A stretch of DNA of 64,000 bases from Rickettsia sp. (GTDB lineage Bacteria; Pseudomonadota; Alphaproteobacteria; Rickettsiales; Rickettsiaceae), in contig JADHZC010000011.1 in assembly GCA_015657545.1 (NCBI GenBank), positions 131,488 to 195,487 of the forward strand, read 5' to 3'. This document shows, in pieces, positions 1 through 64,000 of this stretch. A program made the position numbers and the translations under genes. Position 1 is the stretch's first letter; each line of letters begins with the position of its first letter. Under the pieces are notes generated by a model, which was not told where the DNA came from, did no database searches, and worked only from the letters and a program-made list of their open reading frames with translations.

Positions 1-2
1 CA

Positions 3-1082
3 AAAGAGAGCGAATTTTCAGAATCTTACCAAAATTTCTCTAACAATGAACTAAATGAAGAAAAAAGTAAGAAAAATATAGATGAGTTCGAAGATAATCT
101 TGATTCTTCAGCATCAACAATTTTATTTAATACGCCAAGCGATACTAAATTTTCAAGTTTTTCAAAAAATTTTTCTGAAAATCATTTTAATAGTGAAAAA
201 AATGGAAAGGGTAATGAAGAATTTCAAGATAATTTTAACTATCTTTCAAAATCTTTTTTATCTAGTGATAAATTTGATTCTATTATTTATAGATCAGACA
301 AAAATGAAAATAATGTTCAGAAAGAACAAAAAGATCAAAAATTGAATGAGAAAACTGTTAATCCTGAAAATATTAATAAAATACATTGGAAAGCACCCGA
401 TGAAAATGATCCAGAAAAAAAACAACAAGGATATGTTAAGAGTAATGATTCTGAAAATGAAAATAAAGAAAAAGATATAAAGGGATTAACTCAGGTTAAA
501 TTAAATAACAATATAGAATTTTATGATAATGAAACTAGTAATGCGATTAGTGAGAATGTTGATATTAGATCGTTAGAAATACCACCTAAATTGGAGGATC
601 TTGAGATAACATCTATGTTTTTTAGTTCTAGCATAAGTAATGGAGATGCTATTTTAAAAAATTCAGAAGGTAGGAATATAGTATTAGGTTTGAGTATGTC
701 TTATACCCCAGATGGAAAACTGTCATCTATGGATTTAGGATATAAAGGAGTAGAGGATTCAAATTTTGCAAAATTAGAAAATATTGATTTAAGTAAAGAT
801 GTTAAATTTTCTGGAAAAGATGATGTTAACCCACTTAATAGACATGCATATTTAGAAATTGAAGGACAAAAAACTTTTATTGGAGTAACACAAGCGGAAT
901 TTAGTAAATTACAAAGTCAGATTGGATTGGGTTCACCCCAAAAACACAATGAAAAAACAACTTCTAAACTAGATAAAAAGCAAAGATATGATTATATTGC
1001 TACGCAAAAAAGTGCAATTCCTACGCCTCCACCTAGAATGTTTGCATCAAAAGTTAAAAATCCTTCATCTCCAGATATATAG
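3..1082 (+). CDS. Hypothetical Asn/Lys/Ser-rich protein, 5' partial (runs off window start); Pro-rich C-terminus PTPPPRMF
   Basis: Frame 3 is open from base 3 through the TAG at 1080-1082. The listed 342..1082 ORF is only the part after an internal start; upstream it reads KESEFSESYQNFSNNELNEEKSKKNIDEFEDNLDSS... Confidence 0.7.
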   Translation, partial: KESEFSESYQNFSNNELNEEKSKKNIDEFEDNLDSSASTILFNTPSDTKFSSFSKNFSENHFNSEKNGKGNEEFQDNFNYLSKSFLSSDKFDSIIYRSDKNENNVQKEQKDQKLNEKTVNPENINKIHWKAPDENDPEKKQQGYVKSNDSENENKEKDIKGLTQVKLNNNIEFYDNETSNAISENVDIRSLEIPPKLEDLEITSMFFSSSISNGDAILKNSEGRNIVLGLSMSYTPDGKLSSMDLGYKGVEDSNFAKLENIDLSKDVKFSGKDDVNPLNRHAYLEIEGQKTFIGVTQAEFSKLQSQIGLGSPQKHNEKTTSKLDKKQRYDYIATQKSAIPTPPPRMFASKVKNPSSPDI

Positions 1083-1094
1083 TTTGGCTAAAGG

Positions 1095-1133
1095 CTTGTA
1101 TAAACCTGTTTCTTTATGAACAGGTTTAGCAAG
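1095..1133 (+). terminator. Hairpin downstream of first CDS, possible terminator
   Basis: Perfect 10-bp stem taaacctgtt/aacaggttta (1101-1110/1119-1128), extended by cttg/caag (1095-1098/1130-1133); no strong T-tract follows. Confidence 0.45.
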
Positions 1134-2180
1134 TAATAAGAATATTATTATTTTTTATGTATTTTAGTGACACTAAAAATATAACAAATTATGTAAAATG
1201 ATGCTAATTAATGAGAGAAATTAAATTTAAACCATATCAAATCATAGATCAAACAAGAGCTTTCATTAATGTATGAAGTATTCTAAAGCAATTTGGAATG
1301 CTAAACCTTCAGAAGAATTGTATAATACGAAAATTTGCTAAGAGATATTATTCTGTTGGAGCATAGACATCTATAGATACAACATATTCTCAATTGAAGC
1401 CTAAACCAATTTTCATTGCCCTTTAATAATCTTGAGAAACGATGTAATCAATTGGTATTATATGATCTTCAAAAAATAAAATAGACAAATTCATTAATTT
1501 GAAATATATAGAACTTACATATTATATAAATTTTATGTATGAGAGAGATAATTAATCTTATTATCTATTAGAAATGAGACTTAAACAATTAAAAATAAAA
1601 TCAGATTTTTTAATTAGAGAAAAAACATAATAACAATAGATAGAGGAGTTAAGATAGTAAACCAAGTAGAAGATATACACTATAATCTAGATTGGAAATG
1701 ACAGATATAGATGAACAAGAATAAGAGAAAAATAAAATTAGAGTCAAAAAATACAAAAAAAAAGCACCTACAAAATACTACTTAGCAATTTAAAAGACCA
1801 TTATACAAGTAATTAACTTAATGTAATAAATAGATTAAAATAGATTATTATATTTTTTTCCCTTCAGGACAGAAATGTATTTTGATCTTTAGTCTGTTTT
1901 TCTTAATTCAATTTTAATTTTACATCATCGACTAAGTAAAGTGTTTTTTCCTTTATGAAGAAGGATTATTTTCTATTTTAAAATAAGAATAGCATAGAGA
2001 ATTTGTGAGGATAAATATCAATAAATTTTTTTATGATATTTGTGAATGAAACAATTGTTATTTTTCACAAAAATTTTAGATATTTGATCGATAAAATTTT
2101 ATTCGAGGTTTTTTTTACTGAGATTTTGTGTTTTGATGTAGGGAAAATCAAAAAAATTATTGTTTATATGTTATGTGATG

Positions 2181-3791
2181 TCAAATAAGAAAATTTACAG
2201 CGCATGATAAAGAGAAATTCTGTTCCTTATTTTTAGAGTGAGAAGATTTTAGAGCAAAGGAATATCTAGGCATCAATGATATTTCTAAAGTAGGAGTTAA
2301 ATTTAGCTGAGTTTTGATTTGGATATTAAAATTATCATTTCTTCTTAGTGATTCTTTTTGTGTAAAGAATATTTCTTCTTTAAAAATATCATTTTTAGAA
2401 ATTGTCTTACTTTGTTTTTCAAAACTATTTTTCAATTTTATGTTTAAGAAGCAAAAAATTTCAAATTCAAAATTTTTATAAAATTTAGATTTTATCTTAT
2501 ATTTTATTTGGGGGCTTAATATGAAGTTATCGAAAGGATCATTCTTAAAAACTATATTACAATTTTCATTTTTTCCTTCAAAAGAGTTTTTTGCAATATT
2601 TATGTAAATTATTTCTAATCCAATGTTTAAAATTGAATTTGTATTAAAATTGAATTCTTCTAAGGCTGTAGAGGATATAAAAAATGCAAATCTATTTTTA
2701 TAGGAAGCTTTTACTTCTTCTAGCTTTAATTCTGATGCTAAATATTTGAAATTAAAATTCGATTCAATAACACTTATACCTACAGAATTTTTCAAAATTA
2801 AGTTTTTTTTATTTTTTAATTGCCAAAATTTTTCTATATATGACGATATTAAGTAATTTTTGATAAATTTTATATTTTCTGTTTGCACAAATGTTTCTTG
2901 TATATTCTTTAATATAAATCCCAAATTTATACTTAGAAATACTTTTTTCTTGAAATTTTTCCCTAATTTTATACCAATATTTTGTTCAGAATTATTTTCT
3001 GTGTTGCTTGACATTGAATATATTGGAGTAATGAAGAAATTTTTTTCATTGCCTCTTGAAAAGTTATTATCTGATAATAAGTATTTATTAAAATAATTGA
3101 GCATATTTTCTATATCTATTACTTCACTAGGTATAAATTCTATTGAATCTAAAATGTTTTTAATTGAACGCTTTTCTAATTTTTCAAACAACAATGCATT
3201 TCTTAACTTGTTAGTAAAATTTAGGTTGGCATTTAAGAATTTTTGATATTCATATTCAGATGTATAGTATTTATTTGAAGGATATTCAGCAAGTAATGAT
3301 AAAATTTCATTCTTAATGGAATTTTTTTCTTGAGAAGTAGTTTCTATATCTTTTTTAATAAAATTATTGTTTGTTTTTTCTAAATTTAGTTTTTTAATTT
3401 TGGTATTTGTTTTCTTGAGTTTAAGATTCAAGGCTTCTTTTTGTTTATTATTTTCATATATTTGATTGTTGCTTAAAGAGAGGTTTTGACTTTTTGTTAA
3501 AGATAAAGATTTTTGATTTAGGTTATTTATATCATGGTTGTTATTAGTCCTATTATTTTCTAAATATAGTTCATTTTCTTTTTTTTCCTTTATTTCAATA
3601 ACGAATATATTACTTGCAGACTTATCAAAATTTTTTTTGTTCCAAGAGTATAATGAATATGTTTCCTGTAATTTACTATATTTATTCAAATTTTTAATTT
3701 GAAATCCCCAGGTGCAAGAAGCGTGAAATAAAAACTTTAAAGCTGTTATTAACGTTATAACCGACCTTAACAGAAAAATTTTACCTTTCAA
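2181..3791 (-). CDS. Predicted outer-membrane beta-barrel / surface antigen-like protein with N-terminal signal-like segment
   Basis: 536 aa; hydrophobic N-terminus (IFLLRSVITLITALKFLFHASC), low-complexity N/K middle, C-terminal half with alternating amphipathic segments ending in FSLSCAVNFLI. Confidence 0.45.
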   Translation of the reverse strand: MKGKIFLLRSVITLITALKFLFHASCTWGFQIKNLNKYSKLQETYSLYSWNKKNFDKSASNIFVIEIKEKKENELYLENNRTNNNHDINNLNQKSLSLTKSQNLSLSNNQIYENNKQKEALNLKLKKTNTKIKKLNLEKTNNNFIKKDIETTSQEKNSIKNEILSLLAEYPSNKYYTSEYEYQKFLNANLNFTNKLRNALLFEKLEKRSIKNILDSIEFIPSEVIDIENMLNYFNKYLLSDNNFSRGNEKNFFITPIYSMSSNTENNSEQNIGIKLGKNFKKKVFLSINLGFILKNIQETFVQTENIKFIKNYLISSYIEKFWQLKNKKNLILKNSVGISVIESNFNFKYLASELKLEEVKASYKNRFAFFISSTALEEFNFNTNSILNIGLEIIYINIAKNSFEGKNENCNIVFKNDPFDNFILSPQIKYKIKSKFYKNFEFEIFCFLNIKLKNSFEKQSKTISKNDIFKEEIFFTQKESLRRNDNFNIQIKTQLNLTPTLEISLMPRYSFALKSSHSKNKEQNFSLSCAVNFLI

Positions 3792-4069
3792 AACATTTTA
3801 TGAAATTTAAAGAAAAGCTGATGTTATCAAAAATAGCATTTTCTGTACAGTTAAAAAACACTAAAATAAAAGCTACTTAAGGATTTAAAAAAAGTTTTTT
3901 GTCTTAAATAAAAAGATTTATACCCAAAAGATTTTGAACCAATTTTTAACAAACACACCTTTGGTTTAATTCGAGCGTTTATAAACACTATATAACAATC
4001 TTTTTGAAGTATATGAAAGCTACTTTAGGAGGTTTTTATTTGATTTGAGCCTATAATTAAAAAAAGATT

Positions 4070-5128
4070 TTATTTATTAAATCTAAAATGAAGAATGTCA
4101 CCAGGTTTTATTATATAATCCTTACCTTCTATCCTAATCTTACCTTTTTCTTTGAGAGAAGTTTCGCTTTTATATTTCATATAATCTTGATATGTAATAA
4201 CTTCTACTTTTATGAAATTTTTTTCAATATCGCTATGAATCAATGCTGCTGCTTTTTGAGCATTTATTCCATTTTTGTAATTCCAGGCTTTAGTCTCTTT
4301 TTTTCCAACAGTATAAAAAGATGAAAGATCTAAAATTTTGTAAGCTGATTTTACAAGATTTTCTAGAGCATTAGATTTGATTCCTAGCTCTTTCATAAAT
4401 TCTTCCCTTTCTTTTATATCTTTTATTTCTGATAATTCATATTCTATTCGAGCTGAAAGCTTTATTACAGGATGATTTTTGTTTTTTAAATAATTGTAAG
4501 TTTCAATTGTTTGTTTATTTAAAGACTCCAAATTTTTTTCAGAAATATTTAGTACGTAAATTATTTTTTTATTAGTCAAAAATTCTTTTTTATTAGCTAA
4601 ATTAATATTTCCTAACTCTCTTAATTCTTTGCCTTCAGCAAGATGTTCATGTAGCTTTTTAAGCTCTTCTTTGTTTAAGTCTGATTTTTTTTTTTGTAGT
4701 AACTGTTCTACAAAATTAAGGTCAGATAAGAGTAGCTCTGTTTCTATGATATCAATTTCTTTTAAAGGGTCAAAACTAGTATTGTATCCTTCATTACTAA
4801 AGCATTTTACTAAATGTATAATTGCGTCTACAGATTTGATATTAGACAAAAATTTATTTCCCAACCCCTCTCCTTTGCTCGCTCCTTCAACAAGACCTGC
4901 TATATCCACAAATTCTATACTTGCTGTTGATATTTTTTCTGCATCTACAAGATTAGCTAAATTGAATAATTTTTCATCATACAAATTTACCTTTCCAAAA
5001 TTTGGTTCTATAGTACAAAACGGATAATTAGCCATTTCTGCTTTAGCTTTAGATGATTGTGTTAAAGCATTAAATAAAGTTGATTTGCCAATATTTGGTA
5101 ATCCTATGATTCCACATTTTAAAGACAT
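4070..5128 (-). CDS. ychF: Redox-regulated GTPase/ATPase YchF
   Basis: MSLKCGIIGLPNIGKSTLFNALT, NYPFCTIEPN, C-terminal TGS-like domain (KGKIRIEGKDYIIKPGDILHFRF). Confidence 0.97.
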   Translation of the reverse strand: MSLKCGIIGLPNIGKSTLFNALTQSSKAKAEMANYPFCTIEPNFGKVNLYDEKLFNLANLVDAEKISTASIEFVDIAGLVEGASKGEGLGNKFLSNIKSVDAIIHLVKCFSNEGYNTSFDPLKEIDIIETELLLSDLNFVEQLLQKKKSDLNKEELKKLHEHLAEGKELRELGNINLANKKEFLTNKKIIYVLNISEKNLESLNKQTIETYNYLKNKNHPVIKLSARIEYELSEIKDIKEREEFMKELGIKSNALENLVKSAYKILDLSSFYTVGKKETKAWNYKNGINAQKAAALIHSDIEKNFIKVEVITYQDYMKYKSETSLKEKGKIRIEGKDYIIKPGDILHFRFNK

Positions 5129-5161
5129 GTTAATGTTTATTTTTTATATGATTAATTTTTC

Positions 5162-5722
5162 TTATTCTAGATTTAAGTGAGATATTTTTTGCTTAAACAG
5201 TTCTACTTCATTATTTAGAAATAAATCTAAAAATTTTTCTAATGCTATGACTTTTTTCTCTATTTTTATCAATTGCTCAGGAGTAAAATTACTAAGTACA
5301 TATTTTGAAATATCCATGTTTGGTGGTTTTCCTACTCCTAATCTTAGTCTGAAATAATCGCAACTTCTTAGATATTGATCAAGAGACTTTAAACCATTAT
5401 GTCCTGCATTTCCACCTCCAAATTTGAATTTTAGATCTGAAAAATTAATATCTATATCATCATGAAATACCAAGATATTATTAGGGAGAATTTTATAATA
5501 ATTAGACACTAAGGCAATTGATTCTCCGCTTAAATTCATAAAGTTATTAGCCTTACATAATATGTAATTTTTAGAAAAAGCTAAAAAAGATTTTAATTTA
5601 TGTTTTTGTGTCCAAACTAAAGATCTTATTTGAGATATCTGATCAAGATATAAGAAACCCATGTTATGGATTGTTTTTTGATAAAGATCACCCTTATTCC
5701 CTAAGCCTATTAGCAATTTCAC
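5162..5722 (-). CDS. pth: Peptidyl-tRNA hydrolase
   Basis: LLIGLGNKGDLYQKTIHNMGFLYLD, FKFGGGNAGHNGLKS, LRLGVGKP motifs. Confidence 0.97.
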   Translation of the reverse strand: MKLLIGLGNKGDLYQKTIHNMGFLYLDQISQIRSLVWTQKHKLKSFLAFSKNYILCKANNFMNLSGESIALVSNYYKILPNNILVFHDDIDINFSDLKFKFGGGNAGHNGLKSLDQYLRSCDYFRLRLGVGKPPNMDISKYVLSNFTPEQLIKIEKKVIALEKFLDLFLNNEVELFKQKISHLNLE

Positions 5723-5780
5723 TTTCTTTATTTTTTTTCAAAGATAAACAGTTATTTGCAATGATTTTTTAAAAATAACA

Positions 5781-6416
5781 TCATTCCTTCTGCGCTGTAG
5801 AGTCTACAGTTTTTTCAATTTTTTCTTCTTCTTCAGTAATATTTTTTTTAGAAACAATTGAAGCTATTACTATATTTTCATTTTCTAAAATTTTAATATC
5901 AGGAAATTTTTTTTTGATATCTAATATTCTTAATACTCGAAATTTCCTCATACTAGGTAGATCTAGTAATATACTTTTAACATAATTATCTTGCGAACAT
6001 AAAACAGCAATATTTCTTCTTATAATATTGAAATATCCCCCCTGTTTAACTGTAGTAAGATCTTGAGCTTTATCATATATTATAGGTACTTCTAATTTTT
6101 GTTCATTTTTATTGAAGAACATGAAATCCATATGTAAAATCTTCTCATTTACAGGATGCCTCTCTAGTTTTTTAGGAAAAACCAAGTATGTTTTTTTTTG
6201 GATGTTTAGTTCAATTTTTTCTGTAAAAAAATCTCTATTTTGTGAAATTGTTTGTAAAGATTTAACATCAAAAAATATACTTAAATTTTTTTGGTTTTTC
6301 CCATAAATTATGGCTGGTATAAAGTTACTTGAGCGAAGTTTTTTTGCTGTGTTGAACTCAGAACCAGATCTTAAAAAAGCTTCTATCTTAATAGGATTTT
6401 GACTAATATCTTTCAT
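5781..6416 (-). CDS. rplY: 50S ribosomal protein L25/Ctc
   Basis: IPAIIYGKNQKNLSIFFD N-terminal motif, HMDFMFF; conserved rplY-pth-ychF order. Confidence 0.93.
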   Translation of the reverse strand: MKDISQNPIKIEAFLRSGSEFNTAKKLRSSNFIPAIIYGKNQKNLSIFFDVKSLQTISQNRDFFTEKIELNIQKKTYLVFPKKLERHPVNEKILHMDFMFFNKNEQKLEVPIIYDKAQDLTTVKQGGYFNIIRRNIAVLCSQDNYVKSILLDLPSMRKFRVLRILDIKKKFPDIKILENENIVIASIVSKKNITEEEEKIEKTVDSTAQKE

Positions 6417-6503
6417 TTGGGATAAACAAAATAATATATTAATTTATGTTAGTATTTAAATACTAATAATAAACAATAATTGATTAATTTAATTTTATTT
6501 TAT

Positions 6504-6533
6504 TTAATTTTATCATTCGAATGATAAAATTAA
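6504..6533. repeat. 30-nt perfect palindrome in divergent intergenic region
   Basis: ttaattttatcattcgaatgataaaattaa; 15-bp arms, no spacer. Confidence 0.85.
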
Positions 6534-6673
6534 TGTATAGTAAAAAAAATATGTAATCTAAAAAAATTATTTAGCTTGTATGATACAAAAAATTTTTATA
6601 AAATCAAATAAAATTTTTTAGCACACTCAATAAGTGAAAAGATTTAGAACATTTTTATCCATAACACAGTATT

Positions 6674-7603
6674 TTGATGAATATTTTTAATATAGTTTTT
6701 TTAAAAATACTATCTTCTATATTTGTTGTATTGTTAGGTTATGTGGCTGGTAAAATAAGAAAAATAGATAAGGAAACCATCACTTCACTTTTATTTTATT
6801 TTATAGCTCCTATTGTAATAATTTCAATTCTTACTAAATCTAGATTAAAAATAAGTGATTTTAGTATAGTATTTATAACTTTCTTAATTTGTTCGTGTTT
6901 AAACATAATTACATTTTTTTTATCAAAAAACATTTGGAATGACAATCACAAAAACATTTTAGCATTTTCAGCTGGCACTGGAAATGGCACTTTTGTTGCA
7001 TTACCAATAGCAACAGCTTTATTTGATACTCACACGGTAAGTATTTATGTGTTGATAGCTTTAGGTGTGGCTATTTATGAAATTTCTGTTGGTTACTATG
7101 TTTGTGCTCTAACTAAAGAAAGAAAAAATTTTCAAGAAAATTTATTTAGAATAGTGAAATTACCTATTTTTATTTCTTTTGTTTTGGGTTCAGCGCTTAG
7201 TCTTGTTGGTTTTAGAATTCCAGAATTTTTATCTGAATTTACCAAAAATATGCAAAGTTGTTTTTCTGTGCTTGGAATGTTACTAGTTGGCGTGTCTATT
7301 TCTGAAGTAAAGCAATTTAAGTTGGATTGGAAATTTTTATTAGCAATTATATTTTGTAAATTTGTTCTTTTTACGAGTTTTTTTAATTTGTTTGTATTTT
7401 TTGATAAATATATTTTTAAACTTTACAACAAAAAATATCATGACGCTCTTCAACTTATTAGTGTGACACCTATTTCTGTTAGTGTTGTTATTACTTCTAT
7501 AATTTTTAATTTATATCCCGAAAAAGCTTCTACGGCTCTTTTATTTTCGCTATTGGTTTCTCTTATATATTCTCCTTTAGTGCTAAAATTTTTACTTTTC
7601 TAG
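6674..7603 (+). CDS. AEC (auxin efflux carrier) family permease
   Basis: Hydrophobic about 10-TM protein; GYVAGKIRKIDKETITSLLFYFIAPIVI; SAGTGNGTFVALPIATALF. Confidence 0.85.
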   Translation: MMNIFNIVFLKILSSIFVVLLGYVAGKIRKIDKETITSLLFYFIAPIVIISILTKSRLKISDFSIVFITFLICSCLNIITFFLSKNIWNDNHKNILAFSAGTGNGTFVALPIATALFDTHTVSIYVLIALGVAIYEISVGYYVCALTKERKNFQENLFRIVKLPIFISFVLGSALSLVGFRIPEFLSEFTKNMQSCFSVLGMLLVGVSISEVKQFKLDWKFLLAIIFCKFVLFTSFFNLFVFFDKYIFKLYNKKYHDALQLISVTPISVSVVITSIIFNLYPEKASTALLFSLLVSLIYSPLVLKFLLF

Positions 7604-7720
7604 AAATAGAAATAATATTAATAATTCTTATATTAATAATTCTTATTATATTGAAAATAAAATACTCATCAAATATAATCGATTTTATTATTGAAAATAA
7701 AAATTAAGGATCAATTTATT

Positions 7721-8659
7721 ATGAATGAGTCAAATCACACTCAAGTTTTAATATTGGGTTCTGGTTCAGCTGGTTTAACTGCTGCCATATATTCAGCAAG
7801 AGCTGCATTAAAACCAATATTGATTACAGGTTTTGAAGAAGGAGGACAGCTTACAACAACGACTGAGGTAGAAAATTTTCCTGGTTTCGCAAAAAAAATA
7901 CAGGGACCCTGGTTGATGGATCAAATGCAACAGCAAGCATTAAATGTAGGAACTAAAATTATAAATGATGAAGCTATTTCTATAGATTTGTTACAAAGAC
8001 CATTCAAGGTAAAAACTTCTTTAGATAATGTGTTTTTTGCAGATTCTATTATCATAGCCACTGGAGCTCAAGCTAAATGGTTGGGTATTGATTCAGAATC
8101 TTACTTTCAAGGTTTTGGTGTTTCTGGGTGTGCTACATGTGATGGAGTTTTTTTTAAAGGTAAAGATGTTGTAGTAATAGGAGGAGGTAATAGTGCAGTA
8201 GAAGAAGCTCTATATTTAACGCATCATGCTAAAAAAGTTTATCTTTTACATAGAAGAGATAAACTTAGAGCGGAAATGATATCGCAAGAAAAATTATTTA
8301 AAAATCCTCAAATAGAGGTAATTTGGGATACTGTTGTAGAAGAAATTATAGGTGATGAAAAACCCAAGTCTGTAACAGGAGTAAAAGTTAAAAATATAAA
8401 AAATAATTCAGAAAAATTTATAAATTGTTCTGGTGTTTTTGTAGCAATTGGACATACACCAAGGACAGATCTAGTAAAAAATCAGATAAATTTGGACAAA
8501 GAGGGATATATTATTACTAAACCTGATTCTACCCAAACTAGTGTAGAAGGTGTTTTTGCAGCTGGAGATGTGCAGGATGTAAAATTTAGACAGGCGGTTA
8601 CTGCAGCTGGAACTGGATGCATGGCGGCTATTGAATCTGAGCATTTCTTAAGAGGGTAA
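7721..8659 (+). CDS. trxB: Thioredoxin reductase (ORF 7691..8659; MNESNHTQ start at 7721 likelier)
   Basis: LGSGSAGLTAAIYSARA, CATCDG redox motif, GGGNSAVEEALYL, ATGA, AAGDV. Confidence 0.97.
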   Translation: MNESNHTQVLILGSGSAGLTAAIYSARAALKPILITGFEEGGQLTTTTEVENFPGFAKKIQGPWLMDQMQQQALNVGTKIINDEAISIDLLQRPFKVKTSLDNVFFADSIIIATGAQAKWLGIDSESYFQGFGVSGCATCDGVFFKGKDVVVIGGGNSAVEEALYLTHHAKKVYLLHRRDKLRAEMISQEKLFKNPQIEVIWDTVVEEIIGDEKPKSVTGVKVKNIKNNSEKFINCSGVFVAIGHTPRTDLVKNQINLDKEGYIITKPDSTQTSVEGVFAAGDVQDVKFRQAVTAAGTGCMAAIESEHFLRG

Positions 8660-8789
8660 ATAATAATTCATGTTTTTATAGATAAAATATGAATAGATAT
8701 AATTTTTGCAGTTGCTAAAAATCTTGATATATATTTTTTATAGGTGTATTATGTTTTCTAGAATTGTTAGAATTATTTTTTGATTTTTT

Positions 8790-9101
8790 ATGTCTAGAAA
8801 ATGTCAATTAAGTGGGGTTAGTAACATGAGCGGGAATAATGTTTCTCATTCTAATCGCAAAACAAAAAGAAAATTTAAGGTAAATGTAAAACATGTTTCC
8901 TTTTGGAGTAATATAGAAAGAAAACATTATAATCTCAAAATTAGTACGAAAACTTTAAGGACTATAGATAAGTTAGGAGGTTTTGATAATTATATTTTAT
9001 CTTTGAGTTCCTTTAAAGCTACTGATTTTGCTAAAAATCTAAAAAAAAGATTTATTAAGAGAAATGTTTCACAAATAAATTCTACTTCTAGCGTAATTTA
9101 A
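8790..9101 (+). CDS. rpmB: 50S ribosomal protein L28
   Basis: MSRKCQLSG...GNNVSHSNRKTKRKF. Confidence 0.97.
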   Translation: MSRKCQLSGVSNMSGNNVSHSNRKTKRKFKVNVKHVSFWSNIERKHYNLKISTKTLRTIDKLGGFDNYILSLSSFKATDFAKNLKKRFIKRNVSQINSTSSVI

Positions 9102-9134
9102 TAATTATACTAAATAATCAAAGGTTTCTTTGTT

Positions 9135-9356
9135 ATGAAAAAAGATATTCATCCAGAATATAAAAGTTTAAAATTGAAAATAGGACAAGACGAAATTTTT
9201 ACTTTTTCTACTTATAAAGGTAAGGAATTACTAATGGATGTAGATTTTAGAGAGCATCCAGCTTGGGACAAATCCAAAATGCAATATGTTAGTAAGTCTA
9301 ATAAAAGTGTTAGCAATTTTAATAAAAAATTTGGAGATATATCTCTTTTGAAATAA
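9135..9356 (+). CDS. rpmE: 50S ribosomal protein L31
   Basis: MKKDIHPEYK ... HPAWDKSK; follows rpmB. Confidence 0.92.
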   Translation: MKKDIHPEYKSLKLKIGQDEIFTFSTYKGKELLMDVDFREHPAWDKSKMQYVSKSNKSVSNFNKKFGDISLLK

Positions 9357-9380
9357 CAAAATTTTTTAGATTTTTGTTAT
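9353..9380 (+). terminator. Hairpin overlapping the rpmE stop, between rpmE and fmt
   Basis: Arms ataacaaaa (9353-9361) / ttttgttat (9372-9380) with a T-rich loop. Confidence 0.35.
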
Positions 9381-10319
9381 ATGCGTGTGATTTTTATGGG
9401 AAGCGGTGAATTTGCATACCCTCCTTTTTTGAGTTTAATTCACTCTAGTAAGCATGATGTAGTTGCAGTTTTTACTAAAATGCCTCAAAAAAAAGGGCGT
9501 GGATTGAAATTACACAAAAATGTGATTCATGAAAAATCATTGGACAATGGTATAGATACTTATACTCCTAATATTCTAGATACTGAAACTATAAATCTTA
9601 TAAAAAAGATAGATGCTGATCTTATTATAGTCGTATCTTATGACAAAAAGATCCCTTCTGAAATTTTATTTGATAAAAAATTAGGCGCATTAAATATACA
9701 TCCATCTCTTTTACCTAAGTACAGAGGGGCATCTCCTATACAACATACTATTCTTAACAAAGATTTAGAAACTGGGGTTTGCATTATTAAAATGGATGAA
9801 AAATTTGATACTGGAGATATAGTCATTAGTAAAAAGCTTTCTATAGATCATGATTGGGACTATTTAAATCTTAGCAGAAAATTATCAATAATTGGAAGTA
9901 ATTTACTTTTACAGCTTTTAATAGATTTTCATGATAAAAATCCAATTCCTCAATCAAGAAACAATATATCTTATGCTCATAAATTTTATGCTAAAGATTT
10001 TTATATCAATTTAAAATCAGAGCATATTACAGATATTGATGCTAAAGTTAGAGCTTTGAAACCTTATCTTTCTTTATCTTTAGAATTTCAAGATAAAAAA
10101 TTCCAAGTTAAACAATATCAAATGAGGTTATCTAACAATCATCATTATGAGATAGGTAAGGTGATTATAGATTATAGTTTCGGTAAAAAGCTTTTGCTTC
10201 CTTGTATAGGAGGAATTTTAGAATTAGAGGTAATAAAACCTGAAAATTCAAGAACTTTACTGGTAAAAGATTTTATTAATGGATTACAAAGTAAAAAAAA
10301 TGCATTCTGTATCTCATAG
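9381..10319 (+). CDS. fmt: Methionyl-tRNA formyltransferase
   Basis: MRVIFMGSGEFAYPPFLSLI, LNIHPSLLPKYRGASPIQ. Confidence 0.97.
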   Translation: MRVIFMGSGEFAYPPFLSLIHSSKHDVVAVFTKMPQKKGRGLKLHKNVIHEKSLDNGIDTYTPNILDTETINLIKKIDADLIIVVSYDKKIPSEILFDKKLGALNIHPSLLPKYRGASPIQHTILNKDLETGVCIIKMDEKFDTGDIVISKKLSIDHDWDYLNLSRKLSIIGSNLLLQLLIDFHDKNPIPQSRNNISYAHKFYAKDFYINLKSEHITDIDAKVRALKPYLSLSLEFQDKKFQVKQYQMRLSNNHHYEIGKVIIDYSFGKKLLLPCIGGILELEVIKPENSRTLLVKDFINGLQSKKNAFCIS

Positions 10320-10587
10320 TTTACGAAATTCTTTTAAAAATATTATTTTTAAAAGATATCCATTGTTATCAGAAATAATTTTTAATTGGAATGACATTTT
10401 AGGAGAAACACTCTCTCTTCAGATCTATCCTAAGAGAATTTGTGTCAATAATAAGAAGAGCATTTTACACTTAGGTATTTTACAAAATCATTTGGGAACA
10501 GAAATATATTATCAAAAACATCTCATTTTAGAAAGAATTACAAGATATTTTGGATCAAATATAATAGATGATATTAAAATAGGTTAG
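10279..10587 (+). CDS. DUF721/DciA-like protein (start may be the Met at 10300)
   Basis: About 100 aa; FNWNDILGETLSLQIYPKRI...LHLGILQNHLGTEIYYQKHLILERITRYFG pattern; overlaps fmt end. Confidence 0.65.
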   Translation: MDYKVKKMHSVSHSLRNSFKNIIFKRYPLLSEIIFNWNDILGETLSLQIYPKRICVNNKKSILHLGILQNHLGTEIYYQKHLILERITRYFGSNIIDDIKIG

Positions 10588-10590
10588 TGC

Positions 10591-11064
10591 TTGCAGACAA
10601 AATTAATCATGTTATCAAATTTTTTAAACATTTTAATATATTTTTTGTTTGGATTATTAAATCTATATTTTTATAAATATGATTTTTATGATTTTTGCTT
10701 TCTTGAAATAGTGTTTTTTTATATTTTTTATAAATTGAAAGAACAAAAATTTTTGCATTTTTTTATTTTAGGAACAATTACAGATTTTTTGCACTTTTTT
10801 CCTATAGGAGTGTATCTTGTTATTTTTATAGTTTTATTTATAATATTTAGCAATTTGCAGCATGTTATAAAATTTTATTACATAGTTTTTTTAGTATGTG
10901 TTTTTTTCTTTCTAGAAATTTTATTAAATAGCTTTTTGAAAGAAGTTAATTTTTTTAAATACTTTGCTTTTGAGTATTTAAAATATTTCAGAAAAATTTT
11001 CTTCACTGCTTTAATATTAAAAATTTATAGCTTTTTTCTAAGATTCAGGTTATATGGATTATAA
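10591..11064 (+). CDS. MreD-like membrane protein (TTG start at 10591 or ATG at 10609)
   Basis: Small multi-TM protein (GTITDFLHFFPIGVYLVIFI) directly upstream of and overlapping a PBP2 gene. Confidence 0.6.
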   Translation: MQTKLIMLSNFLNILIYFLFGLLNLYFYKYDFYDFCFLEIVFFYIFYKLKEQKFLHFFILGTITDFLHFFPIGVYLVIFIVLFIIFSNLQHVIKFYYIVFLVCVFFFLEILLNSFLKEVNFFKYFAFEYLKYFRKIFFTALILKIYSFFLRFRLYGL

Positions 11065-12838
11065 GTATAATCTTTTAAAAAAAAAGATAGATAGGAGAAG
11101 TTTTGTTTTAATATTTTTTAAATTTTCTTTGATTTCTATTATTGTAGTTAAAAATTTTTTTCTACAACTTCTTAATCAAGAAAAATATAGCAATTTATCA
11201 GAAAATAATAGAATAAAATTTACTCTTTTACCTAGTTTAAGAGGGGAAATTTTTGATAAATTTTCTCAAGGTTTAGCTTTAAATAGTGATCGATTTAATC
11301 TTGCTTTGATTAATAGAGATTTGTCGCAATTAAGAGCAGAAATTTTGTTAATAAAGAAAATCTTTAAATGGAACGATGATTTTTGCACAAAAATTTTATC
11401 AGAAATAAAAAAAATTCCTAAATATGGGCAAAAAATAATAAAAAGTAATATTTCTTGGGAGCATGTAAGTTTTTTAGAAGAGAATAAAGAGTTATTGGTT
11501 AATTTTTTTATTGATATAGAAAATGCAAGGATTTATCCGTATGAAAAATTTTTATTTCATACGGTAGGATATTTGCAAAGGGGTTTTCAGGATCAGTATA
11601 GTCAAAATTTAAAAAATATAAATATAGGCAAATTTGGATTAGAAAAATTTTACCATAATCAACTCAAAGGTGTTGATGGTTATAAAAAAATTGAGAAAGA
11701 TGCTTTTGGTAAGTTGAATAAGGTTATTAAAATATCTAATATCATTAAAGGTAGCGATATTTTTACTAATTTAGATGCAAAATTACAAAAGGACTTTTTT
11801 GACCTTATTCCAGATATGAGTGGTAGTGTTGTGGTTAATGAGTGCTCCACTGGTAATATTTTATCTATGATATCATTTCCAAGTTTCGACCCTCATTCTA
11901 TGGTTAATCTTTCCCACAAGGAATGGTCTAATATTAATTCAGATCCAGAACATCCTTTATTAAATAAATCTGTCCAATCCTCTTATCCCCCGGGGTCAGT
12001 GTTTAAAATTGTAACAATGTTAGCTGCTCTTGAATCTGGTATCAGTATAGATCAAAAATTTGAATGCAAAGGTTTTATTTGGATAGGAGGTAGAAGATTT
12101 GGTTGTGCTAAAAAATCTGGACATGGGTTAATAAATATGTCTGAAGCTTTACAATTTTCTTGTAACTGTTATATGTATAACATTGCTAAAATCATAGGAC
12201 ATCAAAAAATATTGGATGCTGCTCAGGAATTGGGTCTTGGTAAAAAAACAGGTATAGATTTACCAGATGAAAAAGAAGGTTTTTTACCTTCTGTTGAGTG
12301 GAAATATAAAAAATTTGGTCAAAAATGGATGTTAGGAGATAGTTTAAATCTTGCTATCGGTCAAGGATTCACTTTAGTTACACCAATTCAATTGTCAATG
12401 TTAATTTCTGCAATTGCAAATGGAGGATTTTTATATCAGCCCAACATTGCTAAAAGAACTATCAAATCAAGACAATTAGGTTTTTCTTTAGATAATTTAA
12501 AATTAGTTAAAGATGCTTTATATAAAGCCATTAATGAAATAGGTGGGACTGGTTACTATAGAAGTAGGTTTAACTTTAATTCAATGACTATGTCTGGTAA
12601 AACTGGTACAGCCCAGTTGATTCAAAAAAAATCCTTAGAAGAAGATTTTGATGATTTGAAAAATACAGAACATAAAAAAAGAAATCATTCTATATTTGTT
12701 GGTTTTGCTCCATCATCAGAACCTAAATTTTCTGTTTCATTATATTGTAGCAACATGGGGAGTGGATCACGATTTGCTGCTCCTTTAGCAAGAAGCATTA
12801 TGCTTAGATTGTTAAAAAAATATTTTTCTATATTATGA
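11054..12838 (+). CDS. mrdA: Penicillin-binding protein 2 (peptidoglycan D,D-transpeptidase)
   Basis: LPSLRGEIFDKFSQGLALN, YPPGSVFKIVTMLAALE (SxxK), SCN motif (QFSCNCYMY), SGKTGTAQ. Confidence 0.97.
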   Translation: MDYKYNLLKKKIDRRSFVLIFFKFSLISIIVVKNFFLQLLNQEKYSNLSENNRIKFTLLPSLRGEIFDKFSQGLALNSDRFNLALINRDLSQLRAEILLIKKIFKWNDDFCTKILSEIKKIPKYGQKIIKSNISWEHVSFLEENKELLVNFFIDIENARIYPYEKFLFHTVGYLQRGFQDQYSQNLKNINIGKFGLEKFYHNQLKGVDGYKKIEKDAFGKLNKVIKISNIIKGSDIFTNLDAKLQKDFFDLIPDMSGSVVVNECSTGNILSMISFPSFDPHSMVNLSHKEWSNINSDPEHPLLNKSVQSSYPPGSVFKIVTMLAALESGISIDQKFECKGFIWIGGRRFGCAKKSGHGLINMSEALQFSCNCYMYNIAKIIGHQKILDAAQELGLGKKTGIDLPDEKEGFLPSVEWKYKKFGQKWMLGDSLNLAIGQGFTLVTPIQLSMLISAIANGGFLYQPNIAKRTIKSRQLGFSLDNLKLVKDALYKAINEIGGTGYYRSRFNFNSMTMSGKTGTAQLIQKKSLEEDFDDLKNTEHKKRNHSIFVGFAPSSEPKFSVSLYCSNMGSGSRFAAPLARSIMLRLLKKYFSIL

Positions 12839-12889
12839 ATTATGCTTGCTTTTTTGAGAAGAATTTTTAAATTTATATTTTTTGATTGA

Positions 12890-13504
12890 ATGAAGAAAAA
12901 ATCTATTGTCAGTATAGTTTTTTTATCGATATTGGCTTTTTCCTTGATTAGCTTGTTAACTTTTTTTTTATTGGAAAATAGAAAAAGAAATATATTAAAA
13001 GAGCAAATTGCATTTAGTGAATCTTTTTACAAATTTTCAAATAATGAAAAAGATTTTGATTTAAATTTTGCTCTAAATGATGCAAAAAATATGCATTATG
13101 AGAATGTAGGTAGAGATTTAGCTTTGCTTTCTTATTACAAATTTTCACTTAAAGAAAAGGAATATGCTTCTCTAATAGTAAATATTGTTGAAAATACTTC
13201 TTACTCTAATTTAGTTAGGTCTTTAGCAAGATTGTATTTTGTAAGCTTTATTTTAAATAAGGGATATACAGAATTTTTATCTTATGAAGATAAGGGGCTT
13301 GAATATTTGAACTATTTTCAAAATCAACAACAAGTATATTTTAATTTTTCTTTATTTTTAAAAATTTTATTTCATATCAAAAAACAAGATTTAGTTTCTG
13401 CTAAGGCTTATGCTCAAAAGCTTCTAGCTCAAGAAGATGTTAATGATTTTATAAAAGAACAAACAAAAATTATTTTAACCAAAATGAATAATGAAAATAG
13501 ATAA
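12890..13504 (+). CDS. TPR-like membrane-anchored protein (YfgM-like)
   Basis: N-terminal TM then helical repeats; immediately upstream of a bamB-like gene, an arrangement known in proteobacteria. Confidence 0.55.
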   Translation: MKKKSIVSIVFLSILAFSLISLLTFFLLENRKRNILKEQIAFSESFYKFSNNEKDFDLNFALNDAKNMHYENVGRDLALLSYYKFSLKEKEYASLIVNIVENTSYSNLVRSLARLYFVSFILNKGYTEFLSYEDKGLEYLNYFQNQQQVYFNFSLFLKILFHIKKQDLVSAKAYAQKLLAQEDVNDFIKEQTKIILTKMNNENR

Positions 13505-14711
13505 TTGGATTATGATCTTATTTTTTACAAACCGCTCTTTAATATTAAAGACAATCTCTTTTTCTATAAAATTTGTCTTAATTTCTATTTTTTTTATATC
13601 ATGTAGTAACACTCATTATACTGGTAAATTGGTTAATAATGGGAAAATTAAACATCTAAAAAATAACTATGTTAAAACAAAACTTACTGAGAATAAGATT
13701 TTATCTGAGCCTTGTATAAATGGTTCTAATATCTATATTCTTGATCACAAAGGTTTTTTAATAGCCTTTTCTTTATCAGATCAAAAAATTTTATGGAAAA
13801 GTAAAATTTTGGCTGATGATATTGGACAATTTAATATGATGATAGGGAATATTATTTATGATTCAGGCAAATTGTACGTTAGTAATGGTTCTCAATTTCT
13901 CTTTGTTTTTGATGCTATGCAAGGATACGAAATTATAAGAAAAAAATTTCCTTCTCCAATTATGCATCAAATTTTAGTTAAGCAAGATGATAAGATCATT
14001 GTACAGACTTCAGATGGACATGTCATATCATATGATTTTAAAAATATGCAAAATGATTGGATATATTGTAAAGAAGTAAAATCAATAAGTCAGGTTTTTA
14101 CAGATAGTGTTTCTATTTTAGGGCAAGATTTTATTTTATTAACTTTAAATGGTACTGAATTATTATGTCTTGAAAAATCTTCTGGTAATGAGATATGGAA
14201 ACTTGACTTAGAAAGTAATATTGGACCTCTGAAAGTTTCTTTATTTTTACATGATATGCAAAAAATAATAATAGAGGATTTTCTTTTTATCTTACTTTCT
14301 AGTGGAGATATTATAAAAATAGATCTACATTCTGGTCAAAAAATTTCTTCCCAAAATTTCTATCCTGTAAAATCTTTGAAAAATTTTGGAGGAAAAATTT
14401 TTTTATTGCAGGATAATTTATTTTTAATGCTAAATCCAAAAGATTTGCAGGTTTTAGCTAAATTCGATCTTTTAAACTTATTAAAAAAAAAAGAAGTTTT
14501 AAATTCCATGTTAGGAAGGTTTGATGAGATTAACAATAAATTATATTTTTATGTTTTGAGTAATAAAGGAAATCTCTTTGAGTTTAATGTAAAAAATAGT
14601 ATTTTCCTTTTATCCCAACAAAAAATTTCTAAAAATATACGGAATATTTTTCTACACAGAGGAAAAATACATTTTTTGAGTAATAATTCTATTTTTTATA
14701 ATATTAATTAA
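13491..14711 (+). CDS. bamB: PQQ-like beta-propeller lipoprotein, BamB-like
   Basis: Lipobox-like FFISCSN; repeats LSDQKILWKSKI, SSGNEIWKLDL. Confidence 0.7.
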   Translation: MKIDNWIMILFFTNRSLILKTISFSIKFVLISIFFISCSNTHYTGKLVNNGKIKHLKNNYVKTKLTENKILSEPCINGSNIYILDHKGFLIAFSLSDQKILWKSKILADDIGQFNMMIGNIIYDSGKLYVSNGSQFLFVFDAMQGYEIIRKKFPSPIMHQILVKQDDKIIVQTSDGHVISYDFKNMQNDWIYCKEVKSISQVFTDSVSILGQDFILLTLNGTELLCLEKSSGNEIWKLDLESNIGPLKVSLFLHDMQKIIIEDFLFILLSSGDIIKIDLHSGQKISSQNFYPVKSLKNFGGKIFLLQDNLFLMLNPKDLQVLAKFDLLNLLKKKEVLNSMLGRFDEINNKLYFYVLSNKGNLFEFNVKNSIFLLSQQKISKNIRNIFLHRGKIHFLSNNSIFYNIN

Positions 14712-14819
14712 TAATTAAAGATAAAGATTTTCTATATTTTAAGTAAAATAAGTAATGTAATAGAATTATACATCGCTATAAATCTTTTATAAAAAAGTGA
14801 AAATGAAAATTTTATAAAA

Positions 14820-15476
14820 ATGTCTCAATTTCTTAAGAAAAACAAAAGTTGTTTTATTCCTGTTTCTTCAATTTTTAAAAATATGCTCTCAAGAGATAAA
14901 GATGGGTTTACTAAATTACAAGATTTATTAAATGAATTTTCTGACAATAGACTTCTTATTACTCTGATTTTTTTTTCCTTACCTATTGCTATACCATTAC
15001 CATATCCCCCAGGATTTACATCTCTTTTTGCTATACCTCTTATATTATTTTCAACTAAATTAATAATTGGAAATACTGAAATAATTTTACCTCATAAAAT
15101 AGGACAATATAAAATTTCTAATAAAACACTTATTAAAATTTTTAGTAAAATGATCCCAATGATTAGATTTTTGGAATCATATATGAAACCTAGAATTAAA
15201 TTTACTCAATATAAATATACAAAAAACATATTTGGATATTTATCTTTTATTTCCTCGATCTTTATTTTAATTCCTTTGCCATTTACAAATGCTATTCCAG
15301 CTTTGAGTATTTGTATAATTGCTTTAGGATTTTTGAATCAAGATGGTTTGGTTTTAATTATAGGTTTGTTTATTTTTTTTATAGGAGGTGCTATAACTTT
15401 TTTGGCTGTTACTGGAAGTTTTTTTATTTTACTATTTTCTTTAAAATCTATCGGAAGATTTTTTTCTTCAACATGA
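14820..15476 (+). CDS. ExoD family exopolysaccharide synthesis protein
   Basis: LQDLLNEFSDNRLLITLIFFSLPIAIPLPYPPGFTSLFAIPLI...PFTNAIPALSICIIALG. Confidence 0.85.
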   Translation: MSQFLKKNKSCFIPVSSIFKNMLSRDKDGFTKLQDLLNEFSDNRLLITLIFFSLPIAIPLPYPPGFTSLFAIPLILFSTKLIIGNTEIILPHKIGQYKISNKTLIKIFSKMIPMIRFLESYMKPRIKFTQYKYTKNIFGYLSFISSIFILIPLPFTNAIPALSICIIALGFLNQDGLVLIIGLFIFFIGGAITFLAVTGSFFILLFSLKSIGRFFSST

Positions 15477-15532
15477 AAATAGCATATTTAGGGATTTAAT
15501 TTTTATGATGCTTTATTTATAGGATATTTTCT

Positions 15533-16942
15533 ATGATTATTACAAGATTTGCTCCTTCTCCTACTGGTGCTTTACATATAGGTTCTGCAAGAACAGCTTT
15601 GTTTAATTACTTATTTGCAAAACATAATAATGGAAAATTTATACTTAGAATAGAGGATACTGATATAATACGTTCTAAAAAAGAGTTTGAAGAGGAAATT
15701 CTACTTTATTTAAATAAATTGGGTATTGATTACGACGAGCTTTACTTTCAGTCAAAAAACTTTAAACGTCATTTTGATATTGCAAATGAGCTTGTAATTT
15801 TAGGAAAGGCTTATTATTGCCTTTCTTCCAAAGAAGAGATTCAATTACAAAAATCTTCTTATCAATCTTCAGAAAATAAAACATTTATATTTCAGAGTCC
15901 CTGGAGAGATAAAAATCAAAAAGAGGTTAGATCCAAAAATTCTGTTATAAGATTTAAGACCCCTAGAGAAGGGGTAACATATATAAATGATTTAGTACAG
16001 GGAAATATTTCTGTAGAAAATAAATATATAGAAGATTTTGTGATTTCTAGAAGTGATAATACTTCTACTTATATTCTTGCGTCTGCAGTTGATGACCATG
16101 ACTCTTGTATATCTCATGTTATAAGAGGAGATGATCATATAAATAATGCTATTAGACAAAAATTGATTTATCAGGCGTTAGGTTGGAAAATTCCATATTT
16201 TGTTCATATATCTTTATTGCATGATGAGAAAGGTCAAAAATTATCTAAAAGATCTGGACTTGAACAATATGAAGTAAAAAAAATTCTTGATGATGGGTAT
16301 TTACCAGATGCTTTAAGAAATTACATTTTAAGACTGGGGTGGTCTTACGGAGATCATGAAATTATTTCTAAAGAAGATTCCATAAAATGGTTTAACTTGA
16401 AAAATTTAGGAAAATCTCCTGCTAGAATTGATTTTAAAAAATTGGATTATCTAAATCGTTTTTATCTCGTTAATATTCCAGATCAAGAAATTATGTCTTA
16501 TTTAGAAAAATGTTATCATGAGGATGGTTTGATCTTAGGTTTTAATTCAAAAGAGGTTATTTTTAGATCTATATCAGAATTGAAAAAAAGAGCTAATAAT
16601 ATTCATGAAATATATATTTTTTCTAAAGTTTTTTTGGTAGAGCAAAATTTAGAAATTAGCAAAGATGATCAAAATTTTGTGAAAAATTCTGTAGATAAAA
16701 GATTTTTAGAATTTTTAATTAAAATATTTGAAAATTCTAGAGAAGAAATTGACGATATAGCTTTAAAGGAGATTTTCAATGATATTTCATTGAAATTTAA
16801 TTGTAAAGTTCAACTTGTCTTTAAAATTTTTAGAATTATATTAACATCAAATAAATCTTCTTTATCTTTATATGTTGTTATCAGAATATTAGGAGTTACA
16901 AATGTAGTTTTCAGGTTAAAAAATTTTTATGCCAAATATTGA
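15533..16942 (+). CDS. gltX: Glutamyl-tRNA synthetase
   Basis: RFAPSPTGALHIGSARTALFNYL (HIGH), KLSKRSG (KMSKS-like), VIRGDDHINN. Confidence 0.98.
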   Translation: MIITRFAPSPTGALHIGSARTALFNYLFAKHNNGKFILRIEDTDIIRSKKEFEEEILLYLNKLGIDYDELYFQSKNFKRHFDIANELVILGKAYYCLSSKEEIQLQKSSYQSSENKTFIFQSPWRDKNQKEVRSKNSVIRFKTPREGVTYINDLVQGNISVENKYIEDFVISRSDNTSTYILASAVDDHDSCISHVIRGDDHINNAIRQKLIYQALGWKIPYFVHISLLHDEKGQKLSKRSGLEQYEVKKILDDGYLPDALRNYILRLGWSYGDHEIISKEDSIKWFNLKNLGKSPARIDFKKLDYLNRFYLVNIPDQEIMSYLEKCYHEDGLILGFNSKEVIFRSISELKKRANNIHEIYIFSKVFLVEQNLEISKDDQNFVKNSVDKRFLEFLIKIFENSREEIDDIALKEIFNDISLKFNCKVQLVFKIFRIILTSNKSSLSLYVVIRILGVTNVVFRLKNFYAKY

Positions 16943-17720
16943 AACTGACCACAATTTAATGCATTTAGAATTTGCTAAATATTTTGGGAAAGCTATTTTA
17001 ATAGAGACAAATTCTGTGGATCTTACAATCTCTGCTATAGAAGATTCTCTAAAAATAAATATCTTAAAGAATTTTAAGGGTAATTTATTTGATCACCCAG
17101 ATTTTTTAGAAATATCAACATCTTCTAAATATATAAATTTAAATCAAATCAGGCAAGTCTCTCTTTTTTTGCAAAAAACCTCTATTTATTCTGGTTATAA
17201 AATTGTTTTAATAAAGAATGCAGAATCTCTAAATATTTTTGCTAGTAATGCTTTTTTAAAGCAAATTGAAGAATTAAGTCCTAATAATTTAGTAATTTTG
17301 ATTACTGAGAGTTTTTATAAAATTATTTACACTATTTACAATAGATGCTTGAGATTAAGAAATTTTTATACAAAATTAAAAATTGTTTTTAACAAAGAAT
17401 TTAGTTTTTTTTTTCTAAAATCTACTACTTTTACAGATAAGATAATTTTTATAGAGAAGATTACTGAAAAATCTAATTGGACTTTATGGAAAAATTTTAT
17501 GTTTCATACTGAGCTTTTGATAAAAAACATGCTTTATAAATCACTTTTTGATTACTCCCTATCTCAGATAGAAGAAAAGATATTTTTTCAATTTAAAAAT
17601 AGATCATCTTATAGTTTTTTTTTGTTATTAGAAAAAATATATAGTTTAGTGAATAATAGTTATAGATATGATCTTGATCAGAGAACAAGTGTTTTAATTG
17701 TTTTAAATGAGTTTTTATAA
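16929..17720 (+). CDS. holB: DNA polymerase III delta' subunit-like
   Basis: HPDFLEIS...NLNQIRQVSLFLQKTSIYSGYKIVLIKNAESLNIFASNAFLKQIEELSPNNLVILIT. Confidence 0.8.
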   Translation: MPNIETDHNLMHLEFAKYFGKAILIETNSVDLTISAIEDSLKINILKNFKGNLFDHPDFLEISTSSKYINLNQIRQVSLFLQKTSIYSGYKIVLIKNAESLNIFASNAFLKQIEELSPNNLVILITESFYKIIYTIYNRCLRLRNFYTKLKIVFNKEFSFFFLKSTTFTDKIIFIEKITEKSNWTLWKNFMFHTELLIKNMLYKSLFDYSLSQIEEKIFFQFKNRSSYSFFLLLEKIYSLVNNSYRYDLDQRTSVLIVLNEFL

Positions 17721-19799
17721 GTGCAAAATGAACAATTAATTGAGAAATTTTTCTTTACATCAATAGAAAATGTTTTGAAAATTCAAGGTAAAAATTTAAA
17801 TGCCCTTCATAGATTAGAGATTTTTTCTTTGAGAGATATTGTTTTCTTAAAACCTGTTGATAGAGATATTTATTTGAATTTAGAGAAAATATCTCTGGAT
17901 AAACCCTTTGAATCTTTAGTGAAAATTTATGCTACTATAAGATCTTTTCAGTTAGGTAGAAAACAAAATATTATTAATGTTGAATTCGATAACAAAAACG
18001 TTGAGCTGATTTTTTTTAATAAAATTCCTCCTTTTCTCCTCAGTGTGTTGCAGTTGGGAAAAAAATATTTTGTTAAGGGGAAAATGAGATTAGCATTTGG
18101 TAGGTACCAAATAATTCATCCAGAGTTTATTTTAAACCCGAGATTAGTTAAGAATATTTTTCCAAAATATAATCTTACATATGGTTTGAGCAGCACTCAA
18201 TTGTATAATTACATTTTGATTTCTTTAGAATATATGGGTTCTTTTTTTTCTAAACTTGAATCTTTTTCTAGGTTAGATAAATATTTTTTATGGCTCTATA
18301 AAACAGTTAAGCGACTACATTATGCTGATATGTCTTTAAATATTAAGCAATCTTTAAGTTCTTTTAATTTTGCTTTAAAAAGCTTAGCTTTTGAAGAATT
18401 ATTTACTAATCAACTAGCTTTCAAAAATTTTTATTTTCAAAAAAATAATTCTTATAAGAAAAAAAAACAAATATTTTCAAATCATAAATTACAAAAGCAA
18501 ATATTAGATATTTTAGGGTTTGAGCTTACAAAAGAACAAAAAATTGCTATTTCTGAGATAGAAAAGGACCAAATTTCTGATCTACCTATGATGAGACTTT
18601 TGCAGGGTGATGTTGGTTCTGGTAAAACCATTGTAGCTTTATTGACAATAATCAATGTTGTATTTACTAAAAAAATGCAAGCTGCATTGATAGCTCCTAC
18701 AGATATTTTAGCGCAGCAGCATTATCAATTATTTGCTAAATTATTAGAACATATTGATTTAAAAGTGGAGATTTTAACAGGCTCTAGTAAAAAAAAACAT
18801 AAAGAAATTGTTAAAAAAGATTTACTAAATAATAAAATTTCTATTTTGATAGGAACTCATAGCTTGTTTCAAAAAGATGTTATTTTTCATAATTTAGCTT
18901 ATGTGATTATAGATGAACAACATAGATTTGGAGTTAAGCAGAGATTAGATTTAATTAATAAATCTAAAGATGCAGATGTTTTAATTATGAGTGCTACACC
19001 TATACCAAGAAGTTTAACATTGGCTATTTTTGGTAATATAAAAATTTCCAAACTTCATAAAGTTATGGAGAATATTTCTCAAGTAAGAACTTCTCTAATT
19101 TCCATAGAAAAAAAGAAAGAAATTATTTTAAGTATAAGCAAAAAAATTGAAAATGGTCATAGGTCATTTTGGGTTTGTCCTTTTGTAGAAAAATCCGAAA
19201 ATAATGAAATTTTTTCTCATGTGATTAGTGTGAAAGAGAGATATGAAGAACTTGTACAGTATTATCCTGGAAAAGTGGGCTTAATACATGGATCTATGAA
19301 GCAAGCTGAACAGGATTTGGTTCTTAATAAATTTATAAAAGGAGAATTTATGTTGTTGGTTAGCACTACAGTTATAGAGGTTGGTATTGATATTAAGTCT
19401 GTTGGTTTTATTGTGATTGAAAATGCTGAAAGATTTGGCCTGTCTCAGTTGCATCAATTAAGGGGTAGGGTTGGTAGAGATGGAACAAAAGCAGATTGTA
19501 TTTTGCTTTATAATAAAAAATTTCTTTCTTTAGAAGGAAAAAAAAGACTGTTTGTGATGAAAAATACTAATGATGGATTTTTAATAGCTCAAAAAGATCT
19601 TGAAATTAGAGGGCATGGAGAAATTATGGGGCTTAAACAAAGTGGACAAGCTAGATTCTTTTTTGTAGATTTAGTAAAAGATCATTTTATGGTAGAACGA
19701 GCTGAAATTAGGTCTCAAAAAGAATTGAACTCAACTTTTAGTGATTTTAAAATAAAGGTTTTTTTAAAAGGAAATTTTGTTTATATAAAAAGTTTATAA
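17721..19799 (+). CDS. recG: ATP-dependent DNA helicase RecG (GTG start)
   Basis: LLQGDVGSGKTIVALL, VIIDEQHRFGVKQR, MSATPIPRSL, QLRGRVGRDG. Confidence 0.98.
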   Translation: MQNEQLIEKFFFTSIENVLKIQGKNLNALHRLEIFSLRDIVFLKPVDRDIYLNLEKISLDKPFESLVKIYATIRSFQLGRKQNIINVEFDNKNVELIFFNKIPPFLLSVLQLGKKYFVKGKMRLAFGRYQIIHPEFILNPRLVKNIFPKYNLTYGLSSTQLYNYILISLEYMGSFFSKLESFSRLDKYFLWLYKTVKRLHYADMSLNIKQSLSSFNFALKSLAFEELFTNQLAFKNFYFQKNNSYKKKKQIFSNHKLQKQILDILGFELTKEQKIAISEIEKDQISDLPMMRLLQGDVGSGKTIVALLTIINVVFTKKMQAALIAPTDILAQQHYQLFAKLLEHIDLKVEILTGSSKKKHKEIVKKDLLNNKISILIGTHSLFQKDVIFHNLAYVIIDEQHRFGVKQRLDLINKSKDADVLIMSATPIPRSLTLAIFGNIKISKLHKVMENISQVRTSLISIEKKKEIILSISKKIENGHRSFWVCPFVEKSENNEIFSHVISVKERYEELVQYYPGKVGLIHGSMKQAEQDLVLNKFIKGEFMLLVSTTVIEVGIDIKSVGFIVIENAERFGLSQLHQLRGRVGRDGTKADCILLYNKKFLSLEGKKRLFVMKNTNDGFLIAQKDLEIRGHGEIMGLKQSGQARFFFVDLVKDHFMVERAEIRSQKELNSTFSDFKIKVFLKGNFVYIKSL

Positions 19800-19909
19800 A
19801 AATTTTTTTTATGTTCATGAAATTGTAAAAAATATAATAAAAAAAGTTAAAGTATTAATTACAAAAATTTTTAAAATTGATTTTTAAAAAAAAATACATT
19901 ATAATTTAA

Positions 19910-22729
19910 ATGTTTAAGATATTTAAATTATTTAAGCATTTAGATATTTTAAAAAAAGTTATTTTTTTTAATTCTTTGTTAAATAACATGGTCTCAATAA
20001 AAGATAAATTAGATAAAAATCAGACCAATAAATTAAGAGTTTTCATTGAAAATATTTTAAGTCAGAAATCTGAAGAATTAAAATTTTTTTATTTAGTGCA
20101 AGATTTAGAAAAATTTTTTTCTTCAGAAAATTTATATATGTTTGGTACAATTGATAATTTTTTCTCTTTTATTGGGAATGTAATGGAAAATGTTAATGTT
20201 ATTGATAGCGTGTTTTCTCGATGTTATTATAATTGTATTTCCTTACATGAGCATTTATTTGCAAAACAAACTGTAAAAATAGATTATTTAAAATTCAAAA
20301 AGGAATTTATAGGAAAAGCATCTTATTTATTGCTCTCATATAAAGAGAGTCTGAATGTTAAGAATGAAGAAAAGATTGTAATTGAGTTATGGGAAAGTTT
20401 AGCAAAAATTTCTAATTTTTGTTTAGATAACCATTTTGTAGAAATAGATAGATTTTTTCTAGTTAGTATTAGATTGCTAAAAATTTTATTAAATATAGAG
20501 ATTGTATCTTATAATAATTTTTTTAATATAACATTTGAAAAACTTAATACAAGCTATAATGATTTGCAACTTGTAGTTTCTTCAAAGACATCAGAGAAAG
20601 CATCAAATAATAACAGTGATTTAGCTTTTAAACCAAAAATTAGAATAGAATATGTTGCTCGACATATTAGAAAATTTATAGAAGAATTTTATTCTCATTT
20701 TCAATTAATTTACAAAAGCTTTAATGAACAAGATTTTCAAGAAAAATTTTTACAAAGATTCAATCACTCTTTTCAAAATAAATTTGATTACAATTCATAT
20801 GAACTTCAACAACCAAAACAAAATATCAATAGCTATAAAATAAAATTATCCTTTTTGAAAGACCAATATAAATACAAATTGATAGAGAAGTCAAAAATAT
20901 TACAAGAGGCTTTAGAATCTTATAATTCAGATCTTGTAAGTTTTGTAGATCTTGTAGAGGTTTTATTGCTTTATTCTTTTAATTCTCTTCAAAATGGTTT
21001 TGATGCAAGTGATTCATTAAAAGAATTGCTTCAATTTGTTATGGAACCAGATGATGTTAGTAAATATCTTATTGTACATAAAAAACAAATTTATAAATTA
21101 AGTGATTTGTTAGATCAAAATTTGGCATCTAATATCAAAGATCACTTTTTTTTTAAGATTGTTCAAATACATAGCCAATTTTTGTTGGCTTCTAAGTTTA
21201 TGATTTCTTATTTAAAATACTTCAATTTGCATTATTTCAATAATATAACCGATAGTAAAAATGAATTGGAGTATTGTGAGCTTGATTTAAAAATGTTACA
21301 AAAATTTTATTGTGATGGTGAAGATGTTAATCATTATAGTAATAATATTATTGATCAAATTGAAAGTTTGATAGATAAAGTTTTTGATATAGAAATCAGT
21401 AGGGAAAATTTTGTAAATTTTTCTTCTACACAATCAATATTAAATTTTCAACTATTTTTGAATAGTAGTTATGGTATATTTAAAGTTATAACTGGCAAAT
21501 ATAAATTGGAAGGTGATAGTTGTTTTGTAGCTCATAGAATTTTTCTCAAAAAAAATGATATTGGCTATATGGATTTAATGCATAATTTTGTAATGCTAAA
21601 AATGGATTTTATTTTTGCAAAAGATGTTTTAAATAATCAAAAACAATCAAATAAAAATAGTGAAAAAGTTCAAAAACATGATAATAATGTTGGAAAATAT
21701 TTAATCAAACCTTACGATAGGATACTGAATCAAGAATTAAAATTTATTGATTTAATTGAGTTATCAAAATCTTATGTTTTCTGTAATACATCTATTAATC
21801 AAATTAAAAATCAAAAAGAGAAATTTGTGAGATGCGATTCAAATATGAATAATAGAAATACTCTAATTATAGGTAAATCTTTAGTTTCAAATACAGAATT
21901 AGAAACAAAAAAAATAGATCAATTTGATTTTGAGAGAGATATTAAAAAATCTTCTAGAGATATTAAAAAATCTTCTAGTAGTAAAAGATCATTTCCTGAA
22001 ATTTCTAAAAATAGGTTAGAACAATCCATAATCTTAAAAAATTGTGATATTGAAGAGAAAAAGAAAAATCATCAACAAATATCAAAACAAGATTTAGAGT
22101 ATGTTTCTTGGAAAGATGATGCACAAATATCAAACAGCAAAATTGATGATGAGCAGCAGAAATTTTTACAAAATGATAATAAGAACTTGTTTTTGCACTA
22201 TCAAGACTCGCAGGAATTATATCAGAATTCAAAAATTTTTGATGATTGTGCTCAAATTCAGATACAAAGTCCAATTTTCTTAAATAATCAAACATCAAAA
22301 CTAAAAACTGAATTAGAGAAAAATGATCCTGATTTTGTAAAAAAATTGGAAATATCTCAAAATGTTTCTAAAAGCAAGACACAAGAGAATCGTTCTTCTT
22401 ATTTTCATTATATAGAAAAGCAACATTTTTCTTGCAAGAATAATTTCTTTTTCAAAAAATATCTTTTTATAACAGCTGATCTTTGTAATATGTTAGAAGC
22501 TTTAGATCATGAATCAGAAAAAATTATACGTCTTGATTTTATTGATGATTCTAGAGCTCGTTTTTACTTAAAAAGTGACCAAGTTATTGATATATATATC
22601 AATATAACTTCAGCAGTAGAGTTTCAATACATATGGGACGATTTTTCTTCAATATTAATATTAAATGAAGAACAGCAACAAGCTGCTTTATGTACAATAA
22701 TAGGAGATTTGGAATCAGAAATTTTATAG
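19910..22729 (+). CDS. Large hypothetical protein (939 aa), no recognised domain
   Basis: Single long ORF; helical N/K/S-rich sequence; RDIKKSS tandem repeat. Confidence 0.8.
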   Translation: MFKIFKLFKHLDILKKVIFFNSLLNNMVSIKDKLDKNQTNKLRVFIENILSQKSEELKFFYLVQDLEKFFSSENLYMFGTIDNFFSFIGNVMENVNVIDSVFSRCYYNCISLHEHLFAKQTVKIDYLKFKKEFIGKASYLLLSYKESLNVKNEEKIVIELWESLAKISNFCLDNHFVEIDRFFLVSIRLLKILLNIEIVSYNNFFNITFEKLNTSYNDLQLVVSSKTSEKASNNNSDLAFKPKIRIEYVARHIRKFIEEFYSHFQLIYKSFNEQDFQEKFLQRFNHSFQNKFDYNSYELQQPKQNINSYKIKLSFLKDQYKYKLIEKSKILQEALESYNSDLVSFVDLVEVLLLYSFNSLQNGFDASDSLKELLQFVMEPDDVSKYLIVHKKQIYKLSDLLDQNLASNIKDHFFFKIVQIHSQFLLASKFMISYLKYFNLHYFNNITDSKNELEYCELDLKMLQKFYCDGEDVNHYSNNIIDQIESLIDKVFDIEISRENFVNFSSTQSILNFQLFLNSSYGIFKVITGKYKLEGDSCFVAHRIFLKKNDIGYMDLMHNFVMLKMDFIFAKDVLNNQKQSNKNSEKVQKHDNNVGKYLIKPYDRILNQELKFIDLIELSKSYVFCNTSINQIKNQKEKFVRCDSNMNNRNTLIIGKSLVSNTELETKKIDQFDFERDIKKSSRDIKKSSSSKRSFPEISKNRLEQSIILKNCDIEEKKKNHQQISKQDLEYVSWKDDAQISNSKIDDEQQKFLQNDNKNLFLHYQDSQELYQNSKIFDDCAQIQIQSPIFLNNQTSKLKTELEKNDPDFVKKLEISQNVSKSKTQENRSSYFHYIEKQHFSCKNNFFFKKYLFITADLCNMLEALDHESEKIIRLDFIDDSRARFYLKSDQVIDIYINITSAVEFQYIWDDFSSILILNEEQQQAALCTIIGDLESEIL
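21935..21976 (+). repeat. Perfect 21-nt tandem repeat x2 within the 939-aa ORF
   Basis: agagatattaaaaaatcttct twice in succession, encoding RDIKKSS x2. Confidence 0.95.
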
Positions 22730-23452
22730 GGTTTTTAAAAAATTTTATTTTCCTCGAAATGTTTATTATGAAATTTTAAAAAATTTTTTGTTGATCATAA
22801 TTATTAGCTACCAGAGCTTTTATTAATGGATCTTCGCTTAATTTTTCAATCTCTTCATTTGTGACTTATGTGCGCGTCATATTGTTAATAGCAAATAAAA
22901 AAAATACATATCATTATTTAATAGGAAAATAACCTAAATCTAAAGGAAATTAATTATTATTTTATAACAAAATTGGAATTTTTTGCAAATTTTTTAAGAA
23001 TACTGCACAAGAAGAATATTTATATTTATTTTTAATTTATAGAAAAATAATATTTTTACATAAAACATATGTTTTTAATGAACATTAACTAATAATCTTG
23101 AGATTGCTTTAAAAAATTAGATTCTTAATTAAAGGTTGTTTTTTTGATTTTATTGGTGAGTTAAAAGCTAATTTTTTTAAAAACCAGAAATTTATATAGT
23201 TATTTATAACACTACAGAAGAAAAATTTTAAAAAAATATTGGATTTTCAAAAAACTCTATGATACTCTTTTTGAGTTACTTTTTATAAGGTATTTTTTAA
23301 AATATTTAGGAAAATTTTATGATTAATAGTTGTTATATCCTTTTAAATATTTGATTAGTATTTGCTGCAAAGATTACGAAACTATATAAAGTATATTTTC
23401 AAAAAAATGTACTTTAATTAATTTTTTTAATGTTTATTCAAGGTGATTCTTT

Positions 23453-26377
23453 ATGGTAGGAAATGTTTTAAATCTAGTTTACACAGATACATTTATAGTT
23501 GTTTTATTTTTAGTAGGAACTTTAATAGCTGGATTTAATCATAGGGTGAATAAATTGGAAGATTTTGCTGTTGGGGGGCGAAAATTTCCTTTATTTGCAC
23601 AAATTTGTACCATTGTTGCTACTTGGATGAGCGGAAGCAGCTTTCATTTTATATTTTCTAAGATCTATTCTGAAGGGCTTTATTATTACATAGCTTCTGC
23701 TGGTGCGACATTTTCTTTCTTAATTGTTGCAATATTTTTTATTCCTAGAATGGGAAATTTTTTAGGAAATAATTCTATTGCAGAGTCTATAGGAGATATT
23801 TATGGAGGTATTGTAAGATCTATCACTGCGCTTACTGGTATTTTCTGTGCTATAGGTTATGCTGCAATGCAATTTAAAATTTTTGGAGGATTATTTGAAT
23901 TTTTTTGGAGTTTAGATAGAAGATACTCAATTATAGCTGCTGGAATTATCGTAACTTTATATTCAGCAACAGGGGGTATTAAAGCTGTGACTTATACAGA
24001 TATGGTTCAATTCTCAGCATTTGCTTTAGCTATACCTTTTGTAGGTGTGTTTATTTGGAATGATTGGTATGAAAAATCTGATACTCATGTTTCTACAATA
24101 TTTGAAAATCCTATGTTTGATTATAAACAAGTTTTAGATATTACAAATCCAGAGCTTTGGGCTATAGTTCCTTTATTGATATATTTTTCTATCCCTAATT
24201 TGGGGCCTACTATGTCTCAACGTATCTTAATGGGATCTAATATAAATCAAATTAGAAAAAGTTTTCTTATTAGTGCTATTGTATTAATTACTTTAGAGAC
24301 ACTTTTATCTGCTATCCCATTTCTCTTATATGCTGTAGACCCAAATTTAGATGGAAACAAATTATTTGGACATGTGATGACGAATTATGCTTATCCAGGA
24401 ATTAAAGGTTTACTCATTGTAGGTGTTATAAGCATGGCGATGTCTACTGCTGACTCTTGGATTAACTCTTCTTCTGTTTTCTTTGCGAATGATTTATTTG
24501 CTCAATTTATTACTTCTTCTGAAAAAAAATTAAAATTAGCGAAAATCTTTTCTTTTATGATAGGAATTTTAGCTATTTTTATTGCTACTATAGAGCGTGA
24601 TTTACTTAAATTAATGCTTTCTACTACTTCTTTTTATTACGGTTTGGTTACTCCAATTTTAATATCTGTAGTTTTTGGTTTTAGAACTAAAAAAGTTTTT
24701 GTTTTTATATCAATGCTTACAAGTTTTTGTTATCTTTTGTACATTATTGTAAGCAAAAATTTTGATGTGCCCCCAGAAAATATATTAATAGCAATGCTAA
24801 TTAATGTATCAGTTTTATTCTCCTTACATTATTTTTGGTTTTTTATAACCGTAAAGGAAAACAACCCTTCTTTGGGTTGGATTGGAAATTCTGGTAATAT
24901 TTTTTTGAAACAGCTAAGAAAAAGAAGAAGAGACTTTTTTATTAAATTGGGTTATTCAATAAAAAATTTTAATATTTTGAGTTTATGTATAAAATATGCA
25001 CCAAAAGATCTTAAATCTAGTTTAGCTCTTGGTGTTTACTATATATTTTCTACAATTACCACCATGTATGCAAACATAGATGTTTTCAACGATCATTCTA
25101 AAATAATGATTTATTTATATGAATCTATAATGCTTATAGGTTTAATTATGGCTACTTATTTTTTATGGCCTAATTTTATATCTAATAATTTTGTTGCAAA
25201 ATTTTCCTCTGTTATATGGTTTGGCTCTATTTTTTATGTCTTGTTTTTCTTAAGCAGTTTATTTGCTATGTTAACAAGTTTCAATAGTTTGCAACTTGCG
25301 GTTTTTACTGCCAATACCTTTGTAGCATTTTTACTAGTAGGATGGAGAACATCTTTAGCATTTCTAGGTGTAGGTTTTATTTTAGCCTGGGTATTTTTTA
25401 GTAATTTTTTCGCTTTAGGAGATGAAGGCCTTCATATGGGTTCTCCCTTATTTATTTCTGTGTATTTATTAACTTTAATATCCACAATTGTACTGTTATT
25501 TATAAAACCTAAAGAAGAACATTCTCAGTTAGTAAAAAATATGCTGCAATCTGCTAATCAAAAATTGAATTTGGTTAGTAAGGATTTTGATAAGATATCT
25601 AATGAATTATTTTATACTAAAGGACAGTTAAATTCATTAGATCAACAAATGAGTTTTAAAAATTTAGAAATTGCAAAACTTAAAAATCTTAAAAATGATT
25701 TTATTTCTAACTTTAGAAAAGAAACTCACTCTCCTGTCACAGGAATCATTAGTATGGCTGAAATATTGTATGATTTATATCATCAGTTAGATGAAGAAGA
25801 AAAACAAAGATATCTTATAGAAATCGCTGGAAATGCTAAAAAATTAGTTGGTTTCTTGGATAATATTGTAGATCTTTCTAGTTTATCAGATGGAGGTAAT
25901 TCTGTGTTAGAAATAAAATCAAATTCTATTTCTGATATTATTTATAAACAATCAGAGATATGTAAAAAGGTTTTTTTTAGTCCTATTATGAAAATTTATC
26001 AAGAATTTGTTTTTGATATTCAAAATGATTTTTATGTGGATTGTGATGCTTATTATATAGGACAAGTATGTTCTAATATTATGACCAATGCTATTAATTA
26101 TTCAGATTCTGGTTTTATTTTGGTAAAATGTGAAAAGATTAGCAAAAATGAGATTGAAGTAAGTGTTAGAGATGAAGGGGTAGGAATTCCAGAAAATGAG
26201 ATAAATAAAGTATTTGACCCATTTTATGTATGTTCTAATATTTCTGAAGTTAATTCAAATAGAGGTTTAGGTCTTACTATATCTCAGAAAATTATCCAAT
26301 TACACGGAGGTGTTATGAGTATTAAAAATAACGATACAAGGGGTGTAACCTGTTCATTTACGTTGAGATTGTCTTAG
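23453..26377 (+). CDS. Sodium:solute symporter-histidine kinase fusion (SSS N-terminus, HisKA-like and HATPase C-terminus)
   Basis: PutP-like N-terminus (FAVGGRKFPLFAQICTIVATWMSGSSF; YSATGGIKAVTYTDMVQF); C-terminus with N-box NIMTNAINYSDSG, G1 VRDEGVGIPENEINKVFDPF, G2 NRGLGLTISQKI. Confidence 0.93.
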   Translation: MVGNVLNLVYTDTFIVVLFLVGTLIAGFNHRVNKLEDFAVGGRKFPLFAQICTIVATWMSGSSFHFIFSKIYSEGLYYYIASAGATFSFLIVAIFFIPRMGNFLGNNSIAESIGDIYGGIVRSITALTGIFCAIGYAAMQFKIFGGLFEFFWSLDRRYSIIAAGIIVTLYSATGGIKAVTYTDMVQFSAFALAIPFVGVFIWNDWYEKSDTHVSTIFENPMFDYKQVLDITNPELWAIVPLLIYFSIPNLGPTMSQRILMGSNINQIRKSFLISAIVLITLETLLSAIPFLLYAVDPNLDGNKLFGHVMTNYAYPGIKGLLIVGVISMAMSTADSWINSSSVFFANDLFAQFITSSEKKLKLAKIFSFMIGILAIFIATIERDLLKLMLSTTSFYYGLVTPILISVVFGFRTKKVFVFISMLTSFCYLLYIIVSKNFDVPPENILIAMLINVSVLFSLHYFWFFITVKENNPSLGWIGNSGNIFLKQLRKRRRDFFIKLGYSIKNFNILSLCIKYAPKDLKSSLALGVYYIFSTITTMYANIDVFNDHSKIMIYLYESIMLIGLIMATYFLWPNFISNNFVAKFSSVIWFGSIFYVLFFLSSLFAMLTSFNSLQLAVFTANTFVAFLLVGWRTSLAFLGVGFILAWVFFSNFFALGDEGLHMGSPLFISVYLLTLISTIVLLFIKPKEEHSQLVKNMLQSANQKLNLVSKDFDKISNELFYTKGQLNSLDQQMSFKNLEIAKLKNLKNDFISNFRKETHSPVTGIISMAEILYDLYHQLDEEEKQRYLIEIAGNAKKLVGFLDNIVDLSSLSDGGNSVLEIKSNSISDIIYKQSEICKKVFFSPIMKIYQEFVFDIQNDFYVDCDAYYIGQVCSNIMTNAINYSDSGFILVKCEKISKNEIEVSVRDEGVGIPENEINKVFDPFYVCSNISEVNSNRGLGLTISQKIIQLHGGVMSIKNNDTRGVTCSFTLRLS

Positions 26378-26747
26378 TCTTAATTTATTAAAAATACAAC
26401 ATCAATAAATAAAAGATTGATTTTCATTTTTTTATTTGATTTGGATTTAAGATTTGAAGAGCATTTTTCTATGTGCAGAAGATGTGTTTATGAAATTTAC
26501 ATTTGCACAAAGGGAAAGCATATTCTTAGAGATTTACTGCATACCTTGCTGTAGATAATCATGATACTCTCAATCACCTGAAGGGGATGAGCATCTAGAA
26601 GCAAGTCTAAGCTCAATTACCCCATCATCATCAAGATAGGATATCTAAGTCCTATGAGTCTATGTATATATTGTTATGCTATAGCTAGGATTTTTCCTTT
26701 TGTATATTATGCAAATGCTTCTGCAAAACAATTTACTACATTTATTA

Positions 26748-26770
26748 GCCAGTTCTATACTCTGACTGGC
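26748..26770 (-). other. Hairpin just downstream of tnpB remnant (possible transposon end / omega-RNA relic)
   Basis: gccagt(11 nt)actggc, within a locally less AT-rich stretch. Confidence 0.3.
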
Positions 26771-26797
26771 CTGTATCTAGGCATCTACTACTCCCTC

Positions 26798-27480
26798 TCC
26801 ATTTGATGTTTTGGTCGTAGATGTGTTGGTACTTGAGAGAGGACTACTTCTTTTCCAAAATTTATTCTCTACATATTCATTGCTCTTAACAAATTTCGGT
26901 GGACTACAAATCCACATCTCTTACACAACCAATTCCTTCCCTTCATCCTTTGCTTCATTTGGCATTTTGGACAGATGTTGCTCGGATATTCCTCTTTCTG
27001 AGCTTGTGGAGTATTTTATGCTATACTTTGATGTTTTCTCCTTTATATATTGAATGTCTTTTCCATATTCCCATTGTGACATTCTTTGTTTATGTTTTCT
27101 TCCTGTATCCCTCTTTTCTATTCCTGTTGGAATTCCATACAAATATTTTATTTACTCCATTTAATACACAAAAATTTACTATCTGTCTTGTTGCTTTATG
27201 TCTAAGATCTTTTATCTTTCTCTTTAGTTTATTTCTATATCTATTTTTTGCTATCTTTAATTTTTTGAATCTCTTTGAATGCTTCTTATATCTAGAGATT
27301 TTCTTAGACATTATTCTTAAGAATTTATTTAGCTCTCTCTTCTCGTTTCTTATTCCTCTTCCAAAAATTATTGCTGATTCCCTATTTTTTACTACCACAG
27401 CTCCTAAATGAATCTTCCCTAAATCTACTGTTGCTGTATTCTTAGCTTGATTTAGTGACTTTCCTTCTATTTTTTCTACA
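26798..27480 (-). pseudogene. tnpB: Decayed IS200/IS605-family TnpB (OrfB) remnant
   Basis: Minus-strand ATVDLGKIHLGAVVVKN (RuvC-I-like), RGIRNEKRELNK, LRHKATRQIVNFCVLNGVNKIFVWN, then after a frameshift CPKCQMKQRMKGRNWLCKRCGFVVHRNLLRAMNM* and a detached C-terminus FGKEVVLSQVPTHLRPKHQMERE. Confidence 0.85.
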
Positions 27481-28005
27481 TCTTCTATTTATTTATATAG
27501 ATGGTGTTATTAAAAAACAACATCAACTTTTGATTGTAACACAAAAATACTACTGCTGTGACAAAACCTAGAGATAGAGTCTTTGATAAACTTTTAGTTA
27601 TTTTACATAGAAATTTACTCAAAAAATACTCAATACTATACAAGAAAAAAAGGACTTTACACAAGAACTTTTGATAGCAATTTGGAGATCGCAAAAAAAA
27701 TTTGATAATAACATTTTATAATATGTAAAATATTGTAAAATGTTCAAAAAAGATTAGATGTAAAGACTGATGTTTAATTTTAAAATAAAATTAATTTACT
27801 AAGATTACAATATTAAGTCAAAATATGCAATTTTTATTAAGAAAAGAGATAAGGAAAATTTTACTCAAAACTATGAAATAAAGAAATTAAGGTCTGAAAT
27901 AAAAGAATTAAATAATGAATTCAAAATCCTAATATATCAAAAATCTTACATTTAAGTTATAAAAAGAGGAAAGCGATATCCAAAAAAACTCAATTAAATA
28001 AATTA

Positions 28006-29865
28006 ATGTACTTCGATAAGAAACAAGATCCTAAATTATTTTATTTTTATAAAGAATTTTTAAAACTTTTAGATAGATTTTCGCAAGATTTTTCTTCTAT
28101 ATTTAGGAATGATGTTAATAGTAAAAAATATTTCTCTTCGGATCTTTTTATTGAAGAAGAACTAAGCTTTCAGCATAAGAGAGATTTATCTTTACATTAC
28201 ATACAATTACTGGGGCTTTTAGGAAAACTCAGTATCCTCTTTCCTTGTGATGTGCCTGAATTTAAATTAGCAAGTGCTGTCAATAATTTATCAGCTTTTG
28301 AAAGTCCTTCTTTTCTTGAAGAAGATTATAACAAATATAAATCTCAATTAGATTTACGCAAAAACAGACTTTATACTCAAGAAAAAAGAAAGTTAAAGGG
28401 TCTTGAAAATCAGAAGAATGGTAAGATTCAAAATCTAGAAAAACCAGAAGAAAAAATATTAAGAAAAAAACGAGTATTAGAATTGTCAATCATAGAAGAT
28501 TCCAAAAAACAATTTCACAATTCAAAAAATATTTCCAAAATTTTAAAAAAAATCGCTCAATTAGAAAAGGAAAAATATGAGCTTACTGAAAAGTTTAGAG
28601 AATTTTATGAATATTCAGAAAATAAATCACAGAAATTAGAGAAATACATTGAGAAATTTGAGAAATTAAGTATAGAATCCACTAAAAAAGATTTTGAATT
28701 AACTATTTTCAAAAAGAAATTAGGTAAAAAATTCGAAATATCAAAAAACAATTGCATTACTCAAAATATCATGATGAAGAATTTAGAAAATTTTGATGAA
28801 GAATTAGTAGAGCAGTTCAGAAATATGCAATCAAGACAAGAAACTCAAGCTATTTATAAAAATTCTCAAGATATAAATTTGAAATATTTTTTTAATGATT
28901 CTATTTGTCCTTCTAATCTTGATAATAGGACAAAAATCAACTTTTCAAATTATGATGATGAAATCGAGAATAAAAATTTAAAATTACAAAACAATTCTAA
29001 AAGAATATTAAATTCTTTAAAAAGAATTGTTAAAAATTTATTAAATTATGTTCAAGATATTAAAATTCATAAAATAGTAAGTATTAATAAAAATGAGATA
29101 GATTCATCAAAATATATTACAAAAGAATTAGAGCATCAAGAAAAGATTGTAAAGGATTTACTGCAATATATTGAGAATCTTAGAATATATCCCATTTTTG
29201 ATAAAAAACAAAAAATTCAAATATCTGTAAAAGGTCAAACAGAATTATCAAAAAATTTTTCAGATTCATTAAATGTTCAGCAATTGGATGTTAGAGATAT
29301 GAAAATGCAAAATAAAAAATTATGTGAAAATTTATTTGTCATTCAAAATGATATTATAAATTTTACGAAGAATTTTAGTAAAGATAATTTAGAAAATTTT
29401 ACCTCTCTAGAAAAGCAAAAATTTTATGAAATATTTGATATTATACAAATAATTTTTATATATCATAAAAAATTATGTTTTTATTATTCTTTATTAGATG
29501 AAGGAAGTAAGCAAAAATTGTTAGATTGGAAACTTAATGAACTTATAGATGACATTTCTAATTTTTTTAGTGATATTAATGAGAATTCTGCAAAATTCAT
29601 AGATAATGTTTTAGTAGAAAATCGAAAAAAATTTTTTTTGTTATCTTCTAGGTTAGATAATTTTATTAAAAGCAATCAATTTTCTAAAGGTAAGATTATA
29701 TCAGAATATAATGATGTTAAAATAATAGAATTTTCTTCTTTTGAAGAAAAAATAGTGAGGGTAGAATTATATTCCTATGATCCTATTGAATTTTCTGGAG
29801 AAACAGTCAATTCATCAGCATTAATTTTTGGTGATAGTATAATTTTAGAAAGTGAAATTGCATAA
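28006..29865 (+). CDS. Large hypothetical coiled-coil protein (619 aa) with internal repeat
   Basis: Long ORF, K/E-rich coiled coil; internal repeat RIVKNLLNYVQDIKIH... / KIVKDLLQYIENLRIY... Confidence 0.8.
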   Translation: MYFDKKQDPKLFYFYKEFLKLLDRFSQDFSSIFRNDVNSKKYFSSDLFIEEELSFQHKRDLSLHYIQLLGLLGKLSILFPCDVPEFKLASAVNNLSAFESPSFLEEDYNKYKSQLDLRKNRLYTQEKRKLKGLENQKNGKIQNLEKPEEKILRKKRVLELSIIEDSKKQFHNSKNISKILKKIAQLEKEKYELTEKFREFYEYSENKSQKLEKYIEKFEKLSIESTKKDFELTIFKKKLGKKFEISKNNCITQNIMMKNLENFDEELVEQFRNMQSRQETQAIYKNSQDINLKYFFNDSICPSNLDNRTKINFSNYDDEIENKNLKLQNNSKRILNSLKRIVKNLLNYVQDIKIHKIVSINKNEIDSSKYITKELEHQEKIVKDLLQYIENLRIYPIFDKKQKIQISVKGQTELSKNFSDSLNVQQLDVRDMKMQNKKLCENLFVIQNDIINFTKNFSKDNLENFTSLEKQKFYEIFDIIQIIFIYHKKLCFYYSLLDEGSKQKLLDWKLNELIDDISNFFSDINENSAKFIDNVLVENRKKFFLLSSRLDNFIKSNQFSKGKIISEYNDVKIIEFSSFEEKIVRVELYSYDPIEFSGETVNSSALIFGDSIILESEIA

Positions 29866-29990
29866 ATAGTGATCATAAGAATGTTATTTTTATGTAATAA
29901 TTTGTATTGGAGTAAAAATTTATGTTTTTCTAATGTTGTTTATGTTAAAATCTTTTGAAGAATTATAGTTTATTTATTTACTATGTTATA

Positions 29991-30323
29991 ATGAATATAT
30001 TAGAAATCACTCCGAAAGCACAGAAAAAAATCAAGATTCTTTTAGAAAAGGCTAATTTGGATAATTTGGCAGGAATTAGAGTTGGAGTAAAATCTGGAGG
30101 ATGCTCTGGGTTTAAATATTATATTGAATATGCGCAAGATATTCACAAATATGATGAGGTAATCAAATTAGAAGATGCCTCTATTATAATAGATCCAAAG
30201 GCTTTACTTTATATTATGGGAACTAAAATGGATTATATTGAGCAAGAATTTAGTGAAGGTTTTGTTTTTGAAAACCCAAATGAAAAAGGAAAATGTGGCT
30301 GTGGAAAATCTTTTATTGCTTAA
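29991..30323 (+). CDS. HesB/IscA-type iron-sulfur cluster assembly protein (ORF 29955..30323; start at 29991 likelier)
   Basis: LAGIRVGVKSGGCSGFKYYIEY ... GKCGCGKSF (three conserved Cys). Confidence 0.95.
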   Translation: MNILEITPKAQKKIKILLEKANLDNLAGIRVGVKSGGCSGFKYYIEYAQDIHKYDEVIKLEDASIIIDPKALLYIMGTKMDYIEQEFSEGFVFENPNEKGKCGCGKSFIA

Positions 30324-30334
30324 GTTTAGGAAAA

Positions 30335-30350
30335 TGTTTCACGTGAAACA
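30335..30350. promoter_or_regulatory. parS: parS centromere site (perfect consensus)
   Basis: tgtttcacgtgaaaca, identical to the canonical 16-bp ParB-binding palindrome; parB lies about 5 kb downstream. Confidence 0.93.
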
Positions 30351-30473
30351 TTTGTATTTATGTTATTAAATATTCTAGCAATATTTTTAAGAAAATTTTT
30401 ATATTAATAGCGCCAATTTTTTTGATATATTTTTATCTAAAAAATATTTTTTGTCATTAATAGAAAATATAAA

Positions 30474-31358
30474 TTATTCTTGCATATTATTTAATTGTGC
30501 TGCAATAAAACTATTTATTAATAAGAAGGCTATTGTTAATGGACCTATAGATTTAGGAACAGGAGTTAAATAAGCCACATGTTCTTTAACATTTTCAAAA
30601 TTTACGTCACCAACGGTTTTAATTTTAGAATTTTTATCAAGAATTTTATTTACTCCTACATCTATTACAGTAGCATTTTCATTAAAATATTCTTTAGTAA
30701 AATAATTTGCTTTTCCTATAGCACAAATTACTATGTCTCCTAATTTTGTAATATTTGCTAAATTTTTTGTTTGGGAATGACATATTGTAATTGTAGCATC
30801 TTCTCTTAAAAAAAGTTCTACTAAAGGCTTTCCTACTAAATTTGATCTATTTACTATTACGATATGTTTAGATTTTATTTCTATTTTATAGAACTTTAAT
30901 AATTCTAAACATCCTTGTGCTGTAGGAGGTATAAAACATTGGTTACTTTTACTAAATAAAAGTCCTACGTTAATTGGATTTAACCCATCAATGTCTTTTT
31001 GTGCATTGATTGCATTTAGCAATTTTAATTTATTAAAATTGTCTGGAATGGGCATTTGTAATATAATTCCAGATATTTCCTTTGATTGGTTTAAATTATG
31101 TATGGATTTAATAATATTATCTTCTTTTTCATTTTGTGAAAATTTCTGATGTGATATTTTTATACCTATAGCTTCTGCTATTTGGATTTTTTTCTTAATA
31201 TATAATTGACTGGACTCGTTGTCTCCTAATTGGATAATTGCTATATGTAGTTCTTTTTTGTTTTTTTCTTTAAAAATAGTTATTTTTTTTTGAAGTTCGT
31301 ATATTATGTTTTTTGACAAGGTAACGCTGTCAATAATTTTTGCTTTTGTTATAGACAT
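30474..31358 (-). CDS. folD: Methylenetetrahydrofolate dehydrogenase/cyclohydrolase
   Basis: SGIILQMPIPDNFNKLKLLNAINAQKDIDGLNPINVG, VNRSNLVGKPLVELFL, GPLTIAFLLINS. Confidence 0.97.
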   Translation of the reverse strand: MSITKAKIIDSVTLSKNIIYELQKKITIFKEKNKKELHIAIIQLGDNESSQLYIKKKIQIAEAIGIKISHQKFSQNEKEDNIIKSIHNLNQSKEISGIILQMPIPDNFNKLKLLNAINAQKDIDGLNPINVGLLFSKSNQCFIPPTAQGCLELLKFYKIEIKSKHIVIVNRSNLVGKPLVELFLREDATITICHSQTKNLANITKLGDIVICAIGKANYFTKEYFNENATVIDVGVNKILDKNSKIKTVGDVNFENVKEHVAYLTPVPKSIGPLTIAFLLINSFIAAQLNNMQE

Positions 31359-31389
31359 ATAGTTTTTTACAATTATTTTGTAGATATTT

Positions 31390-31438
31390 TATAAATAAAT
31401 AATTTAAATTAAATATTAATTTAAATTATTTATTTATA
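31390..31438. repeat. 49-nt perfect inverted repeat between divergent folD and ndk
   Basis: tataaataaataatttaaattaaatattaatttaaattatttatttata; 24-bp arms around one central base. Confidence 0.9.
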
Positions 31439-31490
31439 GCAAATTCTATTGCAAAACACTAGTTTAAAACATTAAATTATATTTGGTATT

Positions 31491-31916
31491 TTGTTTATGA
31501 TTGAAAATAGTTTATCTATTATTAAGCCCGACGCTGTTGAAAGAAATATTATAGGTAAAATCATTACTATGATAGAAGAAGAAGGACTAGAATTGATTGC
31601 TCAAAAAATGATTCATATTTCAGAAAAATTAGCTAAAGAATTTTATTATGAACATAAGGATAGAGTTTTCTTTAAAGATTTAATAAAATATATGACTTCT
31701 TACCCAGTAATAGTTCAAGTAATCAGGGGAGAAAATGCTATTAGTAAATATAGAGAATTAATGGGAGTGACAGATCCTAGGAAAGCTAAAATAAATAGTA
31801 TAAGAAACAGATTTGGTCTTGATATAGAAGCAAATTCTGTACATGGATCTGAGAATTTATCTAGCGCACAAAGAGAAATATCATTATTTTTTTCTCCTGA
31901 AGAAATTTTTATGTAA
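31491..31916 (+). CDS. ndk: Nucleoside diphosphate kinase
   Basis: ENSLSIIKPDAVERNIIGKI, NSVHGSENL active site. Confidence 0.98.
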   Translation: MFMIENSLSIIKPDAVERNIIGKIITMIEEEGLELIAQKMIHISEKLAKEFYYEHKDRVFFKDLIKYMTSYPVIVQVIRGENAISKYRELMGVTDPRKAKINSIRNRFGLDIEANSVHGSENLSSAQREISLFFSPEEIFM

Positions 31917-31930
31917 AAGATAAAAAATTT

Positions 31931-33799
31931 ATGAATCATTTTTATGATGTTATAGTTTTGGGAGGAGGACATGCTGGTTGTGAAGCTGCAAATATTTCTT
32001 CTCAAATAGGCGTTAATACTTTATTAATTACTTTAGAAAAAAATAATATAGGTGCGATGTCTTGTAATCCTTCTATTGGAGGAGTGGGTAAGGGTATTTT
32101 GGTAAAAGAAATAGATGCATTAGATGGTTTGATGGGTTTAGTTATAGACCAATCAGCTATACATTATAAAATGTTAAATAAAAGCAAGGGACCTGCAGTA
32201 TGGGGACCTAGAGCTCAAGCTGATAGAGAATTATATAAAAAAAATATGTATAATGCTCTTTTGAAATGTAAAAATTTAGATCTGTTATATGATTCTGTAC
32301 AAGATTTAAAATTTAAAAATTCATCTATTTATTCTGTTATCACATTAAAAAAAGGAGAAATATTTTGTAACAAGTTAATTATAGCTACAGGAACTTTTTT
32401 GTCTTCTAAAATTCATATAGGTCTAGAAAGTTTTTCTTCAACAAAACTTGGAAATTTTCCTTGTAAAAATAATATTTCTGAAAATTTGAAGTCTCATAAT
32501 TTTCATGTTAAGAGATTTAAAACAGGAACTCCTCCTAGAATAAAGGCTAGTAGCATATGTTTATCAAAATTACAGATTCAAAAACCAGATGCAGAACCTC
32601 AACCATTTTCAGAATTAACAAATAATGTTTTTTGTCCTCAATTGGACTGTTATATTACTCATACTAATTCTAAAACACATCGAATTATAAGTGATAATAT
32701 TAAATTATCATCAATTTATTCTGGGTCTATTGAATCTTCTGGACCAAGATATTGTCCTTCTATAGAAGATAAAATAGTAAGATTCTCAGATAGAAATTCT
32801 CACCAGATATTTTTAGAACCAGAGGGTTTGAATAGTGACATTATTTATCCAAGTGGAATTTCAACTTCATTACCAAAATCCATACAAAATGATTTTATTC
32901 ATAGTATTATAGGTTTGGAAGAATCAGAAATTACTCAATATGGTTATGCTATAGAATATGATTATCTAGATCCTAAGGATTTACATTTTAGTTTAGAAAG
33001 TAAAATTATGAAAAATTTATATTTTGCTGGACAAATCAATGGTACAACGGGATATGAAGAAGCTGCTGCTCAGGGTTTAGTAGCTGGAATTAATGCTGCT
33101 AATTCTGTTTTAAAAAAAGATTCTTTAGCTCTTACTAGGGCTAATTCTTATATAGGATTAATGATTGATGATTTAGTAACTCAGGGAGTTGTAGAGCCGT
33201 ATCGTATGTTTACTTCTAGATCTGAATATAGATTAAGTTTAAGACCAGATAATGCAGATTTGAGATTAACTCCGTTATCTTTTCAATCGGGATTTCTTTC
33301 TGAAATGAGAAAAAATATTTTTGAAAAAAAAAAATCGCAATTAAATAATATAAAGTCTAAATTATTAACTATGTTTTTGACTAAAAATCAAATTCAAAAA
33401 CAAGATATCAAAATTTCTCAAGATGGTGTTAGTAAAAATGCTTTTGAATTATTGGGTATATCACATATTGGTTTAGATTCTGTATTGCAATTATTTCCTA
33501 CTCTTACAAAAGAGAATAAGAAGATATTAAAATATCTAGAAATAGAGTCTAAGTATTCTTATTATTTAAAAAGACAGGAAGAGGAAATAAAATTTATAGA
33601 AAAGGAAGCACAACAAAAAATTCCTGAAAATATTAATTATAATGAAATATTAAGTTTATCTACAGAAGTTAAGGAAAAATTAAAATTACATAAACCTAAA
33701 ACAATTTATGAAGCAAAAAAAATTTCTGGTATAACGCCAACTTCAATATTAGCTTTAATGATATTTTTGAAAATTCAATCTAATATAAGGAATGTTTAA
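31931..33799 (+). CDS. mnmG: tRNA uridine-5-carboxymethylaminomethyl synthesis protein MnmG (GidA)
   Basis: VIVLGGGHAGCEAA, SCNPSIGGVGKG, FAGQINGTTGYEEAAAQGL. Confidence 0.98.
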   Translation: MNHFYDVIVLGGGHAGCEAANISSQIGVNTLLITLEKNNIGAMSCNPSIGGVGKGILVKEIDALDGLMGLVIDQSAIHYKMLNKSKGPAVWGPRAQADRELYKKNMYNALLKCKNLDLLYDSVQDLKFKNSSIYSVITLKKGEIFCNKLIIATGTFLSSKIHIGLESFSSTKLGNFPCKNNISENLKSHNFHVKRFKTGTPPRIKASSICLSKLQIQKPDAEPQPFSELTNNVFCPQLDCYITHTNSKTHRIISDNIKLSSIYSGSIESSGPRYCPSIEDKIVRFSDRNSHQIFLEPEGLNSDIIYPSGISTSLPKSIQNDFIHSIIGLEESEITQYGYAIEYDYLDPKDLHFSLESKIMKNLYFAGQINGTTGYEEAAAQGLVAGINAANSVLKKDSLALTRANSYIGLMIDDLVTQGVVEPYRMFTSRSEYRLSLRPDNADLRLTPLSFQSGFLSEMRKNIFEKKKSQLNNIKSKLLTMFLTKNQIQKQDIKISQDGVSKNAFELLGISHIGLDSVLQLFPTLTKENKKILKYLEIESKYSYYLKRQEEEIKFIEKEAQQKIPENINYNEILSLSTEVKEKLKLHKPKTIYEAKKISGITPTSILALMIFLKIQSNIRNV

Positions 33800-34376
33800 A
33801 GATGTTTCACGTGAAACTTTTAAATCTATTGATTTATATAGAAAATTTCTTCTACAATGGAATCAGAAATTTAATTTAATTTCTAGAAATTCTCAATATT
33901 TGTTATCAGAGCATATAGAAGATGCTATGTCTTTGATGGAACATATATCTTGTCAATCAATCTCTTTAATGGATTTAGGGTCTGGAAATGGAATGCCAGG
34001 ATTAATATTATCGATTTTAGGAGTTACAAATGTTACTTTAATAGAATCAAGTAAAAAAAAAACCTCTTTTTTATTGCAAGCTAAAAAATTTTCAAAAAAT
34101 AATATTTTCATATTTAATGAATTTATAACTTATAAAAATCAGTTAGAATGTGATATTCTTGTATCTAGGGCTTATGGTAAATTAGAAAAAATTCTTTATG
34201 ATACTCAAAATTTTTTTGTGAAAGATAAATATTTATTAATTAAGGGACAAAATTTATTAAATGAGATTTCATCAGCTCAAGAAAATTGGAATTTTGAATA
34301 TAAGATTCATGATATCAAAAAACGTGATTTTACAAAAATTTTAGAATTAAAGAATTTGTCTTTAAAAAAAAGATGA
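33792..34376 (+). CDS. rsmG: 16S rRNA (guanine-N7) methyltransferase RsmG (GidB)
   Basis: DVSRET N-terminus, WNQKFNLISR, MDLGSGNGMPGLIL; follows mnmG. Confidence 0.96.
   Translation: MFKDVSRETFKSIDLYRKFLLQWNQKFNLISRNSQYLLSEHIEDAMSLMEHISCQSISLMDLGSGNGMPGLILSILGVTNVTLIESSKKKTSFLLQAKKFSKNNIFIFNEFITYKNQLECDILVSRAYGKLEKILYDTQNFFVKDKYLLIKGQNLLNEISSAQENWNFEYKIHDIKKRDFTKILELKNLSLKKR
33803..33818. promoter_or_regulatory. parS: parS site embedded in the rsmG coding start
   Basis: tgtttcacgtgaaact (15/16 to consensus), encoding the DVSRET motif. Confidence 0.9.
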
Positions 34377-35137
34377 GAAAATCAAAAATATTTTCAATAG
34401 TTAATCAAAAAGGAGGAGTAGGGAAGACTACTACGGCAGTGAATTTGGCTGCTTCTTTAGCGTTTTTAGGAAAAAAAATTTTATTGATTGATTTAGATGC
34501 ACAAGCTAATTCCTCTAGTGGAATTGGAATAAAACATAATGAACGTTTTTTAACTCTTTATCAGGTTTTAAAAAATTTTAATTCTATTGAAGATGTTGTG
34601 ATTAAAACTGCATTTCCAAATTTGAATTTTATTCCTTCAAATCTCAAAATATCTAGTATTGATATTGAAATATCTAATCTTTCTCAAAGAGAGAGGATTT
34701 TGAGTTGTTCTATATCGAAGATCAGATCTCAATATGATTATATATTTATTGATTGTCCTCCTTCATTGAGCTTGCTTACTATGAATGCTCTTGTCTCTTC
34801 AGATGAAGTTATAATACCTATGATATGTGATTTTTATTCTTTAGAAGGGCTTAGTAGTTTAATATATAGTATTAAAAATATTGAAGATAATTTCAATTCT
34901 AATATCAAAATAGCTGGTATATTATTTACTATGTATGATAAAAGAAATAGACTAACAGAACAAGTAGAACATGAAGTAAGGTCTTATCTTGGAGATTTGG
35001 TTTATAAAACCAATATTCCAAGAAATATAAAATTAGCTGAAGCACCTTCTTATGGAAAGCCAGTATTATTTTATGATAAAAAATGTTTAGGGGCTCTTGC
35101 TTATATGGATTTAGCTCAAGAAATAATGCAATATTAG
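34373..35137 (+). CDS. parA: Chromosome partitioning ATPase ParA
   Basis: VNQKGGVGKTTTAVNLAASLA, LIDLDAQANSSSG. Confidence 0.98.
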   Translation: MRKSKIFSIVNQKGGVGKTTTAVNLAASLAFLGKKILLIDLDAQANSSSGIGIKHNERFLTLYQVLKNFNSIEDVVIKTAFPNLNFIPSNLKISSIDIEISNLSQRERILSCSISKIRSQYDYIFIDCPPSLSLLTMNALVSSDEVIIPMICDFYSLEGLSSLIYSIKNIEDNFNSNIKIAGILFTMYDKRNRLTEQVEHEVRSYLGDLVYKTNIPRNIKLAEAPSYGKPVLFYDKKCLGALAYMDLAQEIMQY

Positions 35138-35155
35138 GTAAAAAAATATTTATAT

Positions 35156-36061
35156 ATGAGTAAAAATAAAGTATTGGGTACAAGTTTATCATCTTTAATA
35201 GATAGTAAAATAACAGAAAATAATAAGATGAATTTTATTAATATTGATCAAATTGAACCGGATCCTAAGCAACCTAGGAGAGTTTTTAACTTAGAATCTT
35301 TAAAAGAATTAGAGATCTCTATTAGAAATTATGGAATTTTACAGCCTATTATTACATATGCTGTTGCATTCAATAAATATAGAATTATATCAGGAGAAAG
35401 GAGATATAGAGCCTCTTTAATGGCTGGTTTAAAACAAATTCCTGTTATAGTAAAAGATTTACAGGAGAATGAATTATTAAAAATATCTCTGATAGAAAAT
35501 ATTCAAAGGGAAAATCTTACGATATTGGAAGAAGCTAGAGCATATAACAAAATATTAGACATTTTTAACTATTCTCATATAGATCTAGCAAATATTTTAG
35601 GTAAAACAAGAAGTCATGTTTCAAATTTAATAAGATTGTTAAAATTGCCTATAACTGTACAGAATATGTTAGAAAAGGGAGAAATATCTTATGGTCATGC
35701 AAGAGCAATAATAGGTCTTGAAAATTCAGAAAAAATTGCTGAAAAGATTAAGTTAGAAAAATGGAGCGTTAGAGAATTAGAAAAATTTATTTCTAAAGAG
35801 ATTAAAAAATTAGAACATGATAAAGTTAAAAATGATCTACCTTTAAAAAAATTGGACAAAAATATTTCTAATATAAGTGATCCTCAATTAGAAAATACTA
35901 ATTTGTCGATTCATGATGATTTTCAGTATTTAACCGATCTAATTAGCAGTAAAATTGCAATGAAGGTAAAATTGGAATCTTCTAAAGATGGGAAAGGAAA
36001 AGTGTCAATTTTTTTTAACAGGTTAGAAGAATTAGAAGGATTTTTGACTAAGTTAAAATAA
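35156..36061 (+). CDS. parB: Chromosome partitioning protein ParB
   Basis: QIEPDPKQPRRVF, ISGERRYRASLMAGL, LIENIQRENLTILEEARAY, KTRSHVSNLIRLL. Confidence 0.98.
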   Translation: MSKNKVLGTSLSSLIDSKITENNKMNFINIDQIEPDPKQPRRVFNLESLKELEISIRNYGILQPIITYAVAFNKYRIISGERRYRASLMAGLKQIPVIVKDLQENELLKISLIENIQRENLTILEEARAYNKILDIFNYSHIDLANILGKTRSHVSNLIRLLKLPITVQNMLEKGEISYGHARAIIGLENSEKIAEKIKLEKWSVRELEKFISKEIKKLEHDKVKNDLPLKKLDKNISNISDPQLENTNLSIHDDFQYLTDLISSKIAMKVKLESSKDGKGKVSIFFNRLEELEGFLTKLK

Positions 36062-36179
36062 AAGCTAATACAGAAAAAGCATAAAAATTTTTTACTTTTC
36101 TAAACTATGGTTTACCTTTATAAAAATATAGCTTAGTATGATATTATTTTTTAATATGAATTATTAAGATCAATTTTTA

Positions 36180-36285
36180 TGGTTTTTCCTTAAAATCTTA
36201 ATAATTTTGAGTTTTTTCCAATATTAGTGTTTTTTTCTATAATCTTAGCTTTAGCAACTTTTATTGTTCAGGTTTCTCAAATTTT
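36180..36285 (+). pseudogene. Decayed 5' fragment of nuoA (upstream copy)
   Basis: atggtttttccttaaaatcttaataattttgagttttttccaatattag... matches the nuoA start at 36676 with an early in-frame stop. Confidence 0.85.
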
Positions 36286-36557
36286 GAATTAGAAAAATTT
36301 ATTTCTAAAGAGATTAAAAAATTAGAACATGATAAAGTGAAAAATGATTTAATTTCAAAAAATTTGGACAAAAATATGTCTAATATAGGTGATCCTCAAT
36401 TAAAAAATACTTAATTTGTTGATTCAGGATGATTTTCAGTATTTAACAGATCTTAATTAGCAGTAAAATTGTAATCTTCTAAAGATTGGAAGGAGAAAGT
36501 ATCAATTTTTTTAACAGGTTAGAAGAATTAGAAGGATTTTTGACTAAATTAAAATAA
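36286..36557 (+). pseudogene. Decayed 3' fragment of parB (downstream copy)
   Basis: ELEKFISKEIKKLEHDKVKNDLISKNLDKNMSNIGDPQLKNT* versus the intact parB C-terminus; stops and indels. Confidence 0.88.
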
Positions 36558-36675
36558 AAACTAATACAGAAAAAGCATAAAAATTTTTTACTTTTCTAAA
36601 CTATGGTTTATCTGTATAAAAATATAGCTTAATATGATATTATTTTTTTAATGTGAATTATTAAGATCAATTTTT

Positions 36676-37050
36676 ATGGTTTTTCCTTATAATCCTAATA
36701 GTTTTGAGTTTTTTCCAATATTAGTGTTTTTTTCTATAGCCTTAGCTTTAGCAATTTTTATTGTTCTGGTTTCTCAAATTTTAGGTAAAAAGATATATAA
36801 TGAAGATAAATTGAAAAGTTATGAATGTGGTTTTGATGCTTTTAGCGATGCAAGAGGTAAATTTGAGGTCAAATTCTATCTTGTAGCTATATTGTTTGTG
36901 ATTTTTGACTTAGAAATTATATTTTTGATTCCTTGGGCTCTAAATTTAAAACATATAAGTAATTTAGGTTTTTTTTCTATGATGTTTTTTTTATTTATTC
37001 TTACTTTAGGTTTTATATATGAATGGAAAAAGGGAGCTTTAGATTGGTAG
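36676..37050 (+). CDS. nuoA: NADH-quinone oxidoreductase subunit A
   Basis: KLKSYECGFDAFSDARGKFEVKFYLVAILFVIFDLEIIFLIPWA. Confidence 0.98.
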   Translation: MVFPYNPNSFEFFPILVFFSIALALAIFIVLVSQILGKKIYNEDKLKSYECGFDAFSDARGKFEVKFYLVAILFVIFDLEIIFLIPWALNLKHISNLGFFSMMFFLFILTLGFIYEWKKGALDW

Positions 37051-37062
37051 GTAATAAAGAAT

Positions 37063-37545
37063 ATGAATAAAAAATTTGTTCAAGATATTTCTAATAAAGG
37101 TTATTTAATATCTAAACTTAATGAGGTAGTTGGTTGGGCTAGGGCTAATTCTTTATGGCCTATGAGTTTTGGTCTTGCTTGTTGTGCAGTTGAAATGATG
37201 CAGACAGCGGGTAGTAGATATGATTTAGAGAAATTTGGAATGTTATTTAGAGCTAGTCCTAGGCAATCAGATTTAATGATAGTTGCAGGTACTTTGACCA
37301 ATAAAATGGCTCCTGCACTTAGACGTGTTTATGATCAGATGGCTGAGCCTAAATATGTTTTGTCTATGGGTAGTTGTGCAAATGGAGGAGGATATTATCA
37401 TTATTCCTATTCTGTTGTTAGAGGATGTGATAGAATACTGCCTGTAGATGTATATGTGCCAGGATGTCCTCCTACAGCAGAAGCTTTGCTTTATGGTTTA
37501 ATGCAATTGCAAAGAAAAATAATCAAAATTCATGAAATTTCTTAA
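37063..37545 (+). CDS. nuoB: NADH-quinone oxidoreductase subunit B
   Basis: [60 protein letters not shown]. Confidence 0.98.
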
Positions 37546-38102
37546 TGATGGAAAAAATTTTTACTGAATTTTCTAAACAAAATAAAATTGATTTTTATCC
37601 TTTATCTGTAAGGAATTTTTCAGCTTATAGAGTTTTTGAATTTAGTCATATAGTCAAAATTATTTCGTTTTTAAAATTTCATCCCTATGTAAGGATGACT
37701 ATCTTAATTGATTTATTTTGTGCAGATTTTCCTAATTTAGAAAAGAGATTTGAAATTTCTTATAGCTTTTTAAGTTTAAAATTAAATAAGAGATTTCTAT
37801 TAAAAATTAATATTAGTGAAAATGATTCAATAGGAAGTATTGCCAATATTTTTGTCAATTCTACTTGGTATGAAAGGGAGATATTTGATATGTTTGGTGT
37901 TATTTTTAACTGTAAAATGAATAGAATTCTCACTGATTATGGTTTTAAAGGACATCCGTTGAGAAAGGATTTTCCTTTGAGTGGAAACTTAGAGATCAGA
38001 TATGATAATAATATGAAAAAAATTATTCATGAACCTGTAGTATTAGATCAGGAATTTAGAAATTTTGATTTTGAATCTGAGTGGAAAGGTCCTAATTATT
38101 AA
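37545..38102 (+). CDS. nuoC: NADH-quinone oxidoreductase subunit C
   Basis: [35 protein letters not shown]. Confidence 0.97.
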
Positions 38103-38122
38103 AAAATTACTTAATTGGAATT

Positions 38123-39301
38123 ATGAATAGTCAAAAAAAAGAATTGAAAAAAATTAATTTTGGGCCTCAACATCCAGCTACTCATGGTGTTTTACGCCTT
38201 ATTTTGGAGATGGATGGAGAAATTATTAATAAAGTAGAACCCCATATTGGCTTACTGCATAGAGGCACAGAAAAGTTAATTGAACATAAAACATATCTTC
38301 AAGCATTACCTTATTTTGATAGGCTAGATTATGTTTCCCCTATGTCTCAGGAACATGCATTTGTTCTTGCGGTAGAAACATTGCTTGATATTGAAATTCC
38401 AAGAAGAGCTAAATTTATTAGAGTTTTATTTTCTGAGCTTACAAGAATATTAAATCATACATTGAACATAGCAACTCAAGCTTTAGATGTTGGAGCTACT
38501 ACTCCTTTATGTTGGCTTTTTGAGGAAAGAGAAAAAATCATGGAATTTTATGAAAGAGTTTCTGGTTCTAGGATGCATGCTAATTATTTTAGAATAGGTG
38601 GTGTAGCTCAGGATATGACTGATAAATTGATAGAAGATATATCAATTTTTTGTGACTCTTTTGTTAAAGTCATGTCTGATATTGAAACATTACTGAATGA
38701 AAATAGAATATGGAAACAAAGACTTGTTGATATTGGGATTGTATCTCAGCAGGAAGCTATGGATTGGGGATTTTCTGGCCCTATGTTAAGGGGTTCTGGT
38801 ATAAAATGGGATTTAAGAAAATCTAACCCTTATGAAATATATTCTGAGTTAGATTTTCAAATTGTTGTGGGTAAAAATGGAGATTGTTATGATAGATATT
38901 TTGTACGAGTAGAGGAAATATATCAGTCTGTTAAAATGATAAGACAATGTATTGAGAAAATTCCTGTAGGAGAAATCAAAATTGATAATTTTCAAATATC
39001 TCCTCCTAAAAGATCTGATATGAAGACTTCTATGGAAGCTTTAATCAATCATTTCAAGCTTTATACAGAAGGATTTAATGTATTGGAAGGACAAAGCTAT
39101 GGAGTAATTGAGGCTCCCAAAGGAGAATTTGGTGTATATCTCTATTCTGATGGCTCAAATAAGCCATATAGATGTAAAATACGGTCTCCAGGATTTGCTC
39201 ATTTGCAAGCTTTAGATTATATGTCTAAGGGGCATCTTATGGCTGATATAGTTTCTATTATATCTAGTCTTGATATTGTATTTGGAGAAATAGATAGATA
39301 A
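38123..39301 (+). CDS. nuoD: NADH-quinone oxidoreductase subunit D
   Basis: [36 protein letters not shown], terminal DIVFGEIDR. Confidence 0.98.
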
Positions 39302-39326
39302 TTAATAAAAGACAAGATTTTCTAAA

Positions 39327-39815
39327 ATGAGTTTTAAATTTACAGACCAAAATTTAATCAAGGTAAGGCAAAATATAAAACAATATCCTCCAGGGAAAGA
39401 AAAAAGTGCTATTCTTTTTATTCTGAGTTTAGCTCAAGAACAGAACGAAGGCTGGCTTTCTAAAGATTCTTTAGAATATATAGCAGATTTCTTATCTTTG
39501 CCTATACTTAAGATATATGAGATCGCAAGTTTTTATTCAATGTATAATTTGAAAAAAATAGGCAAATATCATTTACAAATTTGTACAAATATTGTTTGTA
39601 TGTTAAGGGGATCTGATAAAATTTTGAATAGTTGTAAAAATTTTTGTTCTAAAAATAAAGATTTTACATTATCAGAAGTAGAATGTTTAGGAGCTTGTGT
39701 TAATTCTCCTGTTGTACAGATTAATGAAAATTATTATGAAAATTTGGATGAGAGCAAGATATCTAATATTTTGCTAAAATTAAATGAGCAAAATTTTCAT
39801 AAAACTGTAAAATAA
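39327..39815 (+). CDS. nuoE: NADH-quinone oxidoreductase subunit E
   Basis: EVASFYSMY-like EIASFYSMYNL, CTNIVCMLRGSD, ECLGACVNSPVVQIN. Confidence 0.97.
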   Translation: MSFKFTDQNLIKVRQNIKQYPPGKEKSAILFILSLAQEQNEGWLSKDSLEYIADFLSLPILKIYEIASFYSMYNLKKIGKYHLQICTNIVCMLRGSDKILNSCKNFCSKNKDFTLSEVECLGACVNSPVVQINENYYENLDESKISNILLKLNEQNFHKTVK

Positions 39816-39846
39816 TATTTTTGTAATTTTATATATTGAAGATTTT

Positions 39847-40254
39847 ATGTTAGAAAATAAAACAATTTCTCTTCATATTCTTTTTTCTGATGGGCAAAAA
39901 ATTGTTAAAAATGACTTATTTTTTGTTTCTTTAGCAACATTTGATGGAGAAATATCTATTTTAAAAGATCACTCAGATTTAGTTACAGAATTAGAAGTCG
40001 GGAAAGTTATTGCTACGCACCACAATAATACGAAAGAAATTTTTTTAATTTATAAAGCTATAGCAATTGTTCGAGATTCTAAAATAGTGGTTACTACAGA
40101 ATTATGTGAAGAAATTCAGTTACAAAATAAAAATCAAATGTTGCATAATATAGAAAAATATCAGGAAGCTTTAAAATTATTAAAAGACAAGAGTGATATA
40201 AATGTTATTAAAAATGAAATCAAGAAATATACTAGTATGATGAAATTTTTTTAG
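39847..40254 (+). CDS. atpC: F1 ATP synthase epsilon subunit
   Basis: LHILFSDGQKIVKNDLFFVSLATFDGEISILKDHSDLVTELEVGKV. Confidence 0.85.
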   Translation: MLENKTISLHILFSDGQKIVKNDLFFVSLATFDGEISILKDHSDLVTELEVGKVIATHHNNTKEIFLIYKAIAIVRDSKIVVTTELCEEIQLQNKNQMLHNIEKYQEALKLLKDKSDINVIKNEIKKYTSMMKFF

Positions 40255-40442
40255 TAATATCCAAGTTTGAATATCAATTTTAAATTATTATTTAAATGGA
40301 TAAAGATAAGTCTTAATTTTGAAATGTTATTACAATGAAGTTGGATTCATTTGTGATCTGAAAACAAAAAATGGCAAATATATTTTATGGATATTGAACA
40401 AAAAAATTATTGAATGATAGAAAAAAAAGATTTCTTAATACA

Positions 40443-40808
40443 TCATTTATTAATAATTTCAATTACATTAACTGCAATTTTGTCATCAACTACTACTATT
40501 TCTCCTTTAGCTATTAACTTATTATTAACAAATATTTGAACAAATTCTCCTATTTTTTGATCTAATTCAATAACTGTTCCTTTATGGAATTTTAGAATTT
40601 TACCTAGATGCATTGTAGTAGAGCCTAATACCACAGAAAGTGAAATTGGAACTTTTGATAAAGATTCTAAATTATTCATAGTTGTATTTTTACTTAAAGA
40701 AGAAGATTCTATTGGAATATTAAGATTATTTTTATTTTGGTTTGTTGCAATAGCATCATCAACTTTTAATGGATCTAAAGCCATTTTTTTATTTTTTAAA
40801 GATGCCAT
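40443..40808 (-). CDS. fliN: Flagellar motor switch protein FliN
   Basis: VPISLSVVLGSTTMHLGKILKFHKGTVIELDQKIGEFVQIFVNNKLIAKGEIVVVDDKIAVNVIEI. Confidence 0.95.
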   Translation of the reverse strand: MASLKNKKMALDPLKVDDAIATNQNKNNLNIPIESSSLSKNTTMNNLESLSKVPISLSVVLGSTTMHLGKILKFHKGTVIELDQKIGEFVQIFVNNKLIAKGEIVVVDDKIAVNVIEIINK

Positions 40809-40835
40809 AAATTTAAAATTTCAAACCTTATTTTA

Positions 40836-41552
40836 TTAACTTTTAACAATGTTTTTTAGTAAAGATTTTAACTTAAAATCATCAAAATATAAAGAAAGAT
40901 CTTTGTACAGAATTGAGCAAGTTTGGAAAGTGATATTATTATCACTTTCAATTAATAGAATATTTTTATATTTATTATATATAGTACTTTTTAGAAAAAA
41001 TTTTTTAAAATTTTCATAATTATCAGGATTAACTTTTAATAATATTGTACCTTGAGAGTAAAAAATATCCATTTCTTTTTCCAAAACTATAAAAAATTTT
41101 TCTATATCAAAGGATATTTCTACTAATATTTGATTAAGGATCAATTCTAAGCTGTTTTTAGCAAAATCCATGTAATTTTTTTTAAAATCTGTAAAATTAT
41201 ACACAAAATTGTAGAACTGCTTTTCTAACTTTGTATCAATATCGATATTTTTTTTATAATTTTTTAAATATTGTAATAAATTTCTAAATCTATTTTTTGT
41301 ATCTGCAATGCCTTTTTTATAGGATGCTTCTGCAGTAATTTTTTGCACATCTAATATGCGTTTTTTTATTTCTTCTTCTTCTTCTTGTTTAGAATTGAGA
41401 TCAGATTTTGTATTTTTAATATTATTTTGTTCTATAAAATTTTTTGTTGTAACTGAATTAGTGTTGCTAACATAATATTCATTATTAGGTGATATTTCTT
41501 TTTCTTCATTTTTAGAAAAGTCTTTTAATTTTAATTTAGAAAATTTAGTCAT
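40836..41552 (-). CDS. fliH: FliH-like flagellar assembly protein (ORF start 41588; MTKFSKLKLKD at 41552 likelier)
   Basis: Position between fliG and fliN; helical central region and C-terminal FliH/HrpE-like pattern. Confidence 0.65.
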   Translation of the reverse strand: MTKFSKLKLKDFSKNEEKEISPNNEYYVSNTNSVTTKNFIEQNNIKNTKSDLNSKQEEEEEIKKRILDVQKITAEASYKKGIADTKNRFRNLLQYLKNYKKNIDIDTKLEKQFYNFVYNFTDFKKNYMDFAKNSLELILNQILVEISFDIEKFFIVLEKEMDIFYSQGTILLKVNPDNYENFKKFFLKSTIYNKYKNILLIESDNNITFQTCSILYKDLSLYFDDFKLKSLLKNIVKS

Positions 41553-41565
41553 AACCAATAAAAAT

Positions 41566-42582
41566 TTAGTAGATGATGTTTTGGTCATTTTCTAGAGAAA
41601 ACTCTATTTCTCCTCTATTAATCATATTTTGAGCTTGTGCTAAAATTTCTCCTCTTACTTTATAAACATTTTCTGCTCTCACTCCTCCAAGGGCATTTAT
41701 TTCTTCTTGTAATATTTTAGCAGCTTTTTGAGACATGTTTTTCAAAAAAAGCTCTGTAAACTCTTGTTCTGTACCCTTTAGAGCTAGAGCAAGTTTAGCA
41801 CGATCAACAGAGCTTATTAATTTTTGTAGTCCAGATTCAGAAAATTTAGCAATATCTTCAAATTGAAACATCTTCTCTTTAATTTTATGAGCTAAATCTG
41901 GATTTTTTATTTCAAAACTTTTAATTAATGTACTTTTATTATATTTAATAAGATTATTGAATGTTTCTGCAAGTAATTCGATATTATCATATTTTGATAT
42001 GTTGCCAGAGTTATTAATAAATTGTTTTTGTAAAATTTCTTCTAATATAATTAATACATTTTTCTTTACATTATCTATGTGTAATAAACGATTCATAACC
42101 TCTATGGCTAATATTTCTCCTAAATGGGTAATGATTTTTGATATATAGAAAGGAGAAAGTTTAGATAAAATAATAGCTATAGTTTGTGGATGTTCTTCTT
42201 TTAAATATACTGCTAATATTTCTTCATCAATGGTTAAAAGATCTTGCCAGATACTGTTTTGTTCATTATCTTTTATTTCTCCTATAATTTCATTATAGGT
42301 ATTGTGATCTAATGCTTTTTTAAGAATATTTTTTGTTGTGTAAGAATTGCCTAAAATAGTTCCTTCATCTGCTAATTTTTGAAAAACATCTTTTAAAAGA
42401 TAATTTTTAAGTTCGTTATCTACTACGCCTAAGTTAGACATTGTTTTTGCTAAATTTACAACATCATTATTGTCTATTAAAGATAAGACTTTACTTAAAT
42501 TTTTTTCTGACAAAGATAAAAGTAGTATTGCGGCTTTTTCAATATTAGGAATTTTTTTTATTTGTTCAGATAAATTAGACAT
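41566..42582 (-). CDS. fliG: Flagellar motor switch protein FliG
   Basis: EEHPQTIAIILSKL, FEDIAKFSESGLQKLISSVDRAKLALALKGT, AAKILQEEINALGGVRAENV. Confidence 0.97.
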   Translation of the reverse strand: MSNLSEQIKKIPNIEKAAILLLSLSEKNLSKVLSLIDNNDVVNLAKTMSNLGVVDNELKNYLLKDVFQKLADEGTILGNSYTTKNILKKALDHNTYNEIIGEIKDNEQNSIWQDLLTIDEEILAVYLKEEHPQTIAIILSKLSPFYISKIITHLGEILAIEVMNRLLHIDNVKKNVLIILEEILQKQFINNSGNISKYDNIELLAETFNNLIKYNKSTLIKSFEIKNPDLAHKIKEKMFQFEDIAKFSESGLQKLISSVDRAKLALALKGTEQEFTELFLKNMSQKAAKILQEEINALGGVRAENVYKVRGEILAQAQNMINRGEIEFSLENDQNIIY

Positions 42583-42584
42583 TT

Positions 42585-44189
42585 TTATCCCTTATTTATC
42601 TTTTTAGATAACATATCTCTTATAAAGGAGGCCAATTTATTAGGATTTTTGCTTACAATTTCATTAAATAAATCCTTTATATTAGAATTTGTTGCTTGAA
42701 GAGAGAAATCTTCTATATTTTCATCATCAGGATCATCTTTTGAGTTTGTATTTATATCATTATTTGGAAAGCTTTGCTGTTTTTCTAGAGCAATTTTTGG
42801 TATATTTTTAAGTAAATTTTTAACAAATACTAATATTGCAATAATAGTAAGAGAGATTATAGTCCATTTTACTATGTCGATTAGATTTTCTATTATCCAA
42901 GATGAAAGGTCAAATTTTGTTTTTTCATCAGTTTTAATAAATTGCATATTAATTATTTCAATTTTATCACCTCTTTCTTTAGAAAGTCCAACAGATGCAG
43001 TTACCAAATTTATGATTTTATTTATTTCCTCTTCAGATCTTGGCTTATATTCAAGTTTTTGATTTTCCTCATTTACAAAATATTCTCCATCAACCAATAT
43101 GCCTATAGACATTTTTTGTATATTTCCTGGCTCTCTAATATGATTTTTAATTGTCTTTGAGATTTCGTAATTAGTTTGTTTATCAGTTTTTTCGTTTAAA
43201 ATAGGAGAAGATCCAGATCCAGAGTTTATTTGATTGTCTGATAAATTGTTAGCTACAGATAAATCTGAGAAAGTATTATCTTGTATTTGGTCTCTTTCTT
43301 CAATTATTTGGCTTGATCTTATAACATTTTGAGGGTCATAAACTTCTGAATTAGTAACTATTTTATCAAAACAAATTTCTAAATTTACAGTTGCTTTTAC
43401 CTTGCTAGGTCCTAATATATTAGAGAGCAGCTCTTCAATGTTTTCTTTAATAGATTCTTCATATTGAAATTTAAGTTCTAAATTTTGTTTAGTGTGGGCA
43501 AATGTATTATTATCACTTACTTTAAATGATCTACCAGAATCGTCTACAATTGTAATATTTTTCATCTCAATAGCTGGAACTGCTGTTAAAACAAGATGTG
43601 ATATAGAATTCACTTCTTCTTCGTTTAATTTTTGGTTTTGATGTGTTAAAGTTAGCATTATAGAGGCTTTTGTATCTAATTTTTCTTTAGAAAAAAGTTC
43701 TCTGTGAGGTATGACTAAATGTATTCTTGCTCTTTTTATTTTATTAAAAGCTGAGATGGTTCTGCTTAATTCACCTTCTAATGCTCTAATATATCTAATA
43801 TTTTGGGTAAAATTAGTAGTGCTAATACCTTCTTCCTTATCAAATATTTCGTATCCTATAATAGAACCTCTAAAAGGTAATCCAAGAGCTGAGAGATAAA
43901 TTCTGATTTGTGCTATGTTATTTTTAGGTACTTTGATCGTTTTAGAATCATTAGATAATTCATATTTAAATTTTCTTATTTCTAACTCTTTTAGTATGTT
44001 TGCACTGTCTTCTAGACTTAGATCGCTATATAATAATTCATAATCATCCTTAGTTGCTATAATAATTATAATTATGCATAATATTGTAGAAAGAATAATG
44101 ATACTTATAAAAATTGATAAAGTTCTTAGTTTAATACCGGACCAATTTTGAATTTTGTATAAAGATTCTTTAATACTTAGCCAATTCAT
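42585..44189 (-). CDS. fliF: Flagellar M-ring protein FliF
   Basis: YELLYSDLSLEDSANILKEL, GYEIFDKEEGISTTNFTQNIRYIRALEGELSRTI, RARIHLVIPHRELF, NYEISKTIKNHIREPGNIQKMSIGILVDG. Confidence 0.98.
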   Translation of the reverse strand: MNWLSIKESLYKIQNWSGIKLRTLSIFISIIILSTILCIIIIIIATKDDYELLYSDLSLEDSANILKELEIRKFKYELSNDSKTIKVPKNNIAQIRIYLSALGLPFRGSIIGYEIFDKEEGISTTNFTQNIRYIRALEGELSRTISAFNKIKRARIHLVIPHRELFSKEKLDTKASIMLTLTHQNQKLNEEEVNSISHLVLTAVPAIEMKNITIVDDSGRSFKVSDNNTFAHTKQNLELKFQYEESIKENIEELLSNILGPSKVKATVNLEICFDKIVTNSEVYDPQNVIRSSQIIEERDQIQDNTFSDLSVANNLSDNQINSGSGSSPILNEKTDKQTNYEISKTIKNHIREPGNIQKMSIGILVDGEYFVNEENQKLEYKPRSEEEINKIINLVTASVGLSKERGDKIEIINMQFIKTDEKTKFDLSSWIIENLIDIVKWTIISLTIIAILVFVKNLLKNIPKIALEKQQSFPNNDINTNSKDDPDDENIEDFSLQATNSNIKDLFNEIVSKNPNKLASFIRDMLSKKINKG

Positions 44190-44421
44190 TTTAGATTTTT
44201 AGTATGTTTAGGTTAAACATTTTTAGTAAAAACATTTATAAATTCGATTAATTTTATTGTAATGAAAAATAAAATCAATTTTTTCTCATTTTAAAAGATA
44301 ATAAAGCGTATTGGTGAGGAAATTATACATGAATAAAATTGTTTAATTATTAGAAAAAGTGATTTTTGCAACAAGATTTATAATAAAGCAAATTTTAATT
44401 TTTGATAAATTTGCGTTAAGA

Positions 44422-44444
44422 AAATAATATTAGTAATATTATTT
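44422..44444. repeat. 23-nt perfect palindrome (11-bp arms, central G)
   Basis: aaataatatta g taatattattt, upstream of the 44488 CDS and divergent from fliF. Confidence 0.8.
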
Positions 44445-44487
44445 ATAGAATGGTCTTTACTAAATATTTTATGAATAAATCTTATAA

Positions 44488-45039
44488 ATGTTAAAATTTT
44501 TGCTAAAAATTGGTTTAGTAATATTTTTGCAGTTTTTTTCCATGAATATTCAAGCTCAAATTATTGAATTTCGTGATCAAGAAAGAGAAAAAATTGTCAA
44601 AGAGCAAAAAAATTTTCTTAATGCTCAAGAAAAGATTTTTTTAGAAAATTTAAAAATGTTAAAGCAAATAAAGGAGAAATTAACAAAAATAGAAGAAATA
44701 TTAAAGATTTCTAATTTTGAAATTATAAAATTAGAAAAACAGTTATTTGAAATACAAAAAAATGATTTTTCTAAATTAACACAAGAAGACCTTTTAATAA
44801 TAAAAGAAGCCTCTATATCTATTCAAGAGGTCAGAGATTATTATAAAAAATTTGAAGAGCAATATTCTTCTTTAAAAAATCAAATAAAAAAAATAAATTC
44901 ACTTTCTCAAGAAAAACAAAAATCTCTTGTTTCTCAAATAGATTATTTATTATCAAAAAAAAATGATTTTAATTTTAAAATTAATGCGCAACTTACAGAA
45001 ATAAAGAGTTTTTTAGACCCGATCTCAAAAATTTTATAG
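44488..45039 (+). CDS. Secreted/periplasmic coiled-coil protein, unknown, next to the flagellar cluster
   Basis: Signal-like LLKIGLVIFLQFFSMNIQAQ followed by a long K/E/Q coiled coil. Confidence 0.65.
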   Translation: MLKFLLKIGLVIFLQFFSMNIQAQIIEFRDQEREKIVKEQKNFLNAQEKIFLENLKMLKQIKEKLTKIEEILKISNFEIIKLEKQLFEIQKNDFSKLTQEDLLIIKEASISIQEVRDYYKKFEEQYSSLKNQIKKINSLSQEKQKSLVSQIDYLLSKKNDFNFKINAQLTEIKSFLDPISKIL

Positions 45040-45079
45040 CATAGTTCATCCATTATTTATTATTTTTAGTAGAAAGATT

Positions 45080-45102
45080 TTCCTTAAGAAGGAATTTTTT
45101 TT
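45080..45102 (+). terminator. Rho-independent terminator
   Basis: ttcctt aag aaggaa followed by an 8-T tract, 40 bp past the 44488..45039 stop. Confidence 0.7.
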
Positions 45103-45602
45103 AAACAGAAAATTCTTGTTTTTATCTTATTTATTATTAAATTTTTACTCAGAATCTTTATAATATATATTTGCTCAATTTTATTTTTATCATGTTATGG
45201 TTATAAGTTTTTAATGCATTTTTTCTTTTATATTTGAATTTAGAATTAGTATATTTGAGATATATAAGGGCATATTATACAGAAGTGAGATATTTTTAGT
45301 AAATTCTGCCTGTAAGCATTATGAATTTACATTTTTTGCATGCTAATTTGTTTTTTAAGATAGAGAATCTTATTGGTCTAAAATTCCTTTTTATAATTAG
45401 ATTTGATTATTCATTAAGAATGAAAATTGTTTTTTGAAAAAATACTATAAAAAATACTATTCATATTTTCAATAAAGTATAAAAATAATAATATTTTTAT
45501 TTCTTATTTGACCCCAAATATAGTACAAAAAAACTTTTGATAAGATAGACTTAGCAATAGTAGCACGGAAAAACTATTTTTCTGAAATTTTTTCTATTTT
45601 AA

Positions 45603-45866
45603 TTATTTGACATTAACGTTAAATACGAACGGCATTAAGGCAAGAATTCTTGCTCTTTTTATAGATTTACTAATATATCTCTGATGTTTTATACATACAT
45701 TAGTAACTCTACTTGGTAATATTCTTCCTCCTTCAGATACAAATTTTCCTAAAAATTCAAGATCTTTAAAATTTATTTGCTCTTTTTTTTCTAGGCAAAC
45801 AGGACAACCTTGAGGTTTTTTAAAAAAATTTTTAGAAGATTGATTAGAATTAAAATTATTACCCAT
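45603..45866 (-). CDS. rpsR: 30S ribosomal protein S18
   Basis: CPVCLEKKEQINFKDLEFLGKFVSEGGRILPSRVTNVCIKHQRYISKSIKRARILALMPF. Confidence 0.97.
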   Translation of the reverse strand: MGNNFNSNQSSKNFFKKPQGCPVCLEKKEQINFKDLEFLGKFVSEGGRILPSRVTNVCIKHQRYISKSIKRARILALMPFVFNVNVK

Positions 45867-46290
45867 TTTTGTTATTAGATTTATTGTTAGACATATTATT
45901 ACTATCAGAAGTATAGTTATTTGTGTTCTTATTCTTATAATCAGATGATTTAGCTAAAGTAGAAAATTCTTCAGAAATTTTATTGACCTTAAATACAGAA
46001 GTTCTTACGATTGAATCTATTTTATTTAAATGTTTTTGGATAGATAAAATTGTAGATTTGGTTTTTAAAGATAAAGCAAAGAAAATATAATGACCTTTTT
46101 TATATTTATTAATTGGGTATGAAAAATTTAATAATCCCCAAAATTCTTTTCTTTTAACAAATCCTAAGTTGTTTTTTTCTAAAAATGATTTCAAAGAATT
46201 AACTAAGGAGTAATTTTCATTAATAGATGAATCATATCTATTAATCACAACTAATTCATAAAAGTAAGAGTTCTCAACTAAATCAACCAT
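45859..46290 (-). CDS. rpsF: 30S ribosomal protein S6 with a low-complexity Asn/Ser-rich C-terminal tail
   Basis: YELVVINRYDSS, WGLLNFSYPINKYKKGHYIFFAL; operonic with rpsR. Confidence 0.92.
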   Translation of the reverse strand: MVDLVENSYFYELVVINRYDSSINENYSLVNSLKSFLEKNNLGFVKRKEFWGLLNFSYPINKYKKGHYIFFALSLKTKSTILSIQKHLNKIDSIVRTSVFKVNKISEEFSTLAKSSDYKNKNTNNYTSDSNNMSNNKSNNKNG

Positions 46291-46400
46291 AATAAAATTA
46301 ACTATAATTTATAAATTTTTATCTAAAAAATAATTTGAATAAAAAAATCCTTTTCTTGCAGACCGCAGAATTATATCAAAATGAAAAAAGAATTACAATG

Positions 46401-46423
46401 ATATAGTAAATGATTTACTATAT
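46401..46423. repeat. 23-nt perfect palindrome (11-bp arms, central G)
   Basis: atatagtaaat g atttactatat, between lipA and rpsF. Confidence 0.8.
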
Positions 46424-46512
46424 AATGAATTAAATTAATAAATTTTGTTTTGATATTAATTATTTATGTTATTATTCAATTTGAAAAGCAAATAGCTTGA
46501 ATTAAAGCATTT

Positions 46513-47424
46513 TTATTGAAAATTCACTTTTTTGTTTTTTAAATCTCTTCTTGCTAATTGAAGTTTTATAAAATCTTCATCTGCATGATAAGAAGATCTT
46601 GTTAATGGACTAGAAGAAACCATTAAAAAACCCTTTACTTTAGCCATTTTTGCAAAATAATCAAATTCTTCTAAACTCACATATCTTTGAACTGCGATAT
46701 TATTTTTTGTTGGTTGTAGATATTGGCCTAATGTCAGAAAATCTACTTGAGCTGCTCTTAAATCATCCATTGCTTGCAGTATTTCTTCATTAGTTTCTCC
46801 CATTCCTAAAATAAGCCCTGATTTTGTAAATATATCGTTATTTTTTTCTTTAATTTTATATAGCAAATTTAAGGAATGGAAATATCTAGCACCAGGTTTA
46901 ATTTTTCTATATAAAGAAGGAACAGTCTCAATATTATGGTTAAATACATCTGGTAATTCAGAAGACAAAATGTCAATAGCAGAATCTTTTTTGATGAAAT
47001 CTGGGGTAAGGATTTCAATGGTAGTAAATGGACTATTTTTCCTAATCTCTCTGATAGATTTTACAAATTGTGTTGCTCCGCCATCTGGCAGATCATCCCT
47101 ATCAACAGAGGTAATAACTACATGTTTTGCGTTTAGTTTGGATACAGCATTAGCAAGTCTTTCTGGTTCTTTTAAATCTAACAATTTTGGTTTACCAGTA
47201 TTAATATTGCAGAAAGCACATGATCTTGTACAAATATCTCCTAAGATCATTACTGTCACATGTTTTTTACTCCAACATTCTGCTATGTTAGGACATGCAG
47301 CTTCTTGGCAAACAGTATTAAGTGATAAATCTTTTACAAGTTTTAAAGTTTTGAAATATTCTGGAGAATTAGGAGCCTTTACTTTAATCCAAGAAGGTCG
47401 TTTTTGCATAATTTGTAAAAACAA
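46513..47424 (-). CDS. lipA: Lipoyl synthase
   Basis: [41 protein letters not shown] radical-SAM motifs. Confidence 0.98.
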
Positions 47425-47526
47425 TAGAATTATAATTTATAAAACATCTCTCCTGAAGAAGAGTTTAAGATTTTATCATGATGAAAGATATTTGGCTATT
47501 AGTTAAGATATAAAAAAATATATAAT

Positions 47527-48615
47527 TTATCCTATTTCTATTAATTGGACATCATTTATAATTTTTTTCAAATAAAATAAATCATTAGTGGTGATAAAAG
47601 TTTGAATTTTTGTAGATAAAATAAATTTCATCAGGAATTCTCTATGTTGTAAATCAAGATGTACAAAAACCTCATCTAATATTAAAATTGGATAAATATT
47701 CTTGCATAATATCATTGCGTTCACTTGAGCTATTATAATAGAAGTTAAAAGAATTTTTTGTTCTCCTGTAGAGCAAAATTTAGCAGGAATTTTTTTTACA
47801 GCATGTATCATAAAAAAATCTGCTCTATGAACATTACAAAAAATCTTATTACATAATTTATCATTATTTCTGTTTTTTTTTAATTCAAGTTGAAATTTTT
47901 CTATAAATTCTTGTTTTGAGAGTTCTTCCTTGAATAAATCGTTTTTATAAATAACAAAAAGCTTTGCTCTAGGAAAAAAATCATTTGAATCTAAAACATT
48001 TTGTAAAAAAGACATTATTTTTATTCGTCTTTTAAAAATATTGTAAGAATAAATTGAGATTTCTGCTTCAATAGAATCTAACACATGAGAATTGCCAGTA
48101 AGAGAATTCGATCTAAAAAATGATAATCTTTTGCTGTTTAGTTTTTCGTGTAATATTAGTTCTAAAACATGTTTTGGATCAAAATTTCCTATTATACGAT
48201 CTAAAAATTTTCTTCTATCAGAATTTGGAGCCAAAAAAATATTATGCATTTGTGGAATTAACCATATAATATTTACAATTTTAGTCAATTCAGAGTTTGT
48301 TATTTTATTACCATTATATAAAATTTTTCTAGATTTATTTACAAAAATATTTGAAATTTCTGCTTTTCCTAAATTACAATTTAATTTTATGTTAGATTGA
48401 AAAGAATTTTCCTCCATTTTTACGATATCTTCTAAAGTAGATTTACGAAATCCACGACCAGGAGCAAGCAAAGAAATTGACTCTAAAATATTGCTCTTTC
48501 CTCCTCCATTACGACCATGCAAAACGATTGATTGTTTATTAAAATCTAATTTTAAATCAAGAAAATTTCTATATTTATAGAGCTCTAAAGAATGAATGAA
48601 ATTTTTTTTGTGCAT
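47527..48615 (-). CDS. recF: DNA replication/repair protein RecF
   Basis: LELYKYRNFLDLKLDFNKQSIVLHGRNGGGKSNILESISLLAPGRGFR, STGEQKILLTSIIIAQ, LILDEVFVHLD. Confidence 0.96.
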   Translation of the reverse strand: MHKKNFIHSLELYKYRNFLDLKLDFNKQSIVLHGRNGGGKSNILESISLLAPGRGFRKSTLEDIVKMEENSFQSNIKLNCNLGKAEISNIFVNKSRKILYNGNKITNSELTKIVNIIWLIPQMHNIFLAPNSDRRKFLDRIIGNFDPKHVLELILHEKLNSKRLSFFRSNSLTGNSHVLDSIEAEISIYSYNIFKRRIKIMSFLQNVLDSNDFFPRAKLFVIYKNDLFKEELSKQEFIEKFQLELKKNRNNDKLCNKIFCNVHRADFFMIHAVKKIPAKFCSTGEQKILLTSIIIAQVNAMILCKNIYPILILDEVFVHLDLQHREFLMKFILSTKIQTFITTNDLFYLKKIINDVQLIEIG

Positions 48616-48940
48616 AAAATCAACTCCAATATCTAAGAAATAATTTTTATATAAAAAACAAATACATGAAAATTATACTTAATTTAACTAGTTATACAAA
48701 AAAATAATATTTGCAATCTAGAGCAGATATTATAAAAAATCTTTTCTATCAATGAATTCCTAAATTTTTATATAGATTGTTCAATTTTAAAATAACAAAT
48801 TTGCAAAAAATTCATATTTGATTTTAGTTGATACAACAAAAAATGTTAATGTATTTAGCAACTTTCAGAATTAATTAGATATTTTCAATATTTTAATTAT
48901 GTTCAAAAAATTTTTTAGTTAATGTAAAAAAAATAATATT

Positions 48941-49330
48941 AAATAATATTTAATTTTGATAGATGATCTACCAATAAAACATCTTGTTCTTCCAGATCGC
49001 TAGAATTTGGGCAATATATTTTTTTAAAGCCAAATTTTTGGGCTTCACTAACTCTTTTTTTACTATTTGGAACATTTTTACAACTCCAGAAAGTACAACT
49101 TCTCCCCAAAAGACGGAATTATTAGATATTGGTTTATTTTATAGGAGATATAAGAGCAGCAGCAACAGCTAAATTTGCTGCCCGGGTTCTTCACGAGTTT
49201 AAGACCTCCGACAACATTTAAATACATTTCATGAAGACTTAATTCATTTTTATATGATATTAGAAACAGCTAATATCATAATAATCTATTAAAATCCACC
49301 CTATAACTGATATTCTTGTTATATTCATTG
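48941..49330 (-). pseudogene. Detached decayed copy of the radA C-terminal coding region
   Basis: Minus strand, with frameshifts, reads GEVVLSGVVK..., KKRVSEAQKFGFKK, NSSDLEEQDVLLVDHLSKLNII. Confidence 0.85.
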
Positions 49331-49748
49331 AGATATTATAAATAATATTTAATTTTGATAGATGATCTACCAATAAAAATCTTGTTCTTCCAGATCGCTA
49401 GAATTTGGGCAATATATTTTTTAAAGCCAAATTTTTGTGCTTCACTAACTCTTTTTTTACTATTGGAACATTTTTTACAAAACCTCCAAGAAGAACTCAA
49501 AAAAGGTCCCCCCAACTTCTCCAAAAAAGACGGAATTATTAGATATTGGTTTATTTTTATAGGCAGATATAAGAGCAGCAGCAACAGCTAAATCTGCAGC
49601 TGGTTCTTCGAGTTTAAGACCTCCGACAACATTTAAATACACTTCATGAAAACTTAAATTCATTTTTAATCTGATATTAAGAACAGCTAATATCATAGAT
49701 AATCTATTGAAATCCCACCCTACAACTGATCTTCTTGGTATATTCATT
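48941..49748 (-). repeat. Two-copy tandem duplication of the radA 3' segment (48941-49330 and 49340-49748), offset about 399-417
   Basis: aaataatatttaattttgatagatgatctaccaataaaa, gatcgctagaatttgggcaatatat and gacctccgacaacatttaaatac all recur. Confidence 0.95.
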
Positions 49749-50701
49749 GTTGTTTTCGCTATTAAAACTTGTATTTCTGCAAATAAAGCTCTGGATCCTT
49801 CAATAGTGCATAAGATTGCATTTCCACTTATATTTTCTTTTGCTTGACTCATTAAAAATATTTCTGAAGGATTTTTTACTTCTTTTAATCCTTCACTGAG
49901 CATATAAAAAACTCCTACTTCATTTACGCTTCCAAATCTATTCTTAATTGCTCTAATTATTCTAGAATTACTAAAATGATCTCCTTCGAAATATAATACA
50001 GTGTCTACCATATGTTCTAGCATTTTAGGTCCAGATAACATTCCATCTTTATTTACATGACATGATATTATAAAAGCAATATTATGATTTTTAGCGTAAT
50101 TTGTAATTATGCTGGCACATAACTTAATTTGAGATATGCTGCCAGCAGAAGCTCCTATTTGAGAACTGAAAATAGCTTGAATAGAATCTATAATTACCAA
50201 TTTTAAATCAGCATTATTTTTATTTTCTTCTATTATTGACAGAATATTTTCAAGATTTGTAGAGTGTAAAACCGGTATCTCTTTTGAAGTATTTAGTCTA
50301 TCAGCTCTCAATTTAATTTGTTGAGCAGATTCTTCTGCACTTACATAAATGATATTTTTTTTATTTTTAGATAATTGACTAGAAATTTGTAATAATAATG
50401 TAGATTTTCCAATACCAGGTTCTCCACCTATCAGGATAATTGAAGATTCTACTAATCCTCCTCCAATAGCCCTATCAAATTCAGAAATTTCTGTTTTTAT
50501 CCTAGGGATTTTATTTAAAGCAATTTTTTCTAATTTTTCTACTTTAGGTATAATTGAATTATTTATTAAAGATTTATTTTTTATTTCTATTATTTCTTCA
50601 ATTACACTGTCCCAACTATTGCATTCTAGACATTTACCTGTCCATTTAGAGAATACTGCTCCGCAATTACTACAGATAAACTGTTTTTTAAGTTTATTCA
50701 T
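49475..50701 (-). CDS. radA: DNA repair protein RadA/Sms, C-terminus frameshifted
   Basis: CSNCGAVFSKWTGKCLECNSW zinc finger, GGEPGIGKSTLLLQ, IKNRFGSVNEVGVF; the ORF ends abnormally at FFGEVGGTFFEFFLEVL*. Confidence 0.95.
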   Translation of the reverse strand: MNKLKKQFICSNCGAVFSKWTGKCLECNSWDSVIEEIIEIKNKSLINNSIIPKVEKLEKIALNKIPRIKTEISEFDRAIGGGLVESSIILIGGEPGIGKSTLLLQISSQLSKNKKNIIYVSAEESAQQIKLRADRLNTSKEIPVLHSTNLENILSIIEENKNNADLKLVIIDSIQAIFSSQIGASAGSISQIKLCASIITNYAKNHNIAFIISCHVNKDGMLSGPKMLEHMVDTVLYFEGDHFSNSRIIRAIKNRFGSVNEVGVFYMLSEGLKEVKNPSEIFLMSQAKENISGNAILCTIEGSRALFAEIQVLIAKTTMNIPRRSVVGWDFNRLSMILAVLNIRLKMNLSFHEVYLNVVGGLKLEEPAADLAVAAALISAYKNKPISNNSVFFGEVGGTFFEFFLEVL

Positions 50702-51398
50702 TAGATTTTGAATTCATATAGAAAAAAATTATTAAAGTAATAATAGAGAATAAAAACCATGTTATGGAATAACCTAGATGGTTATCTTTTAAAAAGACAA
50801 GATTTTCAATAGACAAAGGCTTTATAGGGCTATTTGAATCAAAATTATCTATTGATAATAAATAGTAATTATCTATATCTATATTCCAGAAAGATTTTGC
50901 ATCATCTTTACTTAAAGTAAACCAAATTTTAGAATTATTAGATGGAATAATGCTTGATTTGGCTTCAAATGGCATAGTTAATGCTTCGAAATACTGAAAT
51001 TTTTGACTATTAATATAATGATCTAGACTGGTATTTTTATCTATCCAACCTCTGTTAATGAGAAATTTTCTATTCTTAGTATCGTTAATAATATTGCAAA
51101 TATAGTTTCCATCTTTTTTTGCTCTAAATCCGTATCTAGCTCCATATAAAGGAAAAATTTCTTTAATTTGAGCTTTTACTAATATTTTACTATATAAAGG
51201 AATATTCTTTATTTTTTCATCAGATAGGTCAGAAATATCATAACTTTCCTTTAGTAAAGATGATTTAATATTATTTTTAATATTATTTTTTAATTTAAAT
51301 CTGTCTAATTGCCAAAAGCCTAATTTAGTAAAAATTGCTGTAAATGCAAATGTGATAATAAGAAAAAATATTTTACTTTTGGAAAAATTTTTTTGCAT
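50694..51398 (-). CDS. SURF1 family cytochrome oxidase assembly protein
   Basis: N-terminal TM, LGFWQLDRFKLK, FLINRGWIDK, C-terminal NHLGYSITWFLFSIITLIIFF. Confidence 0.92.
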   Translation of the reverse strand: MQKNFSKSKIFFLIITFAFTAIFTKLGFWQLDRFKLKNNIKNNIKSSLLKESYDISDLSDEKIKNIPLYSKILVKAQIKEIFPLYGARYGFRAKKDGNYICNIINDTKNRKFLINRGWIDKNTSLDHYINSQKFQYFEALTMPFEAKSSIIPSNNSKIWFTLSKDDAKSFWNIDIDNYYLLSIDNFDSNSPIKPLSIENLVFLKDNHLGYSITWFLFSIITLIIFFYMNSKSNE

Positions 51399-51399
51399 T

Positions 51400-52947
51400 T
51401 TATTTTATGCTATTAGTGATTTGTACGTTTCTGAATCTCATTGCTTCAGACATATGAATTTTATTTATAGTTTGGCTATTTTCAAGATCTGCTATTGTTC
51501 TTGAAACTTTGAGTATACTGAGATAAGACCTAACAGAAAATCTAAATTTTTTATGTGCATTGGATAGTAAGTTTTTTGTTTCTTTATCTAAATTTATAAA
51601 TTTTTTTAGAATATCTGCATTAGCTTCGCAGTTTGTTTCAATGTTATATTTTTCATATCTCAATTTTTGTAATTCTCTTGCTTTACTTATTCTTTCTAAC
51701 ATTTTTTCGGAAGAAAAATATTCTTGCTCTTTTTCTTCTGAATTTTCAAATAAGTTAAAATCTTCTTCTCCTACTTCTGTTCTAATATCAAATCTATCTA
51801 TGATTGGTCCAGAAATTTTAGCTTGATAAGTTTGAGCGCATAAAGGAGCTTTGCTACAAGCTTTTTGTGGATCATTAAGATAGCCACATCTGCAAGGATT
51901 CATAGCAGCTACTAACTGAAATTTTGAAGGATATCTTATTTGATTTCCAGATCTTGCAATTAAAACTTGTTTATCTTCTATAGGTTGTCTTAAGGATTCT
52001 ATGACTTGATAATTAAATTCTGGAAATTCATCTAGAAACAATATTCCATTATGTGCTAATGTTACTTCTCCAGGGTGCATATTATATCCACTACCTCCTC
52101 CTACCATTGCTGCTTGAGTGCAATTATGGTGAGGAGATCTAAATGGTCTATCTTCTACTAAATATTCCTCTTGTAGATTACCTGTAATACTAGATATTAT
52201 ACTAGATTCTAAAATTTCTTTAGCATCTAGTTCTGGAAGTATGCTTACCATTCTTTGAGCTAACATGGACTTGCCAGTACCAGGTGGACCAAACATAATT
52301 AAATTATGATTCCCAGCAGCAGCTATTTCTAGAGCTCTTTTTGCTGTATATTGTCCTTTAATTTCTTTGAAGTCTGATTTAATTTTGTTTTTTTTCTTTC
52401 TTTTCAAAACAGGAGGAGAAATTATCTGCGCACCTTTAAAATGATTTATTAATTGTAGTAAATCTTTGGCAGCTACTATATTAGGATTATTTGACCAAGC
52501 GGCTTCATTTTTATTATCAAATGGACAAATTATTCCTAAATTTATAGCATTTGCTTCTATAGCAGCAGGTAATACTCCTCTAACTTTTAATATAGAAGAG
52601 TCCAAAGATAATTCTCCTAATATTAAATATTCACTAATCTCAGCTTGAGGTAAAATATCCATAGAAGCTAGTAGAGCAGAAGCTATAGCAAGATCAAAAT
52701 GGCTCCCTTCTTTTAAGATATTAGCAGGAGATAAATTAACAGTAATTTTTTTGCTAGGCATAGAAAGGCCTAAAGATGAAATAGCAGATCTCACTCTTTC
52801 CTTAGATTCTGCTATTGTTTTATCAGCCAATCCAACTATTACGAAGCTTGGAATTGCTTTACTTATTTGTATTTGGATTTCAATTTTTATTCCCTCTATT
52901 CCTTTGAAAACTATAGTGTTAATTTTTCTTATCATTGTAATTATCAA
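51400..52947 (-). CDS. YifB/ComM family Mg chelatase-like AAA ATPase
   Basis: ERVRSAISSLGLSMPSKKITVNLSPANILKEGSHFDLAIA, MFGPPGTGKSMLAQRM, AMNPCRCGY. Confidence 0.96.
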   Translation of the reverse strand: MIITMIRKINTIVFKGIEGIKIEIQIQISKAIPSFVIVGLADKTIAESKERVRSAISSLGLSMPSKKITVNLSPANILKEGSHFDLAIASALLASMDILPQAEISEYLILGELSLDSSILKVRGVLPAAIEANAINLGIICPFDNKNEAAWSNNPNIVAAKDLLQLINHFKGAQIISPPVLKRKKKNKIKSDFKEIKGQYTAKRALEIAAAGNHNLIMFGPPGTGKSMLAQRMVSILPELDAKEILESSIISSITGNLQEEYLVEDRPFRSPHHNCTQAAMVGGGSGYNMHPGEVTLAHNGILFLDEFPEFNYQVIESLRQPIEDKQVLIARSGNQIRYPSKFQLVAAMNPCRCGYLNDPQKACSKAPLCAQTYQAKISGPIIDRFDIRTEVGEEDFNLFENSEEKEQEYFSSEKMLERISKARELQKLRYEKYNIETNCEANADILKKFINLDKETKNLLSNAHKKFRFSVRSYLSILKVSRTIADLENSQTINKIHMSEAMRFRNVQITNSIK

Positions 52948-53057
52948 ATTTCTTTTTGTAAGAAGATCAGTATATAATCCTAAGGTTAGTTTTTCACTAT
53001 AAATATTATGTTTTAAGATGAAATAATTATGAAAAAAAAATTATCTTTTAAATTTTT

Positions 53058-53573
53058 TCAAGAATTAGAACATTCTATAGGTAAAATTTCATATTTATAG
53101 TGAAGAAAATTGTTTATGCAAAGATTATTTAAGAAAATCCATCCTAAGAATAATGTTTGAGGATCTTGATCTATATGAAGTTCTTGAACATGAATTAACA
53201 TAGATTTTTGAGATTTGAAGTTTTTTATAGAAATAATATGCTTAATCTTTAAATTATCTAAAAATATTTCTTCTCCAGATTTTAATCTGTATTCTGTTAA
53301 TTTAGAATTATGCTTATTTAAGATATTAAATTGCGCAAATTCTAAATATTGGACTTCATTGCTAGAAGCAATTGGTAATAAAGTGCTGAATTCAGCTATT
53401 AGTTTATTTAGGAAATTGTTATCATCATTTTCTAAACTATTCAAATTATTTATTAGAATTTCATCTAACATTTTTTCAGCTTCTATCCAATAATTTGAAT
53501 TCCCTAACTGAGAAGGATATACAAATAATATCAATGTACACAAAAATAATACTATTTTATTTTTTCTTCTCAA
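53058..53573 (-). CDS. DUF2155-like small secreted protein
   Basis: Signal-like N-terminus; FNILNKHNSKLTEYRLKSGEEIFLDNLKIK and QTLFLGWIFLNN...HYKYEILPIEC match the family pattern as remembered. Confidence 0.6.
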   Translation of the reverse strand: MRRKNKIVLFLCTLILFVYPSQLGNSNYWIEAEKMLDEILINNLNSLENDDNNFLNKLIAEFSTLLPIASSNEVQYLEFAQFNILNKHNSKLTEYRLKSGEEIFLDNLKIKHIISIKNFKSQKSMLIHVQELHIDQDPQTLFLGWIFLNNLCINNFLHYKYEILPIECSNS

Positions 53574-53597
53574 ATTTTTTACTTGAAAATAAATTGA

Positions 53598-54431
53598 TTA
53601 TTTCTTTGATAATGCTATTTTTTTAATTTTAGCAATAGCATTATTTTCTATTTGTCTTACTCTTTCTTTTGAAATGGAAAATTGTTCACTTAACATAGAT
53701 AATGTATGTGGTTTTTCTTCTAATCTCCTCGCGTATAAAATTTCTCTTTCTCTTTGAGATAAGCAATTAATTGCATTGAACATTAAATTCTTATTATTAG
53801 AATAATGTTCTTCTTTGATAAGGAGAGTTTCTTGATTATCTCTTGTTTCTGGTACTAGATCTATGATCTCTGTATTATTTGAGGAATCTTGATTAGCAAA
53901 TAATTTATTATTTAAAGATATGTTATTAATAAGAGGATATTCTTGTTTTTGGTTTTCTGATGAAATATCTTGATCGGTATTATTACTGTAATTTAAGAAT
54001 CCTAGTTTGTCTTTAATTTTATTACCAACAGAAGTAAGTTTTGAATGTAGTACTTTATTGCCTATTTTTAAAAGAGAACGAGATTTTAATAAAAATTCCT
54101 GAATAGCAGCTCTAATCCACCACATAGCATATGTAGATAATCTATACCCCAATCTATGGTCATATTTTTTAACAGCATTCATAAGACCTATATTGCCTTC
54201 TGATATCAGATCCAATATTGGACTGTTATATTTTTTATATCCCAGTGCAATTTTTACTACTAGTTTTAAGTGACTTGTCACAAGACGATGAGCTGACCTT
54301 AGATCCTTTTCTTCGCAGTATTTCTTGGCTAATAATTTCTCTTCTGAGTCTGTTAAAGAAGGGATATTATTGACTTTACGAATATAGTTATGAAGACCCT
54401 GTAAATTAGGATCATAAATAGCTGAGCTCAT
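53598..54431 (-). CDS. rpoH: RNA polymerase sigma-32 factor
   Basis: DLISEGNIGLMNAVKKYDHRLGYRLSTYAMWWIRAAIQEFLLKS, LSEQFSISKERVRQIENNAIAKIK. Confidence 0.96.
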   Translation of the reverse strand: MSSAIYDPNLQGLHNYIRKVNNIPSLTDSEEKLLAKKYCEEKDLRSAHRLVTSHLKLVVKIALGYKKYNSPILDLISEGNIGLMNAVKKYDHRLGYRLSTYAMWWIRAAIQEFLLKSRSLLKIGNKVLHSKLTSVGNKIKDKLGFLNYSNNTDQDISSENQKQEYPLINNISLNNKLFANQDSSNNTEIIDLVPETRDNQETLLIKEEHYSNNKNLMFNAINCLSQREREILYARRLEEKPHTLSMLSEQFSISKERVRQIENNAIAKIKKIALSKK

Positions 54432-54564
54432 ATATTTTAATTTTAATTAATCTTTTAAAAGAAAAATAACAACATTAGACAATATAATACAATATAATAC
54501 AAAATTTTCTTTTTTCAATGACAAAAAACTTATTTTATTACATAGTAAAAATTATAAAAACTTT

Positions 54565-57500
54565 TTATTGAACCAAATTTTCAATCAGAGAGTCTAATTT
54601 TTTATTCGCAAGTATTAACATTGAAATATTATATTCTTCATAAGTTTTCATTTTCATAATAAATTCATGGAAAATTGAATTATAAATCTTATCTTTTAAA
54701 TGATCTTTTGCTGTGTCAATAGAAGATCCTGAAAATTTCCATTTTTTCATTAAAATAGATAAGATATTTTTCTGTTTCATGTATAGATCATCTTTGATAG
54801 ACTGTATAGATAGTTTGTTCCAATAAGAATTATCTATTTGTGTACTACAAACCTCTCTTAGCCAATCTATGTAGAAATTTTCTCCTATAAAAAAATAAAG
54901 ATTCAATAACTCGTCTTGGTTTTCAAGCCCTGTCTCACATAAAGATATAATATCAAAAAATGATATTATAAACCTCAGGGAAGAAATTCTTTTGGCTAAA
55001 TTTTCATCTATGCAGCTTTTAGAAAAAAATTGTACATCATTCAAAAATTGTTCCTTGGATTTTCCAACGAGGAATTTTTCAAAATTCATTTGATTAGCAT
55101 TTTTATATATTTTAATCACGTGATTTACTGCAATAGGATATTCAGTATTTTTAAGAAACCATATAATACCTCTCACTATAATATTGATAACATTAGATAA
55201 AATTTCAATTTTAAGTTGAGAATTTTGCAAAGAATGACATTTTTGAACGATTTTATTCCATAAATTGTCTAAATCCATAATTTCTGAAATTATGATATAA
55301 GACTTTATAGTATCACATAATTTAGCTCCTGTTTTTTTGTATATATCTATTATTAATGGTCCTGTCACTCTGTTTACAATTTCATTAACTAGATTAGTAA
55401 TGATAATTTGATTTTTTAAAGGATGTTTTAGGATAAATTTTTTAAATTGTGTCCTCATAATATAAGGAAAATACTTCACTAGATGTTTTTCAAATATAGT
55501 GTCATCTATCAATAAATTATTTGAGAGATTTTGTAAAAAATATAATTTGCTATATGATAAGATCACAGCTAATTCTGGCCTTGTAAGCTTTTGTTTTAGT
55601 GAATTTAATTTAGTTAATTTTTTGTCATCTGGTAAAAATTCAAAACTTCTATCTAAAATATTTTTTTGTTCTAATAATCTTAATAATTGTTCAAACAATT
55701 CTGTTCTCATTAAATTTGAAGATTGCAATATATCAAGCGCTAAATTTTGATCATAATTGTCTTGTAAAACTATTTTTTCTAGTTCAGAAGACATATCAAT
55801 CAAAATTTGGTTTCTTTCTCCAAAAGTAATAAGATTATTTTGCACAGCCTGATTAAGAATGATTTTCAGATTTACTTCATGGTCAGAACAGCTAACGCCT
55901 GCAGAATTATCAATAAAATCTGTATTTATAAAGCCTCCAATAGAAGCAAATTCTATTCTTCCAAGTTGGGATATACCAAGATTTCCTCCTTCAGCTATTA
56001 CTTTTGCTCTGATTTGATTTGCATTACATCTCAAATGATCATTTTCCTTATCACCTATATCTTGATTGGATTCTGAAGAAGATTTGAAATAAGTTCCAAT
56101 TCCTCCATTCCATATCAAATCTACATCTAAAGTTAATATAAGACGTATTAATTTATCAGGAGTAATTTTAGATATGTTGATTTTTAGCAAATCTTGTATT
56201 TCTGGAGAAATAGATAATGATTTACTAGATCTATTAAAGACTCCTCCCCCACTAGAAATACAGCTATTATTATAATCTTTCCAAGAAGTTTTTTTGAGAA
56301 AAAACAATCTTTTCCTTTCAGAAAAACTCTTTTCTACATTTGGTTGCGGATCAATAAAAATTTCTTTATGATTAAAAGCCGCTATAAGTTGAATGTTTTT
56401 ATGTAATAACATACCATTGCCAAAGACATCTCCAGACATGTCTCCTATACCAACAACTCTCAAATTTGTATTTTTGTAATCAAAATTCATGTTTTTAAGA
56501 TGATGTTTTACAGAAACCCAAGCACCTTGAGCAGTTATAGCCATTTTTTTATGATCATAACCTAGAGAACCCCCAGAAGCAAAAGCATCATCTAGCCAAA
56601 AATTATATTCTTTGGCCACTTCATTAGCATAATCAGAAAAAGAGGAAGTACCTTTATCTGCTGCTACTACAAGATAACTATCATTTTTATCATATATTTT
56701 ACATTCCTTCGGATGAACAAAATTACTGTCTATAATATTGTCTGTAATGTCTAATAAACCTCTCAGAAAATTTTTATAAGATTCTATTGCCAATTCATTT
56801 CTTTTTTCCTGATCTTGTGTTTTAAGGTAAAAAACGCCTTTAGCTCCAGTAGGTACTATTACTGTATTTTTAGTTATTTGAGAACGCATCAATCCTAAAA
56901 CTTCTACTCTAAAATCTTCTTCTCTATCAGACCATCTAATTCCTCCTCTAGAAATAGCACCAGCTCTTAGATGCGATCCTTCGAATAAATTAGAAAAAAC
57001 AAAACATTCTTTATAAGGTACTGGTTTTTGTAAATTAGGTATTTTAGAGGAATCAAATTTGAAAGAAATATATTCCATTTTTTCTTGAATTTTTTTTTGA
57101 TAAAAATTTGTTCTAAGAATAGCGTTTATAATTTGGTAAATGCTGTTTAAAACAAGATCCTCATCAATGGATATTATTTTTTCTAGATAAGAAACTAGAA
57201 ATTTTTCTGTTTTATCAAAAATCTCTTGAGAAGAATTATTTTTAAATTTTAATTCAAAAAATTTTACTAAATATGTAGTAAATTCATTGTGATTTAGTAA
57301 TATTTGTCTAACAAAATCCTTACTATATGGGATTTTTGTCTGAGCAAAAAATGCAACCAAAGCATTTAGTAGAAAAATCTCCTTCCATCCTATATTACAA
57401 TAAGTGGTTAGTTTAGCCAAGATATTTGTAGGAAGAGACAAATCTAACATTTTAGTTAAATTTTGATCTATATTGTATTTTAATAAATCTCCATAATTAG

Positions 57501-59298
57501 TAATATTTAAGGATAAAATTTCAAATAAAAAAATGTAATTAGTCTCTTTAGAAAAGACATTGTTAATAACAAAATGTTGTTCGCTTTTTACTTCAAATCC
57601 TATGTTAGATATCAAGGGCATTAGCTCTGATAACGAAAAAAAATCTCTAGTATATATTTTTAAAATATATTTCCTTTCCTTTACATGAATGCAGTTAAAG
57701 ATTGTTTTATTGACTTGAGACAGATCATATAAAAATTTTAAATCTTTTATTGCCTCTTCAGGTGTAAATTTATATTTATAATCCTCCTCAAAAATAAGAT
57801 TAAAATCTTTATCAAATATTACATCTATATCAAAATTTGAGCTAATAGCTGTAGAAAGATTTTCATGCCAACTTACTGATAATCTTGTAAGATCTTCCTC
57901 TATTTGAGAAAGGTCGATGTTTTTTTGTAATTTTATCTTAGAGGTTGGAAATAAGATATAAAGTAATATGAAATTATCAAAAATTACATCCATGTTATTT
58001 ACTTGAATGGTCACACCAAAGATATTTTCTAGATATTTGATAATATTGTTGAAATTTTCACTAGTTAGGTAGGATTTTCTTAAAAAAATTATTATGTTAG
58101 TAAAAATATTAGCCCAGTCTTCATATATGAATATTTTCAGTTTTTTGTTTCTGATACTAGAAAGTAAGTGTAGTGCTATATGTTTTAGATTCTCAGTTGC
58201 TAAATTCATTAGAGCATCTCTTGGAATAGATTCAATAATATGGTTTACTTTTTTAGCATTATAGCCAGAAGGGGCGAAATTAAGATCATCATTCACCAAA
58301 GAGTTGTAATGGTTTAACATTGGTATTTCTGAGATTGAATGAAAATACATAGATCCTGTATAAAGACCTAATATTAAGTAACCAGATTTTTTTATATCTT
58401 TTGTTTTTAAATCTCTTATTAAAATATAATCTAAGAAACTATTCCTATGAATTTTAGATAATATGTTGATTTTTCCAAATAATGTTTCTTTAATAGCATT
58501 ATGTTGAAAAGATTTGATGATAATATCTTTTAATTCAGTTAAATTTTCATCTTCTACCATTCCTTTTACTATTATTTGTTCATCTATTGATAGTTCAGAA
58601 GAATAAGTAAATTTTATAGAAGCTAAAAATGTAAAATTATTGTTTAAAATCCATTTTAGAACATTATTAGTAAAATTATCAAAATAGTTAAGATCTAAAA
58701 TTTTTTGTACTGAATTTGATAATATATTCCACAAACTTAGAGTGGTTTTAGATAAATGAATTATATTATGTATTTCTGATTTTAAAGAGGTAATTTCTTT
58801 TTGAGAAAAAGATCCTTCAAATCTTAAAAAAATCAGATGTTCTTTGTTTATTGTTGATTTATTTAAATCATTTTCGTTATTTTCTAAACACACATCTTTT
58901 AGATGTAATTTTGAATCTCTAATTGAGTATATAACTGGATGTAAAAAAAGAGAATTATTTAGATTGAATCTTGCCATTAAATTATGTAAAGAATCAACAA
59001 GAAAAGGAGTATATTCACATAATATGAAAATGTCTAAAAGATTTTCTCCGGCAGAAAAAAAATCTTCTATCTTTTCATATCCATCTTTTTTCTTAGCAAA
59101 CTCATATAAAGGTTCAAAAATTTTAGAGAAGGTTTGAAAATTAATATCAGTTTGATAATCTATTGGAATGTATTGAATAACTCTAGTAACAAATTTTTGA
59201 TATAATTTATTATTTTCATATTTAGGGTTTAGGAATATTGTTTTTTCCAAATCTAAGTTAACAACTTTAAATTGTGAAAGATAATTTTTGTTAGACAT
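54565..59298 (-). CDS. NAD-specific glutamate dehydrogenase (large type, 1577 aa)
   Basis: RGGIRWSDREEDFRVEVLGLMRSQITKNTVIVPTGAKGVFYLK, GIGDMSGDVFGNGML, DLIWNGGIGTYFKSS. Confidence 0.97.
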   Translation of the reverse strand: MSNKNYLSQFKVVNLDLEKTIFLNPKYENNKLYQKFVTRVIQYIPIDYQTDINFQTFSKIFEPLYEFAKKKDGYEKIEDFFSAGENLLDIFILCEYTPFLVDSLHNLMARFNLNNSLFLHPVIYSIRDSKLHLKDVCLENNENDLNKSTINKEHLIFLRFEGSFSQKEITSLKSEIHNIIHLSKTTLSLWNILSNSVQKILDLNYFDNFTNNVLKWILNNNFTFLASIKFTYSSELSIDEQIIVKGMVEDENLTELKDIIIKSFQHNAIKETLFGKINILSKIHRNSFLDYILIRDLKTKDIKKSGYLILGLYTGSMYFHSISEIPMLNHYNSLVNDDLNFAPSGYNAKKVNHIIESIPRDALMNLATENLKHIALHLLSSIRNKKLKIFIYEDWANIFTNIIIFLRKSYLTSENFNNIIKYLENIFGVTIQVNNMDVIFDNFILLYILFPTSKIKLQKNIDLSQIEEDLTRLSVSWHENLSTAISSNFDIDVIFDKDFNLIFEEDYKYKFTPEEAIKDLKFLYDLSQVNKTIFNCIHVKERKYILKIYTRDFFSLSELMPLISNIGFEVKSEQHFVINNVFSKETNYIFLFEILSLNITNYGDLLKYNIDQNLTKMLDLSLPTNILAKLTTYCNIGWKEIFLLNALVAFFAQTKIPYSKDFVRQILLNHNEFTTYLVKFFELKFKNNSSQEIFDKTEKFLVSYLEKIISIDEDLVLNSIYQIINAILRTNFYQKKIQEKMEYISFKFDSSKIPNLQKPVPYKECFVFSNLFEGSHLRAGAISRGGIRWSDREEDFRVEVLGLMRSQITKNTVIVPTGAKGVFYLKTQDQEKRNELAIESYKNFLRGLLDITDNIIDSNFVHPKECKIYDKNDSYLVVAADKGTSSFSDYANEVAKEYNFWLDDAFASGGSLGYDHKKMAITAQGAWVSVKHHLKNMNFDYKNTNLRVVGIGDMSGDVFGNGMLLHKNIQLIAAFNHKEIFIDPQPNVEKSFSERKRLFFLKKTSWKDYNNSCISSGGGVFNRSSKSLSISPEIQDLLKINISKITPDKLIRLILTLDVDLIWNGGIGTYFKSSSESNQDIGDKENDHLRCNANQIRAKVIAEGGNLGISQLGRIEFASIGGFINTDFIDNSAGVSCSDHEVNLKIILNQAVQNNLITFGERNQILIDMSSELEKIVLQDNYDQNLALDILQSSNLMRTELFEQLLRLLEQKNILDRSFEFLPDDKKLTKLNSLKQKLTRPELAVILSYSKLYFLQNLSNNLLIDDTIFEKHLVKYFPYIMRTQFKKFILKHPLKNQIIITNLVNEIVNRVTGPLIIDIYKKTGAKLCDTIKSYIIISEIMDLDNLWNKIVQKCHSLQNSQLKIEILSNVINIIVRGIIWFLKNTEYPIAVNHVIKIYKNANQMNFEKFLVGKSKEQFLNDVQFFSKSCIDENLAKRISSLRFIISFFDIISLCETGLENQDELLNLYFFIGENFYIDWLREVCSTQIDNSYWNKLSIQSIKDDLYMKQKNILSILMKKWKFSGSSIDTAKDHLKDKIYNSIFHEFIMKMKTYEEYNISMLILANKKLDSLIENLVQ

Positions 59299-59366
59299 TA
59301 TATTTAGGAGTTGTAATTTAATTTTTAATATATTTCACTGATGTAGATTAGTGTGATAAAAATTTT

Positions 59367-59402
59367 CTTATTTGTAATAGCATTCTTATTTATAATAGCA
59401 TT
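59367..59402. repeat. Adjacent 18-nt tandem repeat upstream of mnmE
   Basis: cttatttgtaatagcatt / cttatttataatagcatt (one mismatch). Confidence 0.85.
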
Positions 59403-59493
59403 TTTCTTTCTAATAAATAAAATTTTTTAAATCAATGAAAGTTATAATATAATATATTATTACAAAAAAGATAAAAATTTCAAAAGATTTTAT

Positions 59494-60867
59494 ATGAGTA
59501 AAAATTTTGTAAAAGATACAATTTTTGCTAAAAGTTCTGGTTTTGGCAAATCTGGTATAGCTGTTTTTAGAATATCTGGTATTAAGGCTATGTCTATATT
59601 AGAAATGCTTACTAAAAATACTAAAGTAAAGGATATTTCTCCTAGAGAAACAGTTTTATGTAATTTATATGATCCCGTAGAAAATTTTATTATAGATAAA
59701 GCCATAGTAATTTTTTTTAAAAATCCTAAAAGCTATACAGGGGAAGATATGTTAGAGATACATGCTCATGGTAGTATAGCAATAGAAAAGATGATTTTTG
59801 AAATATTAAATAAGATTCCAGATGTTAGGATAGCTGAAGCAGGAGAATTTACTAAAAGGGCTTTTATCAATAACAAATTGGATTTACTAAAAGTAGAAGC
59901 AATATCAGATTTAATAGAATCTGAGACAAAGGAACAACATAAACAAGCTATAAAACAAGCTACAGGAAATTTATCAGAATTATATAGAGGTTGGAGAAAT
60001 ATTTTAATGCAAATAATATTTCAGATAGAAGCCATTTTAGATTTTCCTGATGAAGAAATACCACCAAATATAAAAAATGGTATTTTTGATAGTATAAAGC
60101 AGTTGAGACATAAAATGGAAAAACATTTAGTCACAGCTAATCAAGGAGAAATATTAAGAACAGGAGTCAAATTATGTATTATTGGTCCCCCTAATGCCGG
60201 TAAATCTAGTTTAATGAATTTTCTTTTAAGTAGAGATGTAGCTATTACATCAGATATTGCAGGCACCACAAGAGACATTATAGAGGCTCATTTAGATATC
60301 AATGGATTTCCTATAATTCTTTATGATACAGCAGGAATACATTCTAATCCTAAAGATGTTATAGAAAAAAAGGGCATTCAAAAAGCTCTAGAGTTGATTT
60401 CAGATGTCCATATTAAAATTTTATTAATAGAATATGGAGATATTGATAATATTAGGTATTTTAAAAAAATTATAAATAACTCTGATTATATTTTAGCTAT
60501 TAGTAAAAATGACTTGTTTAAAGAAGAGAACAAAATTTTTGAGCAAGAAATTCTTAATTATAGTCAAAAATTTTTAAAAATTTCCATTAAAGAAAAAAAC
60601 ACTATAAGTAGATTAATTGATACTATAGGAGAAAAAGCTGCTATTATTATTAATAATAATTCTGAACCTAAAATTTCTAGAGCCAGACATAAACTAGAGA
60701 TTGAAAAATCACTATTGTCTGTTATTAAAATTTCTCATCAAGATGATTTGGTGCTAATATCAGAAAAAATTAGGATTGCAAAAAATCATTTAAGTGGCAT
60801 AATAGGAGATATTACAACCGAGGATATATTAGAAAAAATTTTCTATAATTTTTGTATAGGAAAATAG
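59494..60867 (+). CDS. mnmE: tRNA modification GTPase MnmE
   Basis: DTIFAKSSGFGKSGIAVFRISG, GPPNAGKSSLMNFLL, DIAGTTRDIIEA, terminal CIGK. Confidence 0.98.
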   Translation: MSKNFVKDTIFAKSSGFGKSGIAVFRISGIKAMSILEMLTKNTKVKDISPRETVLCNLYDPVENFIIDKAIVIFFKNPKSYTGEDMLEIHAHGSIAIEKMIFEILNKIPDVRIAEAGEFTKRAFINNKLDLLKVEAISDLIESETKEQHKQAIKQATGNLSELYRGWRNILMQIIFQIEAILDFPDEEIPPNIKNGIFDSIKQLRHKMEKHLVTANQGEILRTGVKLCIIGPPNAGKSSLMNFLLSRDVAITSDIAGTTRDIIEAHLDINGFPIILYDTAGIHSNPKDVIEKKGIQKALELISDVHIKILLIEYGDIDNIRYFKKIINNSDYILAISKNDLFKEENKIFEQEILNYSQKFLKISIKEKNTISRLIDTIGEKAAIIINNNSEPKISRARHKLEIEKSLLSVIKISHQDDLVLISEKIRIAKNHLSGIIGDITTEDILEKIFYNFCIGK

Positions 60868-60887
60868 TTAATAAAATTTAATAAATT

Positions 60888-62990
60888 ATGTATCAAATAA
60901 AATACAAAGATATTTTAGAAAAATTTGAATCTTTTGGCGTAAAAATTAATCGTGAATTGGTTGATAGAGCTTTAGATATGTCTATTAAAGCTCATCATAA
61001 TCAGATTAGGGCTTCTAAAATGCCCTATTATTTTCATCCTATAGAAGTGGCTGAGATTGTATCTTATATGAGGCTTGATACCAAAACAATTATAGCTGCG
61101 ATTTTACATGATACTGTTGAGGACACAGATGTTTCCCTGTTAGAAATAGAATCTTTTTTTGGAATAGAAGTTGCAAATTTAGTAGATGGAGTTACAAAAT
61201 TAACAAAAATAAAATTTGTGCCAGAAAATGTTAAGCAGGCAGAAAATTTTAGAAAATTACTTTTATCAATGAGTAACGATATTAGAATATTATTAATTAA
61301 ATTGGCTGATAAATTGCATAATATGCGTACTATAGATTTTATTCAGTCTATGAGCAAAAAGAATAAAAAAGCTATAGAAACGATGGAAATATATGCTCCT
61401 TTAGCAGAAAGGCTTGGTATGCAGAAAATCAAAAATGAGTTACAAGATATATGTTTTAAGATATTATCTCCAACGGAAAGGCAAACTATACAATCTAAGA
61501 TATTGCTCTTTTCAAAAAATAACAATTCTCTTATAAAAGATACGTTATCTGAATTAAGGTCATTATTACAGGAAGATTTAAAAGATGTACAGATATTTGG
61601 TAGAACAAAAACTCCTTATTCTATATGGAAAAAAATGCATACAAAAAAAATCCAATTAGAGCAGCTATCTGATATATTAGCATTCAGAATTATAGTTAAT
61701 TCTTCAATAGATTGTTATCACGCATTAGGTAAAATACATCAAAAATATACTATGATTTATAATCAATTTCACGATTTTATTAGTAATCCTAAAGAAAATG
61801 GTTATAAATCTCTACATACAGTTGTAATAGGACCTTTTGCGCATAAGATTGAAATCCAAATACGAGATAAACAAATGAATGATTTAGCAGAAACAGGAAT
61901 AGCGGCGCATTGGATTTATAAACAAAATCAATCTGTAGGAAACAATCTTAAGCAAAAATATTCTTGGTTACAGGAATTGTTAAGAATATTAAAACAAAAT
62001 AGAAATCCTATTGAATTTTTTCAAAACACAAAATTATCAATGTACTATGACAAAATTTTTTGTTTTACTCCTAAGGGAAAGATAATATCTTTACCTAAAA
62101 AATCTACAGTAGTAGATTTTGCTTATATGGTACATACTGATATAGGAAATAGTTGTATAGGTTCTAAAGTTAATGGTGAAAATGTACCTTTAAGAACTAT
62201 CTTAAAAACAGCAGATACTGTAGAAATAATAACGTCTCCGCATCATTATATCTCAACATCATGTTTAGATTTTGTTGTAACTGGTAATGCTAGAAGTGCA
62301 ATAAAAAATGTTTATCGTATACAAGAAAGAGAAAGAACAGTTTCTATAGGTAAAGGAATGCTTATAAGTAAATTGCACAGTTTAAAATCTTCAAATATTT
62401 CTTTGTTATTGAAGATTATAGAAAAAAATTATGATAAAAAAATGGAAAATATGTATTACCTTATAGGTACAAAAAATCTTTCTATTCAATATGTTATATC
62501 TAACTATCTTTTTAATACGTTAAATTCAATTTTTCCATTTTATGTACAAAGTAAAAAAAACGATTTTCAAACAGATCGTTTTGTAATGAGTTTTGATCTA
62601 CAGATTAAATGCTGTAAGATTGATAAAAATACTCGATCAGTGCTTGCTATCTTTAATCAAAAAACAGAAATTGAGTATCATAATATTTATTGTTCTAAAA
62701 TCAAGGATCTTTTTTATATATCTTCCTATAAAATATTAGAAAATCAATCCAAGATTATGTCGTATTTAGTAAAAATCCTAGCTACTTGGGTAGGTGATAA
62801 ACCAAATTTGGATTTTATAGAAAATATTGCAAGAAATGAAAAATGCTATATCCTAAATATAGGGTTGAGAGATATTACAATAGATAATTTTATGACTATG
62901 GAAATAGTTGCCAATTCTAATTTTAAGGATAATTTATTAAATTTTATAGCTCAAATTTTTAAACATAGTAAAAAAAGCTTTATTTTATAA
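60888..62990 (+). CDS. RelA/SpoT-family (p)ppGpp synthetase/hydrolase, apparently full-length
   Basis: HD motif AAILHDTVEDTDVS, synthetase motifs ENGYKSLHTVV and MNDLAETGIAAHW, TGS VDFAYMVHTDIGNSCIGSKVNG. Confidence 0.96.
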   Translation: MYQIKYKDILEKFESFGVKINRELVDRALDMSIKAHHNQIRASKMPYYFHPIEVAEIVSYMRLDTKTIIAAILHDTVEDTDVSLLEIESFFGIEVANLVDGVTKLTKIKFVPENVKQAENFRKLLLSMSNDIRILLIKLADKLHNMRTIDFIQSMSKKNKKAIETMEIYAPLAERLGMQKIKNELQDICFKILSPTERQTIQSKILLFSKNNNSLIKDTLSELRSLLQEDLKDVQIFGRTKTPYSIWKKMHTKKIQLEQLSDILAFRIIVNSSIDCYHALGKIHQKYTMIYNQFHDFISNPKENGYKSLHTVVIGPFAHKIEIQIRDKQMNDLAETGIAAHWIYKQNQSVGNNLKQKYSWLQELLRILKQNRNPIEFFQNTKLSMYYDKIFCFTPKGKIISLPKKSTVVDFAYMVHTDIGNSCIGSKVNGENVPLRTILKTADTVEIITSPHHYISTSCLDFVVTGNARSAIKNVYRIQERERTVSIGKGMLISKLHSLKSSNISLLLKIIEKNYDKKMENMYYLIGTKNLSIQYVISNYLFNTLNSIFPFYVQSKKNDFQTDRFVMSFDLQIKCCKIDKNTRSVLAIFNQKTEIEYHNIYCSKIKDLFYISSYKILENQSKIMSYLVKILATWVGDKPNLDFIENIARNEKCYILNIGLRDITIDNFMTMEIVANSNFKDNLLNFIAQIFKHSKKSFIL

Positions 62991-62991
62991 A

Positions 62992-63363
62992 ATGATAATA
63001 GGGGCTGGAATTGACCTAGTACAAATTACTAGAATAGAAAAAATTTTACAAAAATATCCTAAAAATTTTCCAAAAAAAATACTTGGGAATCAGGAATTAA
63101 AAATTTATCAAAAAATTATTGAAAAGAACAAATCTAATTATCTTGCTAAAAGATTTTCTGCTAAAGAATCTTTAATCAAAGCAGTTTCTGCTCTAGATAT
63201 TGATGTAGGTTTTATAGAGGTGAATTTACTTAACACATTGCAAGGAAAGCCTTTTTTTGTGTTTAATAAAAATTCAATCTTAAATCAGTACAAAGTTGAC
63301 ATTTCATTATCTGACGATTATCCTTGCGCTGTATCATTTGTGATAATAAGTTCTTTAAATTAA
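62992..63363 (+). CDS. acpS: Holo-[acyl-carrier-protein] synthase
   Basis: IIGAGIDLVQITRIEKIL, LAKRFSAKESLIKAV. Confidence 0.97.
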   Translation: MIIGAGIDLVQITRIEKILQKYPKNFPKKILGNQELKIYQKIIEKNKSNYLAKRFSAKESLIKAVSALDIDVGFIEVNLLNTLQGKPFFVFNKNSILNQYKVDISLSDDYPCAVSFVIISSLN

Positions 63364-63384
63364 AAGCTCTAAAAAAATATCAAT

Positions 63385-64000
63385 ATGTTGCTGATGGAAA
63401 AAATTATGCCTAAAAAATTAGGCGTGTTTCATATAGTTGGCATAGGAGGTATTGGAATGAGTGCAATAGCAAAAATCATGCTAAATATGGGCTATAATGT
63501 ACAAGGATCAAATTTAGATGCTAATTTCAATACTAAAAGTTTACAAAAGCTTGGTATAAATGTTTTTATAGGGCATAGTGAAAATAATGTACAAAATATT
63601 AATTGCCTGATCATCTCATCTATAATATTATCAGATAATGTGGAAGTAAGATATGCAAAAAAAAATCAGATTCCTGTATTGAAAAAAGGCGATATATTAT
63701 CTCATCTTACAAAAGGAAAAGATGTGATATCAATATCTGGATCACATGGTAAAACCACTACATCTGCTCTATTAACTTATATCTTGAAGCAAGCAGATCT
63801 AAGTCATATTTCTCTCGTAGGAGGTATTATGAATGGTGAGCAAACTAATGTGAATATGTTAGGGCAAGGAAAGCATTTTATACTTGAGTCAGATGAGTCA
63901 GATGGCACGTTTAATATGGTAAGGAATCATTCTGTAGTAGTTACTAATATAGATAGAGAACATTTAGAATATTTTCATTCTTATCAGGACTTATTGAATG
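63385..64000 (+). CDS. murC: UDP-N-acetylmuramate-L-alanine ligase, 3' partial (runs off window)
   Basis: Not in ORF track; reads LGVFHIVGIGGIGMSAIAKIMLNMGYNVQGSN...; SGSHGKTTTSALLTYIL; ESDESDGTF. Confidence 0.95.
   Translation, partial: MLLMEKIMPKKLGVFHIVGIGGIGMSAIAKIMLNMGYNVQGSNLDANFNTKSLQKLGINVFIGHSENNVQNINCLIISSIILSDNVEVRYAKKNQIPVLKKGDILSHLTKGKDVISISGSHGKTTTSALLTYILKQADLSHISLVGGIMNGEQTNVNMLGQGKHFILESDESDGTFNMVRNHSVVVTNIDREHLEYFHSYQDLLN

What the first reader, a model, noticed from the sequence alone, without database searches (positions are those of the whole stretch)
23453..26377. Symporter-histidine kinase fusion with Lys in place of the canonical phosphoacceptor His
The C-terminal half has intact-looking HATPase N, G1 and G2 motifs, but the H-box reads FISNFRKETHSPVTGI. 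Aligned to the usual F(L/I)xNxSHExRTPLxGI, the His position is Lys (codon aaa) and the only nearby His sits at the usual Arg position, three residues later. The SSS transporter half looks full length. So this may be a pseudo-kinase or phosphatase-only regulator, a kinase with a relocated acceptor, or a transporter that senses solutes without conventional phosphotransfer. SSS-HK fusions such as CbrA-like proteins are known; the altered H-box is the unusual part.
Basis: partly seen in the sequence, partly recalled or inferred. Interest (0 to 1): 0.62.

Follow-up and report, generated by a model that had tools for sequence, protein, structure and literature searches.

The report
Transporter fused to acceptor-less histidine kinase
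This gene of a Rickettsiaceae symbiont fuses a nutrient transporter to a histidine kinase that has lost the one histidine needed to pass on phosphate, while the rest of the kinase looks maintained; relatives repeat this loss, which suggests that some of these sensor-transporters signal by steering partner proteins rather than by phosphorylating them.

Summary
Observation confirmed: ORF 23453-26377 (974 aa) is an SSS (SLC5) transporter plus a HisKA/HATPase_c module. The phosphoacceptor is Lys756 (aaa, 25718-25720) in every alignment, at least two base changes from any His codon. The His at +3 is not a relocated acceptor: 18 of 64 non-redundant canonical relatives, and the intact paralog in the same genome, carry it together with the normal His. 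The Lys is not clade-conserved; no ortholog was found. The kinase is not rotten: ATP-site motifs are intact, and conserved positions are kept as expected for a working kinase of this divergence (residual -0.03; decayed relatives -0.45 to -0.6). Loss of the acceptor with a largely intact ATP domain recurred at least three times in Rickettsiaceae (K; tandem K/Q/Q; I), and the tandem set evolves under purifying selection (dN/dS 0.08-0.20 in DHp, 0.12-0.13 in CA). The DHp is 60% identical to that of the genome's only intact SSS-kinase (transporters 43%), with the same specificity residues. Best reading: a transporter-pseudokinase that modulates that sister kinase or its regulator, probably with neither kinase nor strong phosphatase activity. 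Main rival: an early stage of the two-component erosion visible in this genome.

The parts
23453..26377 (+). SSS transporter - pseudo-histidine kinase, whole ORF (974 aa)
23564..24679 (+). SSF (sodium:solute symporter) domain, residues 38-409
   Evidence: Pfam PF00474 66.9 bits; NCBIfam TIGR00813 sss 88.9 bits, below its cut-off of 184; PDB sequence matches to choline transporter CHT1 and vSGLT
24443..24448 (+). Ser331-Thr332 in MSTADS, at the place of the PutP Na+ ligand pair
   Evidence: invariant in the family alignment; position; PutP role from PMC7096432 and general knowledge
25097..25513 (+). second membrane segment, residues 549-687, with several hydrophobic stretches, between transporter and kinase
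   Evidence: hydropathy; no STAC or PAS match in Pfam
25523..25687 (+). helical linker, residues 691-745
   Evidence: AlphaFold model: one long helix running into DHp helix 1
25688..25891 (+). DHp (HisKA) domain, residues 746-813
   Evidence: Pfam PF00512; 60% identical to paralog L002
25718..25720 (+). Lys756 codon aaa at the phosphoacceptor position
25727..25729 (+). His759 (+3), common at this position in canonical relatives; not a relocated acceptor
   Evidence: 18 of 64 non-redundant canonical relatives
26054..26371 (+). HATPase_c (CA) domain, residues 868-973
   Evidence: Pfam PF02518 76.8 bits; highest-scoring HATPase_c match in the genome
26063..26104 (+). N box QVCSNIMTNAINYS
   Evidence: both Asn kept
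26165..26191 (+). G1 box VRDEGVGIP
   Evidence: DxGxG kept
26258..26281 (+). G2 box NRGLGLTI
   Evidence: GxG kept

Best explanation
It is a transporter-pseudokinase: a probably working SSS solute transporter whose fused histidine-kinase module can still fold, dimerise and probably bind ATP but cannot take phosphate on the standard His. Most likely it acts as a regulatory partner. Its DHp closely resembles that of the only intact SSS-kinase of the genome (L002) and keeps its response-regulator specificity residues, so transport state or ligand could be passed on by mixed dimers with L002 (lending a CA domain in trans, or silencing it) or by binding the shared response regulator (NtrX or CtrA are the only stand-alone candidates found). 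Shown here: acceptor loss, intact ATP motifs, constraint pattern, DHp similarity, regulator inventory. Inferred: ATP binding, mixed dimers, which regulator, and that transport state is the signal.
For: (1) Lys756 replaces a residue that is His in 64/64 canonical relatives. (2) N, G1, F and G2 residues all intact; best HATPase_c score in the genome. (3) 85% of the other conserved kinase positions kept, as expected for canonical kinases of the same divergence (residual -0.028, canonical sd 0.046); decayed modules sit at -0.45 to -0.6. (4) DHp 60% identical to L002, against 43% for transporters and 40% for CA; five of six helix-1 specificity positions identical, TGSMEI vs TGSMEA (positions from PMC2991266). 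(5) The same event elsewhere: tandem paralogs in G012 carry K, Q and Q and are under purifying selection (DHp dN/dS 0.08-0.20, CA 0.12-0.13); G022 has Ile with CA 73% conserved to a sister. (6) AlphaFold model (pLDDT 86.9) superposes on HK853-RR468 and on pseudokinase DivL. (7) DivL, with Tyr for His, works without kinase or phosphatase activity (PMC4211667).
Against: The kinase half evolves faster than that of L002 (DHp branch 0.49 vs 0.08, CA 0.74 vs 0.37) while the transporter evolves slower (0.42 vs 0.60), which also fits relaxed constraint. No ortholog carries the Lys, so direct selection on this gene cannot be measured. The genome is shedding two-component parts. No partner is shown experimentally, and the gene has no neighbouring response regulator.
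Confidence: 0.52

Rival explanations
1. Recent start of decay: the protein is now only a transporter and the kinase half is a dispensable tail, caught soon after losing its acceptor.
For: In the same genome L003 has lost His and CA motifs, L004 ends before the kinase, the non-SSS kinase L125 has Glu for His and no CA motifs while its counterparts L126/L127 are intact, and NtrY is missing beside NtrX. In the same-genus genome two sister proteins (L023, L070) lack the kinase. The kinase half is faster than in L002 while the transporter is slower. In CbrA the transporter works without the kinase (PMC7096432).
Against: Every ATP-site residue checked is kept, there is no stop, and conserved-site retention sits on the canonical line. 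Decay does not explain G012, where acceptor-less modules are under purifying selection after duplication.
Confidence: 0.34
2. Phosphatase-only regulator of a response regulator.
For: Glu757 kept and Ser at the Thr position of the ExxT motif; RR-specificity residues kept.
Against: In HK853 the acceptor His itself serves phosphatase and H260A lowers it; Thr264 is also needed (PMC5727384). DivL has neither activity; no phosphatase activity was detected for CbrA.
Confidence: 0.08
3. Relocated acceptor: His759, three residues later, takes the phosphate.
For: It lies on the same helix, one turn on (model).
Against: His at this position is found in 18 of 64 canonical relatives that also have the normal His, and in the sister paralog L002, so it is inherited, not gained.
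Confidence: 0.03
4. Lys756 itself is phosphorylated as a phospholysine relay.
For: G012 shows an independent Lys at the same place.
Against: The other G012 copies carry Gln and G022 carries Ile, so Lys is not specially selected.
Confidence: 0.02
5. Sequencing or assembly error at the codon.
For: The window is from a draft assembly with one copy of the gene.
Against: aaa is two substitutions from cat or cac; the surrounding reading frame is clean.
Confidence: 0.01

Closest known systems
Rickettsiales PutP-type SSS-histidine kinases (e.g. Orientia 'putP' with HisKA/HATPase_c/REC; PMC10732058)
   Same: SSS domain plus HisKA plus HATPase_c, multi-copy, with truncated copies; same family of organisms
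   Different: Acceptor His replaced by Lys here; no REC domain; acceptor loss is not discussed in the passages of that paper that I read
CbrA / CrbS SLC5-STAC histidine kinases (PMC7096432, PMC5715377)
   Same: Transporter fused to a HisKA kinase; in CbrA transport persists when the acceptor is changed (H766N)
   Different: No PAS match; a second membrane segment instead of a STAC-PAS stretch; no adjacent NtrC-type regulator; acceptor naturally absent
DivL, Caulobacter pseudo-histidine kinase (PMC4211667)
   Same: Non-His residue at the acceptor site of an otherwise recognisable DHp-CA; structural match 4q20 (TM 0.69/0.83)
   Different: DivL has PAS domains, Tyr at the site, is conserved across alphaproteobacteria and binds ATP weakly; this protein carries a transporter and Lys, and has no known ortholog

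Membership tests
SSS / SLC5 transporter (PF00474) | SSF domain match above the Pfam cut-off | tested here: met
   66.9 bits, cut-off 22.8
SSS / SLC5 transporter (PF00474) | Transport activity | not testable with these tools
   needs an uptake assay; Ser331/Thr332 kept
HisKA histidine kinase | Phosphoacceptor His in the H-box | tested here: not met
   Lys756
HisKA histidine kinase | N, G1, F, G2 boxes of the ATP site | tested here: met
HisKA histidine kinase | DHp helical hairpin plus CA fold | tested here: met
   AlphaFold pLDDT 86.9; Foldseek hits to HK853 and WalK
SLC5/STAC histidine kinase (CbrA, CrbS) | PAS domain before DHp, as in CbrA | tested here: not met
   no PAS match in Pfam
SLC5/STAC histidine kinase (CbrA, CrbS) | STAC domain after SLC5 | tested here: inconclusive
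   region 549-687 is hydrophobic; no STAC model was among the Pfam matches
Pseudo-histidine kinase (DivL-like in mechanism) | Acceptor replaced, DHp-CA fold retained | tested here: met
Pseudo-histidine kinase (DivL-like in mechanism) | Binds a phosphorylated regulator and acts on another kinase | not testable with these tools
   needs binding assays and genetics
DivL ortholog | PAS-DHp-CA architecture with Tyr at the acceptor | tested here: not met
   transporter instead of PAS; Lys

The most novel reading that the evidence does not exclude
Rickettsiaceae keep arrays of different transporters that share one kinase cassette, kept alike by gene conversion, so that the copies can mix as dimers; acceptor-less members such as this one are true regulatory subunits that feed the state of their own transporter into the shared output by lending or withholding a CA domain.
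Probability: 0.25. Interest if true: 0.72.

Novelty: new variant of a known kind. Interest (0 to 1): 0.48.

Why it matters
SSS-kinase fusions and pseudo-histidine kinases are each known, but I found no report of transporter-fused pseudokinases in the library searched. A recurrent, selected loss of the acceptor would mean that sensor-transporters in these intracellular bacteria can signal through partner control rather than phosphotransfer, and the cases in G012 and this genome make that testable with purified domains. The kinase-cassette exchange gives a simple idea of how one output pathway could listen to many transporters in genomes with few response regulators.

Tried and rejected
Relocated acceptor at +3 (rejected: ancestral His). 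Single-base error (rejected: two changes needed). A clade-wide conserved Lys (rejected: no close ortholog among 85 family genomes; best match in the same-genus genome is 33% identical and lacks the kinase). Uniform decay of the kinase half (not supported by the conserved-site test, though an early stage is not excluded). First genome-contig scan with the single protein found nothing; an alignment query gave 80 loci. ChpT was sought with PF10090 and found only in G028, but that model also missed G001, G012 and G067, so nothing follows for G000. Rfam (22000-29000) and tRNA scans (whole window) were empty. No paper in the library joined Rickettsiales with solute symporter and histidine kinase, and a search for gene conversion with kinase, paralog and symporter terms gave nothing on point. 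The NtrY search was first run without a positive control and repeated with five genomes that do ring. One NCBIfam scan gave only matches below cut-off.

Full report
WHAT IS THERE. The ORF at 23453-26377 encodes 974 residues without interruption. Pfam finds an SSF transporter domain (38-409), a HisKA domain just under its cut-off (747-813) and a strong HATPase_c domain (868-973). Between transporter and kinase lies a second membrane stretch (about 549-687) and a helical linker. The H-box FISNFRKETHSPVTGI has Lys756, codon aaa at 25718-25720, where His is expected; alignment to relatives and to a solved kinase agree. The His at +3 (His759) is real, but it is an old residue: of 64 non-redundant canonical relatives 18 have His there, 30 Arg and 14 Asn, all with the normal His as well. 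The intact paralog in the same genome reads FINNLQHETHTPITGI.

WHERE IT IS. The window lies in a 995 kb, 11-contig genome, about 92% complete. The one other genome of its genus that is held (G001) has a contig of the same length, 148,255 bases, as a record of the Rickettsia endosymbiont of Cardiosporidium cionae, so the family is Rickettsiaceae. Neighbours are housekeeping genes (a RecG-like helicase, a DNA polymerase III delta' subunit, a GltX-type synthetase, FolD, MnmG) and two large proteins without Pfam match; no response regulator is adjacent.

RELATIVES. SSS-kinases are multi-copy in the family (64 of 85 genomes match at E <= 1e-60, a count that includes SSS proteins without a kinase). 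I read about 130 members. Most have HE plus intact N, G1 and G2 boxes. Four full-length proteins lack the acceptor but keep a largely intact ATP site: this one (K), two tandem copies in G012 (K, Q) and one in G022 (I); the G012 pair has Tyr at the first N-box Asn. A third G012 copy (Q) is split in its transporter half. A G013 protein (Q) keeps N and G1 but not G2. On the transporter tree the window, G012 and G022 cases lie in different clades, so at least three losses. Many others lost acceptor and ATP site together, or the whole kinase.

IS THE KINASE HALF MAINTAINED? Three tests. First, conserved positions: leaving out the His, this protein keeps 85% of 33 sites, as canonical kinases of its divergence do (residual -0.028, sd 0.046); G012 and G022 give -0.04 to -0.075; five decayed modules give -0.45 to -0.6. 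Second, G012: all three copies lack the acceptor, so on the simplest history their differences arose after its loss; dN/dS is 0.08-0.20 in DHp and 0.12-0.13 in CA (synonymous sites are partly saturated). In G022 the DHp is relaxed (0.52) while CA is not (0.23). Third, relative rates: this protein's DHp and CA branches are 6 and 2 times those of L002, while its transporter branch is 0.7 times. So the module is intact but has been freer to change; this is compatible with re-use or with an early stage of loss.

PARTNERS. Kinase-like proteins found in the genome: L002 (intact SSS-kinase), a CckA-like hybrid (L113), this protein, L003 (SSS-kinase with His and CA gone) and L125 (beside a RodA/FtsW-type gene; Glu for His and no CA motifs, whereas the counterparts L126/L127 beside the same gene in G001 and G028 read HEIRSP). 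Receiver domains: CtrA-like L112, NtrX-like L114 and the hybrid's own; these names rest on my reading of the sequences. NtrY was not found though it rings in five relatives; in G001 it lies directly upstream of NtrX, whereas here a GlyS-like ORF precedes NtrX, so a contig gap is not the likely reason. NtrX therefore looks like an orphan. The DHp of this protein is 60% identical to that of L002, more than any other module of the pair (transporter 43, membrane 24, linker 24, CA 40%) and more than to the other relatives compared (25-40%). Helix-1 specificity positions are TGSMEI against TGSMEA, using positions defined in EnvZ (PMC2991266). The G012 and G022 cases have lost this pattern; this protein has not.

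HOW IT MOST LIKELY WORKS. A DivL-like use, but with a transporter as input: the module no longer passes phosphate but can dimerise with L002 or dock the same regulator, and so report or impose a transport-dependent state. DivL shows that a kinase with another residue at the acceptor can work with neither kinase nor phosphatase activity (PMC4211667). A pure phosphatase is less likely, because in HK853 the acceptor His also serves phosphatase (PMC5727384). In CbrA the acceptor mutant H766N still transports but does not signal (PMC7096432), so transport alone could survive the change seen here. The AlphaFold model of residues 690-974 (pLDDT 86.9, pTM 0.73) superposes on HK853-RR468 complexes and on DivL; it is a monomer model and says nothing on dimers.

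KINASE CASSETTE EXCHANGE. Within single genomes, SSS-kinases with transporters only 34-45% identical have kinase modules 90-99% identical (G006, G028, G067). For pairs with transporter identity under 60%, kinase minus transporter identity averages +12 points within genomes (148 pairs) and -2 between genomes (3263 pairs); the nearest relative is in the same genome for 24 of 70 by transporter and 47 of 70 by kinase. In G006 nucleotide identity jumps from 0.43 to 0.94-1.00 about 50 codons before the His and stays at 1.00 for some 200 codons. This is the mark of recent gene conversion or module replacement. It suggests one output for many transporters and would favour mixed dimers; both are inference.

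CAVEATS. Members were chosen by similarity to the window protein, so frequencies are not unbiased. No ortholog of the Lys form is known. All functional steps are inferred.

VERDICT.

Noticed in passing
L012/L097 and L080/L100 (G006), L011/L081 (G028), L053/L057/L058 (G067): SSS-kinase paralogs with transporters 34-45% identical share kinase modules about 90-99% identical, with a sharp nucleotide breakpoint about 50 codons before the His: kinase-cassette gene conversion or replacement.
   Followed up: partly
L110:1108-6768 and L131 (G012:C1 about 793500-803000): Tandem acceptor-less SSS-kinases (Q, Q, K) under purifying selection; the first has its transporter half split by a frame change.
   Followed up: partly
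L125 (G000:C5:31800-36500, minus strand): A 552-aa non-SSS kinase beside a RodA/FtsW-type gene has EEIKNY for the HEIRSP of its counterparts in G001 and G028, and no CA motifs: another lost kinase in this genome.
   Followed up: partly
L114 (G000:C4 about 93600-97000): NtrX-like regulator without NtrY: NtrY was not found in the genome, and a GlyS-like ORF lies upstream where G001 has NtrY.
   Followed up: partly
window 27090-27398 (-): Fragment of an IS605 OrfB-type transposase (TnpB relative) in the gap downstream of the gene.
   Followed up: no
window 19910-22729 (+) and 28006-29865 (+): Two large flanking proteins (939 and 619 aa) with no Pfam match.
   Followed up: no
L021, L071, L084 (G015) and L036 (G019): The reverse case: acceptor His kept but G1 box lost, which could pair with acceptor-less, ATP-competent partners.
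   Followed up: no
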